From positions 1-47,577 of the forward strand of contig JABIEQ010000013.1 of assembly GCA_018651085.1 (NCBI GenBank): a DNA stretch of 47,577 nt, in the 5' to 3' direction. The position numbers and the translations under genes were made by a program. Shown here in pieces: positions 1 through 47,577 of this stretch. The notes beneath the pieces are model-generated. The model was not told the DNA's origin and did no database searches. It was given only the letters and a program-made list of their open reading frames with translations. Position 1 is the stretch's first letter. Each line of letters begins with the position of its first letter. This DNA comes from Candidatus Magasanikiibacteriota bacterium (GTDB lineage Bacteria; Patescibacteriota; Patescibacteriia; Magasanikbacterales; UBA922).

Positions 1-160
1 CCAACACCAGAAGCGGATGCACAAGAAAAAGTGGCTGTAGTAGAACCAACACCAGAAGCGGATGCACAAGAAAAAGTGGCTGTAGTAGAACCAACACCAG
101 AAGCGGATGCACAAGAAAAAGTGGCTGTAGTAGAACCAACACCAGAAGCGGATGCACAAG
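1..160 (+). repeat. 45-base perfect tandem repeat, about 3.6 copies
   Basis: Units at 1-45, 46-90 and 91-135 are identical base for base. A fourth copy (136-160) breaks off after 25 bases, and a diverged copy starts near 220. The unit is 15 codons, so a gain or loss of copies keeps the frame. The array probably continues to the left of the window. Confidence 0.95.
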
Positions 161-1707
161 AACAAGGTGAACCAAAAGCAAGACTAAAACTGAATATACA
201 AGAACCGGGTGAGCCAGTGCCTACACCAGAAGCGGGGGCACAAGAAAAAGTGGATGTAGCAGAAGTTTCACCACATACTGTTGAAGCTACTCCTGCGACT
301 GGTGCTTGGGGTGAATTGTTACGTGGACAAAATAATGATAAAGGAATAAAAGCGTTTAAATCATTTGTTGATGATTTTAGTGGCAAAGGTGGAACTGAAC
401 ATGCATTATCTAAAGATGAACTTGAACAACTTGTGGATCATGCAAAACTTCGTAAAGGAGAAGGACCCATTAGTCCTTGGATGCGACAAATGCGCTTTTT
501 ATCAGAGCATGCTGAAACTACAGAGCAAAAAGAATTTTTGGATCAACAGTTTGGAAAGACTGGTCGGTATGCAAACCAAGACATGGATACGTTTATCCGT
601 CGAGAGTCAACACGTATGGCGATTAGAGAAGATTATGTTGGGTATGAAAACCGTGTAAACCCTGATACAGGGCAGACAGAACGGATTCCGGTGATTAAAA
701 AGTATCCATTAGCGTATGATACTGATCAATTTTATTTGCTTAATGCAAGTGGAAAGGATTTAGGTTCTGCATACAGCATTGAAGATGCGGCTGCTGCAAA
801 GGGTGTTGAAGAAGTTGAATTATCTCGACCAAAAACATTAGCAGAATTAAGGGGTACTTCTCGTGTTGTTGAACAATCTTCTGTTGTTGTTCCTGAAGAG
901 AATAAAAATATACCAACGTCTTCTCTTGGAAAACAGGTTGGTGAAACGATTGAGCAAGTACAAAAAGTTGTAGAAAATGTTGAACCTGTTGGACCTAGTG
1001 TAGATGATCTTGCTCGGCAAGCACGTATTGATCAAGGTATCCGTACACTTGCACAAAGTGATAGATATCTTGATATGCAATTAATTCTTCGAGGAAAAGG
1101 TATTCCTGACAGTGATCATAGAGCTGTTCTTGGAGCGTATATTACTGCTCATCCAGAACTTTCTGGTGATACTCTTGTTGAGGGTGCTGAAGTTTATGTA
1201 GTACAAGGAAATGCAAATGCTTTAAGATTACAGGGAGATATTCCTACTGTACAAGATTCTTTTCCTCCACGAGGTGGAAGAGCTTCTATAGATGATGGCT
1301 TTCAAGCACGAGGTGGAAGAACTCCTATAGATGATGGCTTTCAAGAAGGAAGTGATCAAAATGTATTAGAGGGAGATCAGCCTGTCCGAGCAGATCGTAC
1401 GCGGCCATATGTTGTTGGCAAACCAGATTCTTTAGGTATGCGAGAAGTGAGTTATTGGCACGCTGTTGATGGTGAAGCAAAGACCGCTTATATTCTTGAT
1501 GATGTTAAACCTGAGGTTATTGAGGGGGGAGAAAAAGTGCGTTTAAAGGTTGGTGATGTCCCCTCTGAAGGAGTCATTCGACAACGAAATATTGGTGGAA
1601 GATTAGTTGATGTGTTTGAAACACCTGGGATTAATGGAGTAGATGTCTATAGAATTGAAGATATTAATAACCCTGGTACGCCAGATCCAGTTACTTCTGA
1701 TAAATAG
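1..1707 (+). CDS. Large repeat-containing protein of unknown function, 5' partial
   Basis: The reading frame is open to the left edge, so the true start lies outside the window; 568 codons are visible, ending in TAG. The visible N-terminal part is an acidic, Pro/Glu-rich low-complexity region made of identical 15-residue units (PTPEADAQEKVAVVE), followed by decayed copies. A more ordinary sequence with mixed helices follows (about residues 95-360). A second in-frame repeat of 13 residues (RGGRxxIDDGFQ) occurs around residues 424-449. I recognise no domain, and no membrane segment is visible in this part. The composition matches the AT-rich host genes, not the GC-rich genes that follow. The repeats suggest a flexible linker or spacer, as in large surface or scaffold proteins. 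That is inference only, because the N-terminus that would carry a targeting signal is missing. Confidence 0.8.
   Translation, partial: PTPEADAQEKVAVVEPTPEADAQEKVAVVEPTPEADAQEKVAVVEPTPEADAQEQGEPKARLKLNIQEPGEPVPTPEAGAQEKVDVAEVSPHTVEATPATGAWGELLRGQNNDKGIKAFKSFVDDFSGKGGTEHALSKDELEQLVDHAKLRKGEGPISPWMRQMRFLSEHAETTEQKEFLDQQFGKTGRYANQDMDTFIRRESTRMAIREDYVGYENRVNPDTGQTERIPVIKKYPLAYDTDQFYLLNASGKDLGSAYSIEDAAAAKGVEEVELSRPKTLAELRGTSRVVEQSSVVVPEENKNIPTSSLGKQVGETIEQVQKVVENVEPVGPSVDDLARQARIDQGIRTLAQSDRYLDMQLILRGKGIPDSDHRAVLGAYITAHPELSGDTLVEGAEVYVVQGNANALRLQGDIPTVQDSFPPRGGRASIDDGFQARGGRTPIDDGFQEGSDQNVLEGDQPVRADRTRPYVVGKPDSLGMREVSYWHAVDGEAKTAYILDDVKPEVIEGGEKVRLKVGDVPSEGVIRQRNIGGRLVDVFETPGINGVDVYRIEDINNPGTPDPVTSDK
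1270..1347 (+). repeat. 39-base in-frame tandem duplication
   Basis: Two units, 1270-1308 and 1309-1347, encode RGGRASIDDGFQA and RGGRTPIDDGFQE. The bases are nearly identical, which indicates a recent duplication inside the first gene. Confidence 0.85.
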
Positions 1708-1753
1708 TAAGTGTTAGAGACTGTTTGTTATTTATCCATTTTTTTAAAGAATC

Positions 1754-1779
1754 AACCAACTTAGGTTGGTTCTTTTTTT
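1754..1779 (+). terminator. Intrinsic terminator of the first gene
   Basis: A 7-bp stem AACCAAC/GTTGGTT (1754-1760 with 1765-1771) has a 4-base loop and is followed by C and seven T. It lies 47 bases after the TAG stop of the first gene. Confidence 0.85.
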
Positions 1780-1811
1780 GCTTAATGTAGCTAAATATAC
1801 CCTTTCAGGCC

Positions 1812-1840
1812 TTGACAAGGCCGTTGATTTGTGATATAGT
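1812..1840 (+). promoter_or_regulatory. Sigma-70-type promoter before the first GC-rich gene
   Basis: A perfect TTGACA (1812-1817), a 17-base spacer and TATAGT (1835-1840) give a strong housekeeping-type promoter. The predicted start is near 1847, leaving a leader of about 250 bases before the ATG at 2100. The element from 1811 to 1848 matches the promoter at 15011-15048 at 32 of 38 positions, so the GC-rich gene appears to use a host-type promoter. Confidence 0.85.
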
Positions 1841-1854
1841 CACCTATCTTTGAA

Positions 1855-1918
1855 ATGTTGCGCTTGTCATTTTAGGCCATGGGGGATGCCATACACTTCG
1901 CTATCCCTAAGATGACAA
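1855..1918 (+). promoter_or_regulatory. Leader hairpin with a possible short upstream ORF
   Basis: Arms 1864-1876 and 1906-1918 pair over 13 positions, with one G-U pair, around an inner GGGAT/ATCCC stem. An ATG at 1855, only about 8 bases after the predicted transcription start, opens a six-codon ORF (MLRLSF) whose stop at 1873-1875 lies in the left arm. The fold is clear from the sequence. Whether the ORF is translated, or the structure acts as an attenuator, is unknown. With 1708-1811 and 1919-2000 this forms most of the 392-base gap before the next gene; I see nothing else in it apart from the terminator, promoter and second hairpin listed here. Confidence 0.55.
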
Positions 1919-2000
1919 CTATAATTTCTCTTATTTAAGGGGAATTGTGAGTAATCTTAACTTTCTAAGGATAGTTTTTTACAATTGAGATGTGTGAATT

Positions 2001-2056
2001 TGAATGGAACAGTAATGGTGCCTACTTTTTTGTATGCATTACTATTGTTCCATTCA
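2001..2056 (+). repeat. Long inverted repeat upstream of the GC-rich gene at 2100
   Basis: Arm 2001-2017 pairs with 2037-2056 apart from a three-base bulge. Its end is 44 bases before the ATG at 2100. It lies in the transcribed leader if the promoter at 1812 is used. Confidence 0.85.
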
Positions 2057-2099
2057 CCAAGAAGATAGATCAGAAACCAACTCACTCAGGGAGATACCC

Positions 2100-2966
2100 A
2101 TGTTTAGCATCAGCAAGTTTGTCGTCGCTCTTCTTGCCGCCACCATCCTGACCTTGGGGTTTTCTTCTTCTGCTGTTGCAGAAGGAGAACTCGTCGCCAT
2201 GCAGGCGGACGTCAAGCGCATCGCGGATGCACTTGACAAGTGCTCTGCGAATTGTGGCAAGACCGCCAAAGTCTCGAAGGCGAGCGGTGCTGCTTATCGG
2301 CGCCGGCTCGCGGAGCGCAAGAAGCACTACGAAACCACTGAGGAGATCCTCGATCGCGTTAAGGAGATCGAAAAGCTCCTTGACGCGATTGACAAGAAAG
2401 CGGATCTGATCCTGGAGGGTCAGGTGGTCATCCGAAATGACATCAGTGAGATTCCTGACAAGGTGGACAAGAAGCTCGAACCGAGGTTCGAGTCCGTCGA
2501 AACCCTCATTCGTGAGGGGATGGCGATTTCGCAGTGCCACGCGCATGCGAAATCTCTTCGGGAGGTCACTGACCGGGAAGGAAACAGCGCCGGTACTACG
2601 GAACTCATCAATGCGCTCGCCGAGTGCATCACGAGGATCACTCCTGATCTCACGGCCATCACTCTGATGGCTCTTGACGAGGGAGTTGATATCACCACGG
2701 GAGCCGATGGTTCAATGATCATCCGGCGGAGTGCGAACTCTCCCGACGAGTGGTACGGAGCTGCCAAGTGGCTCCTTCCGAGCCTCATCGGTATGGCAGT
2801 CGGCTATGCCGGTGCGGAGTGGGTTTATCCGGAGCTTTTCCTTTCGCCTGACGGGTCTCAAGGGCCTCCGGTCCCGACCGCCCGCACTGGTGCGGGTTGG
2901 AAGGGAGGCCTTATTGGCCTTGGTCTTGGCCTGACGGTCTCCATCACCTGGGAGGCCATCGACTAG
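2100..2966 (+). CDS. GC-rich exported protein of unknown function with a coiled-coil-like core
   Basis: This 288-residue protein is not recognised. Residues 1-27 form a clear signal peptide: Lys6, a hydrophobic core, and cleavage expected after AVA. A helical, charged region follows (about 28-145) with heptad-like Leu/Ile spacing and many K/E/R/D, suggesting a coiled coil. A few cysteines are present (CSANCGK near residue 42, and later AISQCHA and LAECI). The C-terminus has two hydrophobic segments (about 224-245 and 265-285) separated by a Gly/Pro-rich loop, so it may end in a membrane hairpin. I chose ATG 2100 because it begins the signal peptide and has AGGGAG six bases upstream; the in-frame ATG at 2034 lies in the loop of a hairpin. 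The G+C content is far above the neighbouring AT-rich genes, suggesting transfer. It has its own promoter at 1812. Confidence 0.85.
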   Translation: MFSISKFVVALLAATILTLGFSSSAVAEGELVAMQADVKRIADALDKCSANCGKTAKVSKASGAAYRRRLAERKKHYETTEEILDRVKEIEKLLDAIDKKADLILEGQVVIRNDISEIPDKVDKKLEPRFESVETLIREGMAISQCHAHAKSLREVTDREGNSAGTTELINALAECITRITPDLTAITLMALDEGVDITTGADGSMIIRRSANSPDEWYGAAKWLLPSLIGMAVGYAGAEWVYPELFLSPDGSQGPPVPTARTGAGWKGGLIGLGLGLTVSITWEAID

Positions 2967-3006
2967 TCATTTCTCCACTCTCCACACATCTCAGTCTCCG
3001 TCCTTA

Positions 3007-3046
3007 GGAAGGCGGTCGTATACCTTGTTGTATCCGACCGCATTCC
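3007..3046 (+). terminator. Strong hairpin after the GC-rich gene, no T-tract
   Basis: Arms 3007-3023 and 3030-3046 are 17 bases long with two mismatches and a 6-base loop. The position 40 bases after the stop suits a terminator or an mRNA 3'-end stabiliser. No U-run follows, so the terminator call is an inference. Confidence 0.55.
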
Positions 3047-3048
3047 TG

Positions 3049-3081
3049 TAGACACTGTAATCTTAAATAGATAATAGTGTG
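3049..3081 (+). promoter_or_regulatory. Possible promoter with overlapping dyad before the lipoprotein gene at 3227
   Basis: TAGACA (3049-3054) is followed by GATAAT (3070-3075), a short 15-base spacing, or by the weaker TAATAG (3072-3077) at 17. An imperfect inverted repeat, 3053-3064 with 3070-3081 (10 of 12 pairs), covers the same bases and could be an operator. The call is weak. Confidence 0.3.
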
Positions 3082-3126
3082 TATAGGAATATATTTAAGT
3101 GTTCTTTACATATTACTGGCGTAATA

Positions 3127-3181
3127 CTTTAGGTTTGGTTCTAAGTAAAAAAATATTTTTTATTTTGCTCCGAACCTAAAG
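3127..3181 (+). repeat. Inverted repeat with AT-rich loop upstream of the lipoprotein gene
   Basis: Arms 3127-3138 and 3170-3181 match at 11 of 12 positions, the exception being a G-U pair. They enclose an A/T-rich loop. The repeat ends 45 bases before the ATG at 3227, close to the spacing of the inverted repeat before the GC-rich gene at 2100. Confidence 0.85.
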
Positions 3182-3226
3182 TCTGAAAACTGAAACAGAT
3201 ACGAACCCTTTCTGGAGGAAGAAATC

Positions 3227-4579
3227 ATGATCAGCAAGAACAACAGTATCGTCACAGTCATCGTCGCCGTCATCGCCATTGCCGGGTGCGTGGATCCTCG
3301 TGATACGCACGAGTTCGGGGGGATTTCCTCTTCGAATGAGAGTGTTTCCGAGTGCTTCATTGCCTCGGATTGCCTGTCGGACCATCGTTGTGATGGTGGG
3401 CAATGCGTCTACGATCCACCCGAGTGTCGGGAGGATCGTGACTGTCCGGACGATCAGGTTTGTGATGAGGGCGAATGCACGCCGGAGGATCCGGAGTGCA
3501 TTCAGCACAGCGACTGTCCGGACGAGCAGGTCTGCAACGGCGGTGTCTGTACGGCACCGGCGCCACCGGATTGCTCCGAGGACAGGGATTGTCCTCGTGA
3601 TCAGCAATGCCTTGACGGGCGCTGTACTATCGAGGAAGAGCCTGAGCCGGAGGATCAGTGCGACAGCATCGAAGACTGCCTCGAAGGTGAGGTGTGTATT
3701 GACGGCCGTTGTTTCCCGCAGGTTCCCGACGATCCGGAAGGATGTGAGGGAGATCGCGACTGCGAAGAGAGCGAGCGCTGCGTAAACAGCGTTTGCGAGT
3801 TCTTCTGTCGTGATCACTCCCACTGTGCCGACGAGAGTCGGTGCACGCGGGATGCGTGTGACTTCGACACTGGAGCGTGTCAAAATTCGCGTATCGACTG
3901 CGCGGATGACGACATCGTTACTCTTGACTTCTGCGACGAGGAATCGGAGCAGGAGAATCCCTGCACTTATCTCGAGTGCGTGTCCGAGGACCTGTGTTTT
4001 CAGGCCCTCTGGCAAGGGAACCGGTGTGTCACTCGTCCTGTTGCTAACTGTGGTGACGGGACGGTCTGCGAGGAGGGTGCCTGTGTGCCGGCTCCTTGTG
4101 AGTCGGCGTCGGATTGTCCTAACAACAACCCGTGTGAGCGGGCGATCTGTGAGGGGGGGCTCTGTGATTACGAGCCCTCCCACCAGTGCGAGGAGGAAGG
4201 ACAGTTCTGTGATGGGAATTCGGGTGATTGCATCACCCAAGATCCTTGCCCTGAGTCTTGCGACGACGCCGACGAGGCCACTTTCGACTTCTGTGACGAC
4301 GAGGGCGAGTGTCAGCACTTCGCTCCTGTCGAATGCGAGGAAGGGACGGCTCCGGATCCCAACACCGGGATTTGTCACCCCGTCGATAATCCGGATAGCA
4401 ACTGCGATCCGGAAGAAGAGGAGTTCGTCTGTCGTCAATTTGGCGACACTCGTCGATTGCACCATTTCCGGTGCGTTCAGATCGACGAGAACACGGCCGT
4501 CCAGATTTCTCTTGACGATTGTGGCCCTATTGAGGGCGCCCGCTGCAGAGCGGGAGACGGCTGTCAGCCGCGCCAGTAG
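3227..4579 (+). CDS. GC-rich cysteine-rich lipoprotein with EGF-like repeats
   Basis: This 450-residue protein starts with a lipoprotein signal peptide: hydrophobic residues 8-19, lipobox IAGC, lipidated Cys21. The mature protein should sit on the outer face of the membrane. From about residue 42 it is a run of short units of the type C-x-x-D-x-D-C-P-x-x-x-x-C-x-x-G-x-C, familiar from myxobacterial and other large extracellular proteins and probably disulfide-bonded. Residues 401-447 are a separate five-cysteine domain (VCRQ ... CGPIxGARCR ... GCQ) that recurs in the gene at 4926. ATG 3227 is supported by GGAGG eight bases upstream. The gene is GC-rich (35 of 60 bases in the line at 3421) and ends in TAG. 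No catalytic motif is visible; adhesion or surface binding is plausible but unproven. Confidence 0.88.
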   Translation: MISKNNSIVTVIVAVIAIAGCVDPRDTHEFGGISSSNESVSECFIASDCLSDHRCDGGQCVYDPPECREDRDCPDDQVCDEGECTPEDPECIQHSDCPDEQVCNGGVCTAPAPPDCSEDRDCPRDQQCLDGRCTIEEEPEPEDQCDSIEDCLEGEVCIDGRCFPQVPDDPEGCEGDRDCEESERCVNSVCEFFCRDHSHCADESRCTRDACDFDTGACQNSRIDCADDDIVTLDFCDEESEQENPCTYLECVSEDLCFQALWQGNRCVTRPVANCGDGTVCEEGACVPAPCESASDCPNNNPCERAICEGGLCDYEPSHQCEEEGQFCDGNSGDCITQDPCPESCDDADEATFDFCDDEGECQHFAPVECEEGTAPDPNTGICHPVDNPDSNCDPEEEEFVCRQFGDTRRLHHFRCVQIDENTAVQISLDDCGPIEGARCRAGDGCQPRQ

Positions 4580-4592
4580 CGACCACCAACCT

Positions 4593-4683
4593 TGAGGCCG
4601 GTCGCGACCACATTGTCATGTGTATCCCCATTCGGGTAGATCCGTGACATCGTGGTGCCTCAGCCCTTGCAAAAGCAAGGGCT
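4593..4683 (+). other. Folded 3' region after the lipoprotein gene
   Basis: An outer stem TGAGGC/GCCTCA (4593-4598 with 4657-4662) closes a self-complementary GGTCGCGACC (4600-4609) and an imperfect 13-base stem (4608-4620 with 4643-4655). A perfect 9-bp hairpin with an AAAA loop follows directly (4662-4670 with 4675-4683). No T-run follows. It could be a terminator of unusual form or an mRNA-stabilising structure. Confidence 0.5.
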
Positions 4684-4746
4684 CCCACTGTATCTTTCTT
4701 ACATTTATGTGTAGGGGAGATTAATGGGAATTTAGTTCATTACAAC

Positions 4747-4808
4747 ATTCCCTGTGAGATATATATATATATATGTATATATATGTATACATATATTCCA
4801 CAGGGAAT
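4747..4808 (+). repeat. 62-base near-palindrome with an alternating AT core
   Basis: Perfect 10-bp arms ATTCCCTGTG/CACAGGGAAT (4747-4756 and 4799-4808) enclose about 40 bases of mostly alternating T and A, which is itself largely self-complementary. It lies 117 bases before the ATG at 4926, inside the 346-base gap 4580-4925. I see no gene or convincing promoter in the rest of that gap. Confidence 0.85.
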
Positions 4809-4925
4809 ACTACGAACTTTGAGAAAAGTGACGAGTATCTTTGTGTTGCGATTGTAACCAAGGAAGGGGCCCCCGTGTTGGGAACGCCTCTATGATTTCG
4901 ATTCACTGAGCAAACGGAGGATTCC

Positions 4926-7073
4926 ATGCTCAAGATGACCACTGGTCTCGTTTCGTGCCTCATCGCGTTGGCCCTGGTAGGCTGCGCGAATGAGAATGTC
5001 AACAACAACCCGTCTTCGGAGGTCTTGACCTTTGAGGGCACCTACACCTGTCGCACGAGCGGCGGGTACTTGTACGCGGTTCCTGACGGAACTGACCTTC
5101 TGGTGAGCGGGGATTTCGATCTCGCCACCATGGAGTGCGGCTACCTCTTCGGTAACGGACGGTTCAGCTGTCGTGCCGACACCGGGTGTCTCGACTACGG
5201 GAACTATGTTCCTGGGGTTCAGACGCACTCGTCGGGCGACAAGTACGAGGAGTTCCGTTCGGCGCACCAAGCTCTCGAGCTCGATCCTGGCGATCCTTTC
5301 CAGGACTGCGAAGGCCCTTGTGGTCCCGCGTCTTCGACGGATTGTGCGGAGGAAGGCGAGGGCGTCACGCTTGACGGGGAAGATTTCGTGGACAGATTTA
5401 TGTGCGCGATGATCATCACCGACGGGGTCTGCGCTATGAGCCCTATCGCGCTTCGTTGCGAGGAAGGGACTCAGTGCGAGCGCACTGGTCCGTACCCCGC
5501 GTACGGAATTTGCGAGCTGATTCCTCAGTGCGATGAGGACAGCGAGTGCGACAACGGCGAGTTCTGCGATGGTGCCGAGACTTGCGTCGATCGTTTTTGT
5601 GTGGACGGCGAAGCGCCTTCCATCGAGGACGGGATCGGTTGCACTGTCGGTGCTTGCGACGAAGACAACGACACCATCATTCACACCCCGAACGACGTCC
5701 TTTGTGACGATCAGATCTTTTGCAATGGTACGGAGGCTTGCAATCCTTCGGACCAAGACGCGGACGATCAGGGGTGCATTCGTGCCCCTCGGGATTGCGA
5801 TGACAACAACGATTGCACGGAGGAGACTTGCACGGAGGAACTTGGTTGCGTGAACGATGCTCCGGCACGGGACTCCGTCGCTTGTGACGATGGTCTCAAC
5901 TGCACCGAGGATGATACCTGCTTCGGCGGGATCTGCTCTGGTGGTCAGGTTGATTGCTCGGGTGAGGCGTGTGAGTCCGGTACCTGCGACGAGCAGGAGG
6001 GCTGCGTTTTCAACGACATCCCGGACGAGGAGCTTTGCTCTGACGAGTCGGGTGGGCGCTGCTTCGACAGCGCTTGCGAGATCGATCTCTGCGAGCAGGG
6101 GGCATTGTCCGTCTGCCGACAGGTTGACGACGGTAACCTCTATCACTTCTCCTGCCTCCTGGCCGACGACCAGGCCCAGCATGGCTTCTTCATCGGAGCC
6201 GAGAACTGCGGTCCCATCAACGGGGCTCGCTGCCGGGTAGAGGGCTGTCAGACTCACGCGTCCTGTCAGGACGATACCGAATGCGGTCTTGAGGAGATCT
6301 GCAACAACGGCACCTGTGCGCGGGTTGACGCGGACTGCTTCGACGATGGGGATTGTCCTCAAGGTCAGGTGTGTTCGGGTGGCCAGTGTGCTGCCGAGTG
6401 CGTGGGGAACGAGGACTGTCAGAACGGGCAGGTTTGTTCTGATGGCGCTTGCGTCGCGTGTCGCGTCGATCTCGAGTGCTCGCAGGGTGAGATCTGTGAG
6501 CAAGGTGCTTGCCAGGATCCGGTTTGTGTGGACGACGGCGACTGCCTCCAGGGGCAGCAGTGTGACACCGGCCGTTGTGTGGCCGAGTGCGTGGATGACG
6601 GCGACTGTGCTCAAGGCGAGGAGTGTCTCGGCGGAGTTTGCGTGAACACGCAGAACTCGTGTGCCGACCACACCGACTGTCCCCTCGGGCAGAGCTGCGA
6701 GAACGACAGTTGCGTCGACGGGTGCGTGGACAACACGCGCTGTGCGGACAACGAGAGTTGTGTCGCACGGCAGTGCCTCCTTTCGGAGAGCTCCTGTCAG
6801 CGGATGTCCTTTGATGGTGACCCTTCGGGTTCACCGGACGAGTTCTTCGCTCTCGCGTTCAATGCTCGCGGCGATCGTTTGGCTGATCCCGACACTTCGG
6901 GTGATGGGCCGTATGCGGTCGCACAGGGATCTTGCTCTGTTGCGGTCTTTGGCGTCGACATCGACACTTGTCGGTGTTTCCTCGAGAACAACGTCAACGT
7001 CGAGTGTGCTGAGCTTCCGGATTCTCCGGGGGTTGTCGGTTGTGTCCACAATCGGACTCAGCCGCAGCCGTAG
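4926..7073 (+). CDS. Large GC-rich cysteine-rich lipoprotein
   Basis: A 715-residue protein with lipobox LVGC (Cys20) after a short signal peptide. Residues 21-100 are unlike the rest and may be a folded head (contains TYTCRTSGGYLYAVPDG). From about 195 to 390 come cysteine-rich repeats containing GExCxxGxC and DDxxDCTEETC patterns. Residues 396-442 are the five-cysteine domain shared with the gene at 3227. Residues 445-635 hold about seven units of the form C-x-x-D-x-D-C-x-x-G-x-x-C-x-x-G-x-C. The last 75 residues form a separate cysteine-containing end. GGAGG at 4916-4920, five bases before ATG, fixes the start. Like its neighbour it is GC-rich and ends in TAG. The shared domain and repeats suggest the two lipoproteins are paralogues or work together. 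The role is unknown; surface binding or structure is a reasonable guess. Confidence 0.88.
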   Translation: MLKMTTGLVSCLIALALVGCANENVNNNPSSEVLTFEGTYTCRTSGGYLYAVPDGTDLLVSGDFDLATMECGYLFGNGRFSCRADTGCLDYGNYVPGVQTHSSGDKYEEFRSAHQALELDPGDPFQDCEGPCGPASSTDCAEEGEGVTLDGEDFVDRFMCAMIITDGVCAMSPIALRCEEGTQCERTGPYPAYGICELIPQCDEDSECDNGEFCDGAETCVDRFCVDGEAPSIEDGIGCTVGACDEDNDTIIHTPNDVLCDDQIFCNGTEACNPSDQDADDQGCIRAPRDCDDNNDCTEETCTEELGCVNDAPARDSVACDDGLNCTEDDTCFGGICSGGQVDCSGEACESGTCDEQEGCVFNDIPDEELCSDESGGRCFDSACEIDLCEQGALSVCRQVDDGNLYHFSCLLADDQAQHGFFIGAENCGPINGARCRVEGCQTHASCQDDTECGLEEICNNGTCARVDADCFDDGDCPQGQVCSGGQCAAECVGNEDCQNGQVCSDGACVACRVDLECSQGEICEQGACQDPVCVDDGDCLQGQQCDTGRCVAECVDDGDCAQGEECLGGVCVNTQNSCADHTDCPLGQSCENDSCVDGCVDNTRCADNESCVARQCLLSESSCQRMSFDGDPSGSPDEFFALAFNARGDRLADPDTSGDGPYAVAQGSCSVAVFGVDIDTCRCFLENNVNVECAELPDSPGVVGCVHNRTQPQP

Positions 7074-7152
7074 TGTCTCAAGTTTCGTAGTTATACTCTT
7101 CTCTCGCGATTAGGCGTGGGGGACGGGTCCGCTCTTTTTGTCGTCGGAGGCA

Positions 7153-7306
7153 CATGAACGCCTGATCGTTCATGCCGACATTTCCTAGACCAGGTACGCA
7201 CTTTGTGCGGCTGTATCGGGAAAAAAGTCTGCGTCGTCTTTTCGGAGACGACGCCTTGCAAGTACTCATCTACTACATATTGTTCTGTAGGTGAAGACTT
7301 GCAAGG
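7153..7306 (+). other. Series of hairpins after the large lipoprotein gene
   Basis: Three stems follow one another. The first is CATGAACG/CGTTCATG (7153-7160 with 7167-7174). The second is GCGTCGTCT/AGACGACGC (7231-7239 with 7246-7254). The third is a 20-base imperfect stem (7254-7273 with 7287-7306, 17 of 20 matching) whose outer ten pairs are perfect. They occupy most of the 329-base gap 7074-7402. The classical terminator comes only after them. Confidence 0.7.
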
Positions 7307-7308
7307 GT

Positions 7309-7345
7309 AAAAAAAGACAGCCTTTGAATAGGTTGTCTTTTTTTT
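7309..7345 (+). terminator. Bidirectional-type intrinsic terminator
   Basis: A run of A, the stem AAGACAGCCT/AGGTTGTCTT with one G-U pair and a 6-base loop, then eight T. It separates the GC-rich lipoprotein block from the AT-rich glycan locus. Confidence 0.88.
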
Positions 7346-7402
7346 ACTAGAGTACTCTCCATTTTTGCTAATTCTTGGTATACTACAGGTATTAATTGGT
7401 TT

Positions 7403-8893
7403 ATGATTGATTTCGTTTTTGCATATCTCCATCCAACGTACCTAAGTTTTTTTCTTATTTTGTGCATATTTGTATTTGGACTTTTTTTGTTATTTAAGAT
7501 TCAAAAAACATCATATATTATTTTTTTCCTCCTTGCTTGGCTTCCTCTTGAAACATTCGTTCTTTTGCATACGCCGATTGATTATTATGCGTATGTAAAA
7601 TATATTCCAGAGGTCTTGTTATATGGGTTTGTGATTGGTAGTTGGATTACATATATTCGTCGTCATGGGCGTTTGTTTTCTCGAGACCCATTGTTTGGAT
7701 GGTTCTTTTTTTATATGGTAATAGCGGTATTGTCTCTTCTTGTTAATTGGTATAATCCGCTTGTTTGGGTATTTGGATTACGACAACTGTTACGATTTGC
7801 ATTGATTGCGTTTGCCATTTTATTTATGCAGTACCATAAAAAACAAGTGCGATCATTTGTTTTGTTTGGTTTTGGTATGATTGTGCTTGAGGCTGTATTT
7901 GGGTTTATTCAATACCTTGCCCAAGGACAGCTTGATCCGTATTTATTTTCTTCACAAGTTATTTCTATTGGAAACACTGCTCTATTAGGTGGTCTTGAAC
8001 AGTTTTGGGCACCAGGAAGTCGGATATTTGCAACACTCGGGCGGTATGATCGTTTGGGAAGTCTACTCATGATTGGTGTTGTTATGCTCTTTCCATTTTT
8101 ATATATGTTTAAAAAACAAGAAAGAAAATGGGGATATGGTGCCATATTTATGTTCCTTCTTGTTGTTCTTATTTTAACGTTATCTCGAGCAAGTTGGTTG
8201 GCTGCTTTTTTTGGGATAGCAACAATTGGTATTCTTCTTCATAAAGATCGACGCATTGTAACGGTATTTATAGCATTTATGTTGTTTCTTGGCGTGTATC
8301 TTACCGGGTATGCGTTGGTTCACGACAATGTGTTATCTATTACTGAAACTCGTTCACAAACCCTTGCTGAACGGATGTTTGAAGCCGTGAGTTTTGATGC
8401 TTGGCGAGGAAGTTATGAAGGGTTTGGTCGTATATTTTTTATTATTGAAACTCCACATGTTGTTATTCCCGCAGCTCCTTTGTTTGGACATGGTCCGGGA
8501 AGGTATGGTAGCGGGGTAGCAGGATCATTGGTTCTTACAGATGTATATGATGAATTGCATCTTCCATTTGGAATACAAAATAAGTTTGGTCAAATTGATA
8601 ATAATTGGATGGCTATTTGGGGAGAAGTGGGGACGTTGGGTCTTATTTCCTGGATGGGGGTGTTTATTGCTATTATAGGTATGGCGAATGTGGTAAGGCG
8701 AAGGACAAAAGATCCGTATGTGCAAGCATATGCGGAAGGTTGTATTGGTATGACTGTTGGTATGATAACTTTAGGATTTTTTGGTCCGTACTTTGAATTT
8801 CGAGCATCAATGTTTTATTTTTGGCTCCTTGTTGGTATTTTGGTACTATATTGGCGTGAAGAAAAACAACGAGGAAGCTTTTTAACGTGGTAA
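7403..8893 (+). CDS. O-antigen ligase / polymerase family membrane protein
   Basis: A 496-residue integral membrane protein with about 12 hydrophobic segments across its whole length. The Wzy_C-type (PF04932-like) region lies around residues 215-430: a loop with RGSYEGFGRIFF and GHGPGRYG, then a helix after NWMAIWGEVGTLGLISW. Such proteins polymerise lipid-linked repeat units or ligate finished glycan to an acceptor on the outer face of the membrane. The first gene of the AT-rich locus, it begins 57 bases after a terminator. A TATACT at 7379-7384 could be its -10 box, but I see no good -35. There is no Shine-Dalgarno sequence, and T precedes the ATG. A second family member at 23946 carries a TPR tail, so the two may divide polymerase and ligase roles. 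Confidence 0.85.
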   Translation: MIDFVFAYLHPTYLSFFLILCIFVFGLFLLFKIQKTSYIIFFLLAWLPLETFVLLHTPIDYYAYVKYIPEVLLYGFVIGSWITYIRRHGRLFSRDPLFGWFFFYMVIAVLSLLVNWYNPLVWVFGLRQLLRFALIAFAILFMQYHKKQVRSFVLFGFGMIVLEAVFGFIQYLAQGQLDPYLFSSQVISIGNTALLGGLEQFWAPGSRIFATLGRYDRLGSLLMIGVVMLFPFLYMFKKQERKWGYGAIFMFLLVVLILTLSRASWLAAFFGIATIGILLHKDRRIVTVFIAFMLFLGVYLTGYALVHDNVLSITETRSQTLAERMFEAVSFDAWRGSYEGFGRIFFIIETPHVVIPAAPLFGHGPGRYGSGVAGSLVLTDVYDELHLPFGIQNKFGQIDNNWMAIWGEVGTLGLISWMGVFIAIIGMANVVRRRTKDPYVQAYAEGCIGMTVGMITLGFFGPYFEFRASMFYFWLLVGILVLYWREEKQRGSFLTW

Positions 8894-8901
8894 CTATATT
8901 T

Positions 8902-9900
8902 ATGGAAACTATTGTACAAAAACCAATTGACTGTGTATTAGGAATTACATATAACTGTAATTCTCGGTGTGTGATGTGTGATATATGGAAAATTAAAGAA
9001 TTTCCAGAGCTTCCAGTTGAAGAATACAAAAAACTCCCTTCATCATTACGAGACATTAATATTTCTGGAGGAGAACCATTTTTACGGACAGATATTCCTG
9101 AGATTGTACAGATATTAAAAGATACGTGTCCAAAGGCTCGTATTGTTATTTCTACCAATGGATTTACCCCGGCACTTATTGAACGACAGATGAAAAAGAT
9201 TTTAGAAATAAAACCTGGTATTGGTATTGCTATTTCTGTTGATGGGTATGGTGACATGCATGAAAAGATTAGAGGAATTCCTAGTGCATGGGATAAAAAT
9301 ATGGATTTAGTGGAGCGTCTTCAAAAATTAGGAATGAAAAATCTTCGATTAGCATTTACTATTTTACCTGAGAATGTGCAGGATTTTGGGAAAGTTTATG
9401 ACGAAGCAAAAAAACGAGGGTTACAATTCACCCACGCGTTTGCACAAAGTTCTGAGCATTATTTTGGGGGTATTCACGTTGAAAATCATCCCGATATCAA
9501 GGTCCTTCAAGAACAATATAGTTATGTAATGAACCAGGAATTAAAGTCGTGGAATCTTAAGCGATGGGTACGAGCTTATTTTGCCTATGGGCTTTATCGA
9601 TTTAGTATGGAATTAAAACAGGTTCTTACGAATGATCCTGGTACAAAGTTTTTTTATCTTGATCCGCGTGGTGTTATGTATCCGTCAGTTGTGCATACTT
9701 ATTCAATGGGAAACATCCAAAATCATGATACGTTTGATGCATTGTGGTACGGAACACGAGCAAAAGATGCTAGAAAAAAAGTTGAGACAGAAGGTGTTGC
9801 TGCTTGGATGATTTGTACTGCGAGAACTGCGATTAAACGACATCCCCTAAAAGTCGCTGCGTGGGTGTTTAAAAATAAAATATTTGGGGTTACGTTATAA
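8902..9900 (+). CDS. Radical SAM protein
   Basis: 332 residues from ATG 8902. The N-terminal CNSRCVMC (CxxxCxxC) binds the 4Fe-4S cluster that cleaves S-adenosylmethionine. NISGGEPFLR is the family GGE motif, and STNGF and SVDGYGDMHEKIRG follow in the expected order. The protein ends without a clear cysteine-rich SPASM domain; only one late cysteine (MICTAR) is seen. The substrate cannot be read from the sequence, but its place between a ligase and a glycosyltransferase suggests modification of a sugar or a surface peptide. An upstream GTG at 8887 overlaps the previous gene. ATG 8902 is preferred because it sits eight bases after the previous stop and has T at -1 like its neighbours. Confidence 0.85.
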   Translation: METIVQKPIDCVLGITYNCNSRCVMCDIWKIKEFPELPVEEYKKLPSSLRDINISGGEPFLRTDIPEIVQILKDTCPKARIVISTNGFTPALIERQMKKILEIKPGIGIAISVDGYGDMHEKIRGIPSAWDKNMDLVERLQKLGMKNLRLAFTILPENVQDFGKVYDEAKKRGLQFTHAFAQSSEHYFGGIHVENHPDIKVLQEQYSYVMNQELKSWNLKRWVRAYFAYGLYRFSMELKQVLTNDPGTKFFYLDPRGVMYPSVVHTYSMGNIQNHDTFDALWYGTRAKDARKKVETEGVAAWMICTARTAIKRHPLKVAAWVFKNKIFGVTL

Positions 9901-9912
9901 TATATTGCCTGT

Positions 9913-11112
9913 ATGCATGTTCTTCTTGTTAATAAATATTGGTATGTCCGTGGTGGTGCGGATCGTATTGCGATTGCTAGTAAAAAACGTTTAGAAGAAT
10001 TAGGGCACACTGTGTCTGTGTTTGGGATGGCTCACCCGAAAAATATTTATAAGCATCGTCTCTTTGTACCGTTTGTTGATTATGATGCTGTGACTGGGAT
10101 GGATCGTATTCGTGCCGGACTTCAAAGTATTTATAATACAGATGCAAAAAGACGGTTCCGATTGTTTTTAGAAGAGACAAGACCTGATGTGATCCATTTA
10201 CATAATGTGTATTATCAATTGTCATATTCTTTGGTATCTGTTGCAAAATCAATGCATATCCCGGTTGTGCTTACGACGCATGATTATCAACTATTATCTC
10301 CAAATTACACTTTGTTTCGTAATGGGCAGGTTGATACGAGTGTGTTAGGAGCCCAATATTATAAATGTTTATTTTCTCGATGCTTGGGAAGTTTTTCTCG
10401 AAGTTTAGCTGGTACTATTGAAGCGTATGTACGTAGATGGAGTGGAGTACATAAATCGATTTCGCACTATATTTCGTCGAGTTGTTTTCAGAAAAACTTA
10501 TTTGTACAATCTGGATGGAGATCAAAAGACATTACCGTAGTTGCAAATGCTGTTCCTATTCCAAAAGCACGTGAATTATCTCATAAGAAAGGAGAATATG
10601 TTTTTTTTATGGGAAGATTGTCTCCTGAAAAAGGTATTGATGTGTTATTTGATGCTGCTATTAAGACTCCTGATATTTCGTATAAAATTGCTGGAGCAGG
10701 TTCATTGTTTGATCATTTAAAAAAGCGTATTACACATGAACGTATATCTAATATTGAATTAGTTGGTTACAAATCAGGAAAAGTACTCACTCGCCTTATT
10801 GATGGTGCACGTTTAGTGGTTGTCCCTTCTATTTGGTATGAAAACTCTCCATTATCTATCCTTGAAGCTATGGCAAGAGGGAAGGTTGTGTTAGGGAGTA
10901 ATATTGGGGGTATTCCAGAGCTTCTTCCACGTGAATGTATCTTTCAACCAAATAATGCTGATAGGCTTGCCCAGTGTATTACTATGTGGTATAGTTCACC
11001 ACTTTCTAAACGAGAAAAGTGTGGAGCGTTTTTACGTTCTGAGGTGATCCATAAGTATAGTATTGATCATCATGTTGGAAAATTGTTAGAGGTATATCGA
11101 TCAGTGTTATGA
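9913..11112 (+). CDS. GT4-family glycosyltransferase
   Basis: 399 residues with a GT-B fold. The N-terminal acceptor domain begins MHVLLVNKYWYVRGGADR, with the Gly-Gly loop usual in GT4. The donor domain contains FMGRLSPEKGIDVL (about 232-245) and the EX7E motif ENSPLSILE (near 316-324). It transfers a sugar from a nucleotide donor to a lipid-linked acceptor on the cytoplasmic face; donor and linkage cannot be predicted. The gene starts 12 bases after the radical SAM stop and overlaps the next gene by four bases (ATGA), indicating co-transcription. Confidence 0.88.
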   Translation: MHVLLVNKYWYVRGGADRIAIASKKRLEELGHTVSVFGMAHPKNIYKHRLFVPFVDYDAVTGMDRIRAGLQSIYNTDAKRRFRLFLEETRPDVIHLHNVYYQLSYSLVSVAKSMHIPVVLTTHDYQLLSPNYTLFRNGQVDTSVLGAQYYKCLFSRCLGSFSRSLAGTIEAYVRRWSGVHKSISHYISSSCFQKNLFVQSGWRSKDITVVANAVPIPKARELSHKKGEYVFFMGRLSPEKGIDVLFDAAIKTPDISYKIAGAGSLFDHLKKRITHERISNIELVGYKSGKVLTRLIDGARLVVVPSIWYENSPLSILEAMARGKVVLGSNIGGIPELLPRECIFQPNNADRLAQCITMWYSSPLSKREKCGAFLRSEVIHKYSIDHHVGKLLEVYRSVL

Positions 11113-13124
11113 GTGTGAAATATAGAATATATATACGATACAGTGTAGCCATGGTGATGGCCTGTTTTTTTTCTTGTCTTTTTTTAATTTCCTTTGTATT
11201 AGCTGCACCTGACAATCCAAAGCTTGCAAATTATTATTTAGGGGAATTGAAACGGACGAAAGCCTTTGTTGACGATATTTCTCGATATGATTTATTAATA
11301 CTTACGCCAACACAAATTAAATTGCAGCGTGATGTTGTTGGAACAATTAAAAATAGAAATCCAAATATCGTTATTTTGGCATATGTGCCAATGCAAAGTT
11401 ATAATGATCAGTTTTGGGATAAATCGTACAGTGTGTATAGAGGAGTGAAGGTACGCCCTTCTTGGTGGCTTCGAGATAGTCGAGGGAGTATTATCCATGG
11501 ATGGCCTGGTATTAGTAATATTAATCTTGATCCTTCTTGGAGTAATTATTTTGTTGATTACGTTGACGAGCGTATTTTATCGTTAGATCATGTTGATGGT
11601 ATATTTTTTGATATTGTGTCAGAAAATATTTCTTGGATTAACGGAGGAGATGTTGATATGAATAATGACGGGAGGCGAGATACTCCATCTATTGCTGACA
11701 AGTTGTGGTTAGAGCGAACAGAATATTTTTTACGTCGAGCACGTGAACATTTTTCAAAAGATACTCGTATTGTGATTAACGGAAGTTCTCACGAAAGTTT
11801 ACAGCCGTATATTAATGGGCGAATGTTTGAAAATTTTCCGACACCATGGGAAGGGAATGGGGAATGGAATACTATTATGAATAATCTTAATCGTATTCAA
11901 GGTGATCATCAGAAACAAAAAACGAGCATTATTAATAGTAATACTGCAAATACTGGGAATAGACGTGATTATAAGGAAGTACGCTTTGGACTTACGAGTA
12001 GTTTACTTGAAGACGATGTTTATTTTTCCTTTGATTTTGGGGACAAAAATCATGGGCAACTGTGGTGGTATGATGAATATGATGTGGATCTTGGGGCACC
12101 ACTTGGTGCATCGTATAATACGCGTGATGCCTCGTCATATAATGCTTCTGTTTGGAAACGTGATTTTGTAAACGGTATATCTATTGTAAACAGTGGCAGT
12201 GATACAAAACGTATTGATCTTGGTGGAGAGTTTGAACATATTCATGGGATTCAGGATAAGGCAGTAAACGATGGCTCTGTTGTTTCTCACATTACTCTTG
12301 CTCCACAAGATGGAAGAATTTTATTAAAAACATTTGAAACATTTTCTGGTACTCCGTTTGTGAATGGATCATTTGCACGATTTTTTCGGCCAGAAGGGGA
12401 GCGAGTACGAAATGGGTTTTTTGTATTTGATACAAAAGAAGAAGGTGGTACTACAGTTCTTGAAAAAGATATGAATGGAAATGGAAAGCCTGAGCGCATT
12501 GTTTCTTTTAGAGGAAAGATATTTGGTTGGCGAGATGATGGAAAACGGTTGTTTGAATTTTATCCGTATGGATCACAATATACAGGCGCATTACATATTG
12601 CTGTTGGAGACTTTCTTGGTAATAGTCGCGCGGAATTAGTGGTTGCACCATCAAATGCTTATCCTGCACCAGTGAAGATTTTTACTAGAAATGGAACAGA
12701 ACGTCATGCCTTTTATCCATTTGGTGAAGGATATAGCGGGGGATATAGTGTTGCCCTTGGCAATGTTCGTGGTGGAGCGCATAATGAACTTATGGTTGGT
12801 GCAGGGTCTGGTATTTCTCCACGGGTATTAATATATGATCGTGATTTTGTAAAACAACATGATTGGCTTGCCTTTGAATCATCATTTAGAGGTGGCATAT
12901 CTATTGCTTCAGGAAATATTGATGGAAAAGGGTTTGATGACATTGTTGTTGGAGCTGGGCCTGGGAAAAAACCATATGTTCGTACATTTGTAGCAACTGG
13001 TGCACAATTGTATGATCAGTTTGTAGCATATAGTAGTATACATACTCCGGGAGTTGACGTTGGTGTGGTTGATATTGATTTTGATGGTGTTGACGACATT
13101 ATTACCTTTAGTCAGGGTATTTAA
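11109..13124 (+). CDS. Secreted putative glycoside hydrolase with C-terminal beta-propeller repeats
   Basis: 671 residues. A signal peptide or membrane anchor (about 1-33) is followed by a TIM-barrel-like domain (about 35-340) resembling hypothetical glycosyl hydrolase families such as GHL15 or GH114. It contains VILAYVPMQSYN, NLDPSWSNYFVDYV, DGIFFD (about 163-168) and FENFPTPWEG (about 240-249), where acidic residues at strand ends could be catalytic. After a beta-rich linker, residues about 435-671 hold FG-GAP/VCBS-like units with DxNGxG and GDFxGNSRAELVV patterns, probably a beta-propeller. It presumably trims or remodels surface glycan outside the cell. The start overlaps the upstream glycosyltransferase by four bases. 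The family assignment comes from pattern recognition and needs a profile search. Confidence 0.72.
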   Translation: MSVKYRIYIRYSVAMVMACFFSCLFLISFVLAAPDNPKLANYYLGELKRTKAFVDDISRYDLLILTPTQIKLQRDVVGTIKNRNPNIVILAYVPMQSYNDQFWDKSYSVYRGVKVRPSWWLRDSRGSIIHGWPGISNINLDPSWSNYFVDYVDERILSLDHVDGIFFDIVSENISWINGGDVDMNNDGRRDTPSIADKLWLERTEYFLRRAREHFSKDTRIVINGSSHESLQPYINGRMFENFPTPWEGNGEWNTIMNNLNRIQGDHQKQKTSIINSNTANTGNRRDYKEVRFGLTSSLLEDDVYFSFDFGDKNHGQLWWYDEYDVDLGAPLGASYNTRDASSYNASVWKRDFVNGISIVNSGSDTKRIDLGGEFEHIHGIQDKAVNDGSVVSHITLAPQDGRILLKTFETFSGTPFVNGSFARFFRPEGERVRNGFFVFDTKEEGGTTVLEKDMNGNGKPERIVSFRGKIFGWRDDGKRLFEFYPYGSQYTGALHIAVGDFLGNSRAELVVAPSNAYPAPVKIFTRNGTERHAFYPFGEGYSGGYSVALGNVRGGAHNELMVGAGSGISPRVLIYDRDFVKQHDWLAFESSFRGGISIASGNIDGKGFDDIVVGAGPGKKPYVRTFVATGAQLYDQFVAYSSIHTPGVDVGVVDIDFDGVDDIITFSQGI

Positions 13125-13129
13125 GATCT

Positions 13130-14950
13130 ATGCATTTTTTTAAAACATATTTTACAAAACATCATCTTCGTCGTAATCCACATAAGTGGTTTACGGCATT
13201 GGTATTATCTCCGATCCACGCAGCTGAATTACGATACAAGAGAAAATATCATTTGAAGTTTCGTCATGCAAAAAAGTTATTCTTTTTTGATCTGTTACTT
13301 GTGTTTTCAACAGTGATTCTTATTTTCTTTACTATTTTTTGGTTTACCTATAACCCGACAGTTACCGATTTAGTATCCGTTTCAATTGATGTTGTAAACG
13401 AAGATGCCAAAAGTGGGGAAGACGTGTCATATACTATTACGTACACAAATAATAGTTCTGTTATTCTCACTGATCCTCGAATTGAGCTTACTCTTCCTTC
13501 TGGTTTTATTATGAGTAGTTCATCTTTTGATACTGCTTTTGCATTACCAAATGTTGCTCCTGGTGAGTCAGGAGATGTTTCTGTTTTTGGTCAGTTATTT
13601 GGTGTTCCTGGTTTTGAATATGCGTTTACTGCTTCTTTTATTTATACTCAGGATTCTCGTGCTATTGAAGAAGAAAAAAAAGTGAGTGCATTTCTTCTTA
13701 TTCGTGAAAGTGTGCTTGAAGGATCACTTCTTTCAGAAGAAGTCATTGCTTCAGGTGTTCCTTTCCCTGTTACGTTGTCAGTTATAAATACGCATACATC
13801 TCCTTTATTTAATGTGAGCATTCCTTTTCCTTCTTCCTTTCTCCCTTCTTCTGATCAAACCGTATCTGTTGGACATGTGAGTTCTTCTTTGTGGTCTATT
13901 CCTGTTTTATCTCCAAATGAGGAAGCAACGCTTCAGGGGGATTTTGCATTTCAAGGAAATCGTGCTCAGGATGTATTATCTTTTTCTCCTGAGATAAAGA
14001 TAGATGATCAGATCTTTTCTCAGTTAACGCTTACAAAAACTCTTCGTATTGTGCAACCATCTTTATCTGTCTCATCTAAATTAGATCAAGAAAAGCAATA
14101 TGCTCAACCAGGGGACACGGTGAAGTACGGTTTTACGTTTTTTAATGATGGAGATGTTGATTTAGAAAACCTTTCTTTTAGAGTGCCGTATACTCCTTGG
14201 CTTGATCAACAACGTGTGCGTGTATTGTATCCACTTGTTGAACAAACCATTGATCATTTTGTATTTACTTCAAAGGTGTTTCCTTCTTTTCGCACAGTCG
14301 AACCGGGTACATCAATTCTTGGTACACTTGATCTTCCAGTGATGTCTTCAAAAAATGGAGATAAAAATATTACGATGTCTTTTGATACTATCGTGAAGGC
14401 TGATGTATCTCGTGTTCCTGCTGCAACGTATACAACATCATTTTCAAGTCCTCAAGTGCCACTTGGAACATCAATGAGTTTATTTACGTCTGCACGTTAC
14501 TATACTGATGATGGAGATCAAATTGGTCGAGGACCACTGCCTCCACAGGTTCAAGAGCAAACAAAGTATTGGGTTATTTTGCACGGTAAAAATGGAACCA
14601 GTGACGCGAGAGATGTTTTCTTTCGGGCGAATCTTCCATCGTATATAACGTGGACTGATCGCTCTAGTGTGAGTATTGGAAATGCTGTGACGTATCATCC
14701 TAGTACGCATAGTGTATCGTGGTATATGCCTCGTATATCTGCTCATGAGACCTTTAGTATTAATATGGAACTTGGATTTACCCCTCAGATAGTTCAAAAA
14801 GGGACACATGTGCCCTTGTTAGATGCTGTTTTTATAGAGGGACATGACACCTATATCGACCTTCCGTTTACGAATACCTTTTCATCTGTTGATACACGTC
14901 TTATTGGGGATGAATTTGCTCATAAGAGAGGTGACTTAGCTATTCAATAA
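13130..14950 (+). CDS. Membrane-anchored protein with repeated Ig-like/DUF11-type domains
   Basis: 606 residues. A basic cytoplasmic N-terminus (about 1-45) is followed by one transmembrane helix (about 48-72). The rest is extracellular and beta-rich, with several domains of the DUF11/CARDB kind: VSYTITYTNNS (near 97), VKYGFTFFNDGDVDLENL (near 330) and a later copy near 480. Cysteines are absent, unlike in the GC-rich lipoproteins. It is probably a rod-like surface protein, perhaps a scaffold for the glycan machinery or the S-layer. It starts five bases after the glycoside hydrolase gene and is followed by a terminator, so it is the last gene of the first glycan operon (7403-14950). Confidence 0.75.
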   Translation: MHFFKTYFTKHHLRRNPHKWFTALVLSPIHAAELRYKRKYHLKFRHAKKLFFFDLLLVFSTVILIFFTIFWFTYNPTVTDLVSVSIDVVNEDAKSGEDVSYTITYTNNSSVILTDPRIELTLPSGFIMSSSSFDTAFALPNVAPGESGDVSVFGQLFGVPGFEYAFTASFIYTQDSRAIEEEKKVSAFLLIRESVLEGSLLSEEVIASGVPFPVTLSVINTHTSPLFNVSIPFPSSFLPSSDQTVSVGHVSSSLWSIPVLSPNEEATLQGDFAFQGNRAQDVLSFSPEIKIDDQIFSQLTLTKTLRIVQPSLSVSSKLDQEKQYAQPGDTVKYGFTFFNDGDVDLENLSFRVPYTPWLDQQRVRVLYPLVEQTIDHFVFTSKVFPSFRTVEPGTSILGTLDLPVMSSKNGDKNITMSFDTIVKADVSRVPAATYTTSFSSPQVPLGTSMSLFTSARYYTDDGDQIGRGPLPPQVQEQTKYWVILHGKNGTSDARDVFFRANLPSYITWTDRSSVSIGNAVTYHPSTHSVSWYMPRISAHETFSINMELGFTPQIVQKGTHVPLLDAVFIEGHDTYIDLPFTNTFSSVDTRLIGDEFAHKRGDLAIQ

Positions 14951-14971
14951 GAGCGTATTGAGATAAATAAG

Positions 14972-15000
14972 AAAAAACCGCTAAGATTAGCGGTTTTTTT
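14972..15000 (+). terminator. Intrinsic terminator ending the first glycan operon
   Basis: A perfect 12-bp stem (14972-14983 with 14988-14999) ending in CCGCTA/TAGCGG has a 4-base loop and a T-run. The next promoter starts 12 bases later. Confidence 0.93.
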
Positions 15001-15011
15001 CCTTTACCCCC

Positions 15012-15040
15012 TTGACAAGACCGTTATTTTGTGGTATAGT
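15012..15040 (+). promoter_or_regulatory. Sigma-70-type promoter of the glycosyltransferase at 15090
   Basis: TTGACA (15012-15017), a 17-base spacer and TATAGT (15035-15040). The spacer and downstream bases closely match the promoter at 1812-1840. The expected transcription start near 15047 leaves a leader of about 43 bases. Confidence 0.9.
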
Positions 15041-15089
15041 GATCTATCGTATATAACGATATTTTTACCTCTATTTAGCCTATTTTTCT

Positions 15090-16277
15090 ATGCATATTGC
15101 AATGATTGGTCAAAAAGGTATCCCTGCTATTTATGGTGGGGTAGAAAAGCATGTTCATGAGTTATCAAGTGAGCTTGTTTTGGCTGGCCATAAAGTCTCT
15201 GTGTACAGTCGATCTTGGTATAGTGAAGGGGTAACTTCTATCGTTGACGGTGTTCGTGTGGTGTTTACGCCAAGTATTCACACGAAACATCTTGATACTA
15301 TTACTCATACCCTTAGTTCAACAATTCATGCGTTGTTTTATGGATATGATGTGATTCATTATCATGGGGTTGGTCCGTCACTTCTTTCATGGATCCCTCG
15401 TATTTTTTCTCCAAAAACTCGTGTTATTACAACATTTCATTCTATTGATAGATATCACCAAAAATGGGGATTGTTTGCTCGTTTTTGTCTAAAGCTCGGA
15501 GAATACACTGCATGTCTATTTGCGCATAAAACAATTACGATTTCTGAAAGTCTTACAAAATATTGTGCGAAAGAGTTTCATAAGGATACGGTGTGTATTC
15601 CTCATGGGCTTACACAAACTACCGCCATTTATTCTAAAGAGCATATTTCTCGATTTGGGTTTACTCCTCAGAAATATCTTGTGATGGTATCTCGGTTAGT
15701 TCCTCATAAAGGGGCACATCTATTGATTGAAGCGTTTCGACGATTAAAAAAACAACATTTGAATGATCCACAGATTCAAGATCTTAAGCTTGCGATTGTT
15801 GGTGGTTCTGTATACACGAACCAATATGTAAAACAGCTCCATGAGCAAGCACATGTATGTAATGATATTGTGTTTACTGATTTTCAGTCAGGGGATACTG
15901 TGGAGGCATTGTATGCAAATGCACTTGCGCTTATTCATCCATCATTAAATGAAGGATTACCACTTACAGTGCTTCAGGCTATGAGTCATGGTACTTCTGT
16001 GCTTGTATCGAATATTCCTGAGCATCTTGAGCTTGTGCAAGATCCACGATCTATCTTTGTAGAAAATGATGTTGCTGCTATTGAAGAAAAAATTTATGCC
16101 TTTTTGGCACTATCTGCTTCTGAAAAAGAAGCCATGATTCAAAAGAACATTGAAACAGTGCATAAACATTATGCCTGGGACAAGATTATTGGAAAAATTG
16201 TGGCATTGTACGAAGGGAATACGGATGCACCGTCTTTTTCTCAATCAACGCCTGTGCGACCAAGAATGGTCTCATAA
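15090..16277 (+). CDS. GT4-family glycosyltransferase
   Basis: 395 residues. The N-terminus GQKGIPAIYGGVEKHV is typical of the subgroup related to rhamnosyltransferases (DUF1972-like). The donor domain has VSRLVPHKGAHLLIEAF and, near 289, the nucleotide-sugar motif EGLPLTVLQ, in which the second Glu of EX7E is replaced by Gln. The enzyme probably adds a sugar to the glycan precursor. The gene is transcribed alone, between its own promoter (15012) and a terminator (16296-16330). The Glu-to-Gln change could alter donor use or activity. There is no Shine-Dalgarno sequence. Confidence 0.87.
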   Translation: MHIAMIGQKGIPAIYGGVEKHVHELSSELVLAGHKVSVYSRSWYSEGVTSIVDGVRVVFTPSIHTKHLDTITHTLSSTIHALFYGYDVIHYHGVGPSLLSWIPRIFSPKTRVITTFHSIDRYHQKWGLFARFCLKLGEYTACLFAHKTITISESLTKYCAKEFHKDTVCIPHGLTQTTAIYSKEHISRFGFTPQKYLVMVSRLVPHKGAHLLIEAFRRLKKQHLNDPQIQDLKLAIVGGSVYTNQYVKQLHEQAHVCNDIVFTDFQSGDTVEALYANALALIHPSLNEGLPLTVLQAMSHGTSVLVSNIPEHLELVQDPRSIFVENDVAAIEEKIYAFLALSASEKEAMIQKNIETVHKHYAWDKIIGKIVALYEGNTDAPSFSQSTPVRPRMVS

Positions 16278-16295
16278 CATCTCTATTTTGAGATA

Positions 16296-16330
16296 ATAAA
16301 AAACTCACACTTATGGTGTGGGTTTTTTAT
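16296..16330. terminator. Bidirectional terminator between convergent genes
   Basis: Fifteen-base arms 16296-16310 and 16316-16330, with one G-U pair, have A-runs on one side and T-runs on the other. It can end the + strand glycosyltransferase transcript and the - strand HTH gene, whose stop lies inside it. Confidence 0.9.
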
Positions 16331-16631
16331 CGTCTTTGTTATCTTTTGAGACAGCTTTTGTACTAGGGGAATAGAGGGTGTTATTGATTTTCCATTGATT
16401 CACATATTGCCCTATACCGCGTTTATTTACCTTATTTTTGAGTGTTGTACGGCTTTGAGACCATCTGACGAGGCTTTCAAAGTTGATCTTATACCTCCCA
16501 GCCACGACAATATAGGTAATTTCTCCATCTTTGATGGCTCTGCGTATAGTTTGGGGATTTACCCCGAATAATCGGGCTCCTTCAGATATTGATACCCGAA
16601 CTATTTCTTTTTGTTCTTGTGGATGAGTCAT
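16311..16631 (-). CDS. Small HTH DNA-binding protein (excisionase/MerR-like)
   Basis: 106 residues from ATG 16631. Residues about 10-58 form a helix-turn-helix of the HTH_17/excisionase kind (SISEGARLFGVNPQTIRRAIKDGEI), followed by a YKINFESLVRW strand-helix. The rest is basic and ends in a Lys/Asp-rich tail. It likely binds DNA as a repressor or architectural protein. A frame extension to 16664 exists, but the promoter at 16655-16683 predicts transcription starting near 16648, so only ATG 16631 fits; it also has T at -1. Tandem 12-base repeats overlap this promoter, suggesting self-regulation. It is one of only two - strand genes in the AT-rich block and stands back to back with the sigma-factor gene, whose promoter region it could also bind. 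Confidence 0.8.
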   Translation of the reverse strand: MTHPQEQKEIVRVSISEGARLFGVNPQTIRRAIKDGEITYIVVAGRYKINFESLVRWSQSRTTLKNKVNKRGIGQYVNQWKINNTLYSPSTKAVSKDNKDDKKPTP

Positions 16632-16636
16632 AGATG

Positions 16637-16660
16637 TATACAATAGTATATACAATACTA
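16637..16660 (-). promoter_or_regulatory. Tandem 12-base operator-like repeats
   Basis: TATACAATAGTA (16637-16648) and TATACAATACTA (16649-16660) match at 11 of 12 bases. They cover the -10 box and the predicted transcription start of the HTH gene. A related TATACAAAC lies at 16715-16723. The arrangement suits an autorepressor site; the binding protein is inferred. Confidence 0.6.
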
Positions 16661-16683
16661 TCATTTCTTTATAGGTTTGTCAA
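16655..16683 (-). promoter_or_regulatory. Promoter of the HTH gene
   Basis: Read on the - strand: TTGACA (16683-16678), a 17-base spacer and TAGTAT (16660-16655). It gives a very short leader of about 17 bases. Confidence 0.75.
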
Positions 16684-16794
16684 GTAGTCACTTGTTAATT
16701 TGTATAGATTACTGTATACAAACAGACCTCAATGTGTTGCTTTTTTCTATACATTTTTCGAATTTTTTAGGGGGCTTTTATGAGGGGTTTATTC

Positions 16795-16823
16795 TTGTTT
16801 TTTTGGCTTATTTATGCTATACT
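16795..16823 (+). promoter_or_regulatory. Promoter of the sigma-factor gene
   Basis: TTGTTT (16795-16800), a 17-base spacer and TATACT (16818-16823). The leader to ATG 16891 is about 60 bases. Confidence 0.7.
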
Positions 16824-16842
16824 CTTCCTGTATTTGTCTTAT

Positions 16843-16871
16843 AAAGGTGTTTCGTAGTGTAACACTTTTTT
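16843..16871 (+). terminator. Terminator-like hairpin in the sigma-factor leader
   Basis: Stem AAAGGTGTT/AACACTTTT (16843-16851 with 16861-16869, one G-U pair) with a 9-base loop, followed by a run of six T ending at 16871. It lies between the promoter and the start codon, so it could attenuate transcription of the sigma operon. No competing structure was identified. Confidence 0.5.
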
Positions 16872-16890
16872 GATTCTGACGTCTTCTATT

Positions 16891-17436
16891 ATGAACATGA
16901 ATATTGAGGAGAAAATTTTATTATATGCTGTCCGTACGAAAAAGGACCCGGAAGCATATGGAAAGCTTTATGATCTTTATATAGATCGGGTATACCGGTT
17001 TGTGCTTTTCAAAATATCTCATAAAGAGCAGGCAGAAGACCTGACTAGCGAGATTTTTCTAAAAGCATGGCGATATCTTATCCGACCTGATGAGAAGTCA
17101 GTAAAGCATTTTCGTGGGTTTATTTACCAGATTACGAGAAATACGATTATTGACTGGTATCGTGAACGCGCAAAAAAACAAGAGTTTTCTCTTGACTCAG
17201 TGGCTGAAGCGCCTGCCCGTCATGGTTCACCTGAGCAAATTGCTGATATGTTTGATGCAAATCTGACATTAGAGCTTTTAAAAAAGCTTAAGCAAGAGTA
17301 TCAGGAAGTTATCTTTTTAAAATATGTCGAAGGATTCTCTACTGCGGACATTGCTCGCATTGTAGGAAAGAAACCTACTGCTGTGAGAGTTACCCTTCAT
17401 AGAGCAATAAAAAAGCTCAAAAGTTTGACCCCTTAA
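16891..17436 (+). CDS. RNA polymerase sigma factor, ECF-type (sigma-70 family)
   Basis: 181 residues from ATG 16891. Region 2 (about 20-85) includes YGKLYDLYIDRVYRFVLFKI, EDLTSEIFLKAWRYL and GFIYQITRNTIIDWYRERAKK, the core-binding and -10-recognition helices. Region 4 (about 125-178) is LLKKLKQEYQEVIFLKYVEGFSTADIARIV followed by the recognition helix KKPTAVRVTLHRAIKKLK. There are no regions 1 or 3, as usual for ECF factors. The first ATG (16891) has T at -1 whereas the second (16897) has C, which favours the first. The DUF5667 membrane protein starts 29 bases downstream, a familiar pairing in Patescibacteria that suggests a sigma/anti-sigma-like unit. The S-layer gene further down is a plausible target. 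Confidence 0.9.
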   Translation: MNMNIEEKILLYAVRTKKDPEAYGKLYDLYIDRVYRFVLFKISHKEQAEDLTSEIFLKAWRYLIRPDEKSVKHFRGFIYQITRNTIIDWYRERAKKQEFSLDSVAEAPARHGSPEQIADMFDANLTLELLKKLKQEYQEVIFLKYVEGFSTADIARIVGKKPTAVRVTLHRAIKKLKSLTP

Positions 17437-17465
17437 ATTTCGTCTACTCGCTTGTCTAAAATGGT

Positions 17466-18938
17466 ATGAGTACTCCATTGAAGGAACAATTTAATAGGTT
17501 AAAATCAAGCGATCAGTTTACTCCTGATCGTGTTTGGGTTGAAAAAAACAGAACACAACTACTTTCTCAAATTTCTAATACTGTTGAAGACGTACAAACA
17601 CCATCTTGGTTTGAAAGATCAATGAGTGCGTTTGATGTATTTATGCCAAAACGGTTAATGGTGGTCGCAAGACCCGTCTTTGTACTGTTTCTTGCTTTTT
17701 TTGTTGGTATTAGTGGATATGGTGTACGAGCAGCTTCCGCAAACAGTTTGCCTGGGGACGCATTGTATTCAGTGAAACGAGCGTCTGAAAGTGTGCAATC
17801 AGTTTTTGTAAAAGAAAAAGTATTATTTGAAGTAGAACGAGCACAAAATCGTATTGAAGAAGTAAAGCAATTAAATGAAACACAAGCACAGGTTTCTTCT
17901 CAAACACTTACCAAAACAATTCAATCATTGTCTAAACATATTGAAGACGCTGGAGAGTTTTTAGAAGAACAAAAACAAGCGGCAGTTGATAACACTTCAG
18001 AAAAGCAAACAGAAGAAATAGAAGCTGAAATTGTTAATGCTGCAATTGAACTTGCTAAGACAAAACAACAGATTGAAGATTTAGAAGAAGATGTTGTTGA
18101 TATTATTATTACTGATGAAGCGAGTGAAGAAGGATCTTCTGAAGAAGATATTGTTATTTCTGATATTACCTTGGAAGTAAACAAAGCTGAAGATTCTTTA
18201 GAAATTGTGCAATCACAAGCAATTGATCAAGTTCTTGAAATTGATGATGTGTCTGACGACCAATTAAAAGAGTTAGTAGATATTACTCTCGAAGAAGCCG
18301 AAAAAGAAACTGCGTCTGCTAATGCTGCGTCTTCAGATATTGAAGAAGGTTCTGACGTTGTTGGGGCAGAACTTGAAGAAGTGTTAGCTGAGGAAGAAGC
18401 AATTGAAGAAGAATTTAAAGAAGAAGGCACTGAAGAAGAAGTAGATCTTTTAGTTGATGTTGATCTTGTTCCTGATACTACGCAGACATCTACTACATTT
18501 ATTGTTGAAGAAGAACTTGAAGAGGAAAATGAAGAAGAAACTTCACGAATACTTAACTCTTCAGAAGACGTAGAAGAGTTTGTTGACGGTGTTGTGAAAA
18601 ATACACAAGAAGCAACAGACGAAATCGAACGAACCATTGAAGAAGTCAAAGAAGTATTGGTTGACGAAACGTCTACTGGAGAATTAAAAGAAGCATTAAG
18701 AAAAACTCAAGCAGTATTAAGAGATTCACAGGGGTTGTCAAATGATGTGGAAGACGCGGAAGATGTGATTGATACGGTAAAAGATTTTATTGAAGAACAA
18801 CAAGACGTTATTACTGAAGAAACAGTACCAGATGATACTACTGATGTACCTAAGAATGAAGAAGCTGATGTAGAAGAAGAAGTGACGATTGAAACGACTG
18901 ATGTGGAAGAAGTTCCTATTCCTTTAGCTAATTCATAA
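17466..18938 (+). CDS. DUF5667 membrane protein with a very long acidic tail (possible anti-sigma partner)
   Basis: 490 residues. The cytoplasmic N-terminus (about 1-58) could contact the sigma factor encoded just upstream. A single transmembrane helix (about 62-83) follows, then the DUF5667 signature (SANSLPGDALYSVKRASE, about 90-107) and a helical region to about 150. The remaining 340 residues are dominated by Glu and Asp with Thr/Ser/Val, strongly acidic and coiled-coil prone; DUF5667 proteins usually have a shorter tail. Outside the cell this tail could bind cations or basic surface proteins. The anti-sigma role is inferred from gene order and topology, since no zinc-binding anti-sigma motif is visible. 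It probably forms an operon with the sigma factor. Confidence 0.8.
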   Translation: MSTPLKEQFNRLKSSDQFTPDRVWVEKNRTQLLSQISNTVEDVQTPSWFERSMSAFDVFMPKRLMVVARPVFVLFLAFFVGISGYGVRAASANSLPGDALYSVKRASESVQSVFVKEKVLFEVERAQNRIEEVKQLNETQAQVSSQTLTKTIQSLSKHIEDAGEFLEEQKQAAVDNTSEKQTEEIEAEIVNAAIELAKTKQQIEDLEEDVVDIIITDEASEEGSSEEDIVISDITLEVNKAEDSLEIVQSQAIDQVLEIDDVSDDQLKELVDITLEEAEKETASANAASSDIEEGSDVVGAELEEVLAEEEAIEEEFKEEGTEEEVDLLVDVDLVPDTTQTSTTFIVEEELEEENEEETSRILNSSEDVEEFVDGVVKNTQEATDEIERTIEEVKEVLVDETSTGELKEALRKTQAVLRDSQGLSNDVEDAEDVIDTVKDFIEEQQDVITEETVPDDTTDVPKNEEADVEEEVTIETTDVEEVPIPLANS

Positions 18939-18954
18939 GTTTTATTATTAATAG

Positions 18955-19127
18955 GTACTGTGTGGCAGTGAGTGTCTCAATGATGTGGGACATGTACTGC
19001 CATACAGTACGCCTCGATTTTGGTCGAGGTAGATGTATATTCTAGGTCCGTGTACAGACTTAGAACCGAGTACTTATGTACTCAAATGTAACACCGAAAG
19101 GTCGAGGCCTACGGGGCCGCGTTACAT
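18955..19127 (+). ncRNA. Highly structured leader of the S-layer gene (candidate cis-regulatory RNA)
   Basis: Five stems lie in a row in the 269-base gap. (1) 18955-18969 with 18996-19010, 14 of 15 plus one G-U, with a smaller stem inside. (2) CCTCGA/TCGAGG, 19012-19017 with 19024-19029. (3) 19041-19048 with 19057-19064, one G-U. (4) GAGTAC/GTACTC, 19068-19073 with 19078-19083. (5) ATGTAAC/GTTACAT, 19086-19092 with 19121-19127, closing a multibranch element with ACC-GAAA-GGT and a GGCC/GGCC stem. It resembles no riboswitch class I know. It may control or stabilise the S-layer mRNA, or be a separate small RNA. Eighty unstructured bases separate it from ATG 19208. No certain promoter was found. 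Confidence 0.6.
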
Positions 19128-19207
19128 TATCTAGTAAAAACTTATATTCCTGACGTCCAAATTAATGGATTGCGTGGGGGTATAGGGTAAAAGGTTCTTA
19201 TTCATTT

Positions 19208-22200
19208 ATGAGTAATACGAAAACATTCGTGAACAAAGCATTGATGTCAGCTGTGGTTATTGTCACAGTATTCTCAATGCTCGGACTAGGAGCACTCGTA
19301 TCTCCAGCTGGAGCATCAGCAGTTTCTGTTGATGAAATCTTCACTGGTGATAACGCACGTGGTAATAGTCCAGCTGTATATTACATCAACGCTGACTTTA
19401 AAGGTGTTGCTTACCCAAATGGTTTGGTTTTCAAACAATGGACTGGTAAAAACGCTGGAGCTGGTGATGGTGTAAAACGTCTTGATGGAAACATTCTTGA
19501 TGTTATTAGTTCTGCTAAAAATATCGTTCATCCTCGTCCAGGATACGGTATCTTTACAACTCCAGACCGATCTGGATTATTTCACATGGCTCCAGGGCAA
19601 GTTGCTCACCAATATGCTGATTTTGACGCTATTGAAGGAGTATGGGGAATGTCAGTTACTGACATGATTGCAAAAGGTTGGGTATATGATTATCCTTCAT
19701 TTTTCGCAAATCAACTTGACTTTGCTTCAAACAAACTTGACGGATCAAGCATTCCAGCTGGAATGACCGTTAAAGTTTCTGAAACATTCTACTATGTTAA
19801 CGCTGACGGAATGTGGTATGAGTTAGATGTTGATGCATCTGACGTATTTTGGCCATATGCAAGTCATAACACTGTAGGTGCTGACGAATCTGACGAAAGT
19901 CTTACACTTGACGATCTTGACGCTCCTGATCAAAAAGGAAGTTCAAGTGACTCTTCAGAAGACAATACTGACGGAAACGATGATCCAACAAGTGGTAACT
20001 TAACAGTAAGTCTTTCTGCTAATACACCTGCATCAAAGACTCTTTCAAACAGTACTGCTCACAATGTGATGACTACTGTTCGTGTTAAGGCTTCAAATGA
20101 CGACGTTGTTATTCGTGGTCTTACTGTTACTGTAACTGGTCTTATTACAAGAACAAACATTGACGCTGTTAGTGCTTGGGCTGATGGATACCTTCTTGGT
20201 GACCCAATCAGTTCTGTAAGTACTGATGACACTGTTGTACTTGGTTTTGATCAACCACTTACAATTGAAGCTGGTGATCATGTTGATATTGATCTTGCTA
20301 TGAGTTTTGGTGCAGCTGCAACAAGTGGTGTTGTTGGTGCTCAAATTGCAAAAGCAAGTGATATTGATACTGCATCTAGCGTGAGCGGATCTTTCCCTAT
20401 TGGAGGAGACGCACTTTTTGGTCTTACTGATGGAAGTGCTTCACTTGCTGACGTAACACTTGAAATGTCTTCTGTTGGTGGTCTTACGACTGAACCAACA
20501 TCATCTACAACAGGTAACCTTGACGTAGGTGACAGACAAGACATCGCTAAGGTAAAGCTTACTCAATCAAATGGTGAAGCTGCTATTGAAGCTGAATCAT
20601 TTACTTTCTTTTTTGACGGAGACATCAGAGATAGTGATCTTGGAGAATTCGAACTTCGATCTCATGATAACACTGTGATTGCAACGTCAGAAGAAATGAG
20701 TGACCGATATCTACACATGAGAGTTGTTGATGGATATACAATCCCTCTTAGTTCAAATCGTACTCTTACATTGAGTGCTAAAATGGTTGACGGATCAGGA
20801 CGATTTTTCCGAGCACAACTTCAAAACAATTATGACTTTGTGATTCGTGATCTTGGTACTGGATTTGCTCTTCTTCCTTCAAGTGACACTGCTTCATTTG
20901 CGCTTAGCGCATCTGACGGTTACTTTAAGATGAAGTCAGGATCTGTTTCAATTTCAAAACGATCTGATTCTTGTTCTGTAAGTCAATCTGCTGGAACAAG
21001 TGATATTGCTCTTGCAACATTTGATGTTCGTGCTATTGGTGAAGAGTTTGAAACTCGTAGAGTTGGTCTTAAGATCGCTACAAGTTCTGTAACTGCTCAA
21101 GCATTAACAGGAAATGTACGACTTGTTGTTGGTGGTGAAGTTGATAGTAACTGTGAAGTTACTGGTGGAAAAACTGTTCATACTCTTTCTGCAGGAAACT
21201 CTGCATTCACATTGTATAACAGCGCTTCTACTCAATACACTCTTTCAACTCGATTCACTTTACCTACTGATGAAGCTCTTCAAGTTCATGTTGTTGGAAA
21301 CATTCCTTCAGCTGCAACTTCAGCTTCTAACTATACAGTAAGTATTGGTAACCTATACGGTAAAAGACTTTCAACAAAAGATTTTCTTGACAACACTCCA
21401 GGTTCAACTGCAAATGTTGACGGAAACACTGTTTCTGTGGATGTAGCAAGTCTTTCTGCGTTTAAAGACACCTCATATGGTAACCGAACAGTTCCTGCTG
21501 GAAGCACACAGACTCTTGGACAATGGATTTTCAAGGCTGGTGATGCAGAAGGAATTTGTACCAACAGTGTAACCTTGTCATTTGACGGGAACAATGGTGG
21601 TTCATTTGATGCACCAACTGATTTAACTGCAATGCAATTGTATTGGGGTGACGAAAAGTTTGGTGGAGAAATTGGAACAGGTGCAACAAGCTCAAACACT
21701 TATAACGGAAGTGGTTTCTGTCTTGACAGAAACGAAACTGCTGTTATCAGATTAAAAGCTAATGTTGTTTCTGGTACTACTGGTGCTGTAAGTACAACAC
21801 TTGATACTATTTCATCTGTTGGAGAACTTACAACAAACACTGTTACTAATTCTACAGTTGTTGGACAAGATATTACTTTTGGAGCTGCTAATGTTGTAAT
21901 TAGCGCTGCTAGTGATGTTTCAACAATTTCAAGTATTCATCAAGCAGGTCAAACTGGTGTACAGGTAGGTAAATGGAAGTTTGACGTTGCTAATGAAACT
22001 ATTACCCTTAACAAGATTCGTTTCCAATTAAGAGATGATAGCTTTGTTGATGACACTGGTGCTGGTAATTTTGCTGGTTTCAAGTTGTACAATGCAAATG
22101 GTACATTCATCGCTTCAGGAAACTATGAATCAGGTTCAGGTGCTGGTTATGTTGAGTTTGATGGAATTTCATACTCACTTTCAGCAAACGAGATCACTTA

Positions 22201-23068
22201 CCTTGTATTAAAAGCTGATATAAGTGGTTCTGGTGATCTTGACAGTCGAAGCATTAACATGTTCGTTGTTAGAAGTGATTCTTCTACTGACATGGAAATC
22301 TTTGCTTCAACTGGTGGTACTCTTACTACAAGTCAAATTGACGCTACTTCTGGTGATAACACCACAAATAGCCGATTTGCGACTTCAACTGAGTATCTCT
22401 ACCATGATGCTGCACCATCTATTGCTGCCGTTGACTTTGGTGGAACCATCAATCAAAGCACACAAGCACAAATTTTCCGATTCACTGTTTCAAATAATGG
22501 TGCACGGGAATTACGTCTTAGTACTACTACTATTACTGTTAGTGCGAGTGGTTTGACAGGTGATACTACTGCAACAGGTACAGTAAGTAGTTGGGAACTT
22601 TGGGAAGTAAATGGTAGTGGTGGTCTTGGTACGCAACTTGCGACAACATCAACATGTGTACTTTCTGGAGGATTAAACCCTGCTGAATCTTGTTCTTCTA
22701 ACACTGCTGCAGGTGCATCTTTGAATGTTACTTTCGGAAACGAAAATGACGTTAATAGTCTTCTAGGTGATTTCACTGTAGGTATCGGAACTTCACGCAC
22801 ACTTGCGTTGGTTGCTGACACAAACAGTATTTTCAACGGGAAGACACAAGGTTCTGTAACCATCTCTGGTAAACTTGATGGTGCTACAGGATATAGTGAT
22901 GCTGACGCTGCTCAGGAATCAAACTGGGCTGGTGGTACAGGTGGTATTCTTGCCCCTGATGCTCCATTGCTATACTTCTACACACCAGTAAACGGTAGTG
23001 AAACTGCTGCTAATGGTGCGTCTGACTCTTACGATGTTATCGGAAGAACATTGAGCCTTGCTCTCTAA
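19208..23068 (+). CDS. S-layer-like surface protein, 1286 residues
   Basis: A signal peptide covers about residues 1-38, with cleavage after AGASA. Residues about 40-225 contain two related-looking modules with conserved aromatic positions (PAVYYINADFKG ... FYYVNADGMWYEL), possibly an anchoring domain. An acidic Ser/Asp/Gly linker (about 240-264) leads to a long series of beta-sandwich domains rich in Thr, Ser, Ala, Asn and Gly (to 1286). Cysteines are rare. The size, the composition and a strong terminator directly after the stop fit the main S-layer protein of a Patescibacterium. Codons end in C more often than in neighbouring AT-rich genes, consistent with high expression. The many Thr/Ser and Asn residues would give acceptor sites for glycans made by the surrounding locus; that link is inferred. 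No Shine-Dalgarno sequence; T at -1. Confidence 0.85.
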   Translation: MSNTKTFVNKALMSAVVIVTVFSMLGLGALVSPAGASAVSVDEIFTGDNARGNSPAVYYINADFKGVAYPNGLVFKQWTGKNAGAGDGVKRLDGNILDVISSAKNIVHPRPGYGIFTTPDRSGLFHMAPGQVAHQYADFDAIEGVWGMSVTDMIAKGWVYDYPSFFANQLDFASNKLDGSSIPAGMTVKVSETFYYVNADGMWYELDVDASDVFWPYASHNTVGADESDESLTLDDLDAPDQKGSSSDSSEDNTDGNDDPTSGNLTVSLSANTPASKTLSNSTAHNVMTTVRVKASNDDVVIRGLTVTVTGLITRTNIDAVSAWADGYLLGDPISSVSTDDTVVLGFDQPLTIEAGDHVDIDLAMSFGAAATSGVVGAQIAKASDIDTASSVSGSFPIGGDALFGLTDGSASLADVTLEMSSVGGLTTEPTSSTTGNLDVGDRQDIAKVKLTQSNGEAAIEAESFTFFFDGDIRDSDLGEFELRSHDNTVIATSEEMSDRYLHMRVVDGYTIPLSSNRTLTLSAKMVDGSGRFFRAQLQNNYDFVIRDLGTGFALLPSSDTASFALSASDGYFKMKSGSVSISKRSDSCSVSQSAGTSDIALATFDVRAIGEEFETRRVGLKIATSSVTAQALTGNVRLVVGGEVDSNCEVTGGKTVHTLSAGNSAFTLYNSASTQYTLSTRFTLPTDEALQVHVVGNIPSAATSASNYTVSIGNLYGKRLSTKDFLDNTPGSTANVDGNTVSVDVASLSAFKDTSYGNRTVPAGSTQTLGQWIFKAGDAEGICTNSVTLSFDGNNGGSFDAPTDLTAMQLYWGDEKFGGEIGTGATSSNTYNGSGFCLDRNETAVIRLKANVVSGTTGAVSTTLDTISSVGELTTNTVTNSTVVGQDITFGAANVVISAASDVSTISSIHQAGQTGVQVGKWKFDVANETITLNKIRFQLRDDSFVDDTGAGNFAGFKLYNANGTFIASGNYESGSGAGYVEFDGISYSLSANEITYLVLKADISGSGDLDSRSINMFVVRSDSSTDMEIFASTGGTLTTSQIDATSGDNTTNSRFATSTEYLYHDAAPSIAAVDFGGTINQSTQAQIFRFTVSNNGARELRLSTTTITVSASGLTGDTTATGTVSSWELWEVNGSGGLGTQLATTSTCVLSGGLNPAESCSSNTAAGASLNVTFGNENDVNSLLGDFTVGIGTSRTLALVADTNSIFNGKTQGSVTISGKLDGATGYSDADAAQESNWAGGTGGILAPDAPLLYFYTPVNGSETAANGASDSYDVIGRTLSLAL

Positions 23069-23100
23069 GTCTCTTTCTATAGCTCATTTGTACTGAGTTA

Positions 23101-23128
23101 ACAAAAAGCCCCGAAAGGGGCTTTTTGT
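23101..23128 (+). terminator. Intrinsic terminator of the S-layer gene
   Basis: A perfect 12-bp stem, with AAAAAGCCCC pairing GGGGCTTTTT at its core, and a GAAA tetraloop (23113-23116). It is among the strongest terminators in the window, as expected for a highly expressed gene. Confidence 0.95.
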
Positions 23129-23129
23129 G

Positions 23130-23158
23130 TTGCATATTTCAGAGTCGTTTGCTATAGT
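23130..23158 (+). promoter_or_regulatory. Promoter of the lipoprotein/ligase operon
   Basis: TTGCAT (23130-23135), a 17-base spacer and TATAGT (23153-23158), directly after the S-layer terminator. Transcription should start near 23165. Confidence 0.8.
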
Positions 23159-23183
23159 ATTGATGTTATTTTACGTATTTTTT

Positions 23184-23939
23184 ATGGTATATAAATATTT
23201 ATTTCCGTGTTTTCTTCTCACATTTGTGTTTATTTTTTCTGGCTGTAGTATAGGTCTTAGTGGGGACGAGGCACTGTCTTCTCAAGAGCAATTGTGTATT
23301 AATTCAGGAGGAGATTTTCTTGATGATTCATGTGCATGTCCTAAATTGTTTCCTGTATATAATGAAGAAACTTTGCTATGTCAAAATGCTGCAGGACAAC
23401 CTCCTTTGTCTAGAAAACATGCTCATCGTTTAGATGAACGTTTAACGTATGTATTTGCTTGTCGTGCTCGGCTGCATGAAGTGTATGTTGTTCCCGGAAC
23501 ACAGATAACTTTTTGTTATGATAAGGAATGGGGAAGTCCTCAAGTTACATCTGAAAGCATTGAAGATATTTCTTTTAAGATCACTTCTTTTACTTCTGAA
23601 GACACTGATAGAACTCGCTCAGTTCCGCGTCTTATCTATACGAAGGTTCCTGATGTATTAAACATTGATGGTATTTGTCTTTCTTGTGTTGATGATTTGT
23701 CTGTTTCAGAAGAAGATATATCAATAGATTTGAATTTATCATCAGAAGACTTTTTTGAAGTAGTGGATGTGGCTGGAGTATCTGCGCTTCGTATTACGTA
23801 CGTTACAAAAGGTTTTATTATTTATTACCTTCCACACACTTTTGATGGGTACTCCATTCGTGTGAGTTCGGACATTGATTATGGACCAGAACTTGATACT
23901 TTCATGGAAGGTCTTTGGTTCGATGATTTAGTTATATAA
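23184..23939 (+). CDS. Small lipoprotein of unknown function
   Basis: 251 residues from ATG 23184. Signal peptide 1-20 ends in lipobox FSGC with Cys21 as the lipidation site. A short cysteine cluster follows (CINSGGDFLDDSCACP), recalling a motif seen in other Patescibacterial lipoproteins. The rest is a beta-rich domain with three further cysteines (VFACRA, ITFCYDK, LSCVDD) and no recognised catalytic motif. The frame is open from 23127, but that start overlaps the promoter at 23130-23158, so 23184 is chosen; it also has T at -1. The next gene starts six bases after its stop, so it is co-transcribed with the TPR-ligase and may act with it at the outer face. Confidence 0.78.
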   Translation: MVYKYLFPCFLLTFVFIFSGCSIGLSGDEALSSQEQLCINSGGDFLDDSCACPKLFPVYNEETLLCQNAAGQPPLSRKHAHRLDERLTYVFACRARLHEVYVVPGTQITFCYDKEWGSPQVTSESIEDISFKITSFTSEDTDRTRSVPRLIYTKVPDVLNIDGICLSCVDDLSVSEEDISIDLNLSSEDFFEVVDVAGVSALRITYVTKGFIIYYLPHTFDGYSIRVSSDIDYGPELDTFMEGLWFDDLVI

Positions 23940-23945
23940 ATATTT

Positions 23946-25982
23946 ATGATTCGTTTTTTTGAGCGTACAATTCATGTATTAATAGTGGCATCTTTTTTTA
24001 TGCCACTTGTTCTTGGAAAAGATAGTTTTATTTTCCCTTTTATTGTTCCAAAGATTATATTTTTTCGAACAGTTTCAATATTAATGTTGCTTGGTTTTAG
24101 TTTATTACTTATTCAACAATGGAAAAAATATCGTATTCGTCCAACTGCTATTACTATCACTATTAGTTTGTTTTTCTTAAGTTTTTTTCTCTCTACTTTT
24201 ATTGGAATAGATTGGTATCGAAGTTTCTGGGATAATCATGAACGAATGCTTGGTCTTTTTACGCTTTTACATTATTTTATATATTATTTAGTTATATCTT
24301 CTGTTGTCCGTGAATGGAAAGATTGGCGGATGCTTTTACGATCTTTTTTAGTTATAGGTTCTATCGCCATGCTTATAGGATTCATACAGCGATTTATTAA
24401 CCCTGATTTCTTATTAAACAGGGGAGCTGCGCGTGTTTCTGCTACATTAGGGAATGCTATTTATTTTAGTGGGTATGGTTTGTTTTTATTTGTACTAGGT
24501 ATATTTTTGGCAACGAAAGAAACTGTTTCTTCTTGGAAATGGACATCCATTGCTTTAGGTGTTTTGGGTCTTTTAGGTGTTTTTATGGGTGGAACAAGAG
24601 GAACGTTGCTTGGTTTGTTATTTGGTGTTTTTGCAACATGTTGTATTTATGCTTTTGCTTTTCGAAAGAATAAGACTGTGCGTCATGCTTCTGTTGGAAT
24701 TTTAGCATTAGTTATTATCCTTTCTGCTTTTCTTTTTTCTTTTCGTGAAACGTCGTTTGTTACAAATCTTCCTGCTGTTGGTCGTTTAGTTAATACGAGC
24801 ATCTCTGGTGGTACGGCAAATACTCGTATTATGGCTTGGGAGATTGCGATTGATTCTTGGAAAGAGAAACCGTTGTTTGGTTGGGGACCAAATAATTATT
24901 ATTATGCATTTAATAAGCACTATAGACCTGAGTTTTTACGGTTTGGTCTTCAAGAAACTTGGTTTGATAATGCCCATAGTTCCCTTTTTAATACGCTGGC
25001 TGTCCAGGGTATTATAGGTATTTTATTATATATTGGAATATTTTTTGTTCCATTTCTTATCTTGATTCGAGCATATCGCCGAGATCGTATTGGCATTCAT
25101 TTGTTTGCTATTGGCGTGGGATTTTTGATCGCTCATTTTATTCATAATGCTACCGTGTTTGAAAATCCAACATCATATTTATATTTCTTCTTTTTTCTTG
25201 CCTTTGTTAATCAGCAAATGCAACTTCCACAAGAAGATAATGGAGAAGAAAAACCATTATCAAAAGTAGCGGTAGCGGTTGTTGGATTGATTTTCCTTTC
25301 TGTTATCTATCTTACAAATGTAAATGTAGCAACGGCTAATACGAACACCCTTCGTTCAATACAAGCAATGTATCGTGCTGAAATTGATAATATGTTTTCT
25401 TTGTATGCCTTGGCTGAGTCTGCAGCTTCCCCTCATCAAGATGATATTCGAAATGATATTGCAAGACAAATCAATACTGTTGTTCCTCAGTATGCTGAAC
25501 AAAACAGACCTCAAGATGCTGTAAAACTTTTGCGTTTTGCAATAGGAGAATCTTCTAAAAATAGAACGCTTCATCCACTTGATATCCGTGTTCATATTGT
25601 CGAAGCACAATTACTTCAACAGCTAGGACAATTTACAAATGATGGGGCTTTATTAATTGAGGCTGAACAAATTCTTGAGACAGGCTTAAGTCATTCACCT
25701 AAGCGTCAACAAATTATATATTTGCTTACATTTTTGAAATTGCAGCTTGGAAAACAACAAGAAGCTATTTCACTTATGCAAAGTGCACTTTCTTATGATC
25801 CTGAAATTGAAGAAAGTTGGTGGCGTCTTGCATTAGCGTACGTAGAGATTAATGATTTAGATAACGCAAAACAAACAATAGTAGATGCACAAAATCAAGG
25901 GATTGTGTTTAAGGGGCATGGAAAATCTGTTGTTGATTCTATTTTGGGGGCTGCTGTTGTAGAGATTGATACAACTCCGTAG
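23946..25982 (+). CDS. O-antigen ligase family protein with C-terminal TPR domain
   Basis: 678 residues. About 12 transmembrane helices fill residues 1-470. The Wzy_C-like region includes RIMAWEIAIDSWKEKPLFGWGPNNYYYAF (about 291-319) and the conserved DNAHSSLFNTLAVQGIIG (about 341-358). The C-terminal 190 residues are soluble and contain tetratricopeptide-like helix pairs (LLRFAIGE, AEQILETGLSHSP, ISLMQSALSYDPEIEESWWRLALAYVE). The transmembrane-plus-TPR form is known among bacterial O-oligosaccharyltransferases and S-layer or pilin glycan ligases, so this may be the enzyme that moves glycan to surface protein. Its location just after the S-layer gene supports that inference. Its 3' end overlaps the converging - strand gene by 44 bases. 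Confidence 0.85.
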   Translation: MIRFFERTIHVLIVASFFMPLVLGKDSFIFPFIVPKIIFFRTVSILMLLGFSLLLIQQWKKYRIRPTAITITISLFFLSFFLSTFIGIDWYRSFWDNHERMLGLFTLLHYFIYYLVISSVVREWKDWRMLLRSFLVIGSIAMLIGFIQRFINPDFLLNRGAARVSATLGNAIYFSGYGLFLFVLGIFLATKETVSSWKWTSIALGVLGLLGVFMGGTRGTLLGLLFGVFATCCIYAFAFRKNKTVRHASVGILALVIILSAFLFSFRETSFVTNLPAVGRLVNTSISGGTANTRIMAWEIAIDSWKEKPLFGWGPNNYYYAFNKHYRPEFLRFGLQETWFDNAHSSLFNTLAVQGIIGILLYIGIFFVPFLILIRAYRRDRIGIHLFAIGVGFLIAHFIHNATVFENPTSYLYFFFFLAFVNQQMQLPQEDNGEEKPLSKVAVAVVGLIFLSVIYLTNVNVATANTNTLRSIQAMYRAEIDNMFSLYALAESAASPHQDDIRNDIARQINTVVPQYAEQNRPQDAVKLLRFAIGESSKNRTLHPLDIRVHIVEAQLLQQLGQFTNDGALLIEAEQILETGLSHSPKRQQIIYLLTFLKLQLGKQQEAISLMQSALSYDPEIEESWWRLALAYVEINDLDNAKQTIVDAQNQGIVFKGHGKSVVDSILGAAVVEIDTTP

Positions 25983-27084
25983 TTTTTTGTAGCATAATCT
26001 CTAGAGTGTATTGTTTGTTGTTCTTTTTAGCTTCGGAAGCAAATTGTTTTATTTTTTCTTCGTGTTTGATTGCGTATATAATAGCGTTTGCTATTTCTTC
26101 GGGGCTTTCTGGTTGAATAAGAAGTCCTGTTTTTTTATGTTCAATTATTGATCTTACTCCACCTACATTTGTAGCGATGCATGGGATGTTTTGTTCTATC
26201 GCTTCAAGTAGGCTATATGGAAAGCCTTCTTTTCTTGATGGAAGAATAAATATATCAAATGCTTGTAGATATTTTGCTGCGTCTTCTTTTTTTCCGACAA
26301 GATGAAATATGTCTTGGAGATTGTGTGTTTTGATCATTTTTTCTAAAGTAGGTCTTTCTGGTCCTTCTCCTATGATTACGTATCGTAGGTTTTTTTGTAT
26401 GTCGGTATTTTTTGCTATAGCTTTTATAAGAATATCTATCCCTTTTGTATCAAAGAGATTCGCAATAGAGCCTATCCATAAAGAAGAATCCTCACTATTT
26501 GAAAGAAGTTCTTTTCTTGCTTCTTGTTTTGATAGAGAAGGCATTGTTTGTGATATTCCGAGTGGGATAGTATGTAATTTTTTTGACGAAAGGTGAAGTG
26601 TTTTTTCTGCGATTTCTTTTTCTTCCTTTGATAAGACAATAATTGCGTTTTTTGCCTTTGCACTATATTTTTCTATGACTTTATACCAAAAAGAGCTTCT
26701 CTTTGGTTCAAGAAATGCCCATCCATGGACCGTATACACGGTTTTCCCGGGTTTTATGAACCATTTGGCAATAGATCCTATGACACCGGCTTTAGAGCTG
26801 TTTAAGTGGATAATATCAGGTTGGATGTCTTTATATAGTTTTCGGAGCTCAAAAATAGCCCGTATTTCGTTTATTGGGGATATATTTCGAACAAGGTGTT
26901 GAAGTTGAATTATTTTTACTGTATTTTTGAGTTTTTCTTGAAGTTCTTGTCCTTTTGTTGGTGATCCTATTGCCACGAAGACCTCATGTGTTTTTGATAA
27001 TGATGAGGCAATATCAGTCACATATTTTTGGGCTCCACCCCAGGTTCCTTGGGTAATAACGAAGAGTATTTTTTTCTGTTTCAT
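25939..27084 (-). CDS. GT4-family glycosyltransferase
   Basis: 381 residues with GT-B fold. The N-terminus ILFVITQGTWGGAQKYVTDIA and the motif IHLNSSKAGVIG resemble capsule or exopolysaccharide glycosyltransferases of the WbpX/EpsD type. The donor domain has IGEGPERPTLEKMI and the EX7E motif EGFPYSLLE (near residue 286). It is one of two - strand genes in the AT-rich block and converges with the TPR-ligase, overlapping it by 44 bases, so the two transcripts are antisense at their ends. Its start faces the epimerase gene at 27157 across a 72-base divergent spacer. T precedes its ATG, as in the + strand genes. Confidence 0.88.
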   Translation of the reverse strand: MKQKKILFVITQGTWGGAQKYVTDIASSLSKTHEVFVAIGSPTKGQELQEKLKNTVKIIQLQHLVRNISPINEIRAIFELRKLYKDIQPDIIHLNSSKAGVIGSIAKWFIKPGKTVYTVHGWAFLEPKRSSFWYKVIEKYSAKAKNAIIVLSKEEKEIAEKTLHLSSKKLHTIPLGISQTMPSLSKQEARKELLSNSEDSSLWIGSIANLFDTKGIDILIKAIAKNTDIQKNLRYVIIGEGPERPTLEKMIKTHNLQDIFHLVGKKEDAAKYLQAFDIFILPSRKEGFPYSLLEAIEQNIPCIATNVGGVRSIIEHKKTGLLIQPESPEEIANAIIYAIKHEEKIKQFASEAKKNNKQYTLEIMLQKTTELYQSLQQQPPK

Positions 27085-27156
27085 AATTGACTTTTTTTCC
27101 TTAATCTAGCATAATACTATCATAATATAATTATCTTTTTGATGCAATATTTGCGT
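27085..27156. promoter_or_regulatory. Divergent promoter region
   Basis: A short AT-rich spacer between two divergent genes. On the + strand, TTGACT (27087-27092) and TAATAC (27112-27117) are 19 bases apart, and further A/T-rich -10-like boxes follow. The exact promoter is uncertain, but both genes must start transcription here. Confidence 0.45.
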
Positions 27157-28095
27157 ATGAATATCGTTGTAACTGGTGGCGCTGGCTTTATTGGATCTCA
27201 TCTTTGTGATCGTCTTTTAAAAGAAGGAAATCGCATTTTTTGCGTTGATAATTTCTCTTCTGGTTCTAAGAATAATATTTCTCATCTTTTAGATTCATCT
27301 CATTTTACACTTATTGAACATGATATTGTTGAACCACTTTTTATTGAAGAGAAGATTGATCAAATTTATAATTTAGCCTGTCCAGCTTCACCTGTATATT
27401 ATCAGAATATCCCTATTAGAACAGTTGAAATTAATGTGATAGGAACTCTTAATATGTTAGGTCTTGCTCATAAGCATGGAGCAACATTGTTACAAGCTTC
27501 AACGTCAGAGGTATATGGGGACCCTAAAGTACACCCACAGTCTGAGACATATCTTGGATCGGTAAATCCTACTGGCCCTCGTGCTTGTTACGACGAAGGA
27601 AAGCGTTGCGCTGAAACCCTTTGTTTTGATTATATCAGAAAAAGAAATCTTGATGTAAAGGTTGTCCGTATTTTTAATACCTATGGTCCGAGAATGGCAA
27701 TTGATGATGGAAGAGTTGTCTCTAATTTTGTGGTTCAAGCGTTAAAAGGAGATGTTTTGCATATTGATGGAGATGGAAGTCAAACCCGAAGTTTTTGTTA
27801 TGTTGATGATTTACTTTCTGGTATGGTAGCAATGATGGGCACATCTTCTGATTTTCATGGACCAGTTAACCTTGGTAATCCTGATGAATATACAATTGAT
27901 ACCTTTGCTGACAAAGTGATTGCTCTTACAGAGAGTCAAAGTACAAAAGAATATACAGATAATTTTAGGATTGATGATCCTATGCAACGATGTCCTGATA
28001 TTACGCTTGCAAAAAATGAACTTCATTGGGAACCCACAATATCTTTAGAGGCTGGTTTATCTCAAACAATTTCTTATTTCAAGGGTGTTTTGTAA
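27157..28095 (+). CDS. uxs: UDP-glucuronate decarboxylase-like epimerase/dehydratase (UDP-xylose synthase)
   Basis: 312 residues. An extended SDR fold: TGGAGFIG (about 6-13) binds NAD, the active site has STSEVYGDP followed by Tyr145 and Lys149 in CYDEGK, and NLACPASPVYYQNIPI is the hallmark of UDP-glucuronate decarboxylases. The family converts UDP-glucuronate to UDP-xylose with enzyme-bound NAD, which would provide a pentose donor for the glycosyltransferases that follow. ATG 27157 is chosen over TTG 27139 and ATG 27142 because it directly begins the Rossmann strand and has T at -1. The next gene starts six bases downstream. A related dehydratase or 4-epimerase cannot be fully excluded. Confidence 0.85.
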   Translation: MNIVVTGGAGFIGSHLCDRLLKEGNRIFCVDNFSSGSKNNISHLLDSSHFTLIEHDIVEPLFIEEKIDQIYNLACPASPVYYQNIPIRTVEINVIGTLNMLGLAHKHGATLLQASTSEVYGDPKVHPQSETYLGSVNPTGPRACYDEGKRCAETLCFDYIRKRNLDVKVVRIFNTYGPRMAIDDGRVVSNFVVQALKGDVLHIDGDGSQTRSFCYVDDLLSGMVAMMGTSSDFHGPVNLGNPDEYTIDTFADKVIALTESQSTKEYTDNFRIDDPMQRCPDITLAKNELHWEPTISLEAGLSQTISYFKGVL

Positions 28096-28101
28096 ACATA
28101 T

Positions 28102-29811
28102 ATGAATATTCGTAAATATTTAAATGTTGCTGGGTGGCTTGATAATAAGTATATGGTTGCTCTTCTTATTGTGGCTGCTCTTTTAATGTTGTTTCGAGTA
28201 TCAAGTGTGGATTTGATAGGGGACGATGCAGTGTATAGCATGCGTTCTATAGGTTTACTTGATTACATGTTTGCAGACCAACAACCAACGCCCCTTCAGT
28301 TTTTCGAAGATGTGCCGTCATGGGCACTTTTGTCTTTCCATGATCATCCACCCTTAGTATTTATTTTGCAAAAGATTTTTTTGTCTATTCATGAAAGTGC
28401 TTTTTTTGCAAAGCTTCCAATGGTATTCATGGGTCTTTTATCTCTTATTTTCTTATATGGGTGGGTTCGTGATCTTTTAAAGGAACATGATCATAATATC
28501 GCTATTGCGACTATTTCTTCATTGCTTTTATTTTTGTGTACCCCTTTTGTTCGTTCTGCTCGTGTTACCTATCTTGAAATGGGTGTTATCTTCTTTACCA
28601 TATTAACTCTTTTTTTCTATACACGATTTATTGAAGGCAAAGGTAAGGGATATGGACTTGGTATATCATTAGGTCTTCTTCTCCTTACAAAATACACGGC
28701 GTTTTTTATGATCCCAGCATTGCTTACGCATTTGGCGTATAAGCATCGTTCATTATTTAAAGATAAACGATTGCATATTGCTGCTGTGTGTACATTTGTA
28801 TGCACATTGCCCGTAATTATTTTTAATCTTGGATTGTATAAGACGCAAGGTCATTTTGATGTACAATTTGCGCGATTGTTTCACCAAACATCTCCTTGGA
28901 ATCTTGGAGGCTCTTCTCTTGATGTTTTTGCTAATATTGGTCGTTTGTTTACTCGTTTGGGAGAACAATTTTCATATATATATCTTGTTGTTTTTTTGAT
29001 TTCTATTGTGTTATTATTTTTTCAAAAAAAGTGGAAGGTGTCTTTGGTATGGGTTGCTATTATGTGGATGACTATACAGTTTATTTTAGGTGGTCCAATT
29101 GATCGTTTTTTACCAATCTATGCTCCACTCATTGCTGTGAGTGTTGCTTTAGGACTATGGTTTGTATTTGAACGGTGTGGTAAGAAGATGATTTGTAAGA
29201 TTGGGTTTGGTGTCTTTTCTTTGTATCTTGGCGTATTTTTGTTTAGTTCTATTGTTATAGCTCAAAGTCTTGGGCCTGTTGGCGTGATGCATTCGTCGTT
29301 TGAAACAAAAAATTATGGTATAGCACAGCTTGATGAAAAATTTGATTCCTTTTTATCTTCTCAAGAGAACACTGTTCAGATAGATTTATTTTCTGATTTG
29401 AAACGTCGTTCTTCTCGTTTATTACCATATGCTGCAACGACTGATGTCTGGCAATCAGGGACACCTCTTTCGTATATGATTTTAGTTGATGGAGACATTA
29501 ATTGGTTTGTTGGTATTTGGCTTATTGAACGACGTCGGTTTTATCACAATGTTCCTATTTTTACGACTGATGAATTACCTTTTTTACAACAACAAGGTAT
29601 TCCAATTCCTGAAACAACGTTATTTGTGCGAGGGACTGATGCCACAGTGCTTGATGAAGTTCAGTTTCGAACAGGAGCTGCATCTGACATTGAAGCACGT
29701 CTTAAAGAACTTAATCAACCAGTAGAAGATATTGTACGTCTTGATGGGGAAGTGGCTTTTCGTGTGTATGAAGTTTCTTCTGATGTGTGGCTTAAGGTAT
29801 TTACGAAATAA
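28102..29811 (+). CDS. GT39/ArnT-like membrane glycosyltransferase
   Basis: 569 residues with about 10 transmembrane helices. After the first helix comes a periplasmic-type loop with DLIGDDAVYSMR (about 36-47), matching the catalytic acidic motif of GT-C enzymes, and HDHPPLVFILQKIF with the DHPP typical of PMT_2 (PF13231-like) proteins. Later helices follow the usual pattern, and the last 170 residues form a soluble extracellular domain. Such enzymes move a sugar from a polyprenyl-phosphate carrier to protein or lipid on the outer face of the membrane. Spacing of six bases upstream and three downstream shows tight co-transcription. Confidence 0.82.
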   Translation: MNIRKYLNVAGWLDNKYMVALLIVAALLMLFRVSSVDLIGDDAVYSMRSIGLLDYMFADQQPTPLQFFEDVPSWALLSFHDHPPLVFILQKIFLSIHESAFFAKLPMVFMGLLSLIFLYGWVRDLLKEHDHNIAIATISSLLLFLCTPFVRSARVTYLEMGVIFFTILTLFFYTRFIEGKGKGYGLGISLGLLLLTKYTAFFMIPALLTHLAYKHRSLFKDKRLHIAAVCTFVCTLPVIIFNLGLYKTQGHFDVQFARLFHQTSPWNLGGSSLDVFANIGRLFTRLGEQFSYIYLVVFLISIVLLFFQKKWKVSLVWVAIMWMTIQFILGGPIDRFLPIYAPLIAVSVALGLWFVFERCGKKMICKIGFGVFSLYLGVFLFSSIVIAQSLGPVGVMHSSFETKNYGIAQLDEKFDSFLSSQENTVQIDLFSDLKRRSSRLLPYAATTDVWQSGTPLSYMILVDGDINWFVGIWLIERRRFYHNVPIFTTDELPFLQQQGIPIPETTLFVRGTDATVLDEVQFRTGAASDIEARLKELNQPVEDIVRLDGEVAFRVYEVSSDVWLKVFTK

Positions 29812-29814
29812 TGT

Positions 29815-30987
29815 ATGAATACTCAGAGAATTCTTATTTTTTCAACGGCATATTTTCCAATTGTTGGCGGTGCTGAAGTTGCTATACAAGAGATTACCGA
29901 GCGTATTTCTTTGTATGAGTTTGATTTGATTACTCCTCGTCTTCGTCGAGATCTTTCTTCTTTTGAAAAAATTGGTGCGACGAATGTCTATCGTGTGGGA
30001 ATTGGATCTTCTCTTGATAAGTTTTTGATTCCTGTGTTAGGAGTATTTATGGCGTTTCGTTTGCATAAAAAACATGCGTATAAGGCCATTTGGTCTATGA
30101 TGGCAAGTCAGGCAAGTGTGGCTGCTTCCTTTTTTTCTTTTTTATCTCGTGTACCACTTTTATTAACTCTTCAAGAGGGGGATGAAGAAGAACATCTTCA
30201 TCGATATGTTGGTGGTAATCTTTTTTTGTATCGATTACTTATCCGTCCATGGTATGTATCTGTATATAAAAGAGCTACACGCATTACAGCCATTAGTACT
30301 CATCTTAAAAAAAGGGCTGTCTTGATTAGAAAGGATGTTCCTATTGATATCATTCCAAATGGTGTTGATGTGGAGCGTTTTGGAGCAAAAATAGAATCTG
30401 CTACGCTTGATAAGATTCGTAAGGGTTTTGGGTTTTCGTTAGAATCAAAGATTATTTGTACGGCTTCGAGACTTGTAAAGAAAAATGCAGTGGGGGATGT
30501 TATTAGAGCGCTACCATTGTTGCCTCCTGATGTTTGTTTTGTTATCTGTGGAACTGGGCACTTACATGATTCTTTGGTGAAGCTTAGTGATGAATTAGGG
30601 GTGTCTTCTCGTGTACGATTTTTAGGGCACAAAAACCATGATGAACTAGTGGAGATTTTACAGGCGTCAGACATTTCCATTCGACCATCTTTAAGTGAAG
30701 GACTTGGAAATTCTTTTATTGAATCTATGATGGCTGGTGTTATAACTATTGGTACCCCTGTTGGGGGTATTCCTGATTTTTTAAAAGAGGGTATGACTGG
30801 TTTTTTTTGTGAGCCATCTAACCCTGAGAGTATTTCTAAGGCTGTGTATCGTGCGCTTCGATTAAGTGACGCCGAGCGTGAGGCACTTCGTATTAGAGCA
30901 CAGACCTGTGTTCTTGAACGGTATACATGGAAAAAAGTTAGTGTTCAAATGAAACAAGTATTTGATAGATTATGCGAATTCTCATAG
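29815..30987 (+). CDS. GT4-family glycosyltransferase
   Basis: 390 residues. The N-terminus AYFPIVGGAEVAIQEI has the GT4 Gly-Gly loop. The acceptor domain contains LLTLQEGDEEEHLHRY, and the donor domain has NGVDVERF, ICTASRLVKKNAVGDVI and EX7E EGLGNSFIE (near 299). It probably adds one sugar of the repeat unit. The start is three bases after the GT39 gene, and the 3' end overlaps the next glycosyltransferase by 16 bases, implying translational coupling. Confidence 0.88.
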   Translation: MNTQRILIFSTAYFPIVGGAEVAIQEITERISLYEFDLITPRLRRDLSSFEKIGATNVYRVGIGSSLDKFLIPVLGVFMAFRLHKKHAYKAIWSMMASQASVAASFFSFLSRVPLLLTLQEGDEEEHLHRYVGGNLFLYRLLIRPWYVSVYKRATRITAISTHLKKRAVLIRKDVPIDIIPNGVDVERFGAKIESATLDKIRKGFGFSLESKIICTASRLVKKNAVGDVIRALPLLPPDVCFVICGTGHLHDSLVKLSDELGVSSRVRFLGHKNHDELVEILQASDISIRPSLSEGLGNSFIESMMAGVITIGTPVGGIPDFLKEGMTGFFCEPSNPESISKAVYRALRLSDAEREALRIRAQTCVLERYTWKKVSVQMKQVFDRLCEFS

Positions 30988-32093
30988 CAACCGGTATTTA
31001 TCCCCCAGACATTGGAGGGCCCGCAACATATACTCATATGATTGCTAAAAAATTTGCGGCTGAAGGTCATGATGTTTTTGTGCTTTCTTATGGAGACAAA
31101 CAGGCCTCTTTTTCTGAAAAAGGAGTGCAGGTGTCTTTGGTGTCGCGCACCTCGAATGTGTTGGTACGGTATATGGCGTATTTTGGGCAGTTATGGCGTT
31201 TAAGTAAACATGTTGATGTTATGTATGCGCATGATTTAGTAAGTGTTGGTTTGTGTGCTGCTCTTGTACGATCTGTACGATCTTCTTTTCGTTTAATTAT
31301 TCGTTTGGGTGGTGATTTTTTGTGGGAAAAGGCGTATGCCCAATCGTTTACAACTCGACCGCTTTCTACATATTATGATTCTTCTAAAAACATGACAGAA
31401 CGGTTTTTCATGAAGATCTACAAATATGTTCTTTTAAAAACTGATCACGTTGTTTTTTCTACGTCTTGGCAACAAAAGTTATATAACCGATTTTTTTCTG
31501 TTGATTCGTCGAGTGTCATTATGAATGCATTTCCTGATGTTTCTCCTTGTATATATGATTCTTCTGAACGTACTAGTATGCGACGTGTATTGTTTGCTGG
31601 GCGTTTGATTGAGCTTAAAAATATCACACGACTTTGTCAGGTTGTAAGTTCAATCGAGAAGGTCACTCTTGATGTTGTTGGCACTGGTCCTCAAAAAGAT
31701 TCTTTGTCTCAATATATAGCGTCTTTACCTTCTAATGTCGGTATTAGTTTCCTTGGGTATGTACCGCATGATGAACTCCTTGAATCGTTTTGTTCGTATG
31801 ATATTATTGTTATTCCGTCTATTACTGAAGTAAGCCCACATCTATTATTAGAAGCTATTGCTCGAGGTATTCCGGTGTTACTTACAAAAGAGTGTGGATT
31901 GGTGTCTGCTTTTCCTACTATTAAGACATTTGATCCTTTTTCTGACGAAGAATTACGTATGGCAATTGAGTCTCTTGTAGATAATGCTACCTATAACGCG
32001 TATCGTATTGCTGTACAACAGATTCCACACACTCGTGGAGGGAATGATGTTGTGGATGATCATTTGTCGTTATTTAACAAGTTGTTGGCATAG
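30972..32093 (+). CDS. GT4-family glycosyltransferase
   Basis: 373 residues. It begins RILIATGIYPPDIGGPATYTH, the N-terminal motif of a GT4 subgroup common in exopolysaccharide loci. The acceptor domain has VMYAHDLVSVGLCAAL and LIIRLGGDFLWEKA. The donor domain has RVLFAGRLIELKNITRL and EX7E EVSPHLLLE (near 280). The start lies inside the previous gene (16-base overlap). Confidence 0.88.
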   Translation: MRILIATGIYPPDIGGPATYTHMIAKKFAAEGHDVFVLSYGDKQASFSEKGVQVSLVSRTSNVLVRYMAYFGQLWRLSKHVDVMYAHDLVSVGLCAALVRSVRSSFRLIIRLGGDFLWEKAYAQSFTTRPLSTYYDSSKNMTERFFMKIYKYVLLKTDHVVFSTSWQQKLYNRFFSVDSSSVIMNAFPDVSPCIYDSSERTSMRRVLFAGRLIELKNITRLCQVVSSIEKVTLDVVGTGPQKDSLSQYIASLPSNVGISFLGYVPHDELLESFCSYDIIVIPSITEVSPHLLLEAIARGIPVLLTKECGLVSAFPTIKTFDPFSDEELRMAIESLVDNATYNAYRIAVQQIPHTRGGNDVVDDHLSLFNKLLA

Positions 32094-32105
32094 ATTTTTA
32101 AGTAT

Positions 32106-33176
32106 ATGAAAAAACGTATGTTAATTATTACACAAGCAGTGGATATTGATGATCCTGTGCTTGGGTTTTTTCATTCTTGGATTAAGGCTTTTTCAAAAGA
32201 GTGTTCATCTCTTCATGTTATTTGTCTTAAAGAAGGAAAACATGATCTTCCTTCTCATGTACAAGTGCATAGTTTGGGTAAGGAACAAGGTTTTTCTCGG
32301 ATACAATATATCCTTCGTTTTTTTTCTTTTATATTTCGGTTTCGAAAAGAATATGATCAGGTCTTTGTACATATGAATAAAGAATATGCTGTTTTGGCGG
32401 GAATATTTTGGTGGATGTTTCGTAAACCCATGGCACTCTGGTATAACCATTCTTATGGTGATGTGTTTACTCGCCTTGCTGTCTTTTTTTCTCAGTTTGT
32501 TTGTTATACGTCACCTTCAGCATATACGGCAAAGTTTGATAAAGCTATTCGTATGCCGGTTGGGGTTGATACAAATCTGTTTTCTTTAAAGTCTTCATCT
32601 GAGTATAGTACAAAAAATACGTTACGTTTGTTATCTGTTGGACGTTTGTCTTCTGTGAAACATGTTCATACGATGATTGAGGTTGCGGCGATCCTTCGTG
32701 CTCGAGATGTGTCATTTTCTTTTGATATTATTGGTACACCAATTGATAGGGAAGAAGATCTTGTGTACGAAAAGCGTCTTAAAGATATGGTACAAACATA
32801 TGATTTATCTTCGTGTGTTCATTTTTTAGGTGCTATTTCTAATAAAGAGTTACCTTTGTATTATCAAAAAGTGGACATGTTTTTAAATTTTACTCCTGCA
32901 GGGAGTATGGATAAGACGATCTTTGAAGCAATGTCGAGTGGTACAGCGATTGTGGTGGCAAACACTTCTCTTCAAACACTTCTTCCTGAATCATGTCATG
33001 ATGCGGTTATTTCTCTTGAAGATTGCACTTTTGAAATGATTGTTGATATACTTATGCGCAAATACGCTTTGTCTTTAGAAGAAAGACAACAAATAGGACT
33101 GTCACTTAGAGATACTGTTGTTAAAGAACATGGCCTAGGTTTACTTGTTCATCGTGTTATTTCCTCATTTTCTTAA
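32106..33176 (+). CDS. GT4-family glycosyltransferase, atypical donor motif
   Basis: 356 residues. The N-terminal part (LIITQAVDIDDPVLGFFHSW) and the donor part (RLLSVGRLSSVKHVHTMIEVA, then NFTPAGSMDKTIFEAMSSG) identify a GT-B fold. The first Glu of EX7E is missing: Gly stands where Glu is expected in GSMDKTIFE. That may mean a different donor-binding geometry. It shares the operon with its neighbours (12 bases after the previous stop, six before the next gene). Confidence 0.82.
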   Translation: MKKRMLIITQAVDIDDPVLGFFHSWIKAFSKECSSLHVICLKEGKHDLPSHVQVHSLGKEQGFSRIQYILRFFSFIFRFRKEYDQVFVHMNKEYAVLAGIFWWMFRKPMALWYNHSYGDVFTRLAVFFSQFVCYTSPSAYTAKFDKAIRMPVGVDTNLFSLKSSSEYSTKNTLRLLSVGRLSSVKHVHTMIEVAAILRARDVSFSFDIIGTPIDREEDLVYEKRLKDMVQTYDLSSCVHFLGAISNKELPLYYQKVDMFLNFTPAGSMDKTIFEAMSSGTAIVVANTSLQTLLPESCHDAVISLEDCTFEMIVDILMRKYALSLEERQQIGLSLRDTVVKEHGLGLLVHRVISSFS

Positions 33177-33182
33177 ATATTT

Positions 33183-34049
33183 ATGCATTCATCTATTTTG
33201 TGTCCGCTTTGTGAAAGTGTAGAACAATCCTTTTTTTGTAAAAAGAATGATCATCATTTGTATCGTTGTGATACGTGCCGTGTTGCTCATGTCTATCCTA
33301 TTCCTGAGAGTCTTGGCGATATTTATCCTGAAACTTATTTTGTAAAAAGTTCTGATGAGATGGGGTATGGGTATGTGGATTATGATCAAGATAAAGATTC
33401 TATGAAAGATGTCTTTTTAAAGACGCTTGAAGAGTTTGAGTCTTTGACACATCATCGTTCTATCTTTGATATTGGTGCTGCGACAGGATATTTTCTTGAT
33501 ATGGCAAAACAACGTGGATGGACAACCGCTGGATCAGAAATTTCTCCATATGCGGCTAAGACATCATCTTCTCGAGGCCACGAAGTGGCTTGTGGAGATC
33601 TTCTTACGTTACCGTTATCTTTATCAAATTATGGTGTAGTAACGATGTGGGATGTTTTTGAACATGTTCCTAATCCAAAAGCATATCTCCATCGTGTACA
33701 TGATGTATTACAAGATGGGGGAGTTGTGCTTATTAATACGATTGATATTGGAAGTGTTTGGTCTCGATTGTGGGGGAAGCGTTGGAATATGATTATTCCT
33801 CCCGAGCATCTGTTTTATTATACAAAGAATAATCTGCGTTCGTTAGTTGAAGGTGCTGGGTTTGAGATTCTTGATATTCGTAAGGTTGGGAAGAAATTTT
33901 CTCTTCCATATATTTTTGGAACACTTTACCATTGGCAAGGGCTTTCTGTTTGGCGAAAATTATCTCAGATGTTTGATACCCCTTTTTGGCGTCGCTTTGC
34001 TATTCCTATTAATTTGCGAGATAATATTTGTGTTATCGCTCGTAAGTAA
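33183..34049 (+). CDS. SAM-dependent methyltransferase with N-terminal zinc-ribbon-like motif
   Basis: 288 residues. Cysteines at CPLC (7 and 10) and CDTC (29 and 32) can bind zinc. The class I methyltransferase core follows: motif I DIGAATGYF (about 96-104), acidic GSEIS at strand 2, CGDLLTLPLS, and TMWDVFEHVPNP, the Methyltransf_23-type post-motif. Such enzymes methylate sugars or the end of a glycan chain, which can set chain length. The C-terminal 80 residues contain hydrophobic stretches that may contact the membrane. It is in the same operon as the surrounding glycosyltransferases. Confidence 0.85.
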   Translation: MHSSILCPLCESVEQSFFCKKNDHHLYRCDTCRVAHVYPIPESLGDIYPETYFVKSSDEMGYGYVDYDQDKDSMKDVFLKTLEEFESLTHHRSIFDIGAATGYFLDMAKQRGWTTAGSEISPYAAKTSSSRGHEVACGDLLTLPLSLSNYGVVTMWDVFEHVPNPKAYLHRVHDVLQDGGVVLINTIDIGSVWSRLWGKRWNMIIPPEHLFYYTKNNLRSLVEGAGFEILDIRKVGKKFSLPYIFGTLYHWQGLSVWRKLSQMFDTPFWRRFAIPINLRDNICVIARK

Positions 34050-34052
34050 TGT

Positions 34053-35777
34053 ATGCAGGCATTTTTTAGACATTGTAAAGTCCATATTATCGCTATTGTT
34101 ATAGCGATTCTTTTGGGGCTGACAACCCTTCTTCCTCAAATTGTGTCCATCAATGCGCTTGGTGATACTTTTTCTGGGATATATCCAATTCATGGATCGG
34201 ACGATCTGTATTATTTTGCACGTGGTAAAGATATACTTGATGGACATGAAAAGCTTGCTAATCCGTATATCTTAGAGCATAAGGATGGTGTGCCAGTACA
34301 GTTTTGGCTTCCAGATTATCTTTTGGTAAAACCTTTATCCCTCCTTGGTGTGGGGATGTTTGAAGCGTATTATGCGTTTGATTTTGTATTACCACTTATA
34401 TTATTTTTGTTGACGTATAGTGTTTTTTTTCTTATTAGTCGTTTGAGAATTATTTCTCTAGGTTCTTCTATTCTTCTTCATTTTGGGTTGTACTTATCAG
34501 TGTTTAATCGATCGCCTAGTCCACAATTAAATTTTATTTTTTTTCTGACCCTAGCGTATTTTTTTATACGCTTTGTTCAATCTAAAAAATGGTCTTGGGC
34601 AATACTCATGGGAGGAAATTTAGGATTGCTTTTCCATTTGTATACCTATTACTGGACGTTTTATGTGGTAGTGATTGGCCTCTTTTTTTTGGGGTGTTTG
34701 ATCTGGTTTAGAAAAGAAGGATATATTTCTAAATTGATTGCCATGTTTGGCATTGCTGGCATTATTGGTATTCCTTATTTTTTACAAAACATAGCAATTG
34801 TATCTCTTCCTACATACAGTGAAACCCTTATCAGGTTAGGTATCCTTGACACACGGTTTCCCTCAGCTATTAAAGCTGTTTTTGTTGCGAGTATTCTTTT
34901 GTTGATTGGTGGCTTTTTATATTATAAAGGTGTTATTTCTCGTTCGTCGAAGACGTTATTATTTTTAGCTGCTGTTGTGGGTTCCGTTGTTGTTGTTAAT
35001 CATCACGTGATTACTGGGAAAAATTTAGAATTTTCTAGTCATTATGCACGACCAATGTTTTTTTGGTTTTTCTTTTCTTTTGTATATCTGTTATCTTTTG
35101 TTCTTTTGTCAAAAAGATGTGAAAAAAATAAAAAAAAGTTGTCAGTATTATTTTTAGTGGTGTGTTGTCTACTTTCTTTTTCTCACACAGTAAAAACTAT
35201 TGAACGACAATCTTTTTTTGAAGAATCGGAAATTACGTGGCAAGAGTATGCGCCAGTGTTTTCTTGGTTAGAAGAACATACATCAAAAGATAGTGTGGTA
35301 TTTGCTAACAGTGATATGAGTAATCTTATCCCAATTTATACAAATAATAATGTATTATTTTCTCGGCTTGCGAATTTACATTTTATGAGTGATAGGGAAG
35401 TACAGGAGCGTTTTTTTGTGAATCACTATTGGGAAACATTTGATGTCGATTTTCTTAAAAATCATGAACGCTCTTTATGGGGAACAATATTTATTAATTC
35501 TTTTGGACATGCAAGGAGTGAACAAAAGGTACGGAAGCTTTTATTTTTAGATCCTTTGCCTGTAGAGGAAGGTATTCCTGCCTTAGTTATTGATGAAGCA
35601 AAAGTCTTTGGTGAACGGGTGCAAAGTGAGACTCTTGAGTCCTTTTTATCAGAGTATCAGGTTGAATATCTAGTATGGGATCAAATACGGAACCCGGATT
35701 GGCGTCCTACTGATATATCTGTTTTTTCCCCTGTTGTAACGTTTGATGGTTTTGTTATTTATGAAGTCAGAAGTTGA
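34053..35777 (+). CDS. Large integral membrane protein, possible GT-C glycosyltransferase
   Basis: 574 residues with about 11 transmembrane helices and a soluble C-terminal domain (about 395-574). After the first helix, the loop GSDDLYYFARGKDILDGHE (about 49-67) carries an acidic pair in the place where GT-C enzymes have their catalytic Asp. The C-terminal part has VFSWLEEHTSKDSVVFANSDMSNLIPIYT, typical of the globular ends of GT-C-like membrane proteins. I do not recognise a named family. An oligosaccharyltransferase-like or polyprenyl-sugar-dependent enzyme is the best inference. It starts three bases after the methyltransferase and ends the operon that starts at 27157. Confidence 0.7.
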   Translation: MQAFFRHCKVHIIAIVIAILLGLTTLLPQIVSINALGDTFSGIYPIHGSDDLYYFARGKDILDGHEKLANPYILEHKDGVPVQFWLPDYLLVKPLSLLGVGMFEAYYAFDFVLPLILFLLTYSVFFLISRLRIISLGSSILLHFGLYLSVFNRSPSPQLNFIFFLTLAYFFIRFVQSKKWSWAILMGGNLGLLFHLYTYYWTFYVVVIGLFFLGCLIWFRKEGYISKLIAMFGIAGIIGIPYFLQNIAIVSLPTYSETLIRLGILDTRFPSAIKAVFVASILLLIGGFLYYKGVISRSSKTLLFLAAVVGSVVVVNHHVITGKNLEFSSHYARPMFFWFFFSFVYLLSFVLLSKRCEKNKKKLSVLFLVVCCLLSFSHTVKTIERQSFFEESEITWQEYAPVFSWLEEHTSKDSVVFANSDMSNLIPIYTNNNVLFSRLANLHFMSDREVQERFFVNHYWETFDVDFLKNHERSLWGTIFINSFGHARSEQKVRKLLFLDPLPVEEGIPALVIDEAKVFGERVQSETLESFLSEYQVEYLVWDQIRNPDWRPTDISVFSPVVTFDGFVIYEVRS

Positions 35778-35811
35778 TCGTATTATTGGCTGATTTTCTT
35801 GGAGGGTAGAC

Positions 35812-35842
35812 TTGATTTTTTTGGCTAAATATCGCATAATAT
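35812..35842 (+). promoter_or_regulatory. Possible promoter before the glycosyltransferase at 35873
   Basis: TTGATT (35812-35817), a 19-base spacer and TAATAT (35837-35842), in the only sizeable gap (95 bases) of this stretch. The spacing is long, so the call is moderate. Confidence 0.45.
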
Positions 35843-35872
35843 GGGGGAATTTGGTCTATTTTTCATAGTCGT

Positions 35873-37048
35873 ATGGTATCGCAAGTAGGACCTTCGACAA
35901 AATCACTTATATACGTTGCAAATGCGCGTATTCCTACAAAAAAGGCACATGGTGGCCTTATTATGGCTGCATGTGATGCTTTTGCCTCTCTTGGTCTTGT
36001 TGTTTCTCTTTTTGTTCCTCGACGTAAAAATGATCTTAAAGAAGATCCTTTTTCTTTTTATGATGTAATCCCTTCATTTACATTGCGACATTTTTTTACG
36101 ATTGATCTTTTTTCTTTTGAAAAGTATATAGGCGTCTTATCCTTTTGGATACAATCTATTAGTTTTTATATTTCAGTATTTTTTTCTTTATTGTTTCGTT
36201 CAAGAAAAAATGTCGTTATTTATTCTCGAGATATATTGGCTCTTTTTCTTTTTTTTCTCGGGTACAAAGTGGTGTTTGAATGTCATCTCTTGCCAAAGAA
36301 GAAAAAACTGTTTTTTTTCTTGACTCGCTTTTCTCATCGATTGGTAGTTATTTCTCAGTCACTTGCTCAATCTTTTCTTGATCAAGGTATATCTTCTTCT
36401 AAAATTATTGTTGCGCCAAGTCCTGTTGTGATTTCTTTATTTGATGTTTCTATATCAATGGAGGATGCTCGAACGCAACTATCGTTACCTGAAAATAAAT
36501 ATATTATTGGATATTGTGGTTCCCTTAAAACTATGGGAGAAGATAAAGGTGTTGCAGATATATTACGATCATTATCTTTTTTATCATTCGATGTGTTGTG
36601 TGTCATTGTTGGAGGATCAACAGACGATATTTCGTATTATAAAAATATGGCAGAAGAGTTGGAAGTAAAAGATAAGGTATTGTTCGTTGGTTTTGTCTCT
36701 CAATCTCGATTGGCAATGTATCAAAAATCTTTTGATACATTACTTATGCCGTTTCCAAATACACCTCATTATGCTCATGTTATGTCTCCAGTGAAGATGT
36801 TTGAGTATATGGCATCAAAAAAACCTATTATTGCTTCTGATTTACCAACTATTCGAGAGGTATTGAATGATACGAATTGTCTTTTTTGTTTGCCAGGAGA
36901 TTCAAAAGATTTAGCAACAAAGATACAACATCTTATTGATACTCCTACATTATCGAGTGTATTAGGAGAAAAAGCGTATTGTGATGTGCAGGTATATAGT
37001 TCATCATCTCGTGCAGTGCGTATTATTTCACACATATTTGATTCATAA
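35873..37048 (+). CDS. GT4-family glycosyltransferase
   Basis: 391 residues. It begins with SLIYVANARIPTKKAHG after eight residues, and has hydrophobic segments around 75-125 that suggest membrane association. The donor domain contains IGYCGSLKTMGEDKG and the FPNTPHYAHVMSPVKMFEYMASKKPIIASD signature (shown here in two linked parts around residues 291-320), in which SPVKMFEYMA takes the place of a strict EX7E. It begins a new transcription unit and is followed three bases later by the flippase. Confidence 0.85.
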   Translation: MVSQVGPSTKSLIYVANARIPTKKAHGGLIMAACDAFASLGLVVSLFVPRRKNDLKEDPFSFYDVIPSFTLRHFFTIDLFSFEKYIGVLSFWIQSISFYISVFFSLLFRSRKNVVIYSRDILALFLFFLGYKVVFECHLLPKKKKLFFFLTRFSHRLVVISQSLAQSFLDQGISSSKIIVAPSPVVISLFDVSISMEDARTQLSLPENKYIIGYCGSLKTMGEDKGVADILRSLSFLSFDVLCVIVGGSTDDISYYKNMAEELEVKDKVLFVGFVSQSRLAMYQKSFDTLLMPFPNTPHYAHVMSPVKMFEYMASKKPIIASDLPTIREVLNDTNCLFCLPGDSKDLATKIQHLIDTPTLSSVLGEKAYCDVQVYSSSSRAVRIISHIFDS

Positions 37049-37051
37049 CAT

Positions 37052-38299
37052 ATGTCATTTTTGAGAAATAAAATATATAGTCTTCTCCGTTTTACTGAAA
37101 AGTATACGAAAACAGACATGGTATATCTTACAAAAGGTGGTTTTTGGTTAAGTCTAGGTCAAGTATTTAATGCACTTGGTGGTTTTTTGACGTTATACAT
37201 TTTTTCTACCTTTGCTCCTCAACATGTATTTGGGACGTATCAGTATGTATTATCCATTGTAAGCGTGTTGTATGTGTTTGCCTTGCCTGGGATCGCTACG
37301 GCTCTTACTCGTGCATTTGCAAAAGGTGTTGATGGAGTTCTTATCCGTGCGATACGCATGAAGTTATTGTGGGGTATATCAGCTTCTATTTTATCTCTTT
37401 TGTTAGCATTATATTACTTTATTAATAGTAATGATCTCCTTGCTGGTTCTTTTCTTATTGTTAGCTTTTTTCTTCCAACTATGGGGGCTTTTCAACTTTA
37501 TCGATCGGTATTAAATGGAAGAAAAATGTTTCGTCGTGTTGCTCAGTTTGACATTATCTCTCGTATTTTTTCTGTATGTTTGATGGGGATTGTATTATTT
37601 TTGACGAACAATTTAGTTATTATTATATTTTCATACTTTCTTTTTCATACATTGTTACGTGGATCTTTTTTGTTCTACACTTTGCGTGCTTTATCATTTA
37701 ATAAGATAAATGACACGGAGACATTTTCGTATGCGAAGCATTTGAGTTTTATGGGGATACTTGCTGTTGTCGCTGCTCAGTTTGATAAGATCCTTGTATT
37801 TCATTACTTAGGGGCAGTTGAACTTGCTGTATATATTATAGCTCTTACGCCAGTTGATCAGTTGAGATCTATCGTTGGTATTATTCGCACAATTGCGTTT
37901 CCTAAATTAAGCGCGCAGTCTGCTGCTGTAATTAAAAAAACACTTCTTAAAAAGATTCTTCGTTTGGAGCTTTTAATTATTCCTGTTATTGCTCTTTACA
38001 TTACGTGTATTCCTTTTTTAATTCGACATATCTTTCCACAATATATTGATGCTATTATCTATTCGCAGGTCTTAATATTTTATTTATTGTTTTCTCCTCG
38101 AAGTCTTATTACTACGGCTCTTAAAGCACAAATGAAAACAAAAGAATTGTATATTATCCGTATTTTAGGTCCATTATTTCGGATGATTATACTTTTCCCA
38201 CTGTTAAAGTTTTTTGGATTATGGGGGGCTGTATGGGGGCTTCTTATTTCTGAGCTTTTTTTGTATATCCTTTATTATTTGGTGTTTCGTAGAATATAA
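37052..38299 (+). CDS. Wzx-type flippase (polysaccharide biosynthesis / MOP family)
   Basis: 415 residues with about 12 transmembrane helices. The N-terminal segment KGGFWLSLGQVFNALGGFLTLYIF and the even spacing of short loops match the MOP/Polysacc_synt family. It flips lipid-linked oligosaccharide across the membrane after assembly by the cytoplasmic glycosyltransferases, handing it to the ligase or polymerase proteins at 7403 or 23946. It is the only flippase in the window, which argues for a single main glycan product. The tight spacing shows co-transcription. Confidence 0.85.
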   Translation: MSFLRNKIYSLLRFTEKYTKTDMVYLTKGGFWLSLGQVFNALGGFLTLYIFSTFAPQHVFGTYQYVLSIVSVLYVFALPGIATALTRAFAKGVDGVLIRAIRMKLLWGISASILSLLLALYYFINSNDLLAGSFLIVSFFLPTMGAFQLYRSVLNGRKMFRRVAQFDIISRIFSVCLMGIVLFLTNNLVIIIFSYFLFHTLLRGSFLFYTLRALSFNKINDTETFSYAKHLSFMGILAVVAAQFDKILVFHYLGAVELAVYIIALTPVDQLRSIVGIIRTIAFPKLSAQSAAVIKKTLLKKILRLELLIIPVIALYITCIPFLIRHIFPQYIDAIIYSQVLIFYLLFSPRSLITTALKAQMKTKELYIIRILGPLFRMIILFPLLKFFGLWGAVWGLLISELFLYILYYLVFRRI

Positions 38300-38302
38300 T
38301 AT

Positions 38303-39418
38303 ATGGAAAGGAAGAAACGGATTTTGTTTTTCATTGATAGTTTAAAGTCTATTGGTGGAGCAGAACAAATGTTTATTGATCAAGCTAATTATTTTTCTGA
38401 AAAAGGGATTGATGTTTTTTTTGCGCTTTCTCATGCATATCCTAATCCTAAAGATTTTTCTTCAAAAATACGTATTCATAAAAAAGTTGCATATTTTCGA
38501 TTTAAAACGCTTCATGATATTCGATCATACCTTGCTTTTCGTAGGTATATTAAGATACATAAGATTGATGTGTTGTATTCATATCTTGATTATTCTAATA
38601 ATATTGCACGAATGATGAAGTTTTTTTTACCAAGACTTCGAGTGTGTATTATTGAGCCAGGAGATCCTCGGCGAAAGACAACAAAGATGCGTGTATTTGA
38701 TTGGTGTATGAATTTTTTCACGTATAAAATTTTCGCTATGTCTGGGGCTGTTCGTGATCAGTTATGTGCGTATTTAAAAGTTCATTCACGAAAAATTCTT
38801 GCCATGCGTAATGGTGTTCATCCAATGCTTACTCAAGGTGAGGTTGATGAAAAATATAAAAAATCGGATCAAGCTGTAATTCAATTACTCCATGTTGGAA
38901 ATATCCGTACAGAAAACAAAGGTCATAGGGGAATGATTGATGTTATGAAATATATTAAAGATCACCACTCGGATGTTAAAGTGCACCTTTCTTTTATAGG
39001 GGACGGAAGTCTTCGAAAAGGATTTGAAGATCTTGTTGCTTCATATGGTCTTCAAGACAGAGTAACCTTTGTTGGTATTGTTCCTCATGAAGAAATTTCT
39101 TTATATTATAAAAAAACTGACATATTTATTTTTAACTCAAAAACAGAAGGAGGGGCCGCGAGTATTATGGAAGCTACTTCCGCTGGGCTTCCAACAGTAT
39201 CTTCTTTATTTGAGTCTGCTCATGAAGTTGTTGTTGATGGTGTGACTGGTCATTTGGTTCCTTGGGGAAATATAAAAAAGTTTGCCGAGCATGTTACTTT
39301 TTTAAGTCTGAATTTTGAAAAGCGATCTTCTATGGGATATGCTGCTTATGATTTGTATAGGGAGCGATTTATCTATGATCGTTTAGCTGATGGGTTTATT
39401 TCTAAATTATCTTTATAA
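38303..39418 (+). CDS. GT4-family glycosyltransferase
   Basis: 371 residues. The N-terminus RILFFIDSLKSIGGAEQMF carries the GT4 Gly-Gly-Ala-Glu loop. The donor domain has LLHVGNIRTENKGHRGMIDV, FIGDGSLRKGFEDL and EX7E EGGAASIME (near residue 276). The role is probably addition of a residue of the repeat unit. It begins three bases after the flippase stop and ends three bases before the next gene. Confidence 0.88.
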   Translation: MERKKRILFFIDSLKSIGGAEQMFIDQANYFSEKGIDVFFALSHAYPNPKDFSSKIRIHKKVAYFRFKTLHDIRSYLAFRRYIKIHKIDVLYSYLDYSNNIARMMKFFLPRLRVCIIEPGDPRRKTTKMRVFDWCMNFFTYKIFAMSGAVRDQLCAYLKVHSRKILAMRNGVHPMLTQGEVDEKYKKSDQAVIQLLHVGNIRTENKGHRGMIDVMKYIKDHHSDVKVHLSFIGDGSLRKGFEDLVASYGLQDRVTFVGIVPHEEISLYYKKTDIFIFNSKTEGGAASIMEATSAGLPTVSSLFESAHEVVVDGVTGHLVPWGNIKKFAEHVTFLSLNFEKRSSMGYAAYDLYRERFIYDRLADGFISKLSL

Positions 39419-39421
39419 TCT

Positions 39422-41083
39422 ATGGTTAAAGGATTTCCTTTAGTATTACTTGATGCCATCGTTTGTCAAAAAGATCTTGCGTCTCTTTTGGTTGGTACTG
39501 TTATTGATGGAACAAAAGAATACATGTTAGAAGGTACTGTTCGTTGTTCTTCTTGTGAACATATATATTATATTCGTTCTGGTATTTTAGATTTGTTAGG
39601 AAATCAAGATGAATTGGAATCTCTTGAACAAAAGGAAATGGATTCTCGAAATAAGCGAGCTGAGGCATATGATAAACGACTGTCTGTTCGATATGAAAAA
39701 GAAGTACCTTCAACAATGAAATTTCTAGGAGATGTTACAGATAAGCGAGTTATTGAATATGGATGTGGAACAGGGCGTTTAACAGTTCCTCTCTCAGATC
39801 CTTCTTGTGTGATTGCTGTTGATTTTTCTCGTTCTTCTTTAGAAGTTCTTGCGACAAAGACTGAAGAGCTTTCTTTTCCTGTAGGACTTATTCTTGCTGA
39901 TGCTGTGCAGTGTCGAACAGCCAATAAGTATTTTGATGTGGCATTTTCTACGCAACTTATTGAACATATCCCTACAAGACACAAGCGAGCCGTGTTTTTT
40001 TCTCATATTGAAGAAACCTTAACTGATGATGGTGAATTTGTGTGTTCTATGTATCATCAAGATCTTCGTCGAAAACTTGCTAAGCAGCCTGTTGAAGGGA
40101 TGCACGGGTCAGACATTTTTTTTCATTATTTTTCTCTAGAAGAGGTTCAAAAAGATTCAGCGTCATTTTTTTCTTTTGAAAGATCTAGATATATTGATAT
40201 TACGTTGCCTTTTGAAGCACGGTTATCATTATCTCCTCGAATATCAGGGGTACTTTCTCGGATAGTAGAGTATATCCCTGTGCTTCGTCGGTTTGGTCAT
40301 TTGTTACTTGTCCGACTGAAAAAAGTATCAACTGTTTCTGCTGATGTGTCTTCTATATCTGGACGGGTATTATATCGAAAAAGATTGTCGTCTGGATTTT
40401 TTCAAAAATGTTGGATTTGGTTTTCTACCCCTTTTGATATTCCGGGAGCTTCCCTTATCAATGCTTTTTCATATACAAAAGCGGATGTTTCGGGGTTCCG
40501 ATGTAAAGAAGGACTCACGAGTATTGTTGACCTTACGCTTGATGAAACTATTCTTTGGGAGAATTGTCGAAAATCATTTATTAGAAAACAGATTACTCGT
40601 GGGGAGCGTGCGGGGATAGAAATACGACAATGTACAGATTTTTCTGAATTTAAAAAGATATATACAGCGTTTCGGAAAGCAAAGTCATTACCACTTGATG
40701 ATGTATATATGTTTACTGAAGGTGTTTTATTTGGGGCATACTATAAAGGAGAAATGATTGCCGCTAATATATATATAACAGAGGCACCGTTTACCCGTCT
40801 TTGGGTGGCAGCTTCTAAACGTCTTGATGGAAGTTCTTCTCGAGAAGTTGTTGGTTGGGCAAATAGGATGCTTATTTGGGAATCAATGAAATGGTTTAAA
40901 AAGTACGGATACACGCATTTTGACCTTGGAGGTTTTTCTTCTGACTCAACGGACAAAAAAGAGCAGTCACTTGCTGAATTTAAGGAAAGTTATGGAGGAG
41001 AAAGAACGCCGTGTTTTTACTATCATAAGGTTAATTCTTCACTTTTGCGCCGATGGATGCGTTTTCGTGGATATGCGGTATAG
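39422..41083 (+). CDS. Fusion: SAM methyltransferase plus FemAB/GNAT-like acyltransferase
   Basis: 553 residues with two enzyme parts. Residues 1-60 look like a Trm112-type zinc element (CSSC at about 42-45). A class I methyltransferase follows: VIEYGCGTGRLTV (about 110-122), AVDFSRSSLEV, FDVAFSTQLIEHI. A bridge of about 100 residues leads to the C-terminal half (about 340-553), which has the FemAB-like signature WENCRKSFIRKQITRGERAG, then GAYYKGEMIAANIYI and WANRMLIWESMKWFKKYGYTHFDLGG near the end. FemAB-like enzymes attach amino acids or other acyl groups to cell-wall or sugar amines. The fusion therefore could methylate and acylate the same sugar. The frame is uninterrupted, and it ends an operon that began at 35873. 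Confidence 0.78.
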   Translation: MVKGFPLVLLDAIVCQKDLASLLVGTVIDGTKEYMLEGTVRCSSCEHIYYIRSGILDLLGNQDELESLEQKEMDSRNKRAEAYDKRLSVRYEKEVPSTMKFLGDVTDKRVIEYGCGTGRLTVPLSDPSCVIAVDFSRSSLEVLATKTEELSFPVGLILADAVQCRTANKYFDVAFSTQLIEHIPTRHKRAVFFSHIEETLTDDGEFVCSMYHQDLRRKLAKQPVEGMHGSDIFFHYFSLEEVQKDSASFFSFERSRYIDITLPFEARLSLSPRISGVLSRIVEYIPVLRRFGHLLLVRLKKVSTVSADVSSISGRVLYRKRLSSGFFQKCWIWFSTPFDIPGASLINAFSYTKADVSGFRCKEGLTSIVDLTLDETILWENCRKSFIRKQITRGERAGIEIRQCTDFSEFKKIYTAFRKAKSLPLDDVYMFTEGVLFGAYYKGEMIAANIYITEAPFTRLWVAASKRLDGSSSREVVGWANRMLIWESMKWFKKYGYTHFDLGGFSSDSTDKKEQSLAEFKESYGGERTPCFYYHKVNSSLLRRWMRFRGYAV

Positions 41084-41084
41084 T

Positions 41085-41113
41085 TTGATTTTTGTGTCCT
41101 CGTACGCTATGAT
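41085..41113 (+). promoter_or_regulatory. Promoter of the epimerase operon
   Basis: TTGATT (41085-41090), a 17-base spacer and TATGAT (41108-41113) in a 60-base gap. It predicts transcription starting near 41120. Confidence 0.7.
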
Positions 41114-41143
41114 AGGGAACAATTAATGTATAACGATGTGTAT

Positions 41144-42112
41144 ATGAAAAAGGTGCTTATTACAGGGGGGATGGGCTTTATTGGCAAGTTTCTTACGAGA
41201 AAGATTCTTCGTGATACAGATTACCAAATTATTATTGTTGATAGTCTTGTTGCAAGTGTAGAAAAGGATGAAATTATTTCTCACGATCGGGTGACCTTTA
41301 TTCAGTCTGATCTTGATCACTGGCAACCACCAGTAGGAGAATTGTATGATCAGATTTATCATTTAGCGAGTCCTGTAGGACCTGTGCGTGTATTGAAGTT
41401 TGCTGGACGTATGTCTGGTATTATTGTGTCTCATTTAGAAAAAATGGCAAATATTGCTATTGCGACAAAGGCAAAATTAATGTTTATGTCGACATCTGAA
41501 TTATATGGTTTTCATGCACTTGAACCAACAAAAGAAGATGTTGATAAGATTGTATCTCCTAAAATTACGGTTCGGCTTGAATATGCTATGGCAAAACTTA
41601 TGGGGGAGATTTTACTTCATAATTTAGCCATTTCTAACGATTTGTCATATCTTTGTATTCGTCCATTTAATATTGTAGGACCAGAACAAAATCATAAAGG
41701 TGGATTTGTTATCCCTCGATTTTTACAACTTGCTAGTAAAAATGAAGCTATCACTGTTTATGGAGATGGAAAGATGAAACGGACGTTTACCCATATTGAT
41801 GATTTCATTGAAGGGATATTTTTGCTCATGGAATCTGAATATAAAAATGATATTTATAATGTGGGGACCCCTGATAATGTTATTTCCATTTTAGATTTAG
41901 CGCAAAAGATTAAAGCTGCGATGAATAGTCAAAGTAAAATTAATCTTGTTGATCCAAAAACGTTGTATGGTGATGCATTTGAGGAAGCGTATGATAAAAT
42001 TCCTAATGTAGATAAACTTGTCGCTGCTGTTGGTTGGAAACCAAAGTGGTTGATGGAAGATATTATTAAACAAACGGTTGAACTTGAAAAAGATTACCTG
42101 TTTGATTCTTAG
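41144..42112 (+). CDS. NAD-dependent nucleotide-sugar epimerase/dehydratase
   Basis: 322 residues. NAD motif TGGMGFIG (about 7-14), STSELYG at the active site, and the catalytic pair Tyr147 and Lys151 in YAMAK. PFNIVGPEQNHKGGFVIPRF and TFTHIDDFIEG belong to the dTDP-glucose 4,6-dehydratase / UDP-sugar epimerase group. The substrate is open. ATG 41144 is preferred over ATG 41126, because the upstream ATG has A at -1 and would lie only about six bases from the predicted transcription start. It is the first of six genes that look like one operon (41144-46361). Confidence 0.83.
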   Translation: MKKVLITGGMGFIGKFLTRKILRDTDYQIIIVDSLVASVEKDEIISHDRVTFIQSDLDHWQPPVGELYDQIYHLASPVGPVRVLKFAGRMSGIIVSHLEKMANIAIATKAKLMFMSTSELYGFHALEPTKEDVDKIVSPKITVRLEYAMAKLMGEILLHNLAISNDLSYLCIRPFNIVGPEQNHKGGFVIPRFLQLASKNEAITVYGDGKMKRTFTHIDDFIEGIFLLMESEYKNDIYNVGTPDNVISILDLAQKIKAAMNSQSKINLVDPKTLYGDAFEEAYDKIPNVDKLVAAVGWKPKWLMEDIIKQTVELEKDYLFDS

Positions 42113-42121
42113 TATTATTGT

Positions 42122-43078
42122 ATGAAGTTTCTTATTAGTGTTGATACAGAGGCTGATTACCAGCGTTCTTCAAGTGATCCTCTCACCCTTGAGAATATTC
42201 CGGGTCTTTCTCGTTTTCAAGCGCTTTGTGATTCATTTGGGTTTACACCAACTTATTTTATTACGCATGAAGTTGCTGTAAATAAAGAAGCTGCTTCAAT
42301 GCTTCGTTCATGGCAAGAAAAAGGGACTGCTGAAATTGGAGCACACCTTCATCCGTGGACAACACCACCAAAAGAAGAAAAAGATGTCGATTTACGATTT
42401 CCTTCTGATGTTTCAACACAATCTTTACAAGCGAAGTTGGAGGTACTTACCGCCGCTGTGACTGATGCTACGGGTGTTTCACCGACAAGTTATCGGGCTG
42501 GGCGATGGGGATTTGATAATCGTCAAGCAGAAATGCTTTCGTCTTTAGGGTATATCGTGGATTCTTCTATTACTCCTAAGATTTCTTGGAAAAAAACTAT
42601 TGGGGATACGGGGGGAAATGGTGGACCTGATTTTCGTTTTTCTTCAACTCATCCTTATGTGGTTGAAGGGAAGGGCAAAAATATATTAGAGCTTCCTATG
42701 ACTGTTCTTTTTACCGGTATGTATAGCTCTGTGCGTGGTATACTTGGAAAGATCTTTTTATCACTTCCTCGGAGTTTATTTATCACTAAAGTGTTGAATA
42801 AACTATTTTTTCGTCTCCGATGGTTTCGGGTATTTGATAGAAGTGTCTTTTCTGATTGGGATGCACTATATACGGCTGCAAAGAAAAATGATCTTCCGTA
42901 TATTCAATTTATGATTCATTCGAGTGAATTATCTGTTGGAACGAGTCCATATACAAAGACACCAGAAGCGTTAGAACATGTGTATACGCATATTGAATAT
43001 ATTTTTACGTTATTATCTAAGTATAATGTTGAATCAATGAGTATTTCGTCATATGCTCAATCATATAAGAAAATATAA
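42122..43078 (+). CDS. NodB-like polysaccharide deacetylase family protein
   Basis: 318 residues. SVDTEADY near the N-terminus supplies the metal-binding Asp pair, GAHLHPW (about 73-79) the His motif, and SYRAGRWGFDN (about 123-133) the conserved Arg/Gly loop of the NodB/WalW-type deacetylase superfamily. These metal-dependent enzymes remove N- or O-acetyl groups from sugars. There is no signal peptide, so it would act in the cytoplasm on a nucleotide sugar or a lipid-linked intermediate. Gene spacing (nine bases upstream, six downstream) places it in the operon. Confidence 0.8.
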   Translation: MKFLISVDTEADYQRSSSDPLTLENIPGLSRFQALCDSFGFTPTYFITHEVAVNKEAASMLRSWQEKGTAEIGAHLHPWTTPPKEEKDVDLRFPSDVSTQSLQAKLEVLTAAVTDATGVSPTSYRAGRWGFDNRQAEMLSSLGYIVDSSITPKISWKKTIGDTGGNGGPDFRFSSTHPYVVEGKGKNILELPMTVLFTGMYSSVRGILGKIFLSLPRSLFITKVLNKLFFRLRWFRVFDRSVFSDWDALYTAAKKNDLPYIQFMIHSSELSVGTSPYTKTPEALEHVYTHIEYIFTLLSKYNVESMSISSYAQSYKKI

Positions 43079-43084
43079 GGTATT

Positions 43085-43879
43085 ATGATGAATTTTTCTT
43101 CGTATAAATTATTAGTCCATGGACCAAAGGTAGAAAAGATGTCTGGGGATAGATTTTATCGGCTTGAAAGAAATATTTCTGTTCGGCTTTCTTATGTTGT
43201 GTATCGATTTTTTTCATTCATTCGTCCCACTGATGTGACATTTTTTTCATATTTTTTGTTGGCTTTAGTATTTTTTTCTAGTTTTTTTGGATGGGCTAGA
43301 GAGTGGGTCGTTCTTTTCGGTGTGATCCAGTTAGGTCTTTTGTATACTGTAACCATGACTGATAAAGTTGATGGAGAACTTTCTCGTGCAAAAGATTTCC
43401 AGACACAAGCGGGGATTTATCATGATAGAGGAGTACACTTTTTATATCCGTTTGTATTTTATTTCACAATCGGGCATTTTTTTTATGTTCAAGGCGTGCA
43501 TGTTAATATTTTTTTCCTTACACTTTTGTTGGGTCTTTTAACCCAAAAGTTTGTTTTTTTACGAGAAGCAAAATTACTTGTGAAAGATACAATTCAAAAA
43601 CATAAACTAGATGTGAAGGACTGGATCCTTGTTAAAAAGAAAAGTCGTCATCCTCTTCCTTTTGTTTTTCGTGTCATAGATTACTTAACATTTATGATTT
43701 ATGCTTGGACACTTTTTTATTATGTCCTTACGTTTATTGTATTTTTATGGTCCCCAACACTTTCTGCGATTTTATTTTTAGGTCATATGGCTATTACCTT
43801 CTGCATATTGTTGTATCGTCTGTACTGGTGGTATCCGAAAAAGAAATTATTTAAAAAAGATACTTTTACTCATCTTTAG
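43085..43879 (+). CDS. CDP-alcohol phosphotransferase-like membrane protein
   Basis: 264 residues with about five to six transmembrane helices. The family motif Dx2DGx2ARx8Gx3Dx3D is recognisable as Asp93, Asp96-Gly97, Ser100-Arg101, Gly110 and Asp114. Ala is replaced by Ser100, and the last Asp, which acts as catalytic base in the family, is His118. The protein would transfer a CDP-linked polyol or alcohol phosphate, or is a changed member with another role. Its place beside an SDR and a transketolase pair suggests that an unusual polyol is made and used here. T precedes ATG 43085. Confidence 0.78.
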   Translation: MMNFSSYKLLVHGPKVEKMSGDRFYRLERNISVRLSYVVYRFFSFIRPTDVTFFSYFLLALVFFSSFFGWAREWVVLFGVIQLGLLYTVTMTDKVDGELSRAKDFQTQAGIYHDRGVHFLYPFVFYFTIGHFFYVQGVHVNIFFLTLLLGLLTQKFVFLREAKLLVKDTIQKHKLDVKDWILVKKKSRHPLPFVFRVIDYLTFMIYAWTLFYYVLTFIVFLWSPTLSAILFLGHMAITFCILLYRLYWWYPKKKLFKKDTFTHL

Positions 43880-43887
43880 GTTGTATT

Positions 43888-44637
43888 ATGGATTTAGAAC
43901 TTACTGGAAAACGGGTGCTCGTCACAGGGGGAAGTCAAGGTATTGGGAAGGCTATTGCTCTTTCGTTTGCTAAAGAAGGTGCAAATGTATCTGTTATTTC
44001 TAGGCGAGAAGATGTTCTTCAACAAGTATGTACTCAAATGGGTGAAGGGCATTCATATTTTGTAGGGGATTTATTAGAAGCAGGAGTTCCTCTTAATGCC
44101 GTACAAGTATTAGAAAAAGAAGGAGGTCCTTTTGATATTGTTGTTCACAATGTTGGTGGGCCACTTGAACATAGGAGTGCGCTTTCTTCCATTGAAGCTT
44201 GGCAAAAAGTATGGCAATTTAATGTGGGTATTGCTATTGAAATGAATAACCATATTGTTCCTTCTATGCAGAAAAGAGGATGGGGAAGAGTTATTCATAT
44301 TTCTTCTATATCAGGAGAATCCCTTCGTGGGCGGGCACCTTATGCTGTCTCTAAATGCGCGCTTAGTGCGTATACTAAGACACTTGGACGTGAAGTGGCA
44401 AAAGACGGTGTTGTTGTCTCTGCAGTATTACCTGGGGCAATTGCGTATGACGGAAGTTATTGGGATAAAGCAAAAGAAGAAGCTCCAGAAAAATTAGCTG
44501 ATTTTCTTCGTCATCATCAGGCTATTGGTCGGATGGGAACGCCTGAAGAAATTGCGGCTTTTGTGTTATTTTTATCGTCACCTCATGCAAGCTTTGCAAC
44601 AGGAGCAATGCTTGGAATTGATGGTGGATCAATGTAA
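43888..44637 (+). CDS. SDR-family oxidoreductase
   Basis: 249 residues, the usual length for classical SDRs. TGGSQGIG (about 13-20) binds NAD(P), NVGG is the structural motif, the Ser of HISSISGES (near 139) plus Tyr152 and Lys156 (YAVSK) form the active site, and PGAIAYDGSYWDKA follows. It ends in GAMLGIDGGSM, as family members usually do. It likely reduces or oxidises a sugar or ketose intermediate. It starts nine bases after the CDP-alcohol gene and six before the transketolase subunit. Confidence 0.87.
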   Translation: MDLELTGKRVLVTGGSQGIGKAIALSFAKEGANVSVISRREDVLQQVCTQMGEGHSYFVGDLLEAGVPLNAVQVLEKEGGPFDIVVHNVGGPLEHRSALSSIEAWQKVWQFNVGIAIEMNNHIVPSMQKRGWGRVIHISSISGESLRGRAPYAVSKCALSAYTKTLGREVAKDGVVVSAVLPGAIAYDGSYWDKAKEEAPEKLADFLRHHQAIGRMGTPEEIAAFVLFLSSPHASFATGAMLGIDGGSM

Positions 44638-44643
44638 TTGTTT

Positions 44644-45444
44644 ATGGATACCCTTAAATTAGCAAATACTATCCGTAAGGATGTGCTTCGGATGACAAAC
44701 CTTGGTAGTAGTGGTCACATTGGTTCTGTTTTTTCTATTGCTGACATTCTTGCTGTTCTTTATGGCGAGGTGTTATCTTATGATGTAAAGAATCCAACAT
44801 GGGAAGATCGTGATAGATTTATTTTAAGCAAAGGACATGCTGGTGCTGGTATTTATGCTGCGCTTGCTCGATCTGGTTTTTTTGATGTTGCAAAACTTGA
44901 TACGCATTATAAGGATGGATCTGATTTAAGTGGTCATGTATCTCATAAGGGTATCCCTGGTGTAGAGTTTTCTACGGGGGCTCTTGGGCATGGGTTGTCT
45001 GTTGGTGTTGGTATGGCACTTGATGCAAAGAGAAAAAAGAAGGATCACAAAGTTTTTGTGATTGTTGGAGACGGGGAGTGTGATGAAGGTTCTATTTGGG
45101 AAGCTGCGTTATTTTCTCCACATCATAATCTCAATAATCTTGTTGTTATTGTTGATTATAATAAGATACAAAGTCTTAATACCGTTGAAAATGTATTATC
45201 CCTTGAACCATTTTCTGATAAATGGAAAAGTTTTGGATGGGATACGCGTGTTGTTGATGGACATGATCATGAGTCCTTGCGCGTTGCGTTAACGACACCA
45301 TCTTCTTCTCCTATTGCTATTATTGCAAACACAGTAAAAGGAAAAGGTGTGTCATTTATGGAAAATACTATCTTGTGGCATTATAGAACAGCAAAGGGGG
45401 AAGAATATGATGCGGCCATTAAAGAATTAGAGGAATCTGTATGA
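44644..45444 (+). CDS. Transketolase-like, N-terminal (TPP-binding) subunit
   Basis: 266 residues. GSSGHIGSVFSIADILAVLY, SKGHAGAGIYAAL and GHGLSVGVGMALDAK are transketolase signatures, and GDGECDEGSIWEAA through NN-VIVDYNKIQS (about 142-170) is the thiamine-diphosphate/Mg motif. The reactive C2 transfer needs the partner subunit encoded next, whose start overlaps this stop by four bases. ATG 44644 was chosen over TTG 44638. Split transketolases of this type are often found in biosynthetic clusters rather than central metabolism. Confidence 0.88.
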   Translation: MDTLKLANTIRKDVLRMTNLGSSGHIGSVFSIADILAVLYGEVLSYDVKNPTWEDRDRFILSKGHAGAGIYAALARSGFFDVAKLDTHYKDGSDLSGHVSHKGIPGVEFSTGALGHGLSVGVGMALDAKRKKKDHKVFVIVGDGECDEGSIWEAALFSPHHNLNNLVVIVDYNKIQSLNTVENVLSLEPFSDKWKSFGWDTRVVDGHDHESLRVALTTPSSSPIAIIANTVKGKGVSFMENTILWHYRTAKGEEYDAAIKELEESV

Positions 45445-46361
45445 GAGATCAATTTATAGAAACAATTACTGAACTTGCAAAAAAAGATGATCGAATTTTT
45501 CTTATTACTGGTGATCTTGGATTTAAGGTACTCGATAATTTTATTGCAACGTGTCCTGATCAATTTTTAAATGCGGGGATTGCTGAACAAAATATGACAG
45601 GGATTGCAGCTGGACTTGCACTTGAAGGGCGGATTGTATTTACCTATTCTATTGCGAACTTTCCAACGTTTCGTTGTTTAGAACAGTTGAGAAATGATGT
45701 TGCGTATCATGATCTTAATGTAAATGTTGTATCCGTTGGTGCTGGATTTAGTTATGGGGCACTTGGAATGAGTCATCATGCGACAGAAGATATTGCGCTT
45801 ATGCGTTCTATGCCAGGTATGACGGTGGGAGTTCCAAGTGATTTTATTGAAACAGATGGTATTACTCGATTTTTTACTGAAAAGAAAGGACCTGGGTATT
45901 TGCGAATTGATAAATCATGGATAACGGGGGATAATGCTTCGAGCGGAGATTTTTCTTTTTCAAAAGCACGTGTGGTTAAAGAAGGAACTGATGTAACTCT
46001 TATGAGTGTTGGAGGTATTTTAGAAGAAGTATTAGTTGCAGAAGAAATGCTTTCTTCTTTAGGCGTGTCTTGTCGTGTGTTATCGTTTCATAGTGTGAAA
46101 CCTATTGATAGTGCTGCCATTATTGCAGCATGTAAAGAAACAAAAGGAATTCTAACTGTTGAAGAACATGTGCTTGATGGAGGATTTGGAAGTGCTGTCA
46201 GTGAAGTGTGTATGGATAATAATGTGTTTCCAAAGAAATTTTCTCGTATTGGTCTTTCTAATGTGTTTTCTTCTGTGGTTGGATCTCAAAAATACTTAAG
46301 AAAACATTATAAGATGGATAGTAATGCTATTATAGAACGAGTACAAAAGATGCTTTCATAA
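45441..46361 (+). CDS. Transketolase-like, C-terminal (pyrimidine-binding) subunit
   Basis: 306 residues. NAGIAEQNMTGIAAGLALEGR contains the catalytic Glu49 that activates thiamine diphosphate, and SHHATEDIALMRSMPGM is the family loop (about 111-127). A C-terminal transketolase domain follows (CRVLSFHSVKPID, GILTVEEHVLDGGFG). Together with the preceding gene it forms a complete enzyme that moves two-carbon units between sugars or onto another acceptor. It is the last gene of the operon, followed by a terminator. Confidence 0.88.
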   Translation: MRDQFIETITELAKKDDRIFLITGDLGFKVLDNFIATCPDQFLNAGIAEQNMTGIAAGLALEGRIVFTYSIANFPTFRCLEQLRNDVAYHDLNVNVVSVGAGFSYGALGMSHHATEDIALMRSMPGMTVGVPSDFIETDGITRFFTEKKGPGYLRIDKSWITGDNASSGDFSFSKARVVKEGTDVTLMSVGGILEEVLVAEEMLSSLGVSCRVLSFHSVKPIDSAAIIAACKETKGILTVEEHVLDGGFGSAVSEVCMDNNVFPKKFSRIGLSNVFSSVVGSQKYLRKHYKMDSNAIIERVQKMLS

Positions 46362-46377
46362 TACGTTTTAGACAAAC

Positions 46378-46408
46378 AAAAAACACCATTTGTATAATGG
46401 TGTTTTTT
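46378..46408. terminator. Bidirectional intrinsic terminator
   Basis: Stem ACACCATT/AATGGTGT (46383-46390 with 46396-46403) and a 5-base loop, with A-run before and T-run after. It ends the glycan operon from the left and could stop the converging GC-rich gene from the right. Confidence 0.88.
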
Positions 46409-46414
46409 GTTGTG

Positions 46415-46442
46415 TGCCCGACCGATGTTGATCGGTCGGGCA
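46415..46442. repeat. Perfect 12-bp GC-rich hairpin
   Basis: TGCCCGACCGAT (46415-46426) and its exact complement (46431-46442) flank a 4-base loop. No T-run follows on either strand. It lies between the convergent genes, 122 bases beyond the stop of the - strand gene. Confidence 0.85.
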
Positions 46443-46444
46443 TC

Positions 46445-46510
46445 CTAGTACCTCCCTTAAAAAGGGTTCCCTCTGCTCCAGCTTTTACTAGGAAAAAAGC
46501 ATGGAGGCAG
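46445..46510. repeat. Further stems in the convergent spacer
   Basis: CTAGTA/TACTAG (46445-46450 with 46486-46491) and an overlapping imperfect stem, 46473-46486 with 46495-46510, are alternatives that cannot form together. They may be part of the 3' end of the - strand transcript. Nothing else was seen in 46362-46563. Confidence 0.5.
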
Positions 46511-46563
46511 TTGTCTGTAGGGAAAGAACATTGAGTAGTGACCACCTCAGACGGGGGTGATCT

Positions 46564-47577
46564 CTACTGGGGGACGCCGCGGACAACCCGGAAGCCAAGG
46601 CCGCGGTTGCGGCAGTCGTCGGGGTTCTGGCAGAACCAGATGTCCTTGTCGCGGTCGCCTGATCGGCATTGATTGTCCGTTTGTCCGAACGACCCTCCAC
46701 GGTGCACACGCCGAAGTTCCTCTTCGAGAGGTTCCTCTCCGTGCTGGTTCGTGTAGAGGGACTCGGTCCATTCACGGACGTTGCCCGAAGTGTCGGTGAA
46801 GCCCCAGGCGTTGGGGGTCAACTGTCCGACTTCCTGGGTGGTATTTCCCGAGTTGTCGGCGAACCAGGCAATTTGGCTCAGTGGAAGTTCCGGATCGAAG
46901 CACCTGCCGTAGTTGCGGTCTTCGCATCCAGCCCGGTCCATGATTTCCCATTCGGCTTCGGTTGGCAGGCGGTAGCCGTCGCAGATCAGGGATGTCAGGA
47001 TTGCCTCGGTGGCAGTGGGATCAGCACAGGGAACAGATTCTTCGTTCCCGTTCCTGCAAGCGTAGCAGGGGGTGCGTCCTTCTTCCTCTGTGGAGCGCAA
47101 GTTGGAGTAGTTCACCGCGTCGAGGTATGTCACGCTCTCTACGGGGCACTGGGGACAGTCAGAGCGGAAGGATGGGTTGAAGCCCGTCACTCGCTCGAAC
47201 TCTTCCTGGGTGATTTCGCCAAGTCCACCTAGGAAACCGTAGTCTAGGGCGAATGTGAACAAGCTTTCATCGTCGCTCCTTCCGTCTTCGCCTTGTGGCG
47301 ATCCAATGGTGTACGTGTCCGGGCCCACACAGGTGAACCCTTCCGGAGATTCGTCTTCGTCGACGTCGCTGTCGCAGTCGTTGTCTCTCCCGTCACACCG
47401 ATCTCCGATGCCTTCATCGTTGTCGAATTCGCACGCGTACTCGCAGCCGTCTTCGGGGTCCTCGTTGATGTCGTAGAAGTCCTGTTCGCATTCTTCGAAT
47501 CCGCATTCCCCGTCACTGCAGAGGGGCGTCGCGTGGTCGAAGGTGCACACGTTGTCACATGTGCCACAGTTGTTCTC
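46564..47577 (-). CDS. GC-rich protein with MopE-like motifs and C-terminal SUMF1/FGE-sulfatase domain, 5' partial
   Basis: Open to the right edge; 337 codons are visible, ending in TAG. The first visible residues (NNCGTCDNVC, then a Cys-containing stretch ending in DGCEYACEF) match a repeat seen in large myxobacterial surface proteins. CDGRDNDCDSDVDE is the Asp/Cys motif of MopE-type metal-binding repeats. From about 80 on, the FGE-sulfatase (C-type lectin-like) fold follows: TIGSPQGE, PVESVTYLDAVNYSN, GYRLPTEAEWE, NAWGFTDTSGNVREWTE, RRVHRGGSF and GLGFRVVRG at the end. Of the cysteine pair of true formylglycine-generating enzymes only the second has a counterpart, so catalysis is unlikely; a binding or structural role fits better. 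High G+C sets it apart from the converging AT-rich operon and links it to the three genes at 2100-7073. Confidence 0.85.
   Translation of the reverse strand, partial: ENNCGTCDNVCTFDHATPLCSDGECGFEECEQDFYDINEDPEDGCEYACEFDNDEGIGDRCDGRDNDCDSDVDEDESPEGFTCVGPDTYTIGSPQGEDGRSDDESLFTFALDYGFLGGLGEITQEEFERVTGFNPSFRSDCPQCPVESVTYLDAVNYSNLRSTEEEGRTPCYACRNGNEESVPCADPTATEAILTSLICDGYRLPTEAEWEIMDRAGCEDRNYGRCFDPELPLSQIAWFADNSGNTTQEVGQLTPNAWGFTDTSGNVREWTESLYTNQHGEEPLEEELRRVHRGGSFGQTDNQCRSGDRDKDIWFCQNPDDCRNRGLGFRVVRGVPQ

Follow-up and report, generated by a model that had tools for sequence, protein, structure and literature searches.

The window, by which we mean the whole stretch of 47,577 nucleotides that was analysed, contains a gene for an S-layer-like secreted surface protein preceded by a spacer of 269 nt (18939-19207). 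On the other side of the spacer lies a DUF5667-domain gene, and upstream of this a gene for an ECF-type sigma factor. The order ECF sigma factor, DUF5667 protein, leader and S-layer-like gene is conserved, and the DUF5667 gene occupies the same position in 9 of the 10 relatives compared, across families. This gene order suggests a putative sigma/anti-sigma pair dedicated to the cell surface. As read from the sequences, the spacer holds three conserved domains, which are called E1, E2 and E3. The features are the following.

16870-17436, plus strand: ECF-type sigma factor gene, upstream and co-directional (Pfam Sigma70_r2 and r4_2; NCBIfam sigma70-ECF above cut-off).
17466-18938, plus strand: DUF5667-domain gene, 490 aa, directly before the leader (Pfam DUF5667, E 1.2e-7).
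18955-19010, plus strand: E1, a long hairpin with the conserved base TACTGTRTGGC/GCCATACAGTA (fold, pattern search).
19011-19083, plus strand: three lineage-variable hairpins joining E1 and E2, at 19011-19030, 19040-19065 and 19068-19083 (fold).
19085-19128, plus strand: E2, a class-wide bulged hairpin P1-AAAGGUCGA-P2, with P1 at about 19085-19094/19119-19128, the unpaired AAAGGUCGA at 19097-19105 and P2 at 19106-19110/19114-19118 (covariance model, covariation in 60 distinct sequences).
19141-19186, plus strand: E3, a start-proximal hairpin with the conserved internal loop GAC (19152-19154)/GCG (19172-19174) (fold, shuffles, fixed-register pairing).
19189-19194, plus strand: AAAAGG, candidate Shine-Dalgarno site (sequence, 16S rRNA end CACCTCCTTT, pair probabilities).
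19208-23068, plus strand: S-layer-like secreted surface protein gene, 1286 aa (signal peptide, conserved N-terminal domain, codon selection).

The original prediction placed five successive stems in 18955-19127 and took them for more than random spacer would give. All five are present in the fold, and these 173 nt reach -83 kcal/mol (z -8.46), which none of 200 dinucleotide shuffles equalled; the full spacer folds at -106.2 kcal/mol (z -7.23 relative to shuffles). The G+C content is 0.395-0.435 across the element, higher than the 0.32-0.37 measured over much of the gene upstream, with which it was compared. One stem was described as 15 bp long; it exists, but its length is 16 bp (18955-18970/18995-19010), and in the window it continues with 8 more pairs above one 1x1 mismatch. 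The closing helix ATGTAAC/GTTACAT was located at 19086-19092/19121-19127. The GNRA-capped hairpin which this helix was said to hold, ACC-GAAA-GGU, is predicted for the sequence of the window but shows no covariation above shuffling in 60 relatives, and the GAAAGGUCGA stretch is a conserved unpaired strand. Nor does the structured region end at 19127 as had been proposed: a further conserved hairpin, the sixth stem, is found at 19141-19186. That the structure fits no known class agrees with Rfam 15, in which the window has no match at the gathering score and 18900-19250 has none at E 10. Between E1 and E2 the relatives carry hairpins different from those of the window. At seven loci (L029, L030, L032, L035, L037, L061 and L063) a conserved unpaired AAGGGCA-like linker was seen among the hairpins of this interval; a copy in the window is not obvious.

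The structure which is most widely conserved is E2. Its architecture across homologues is P1 - CAAAAGGUCGA - P2 - P1', and the covariance model, which was grown from a three-sequence seed because MAFFT misaligned short E2 sets, matches the window at 19086-19127 (E 3.2e-6) as the sole copy in the genome. Among 60 distinct sequences, both partners have changed in every one of the 14 pairs, 94.3% of the cells are paired against 57.6% after shuffling, and the double-change cells number 311 against 90, with a covariation score of 0.897 against 0.225; it should be noted that pair counts from large covariance-model alignments are inflated, since such alignments are fitted to the modelled structure. 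Three safeguards, none of which depends on the fitting alone, are the sliding controls, a wobble test and the position of E2 before 30 of 30 genes, to which we return below. Sliding reduces the covariation from 0.90 to 0.06-0.13, and a slide of the partner by one base gives 0.12. The wobble test shows 81 G-U against 11 A-C pairs, an asymmetry which would not arise from a structure on the opposite strand and which means that the structured RNA is the gene-sense strand, that is, the strand of the S-layer mRNA. The secondary structure of E2 is conserved and is backed by compensatory changes. The original prediction had been made to depend on conservation and covariation in relatives, and both were found.

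The unpaired core of E2 is nearly invariant: every one of the 66 instances has G at position 17, U at 18 and G at 20, and position 19 is C in 63 and position 21 is A in 61 of them. The helices vary freely around this fixed single strand, which implies that recognition, be it by a protein, by an ion or by the RNA itself, is directed at the single strand. A quite different function for the strand would be that of a ribosome standby or enhancer site, in which AAAGG pairs with the CCUUU end of the 16S rRNA; the 16S rRNA of this genome has the 3' end given above, and AAGG is present in 48 of the 60 distinct E2 sequences. In the remaining 12, however, AAGG is replaced (e.g. by AATCGG, AACCGG or AAAAGTCGA) while GU[C/U]G[A/G] is kept in 60 of 60, so that the part resembling a Shine-Dalgarno sequence is not the most constrained one. 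Since sequence variants break precisely the pairing part, the Shine-Dalgarno or standby reading of the E2 AAAGG was rejected, and we give it very little credence.

The E2 model finds 66 instances across 83 loci, all of them at the leader, 25-145 nt upstream of the start codon and on the same strand. A scan of the order (86 genomes) gave zero or one match per genome, and with strict filters E2 was found class-wide in 27 of 380 sampled genomes; in the new class-wide matches which were examined, the gene that follows encodes the same N-terminal domain and the one that precedes is usually a DUF5667 gene. A phylum-wide sample of 380 Patescibacteria genomes yielded 5 matches, all within the class and none outside. 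When the filters were made permissive in 39 relatives, 3 of the 19 matches fell elsewhere than at the gene, each with an E value in the range 0.1-0.5. Seen from the gene, the best-matching homologues in the order, one per genome, are preceded by E2 in 30 of 30 cases, of which 28 were read directly in the upstream stretch and two (L156 and L157) were taken from the model-match coordinates of the order scan. E2 thereby marks one full-length gene among up to nine genes per genome with the same N-terminal domain. Same-strand, fixed placement relative to one gene family across genomes is expected of a cis-acting leader, and it is found here. The strong autonomous fold could also belong to a separate small RNA made from the spacer, outside the S-layer mRNA. 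A free small RNA would be expected to move, whereas E2 keeps to one strand and to the same range of distances from the start codon of the same gene, on the scale of a class, and a separate RNA must be considered extremely improbable. It is nearly certain that the region is a conserved structured leader of the S-layer-like gene. The prediction of such a leader upstream of an S-layer gene is supported by conservation and strong covariation, and by the presence of the leader directly before the same gene at nearly every homologous locus examined.

The possibility that a promoter directly precedes E2 as a general rule was considered and abandoned, since TATAAT-like boxes upstream of E2 show no enrichment over shuffles and the good cases (L078 and L081) are isolated. 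The TATAAT-like box is found immediately before E2 in L078 and about 19 nt before it in L081; in these two loci, judging from the position of the box, the mRNA may begin with E2 itself.

E1 has a more restricted occurrence. It starts 16 nt past the DUF5667 stop codon in the window and consists of a nearly fixed base of 11 bp which carries a freely variable apical stem of 30 to 142 nt; the apical stems of 16 genomes fold with z values of -2 to -8. The exact pattern was found in 8 of 46 genomes of the family, one copy each except for one genome which has two, and the window's genome has a single copy. The copies checked lie upstream of the same S-layer-like gene, and E1 is confined to the window's family. 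Within the family a DNA similarity search recovered the E1 piece as the only part of the spacer, most of the spacers being too diverged. That E1 might be a dispersed mobile repeat was ruled out by the copy number and by the location of the newly found copies before the same gene. In family f8 of the same order (L024-L027 and other loci) the place of E1 before E2 is taken by another long hairpin, whose conserved base is TTTCTTTTTCC/GGAGAGAGAAA; the two are apparently swapped 5' hairpins.

The position of E1 invites the hypothesis that the spacer is an intercistronic processing or attenuation region in an ECF sigma - DUF5667 - S-layer operon. E1 would be cut, or would block exonucleases, leaving the regulator part of the message short-lived and the S-layer part long-lived. 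The conserved gene order, the start of E1 so soon after the DUF5667 stop codon and the lack of a promoter signal between the genes all fit this hypothesis. It leaves the class-wide invariance of the E2 core unexplained, however, and the long E1-like hairpins vary among families, which makes it unlikely as the explanation of the whole region.

The protein encoded downstream has homologues across the order, and a scan of named genomes found them in Candidatus Magasanikbacteria, Uhrbacteria and a few other Parcubacteria, the group to which the window's genome belongs; the contig scan for homologues was made with the protein alignment subset A2, alignment A1 being too diverse. The protein has no sequence match in Pfam, NCBIfam or PDB, and no known S-layer family or domain was recognised in it. 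The predicted model is beta-rich and of low confidence (mean pLDDT 61), and a fold search of PDB with this low-confidence model returned generic beta-sandwich matches alone. The codon usage is more informative. C-ending codons make up 0.48 of the two-fold families in the S-layer-like gene and about 0.1 in most of its neighbours at equal GC3, and 20 of 21 loci show a higher share in the S-layer-like gene than in the one upstream. This appears to be a sign of the strong codon selection typical of very high expression, and a large, secreted and very highly expressed protein would fit an S-layer. The N-terminal domain is not covered by Pfam or NCBIfam, and a genome may hold as many as nine copies of it; of the four matches with the domain in the window's genome, one alone has the leader.

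Close to the start codon lies E3, which is built of an outer helix, the GAC/GCG internal loop and an inner helix, and which ends roughly 10-20 nt before the start. In 33 of 39 relatives the sequence folds better than all 100 shuffles. The outer helix (P1), tested in a fixed register, is 87% paired against 64% (maximum 73%) in shuffled sequences and has 50 double changes against 19, with 40 G-U against 5 A-C pairs. The conservation of E3 extends over the window's order and not beyond it. The AAAAGG which follows it is mostly unpaired in the ensemble according to the pair probabilities.

These properties of the start region bear on the hypothesis of a feedback switch, in which E2 would serve as the sensor. 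Its ligand would be an ion, a small molecule, a secretion factor or the S-layer protein itself, and binding would turn S-layer synthesis down or up. With its roughly 40 nt, its strictly conserved unpaired core and its freely changing helices, E2 has the pattern expected for an aptamer or a protein site, and it is tied exclusively to one highly expressed exported protein. Against the switch, neither an alternative pairing which hides the start nor a terminator with a U-run was seen between E2 and the gene in the window, and E2 accompanies one gene only and no metabolic genes, in contrast to most metabolite riboswitches. Nor did the folds of the window, some alternative ones included, reveal a riboswitch expression platform, either as a terminator or as a sequestered start; membership of a riboswitch class is not supported. 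The feedback switch is therefore regarded as possible but rather doubtful, and a class-wide S-layer RNA sensor or receptor, be it for an ion, a metabolite, the S-layer protein or an export factor, is given the same modest chance. Action at a step before translation is also conceivable, with the spacer that contains E2 serving as antiterminator or attenuator.

The explanation we prefer overall, by a slight inclination, is a multi-domain 5' leader of a new cis-acting family, in which the E2 bulge is bound by a factor and E1 and E3 are protective and start-opening, respectively. This leader would act in cis on its own message. The unpaired strand of E2 would be the putative site for a trans-acting factor, probably a protein, which sets the stability and/or the translation of the S-layer message. 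E1 would be a 5' protective or processing hairpin which sets the abundant S-layer message apart from the ECF sigma/DUF5667 message upstream of it, and E3 would leave the adjoining ribosome-binding site unpaired. Since E1 is restricted to the family and E3 to the order, neither is essential to the shared function. S-layer mRNAs in other bacteria have been reported to be unusually stable (PMC8056022), and it is these long-lived messages, together with the high output of the gene and the unpaired start-proximal AAAAGG, which lead us to favour an effect on stability or translation over a switch. The specific mechanism, a stabiliser or translation aid bound by a factor, is put forward more tentatively than the multi-domain leader.

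Known systems offer partial parallels. In lactobacilli the surface-layer gene slpA is preceded by a structured mRNA leader. Such leaders of S-layer mRNAs, messages for which a long life has been reported (PMC8056022), resemble the one described here in that an extended, structured untranslated region precedes a surface-layer gene with very high expression. What differs is that the present leader has one motif which is kept, with covariation, across a class. The ompA-type 5' hairpins resemble the present leader in placing one or more stable hairpins ahead of an abundant envelope-protein message with an open ribosome-binding site. The hairpin at the 5' end of the ompA mRNA is a stabiliser, and stabilisers of this kind need the stem alone, whereas the invariant unpaired core of E2 implies that it is recognised. 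We know of no sequence or structure common to the known S-layer leaders and this leader. Small bulged-hairpin cis elements, such as protein-binding leaders and small riboswitch aptamers, share with E2 the size of about 40 nt, the variable helices and the fixed unpaired strand; E2 differs from them in having no Rfam match even at E 10, and its ligand or protein partner is putative. A literature search on S-layer leaders or structured RNAs in Patescibacteria, conducted outside subscription papers, found no relevant paper. We rate the leader as a new family of the established type "cis-acting leader RNA", with no match in Rfam or in the searched literature.

The occurrence of one RNA motif before the same surface gene across a class of uncultured ultra-small bacteria suggests a shared control or protection of the coat protein at the RNA level. 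If the sensor reading were true, E2 would couple S-layer synthesis to surface coverage in ultra-small Patescibacteria. E2 is also a practical marker, since it singles out the principal S-layer-like gene from its paralogues, of which a genome may have up to nine. With the covariance model available, the binding partner, the effect on half-life and the response to ions are accessible in vitro with short RNAs, even though the organisms are uncultured. As a minor observation elsewhere in the window, the long plus-strand open reading frames in 2034-7073 have a GC3 of 0.65-0.70 and resemble shadows of minus-strand genes (3176-4465 and 4890-6671).
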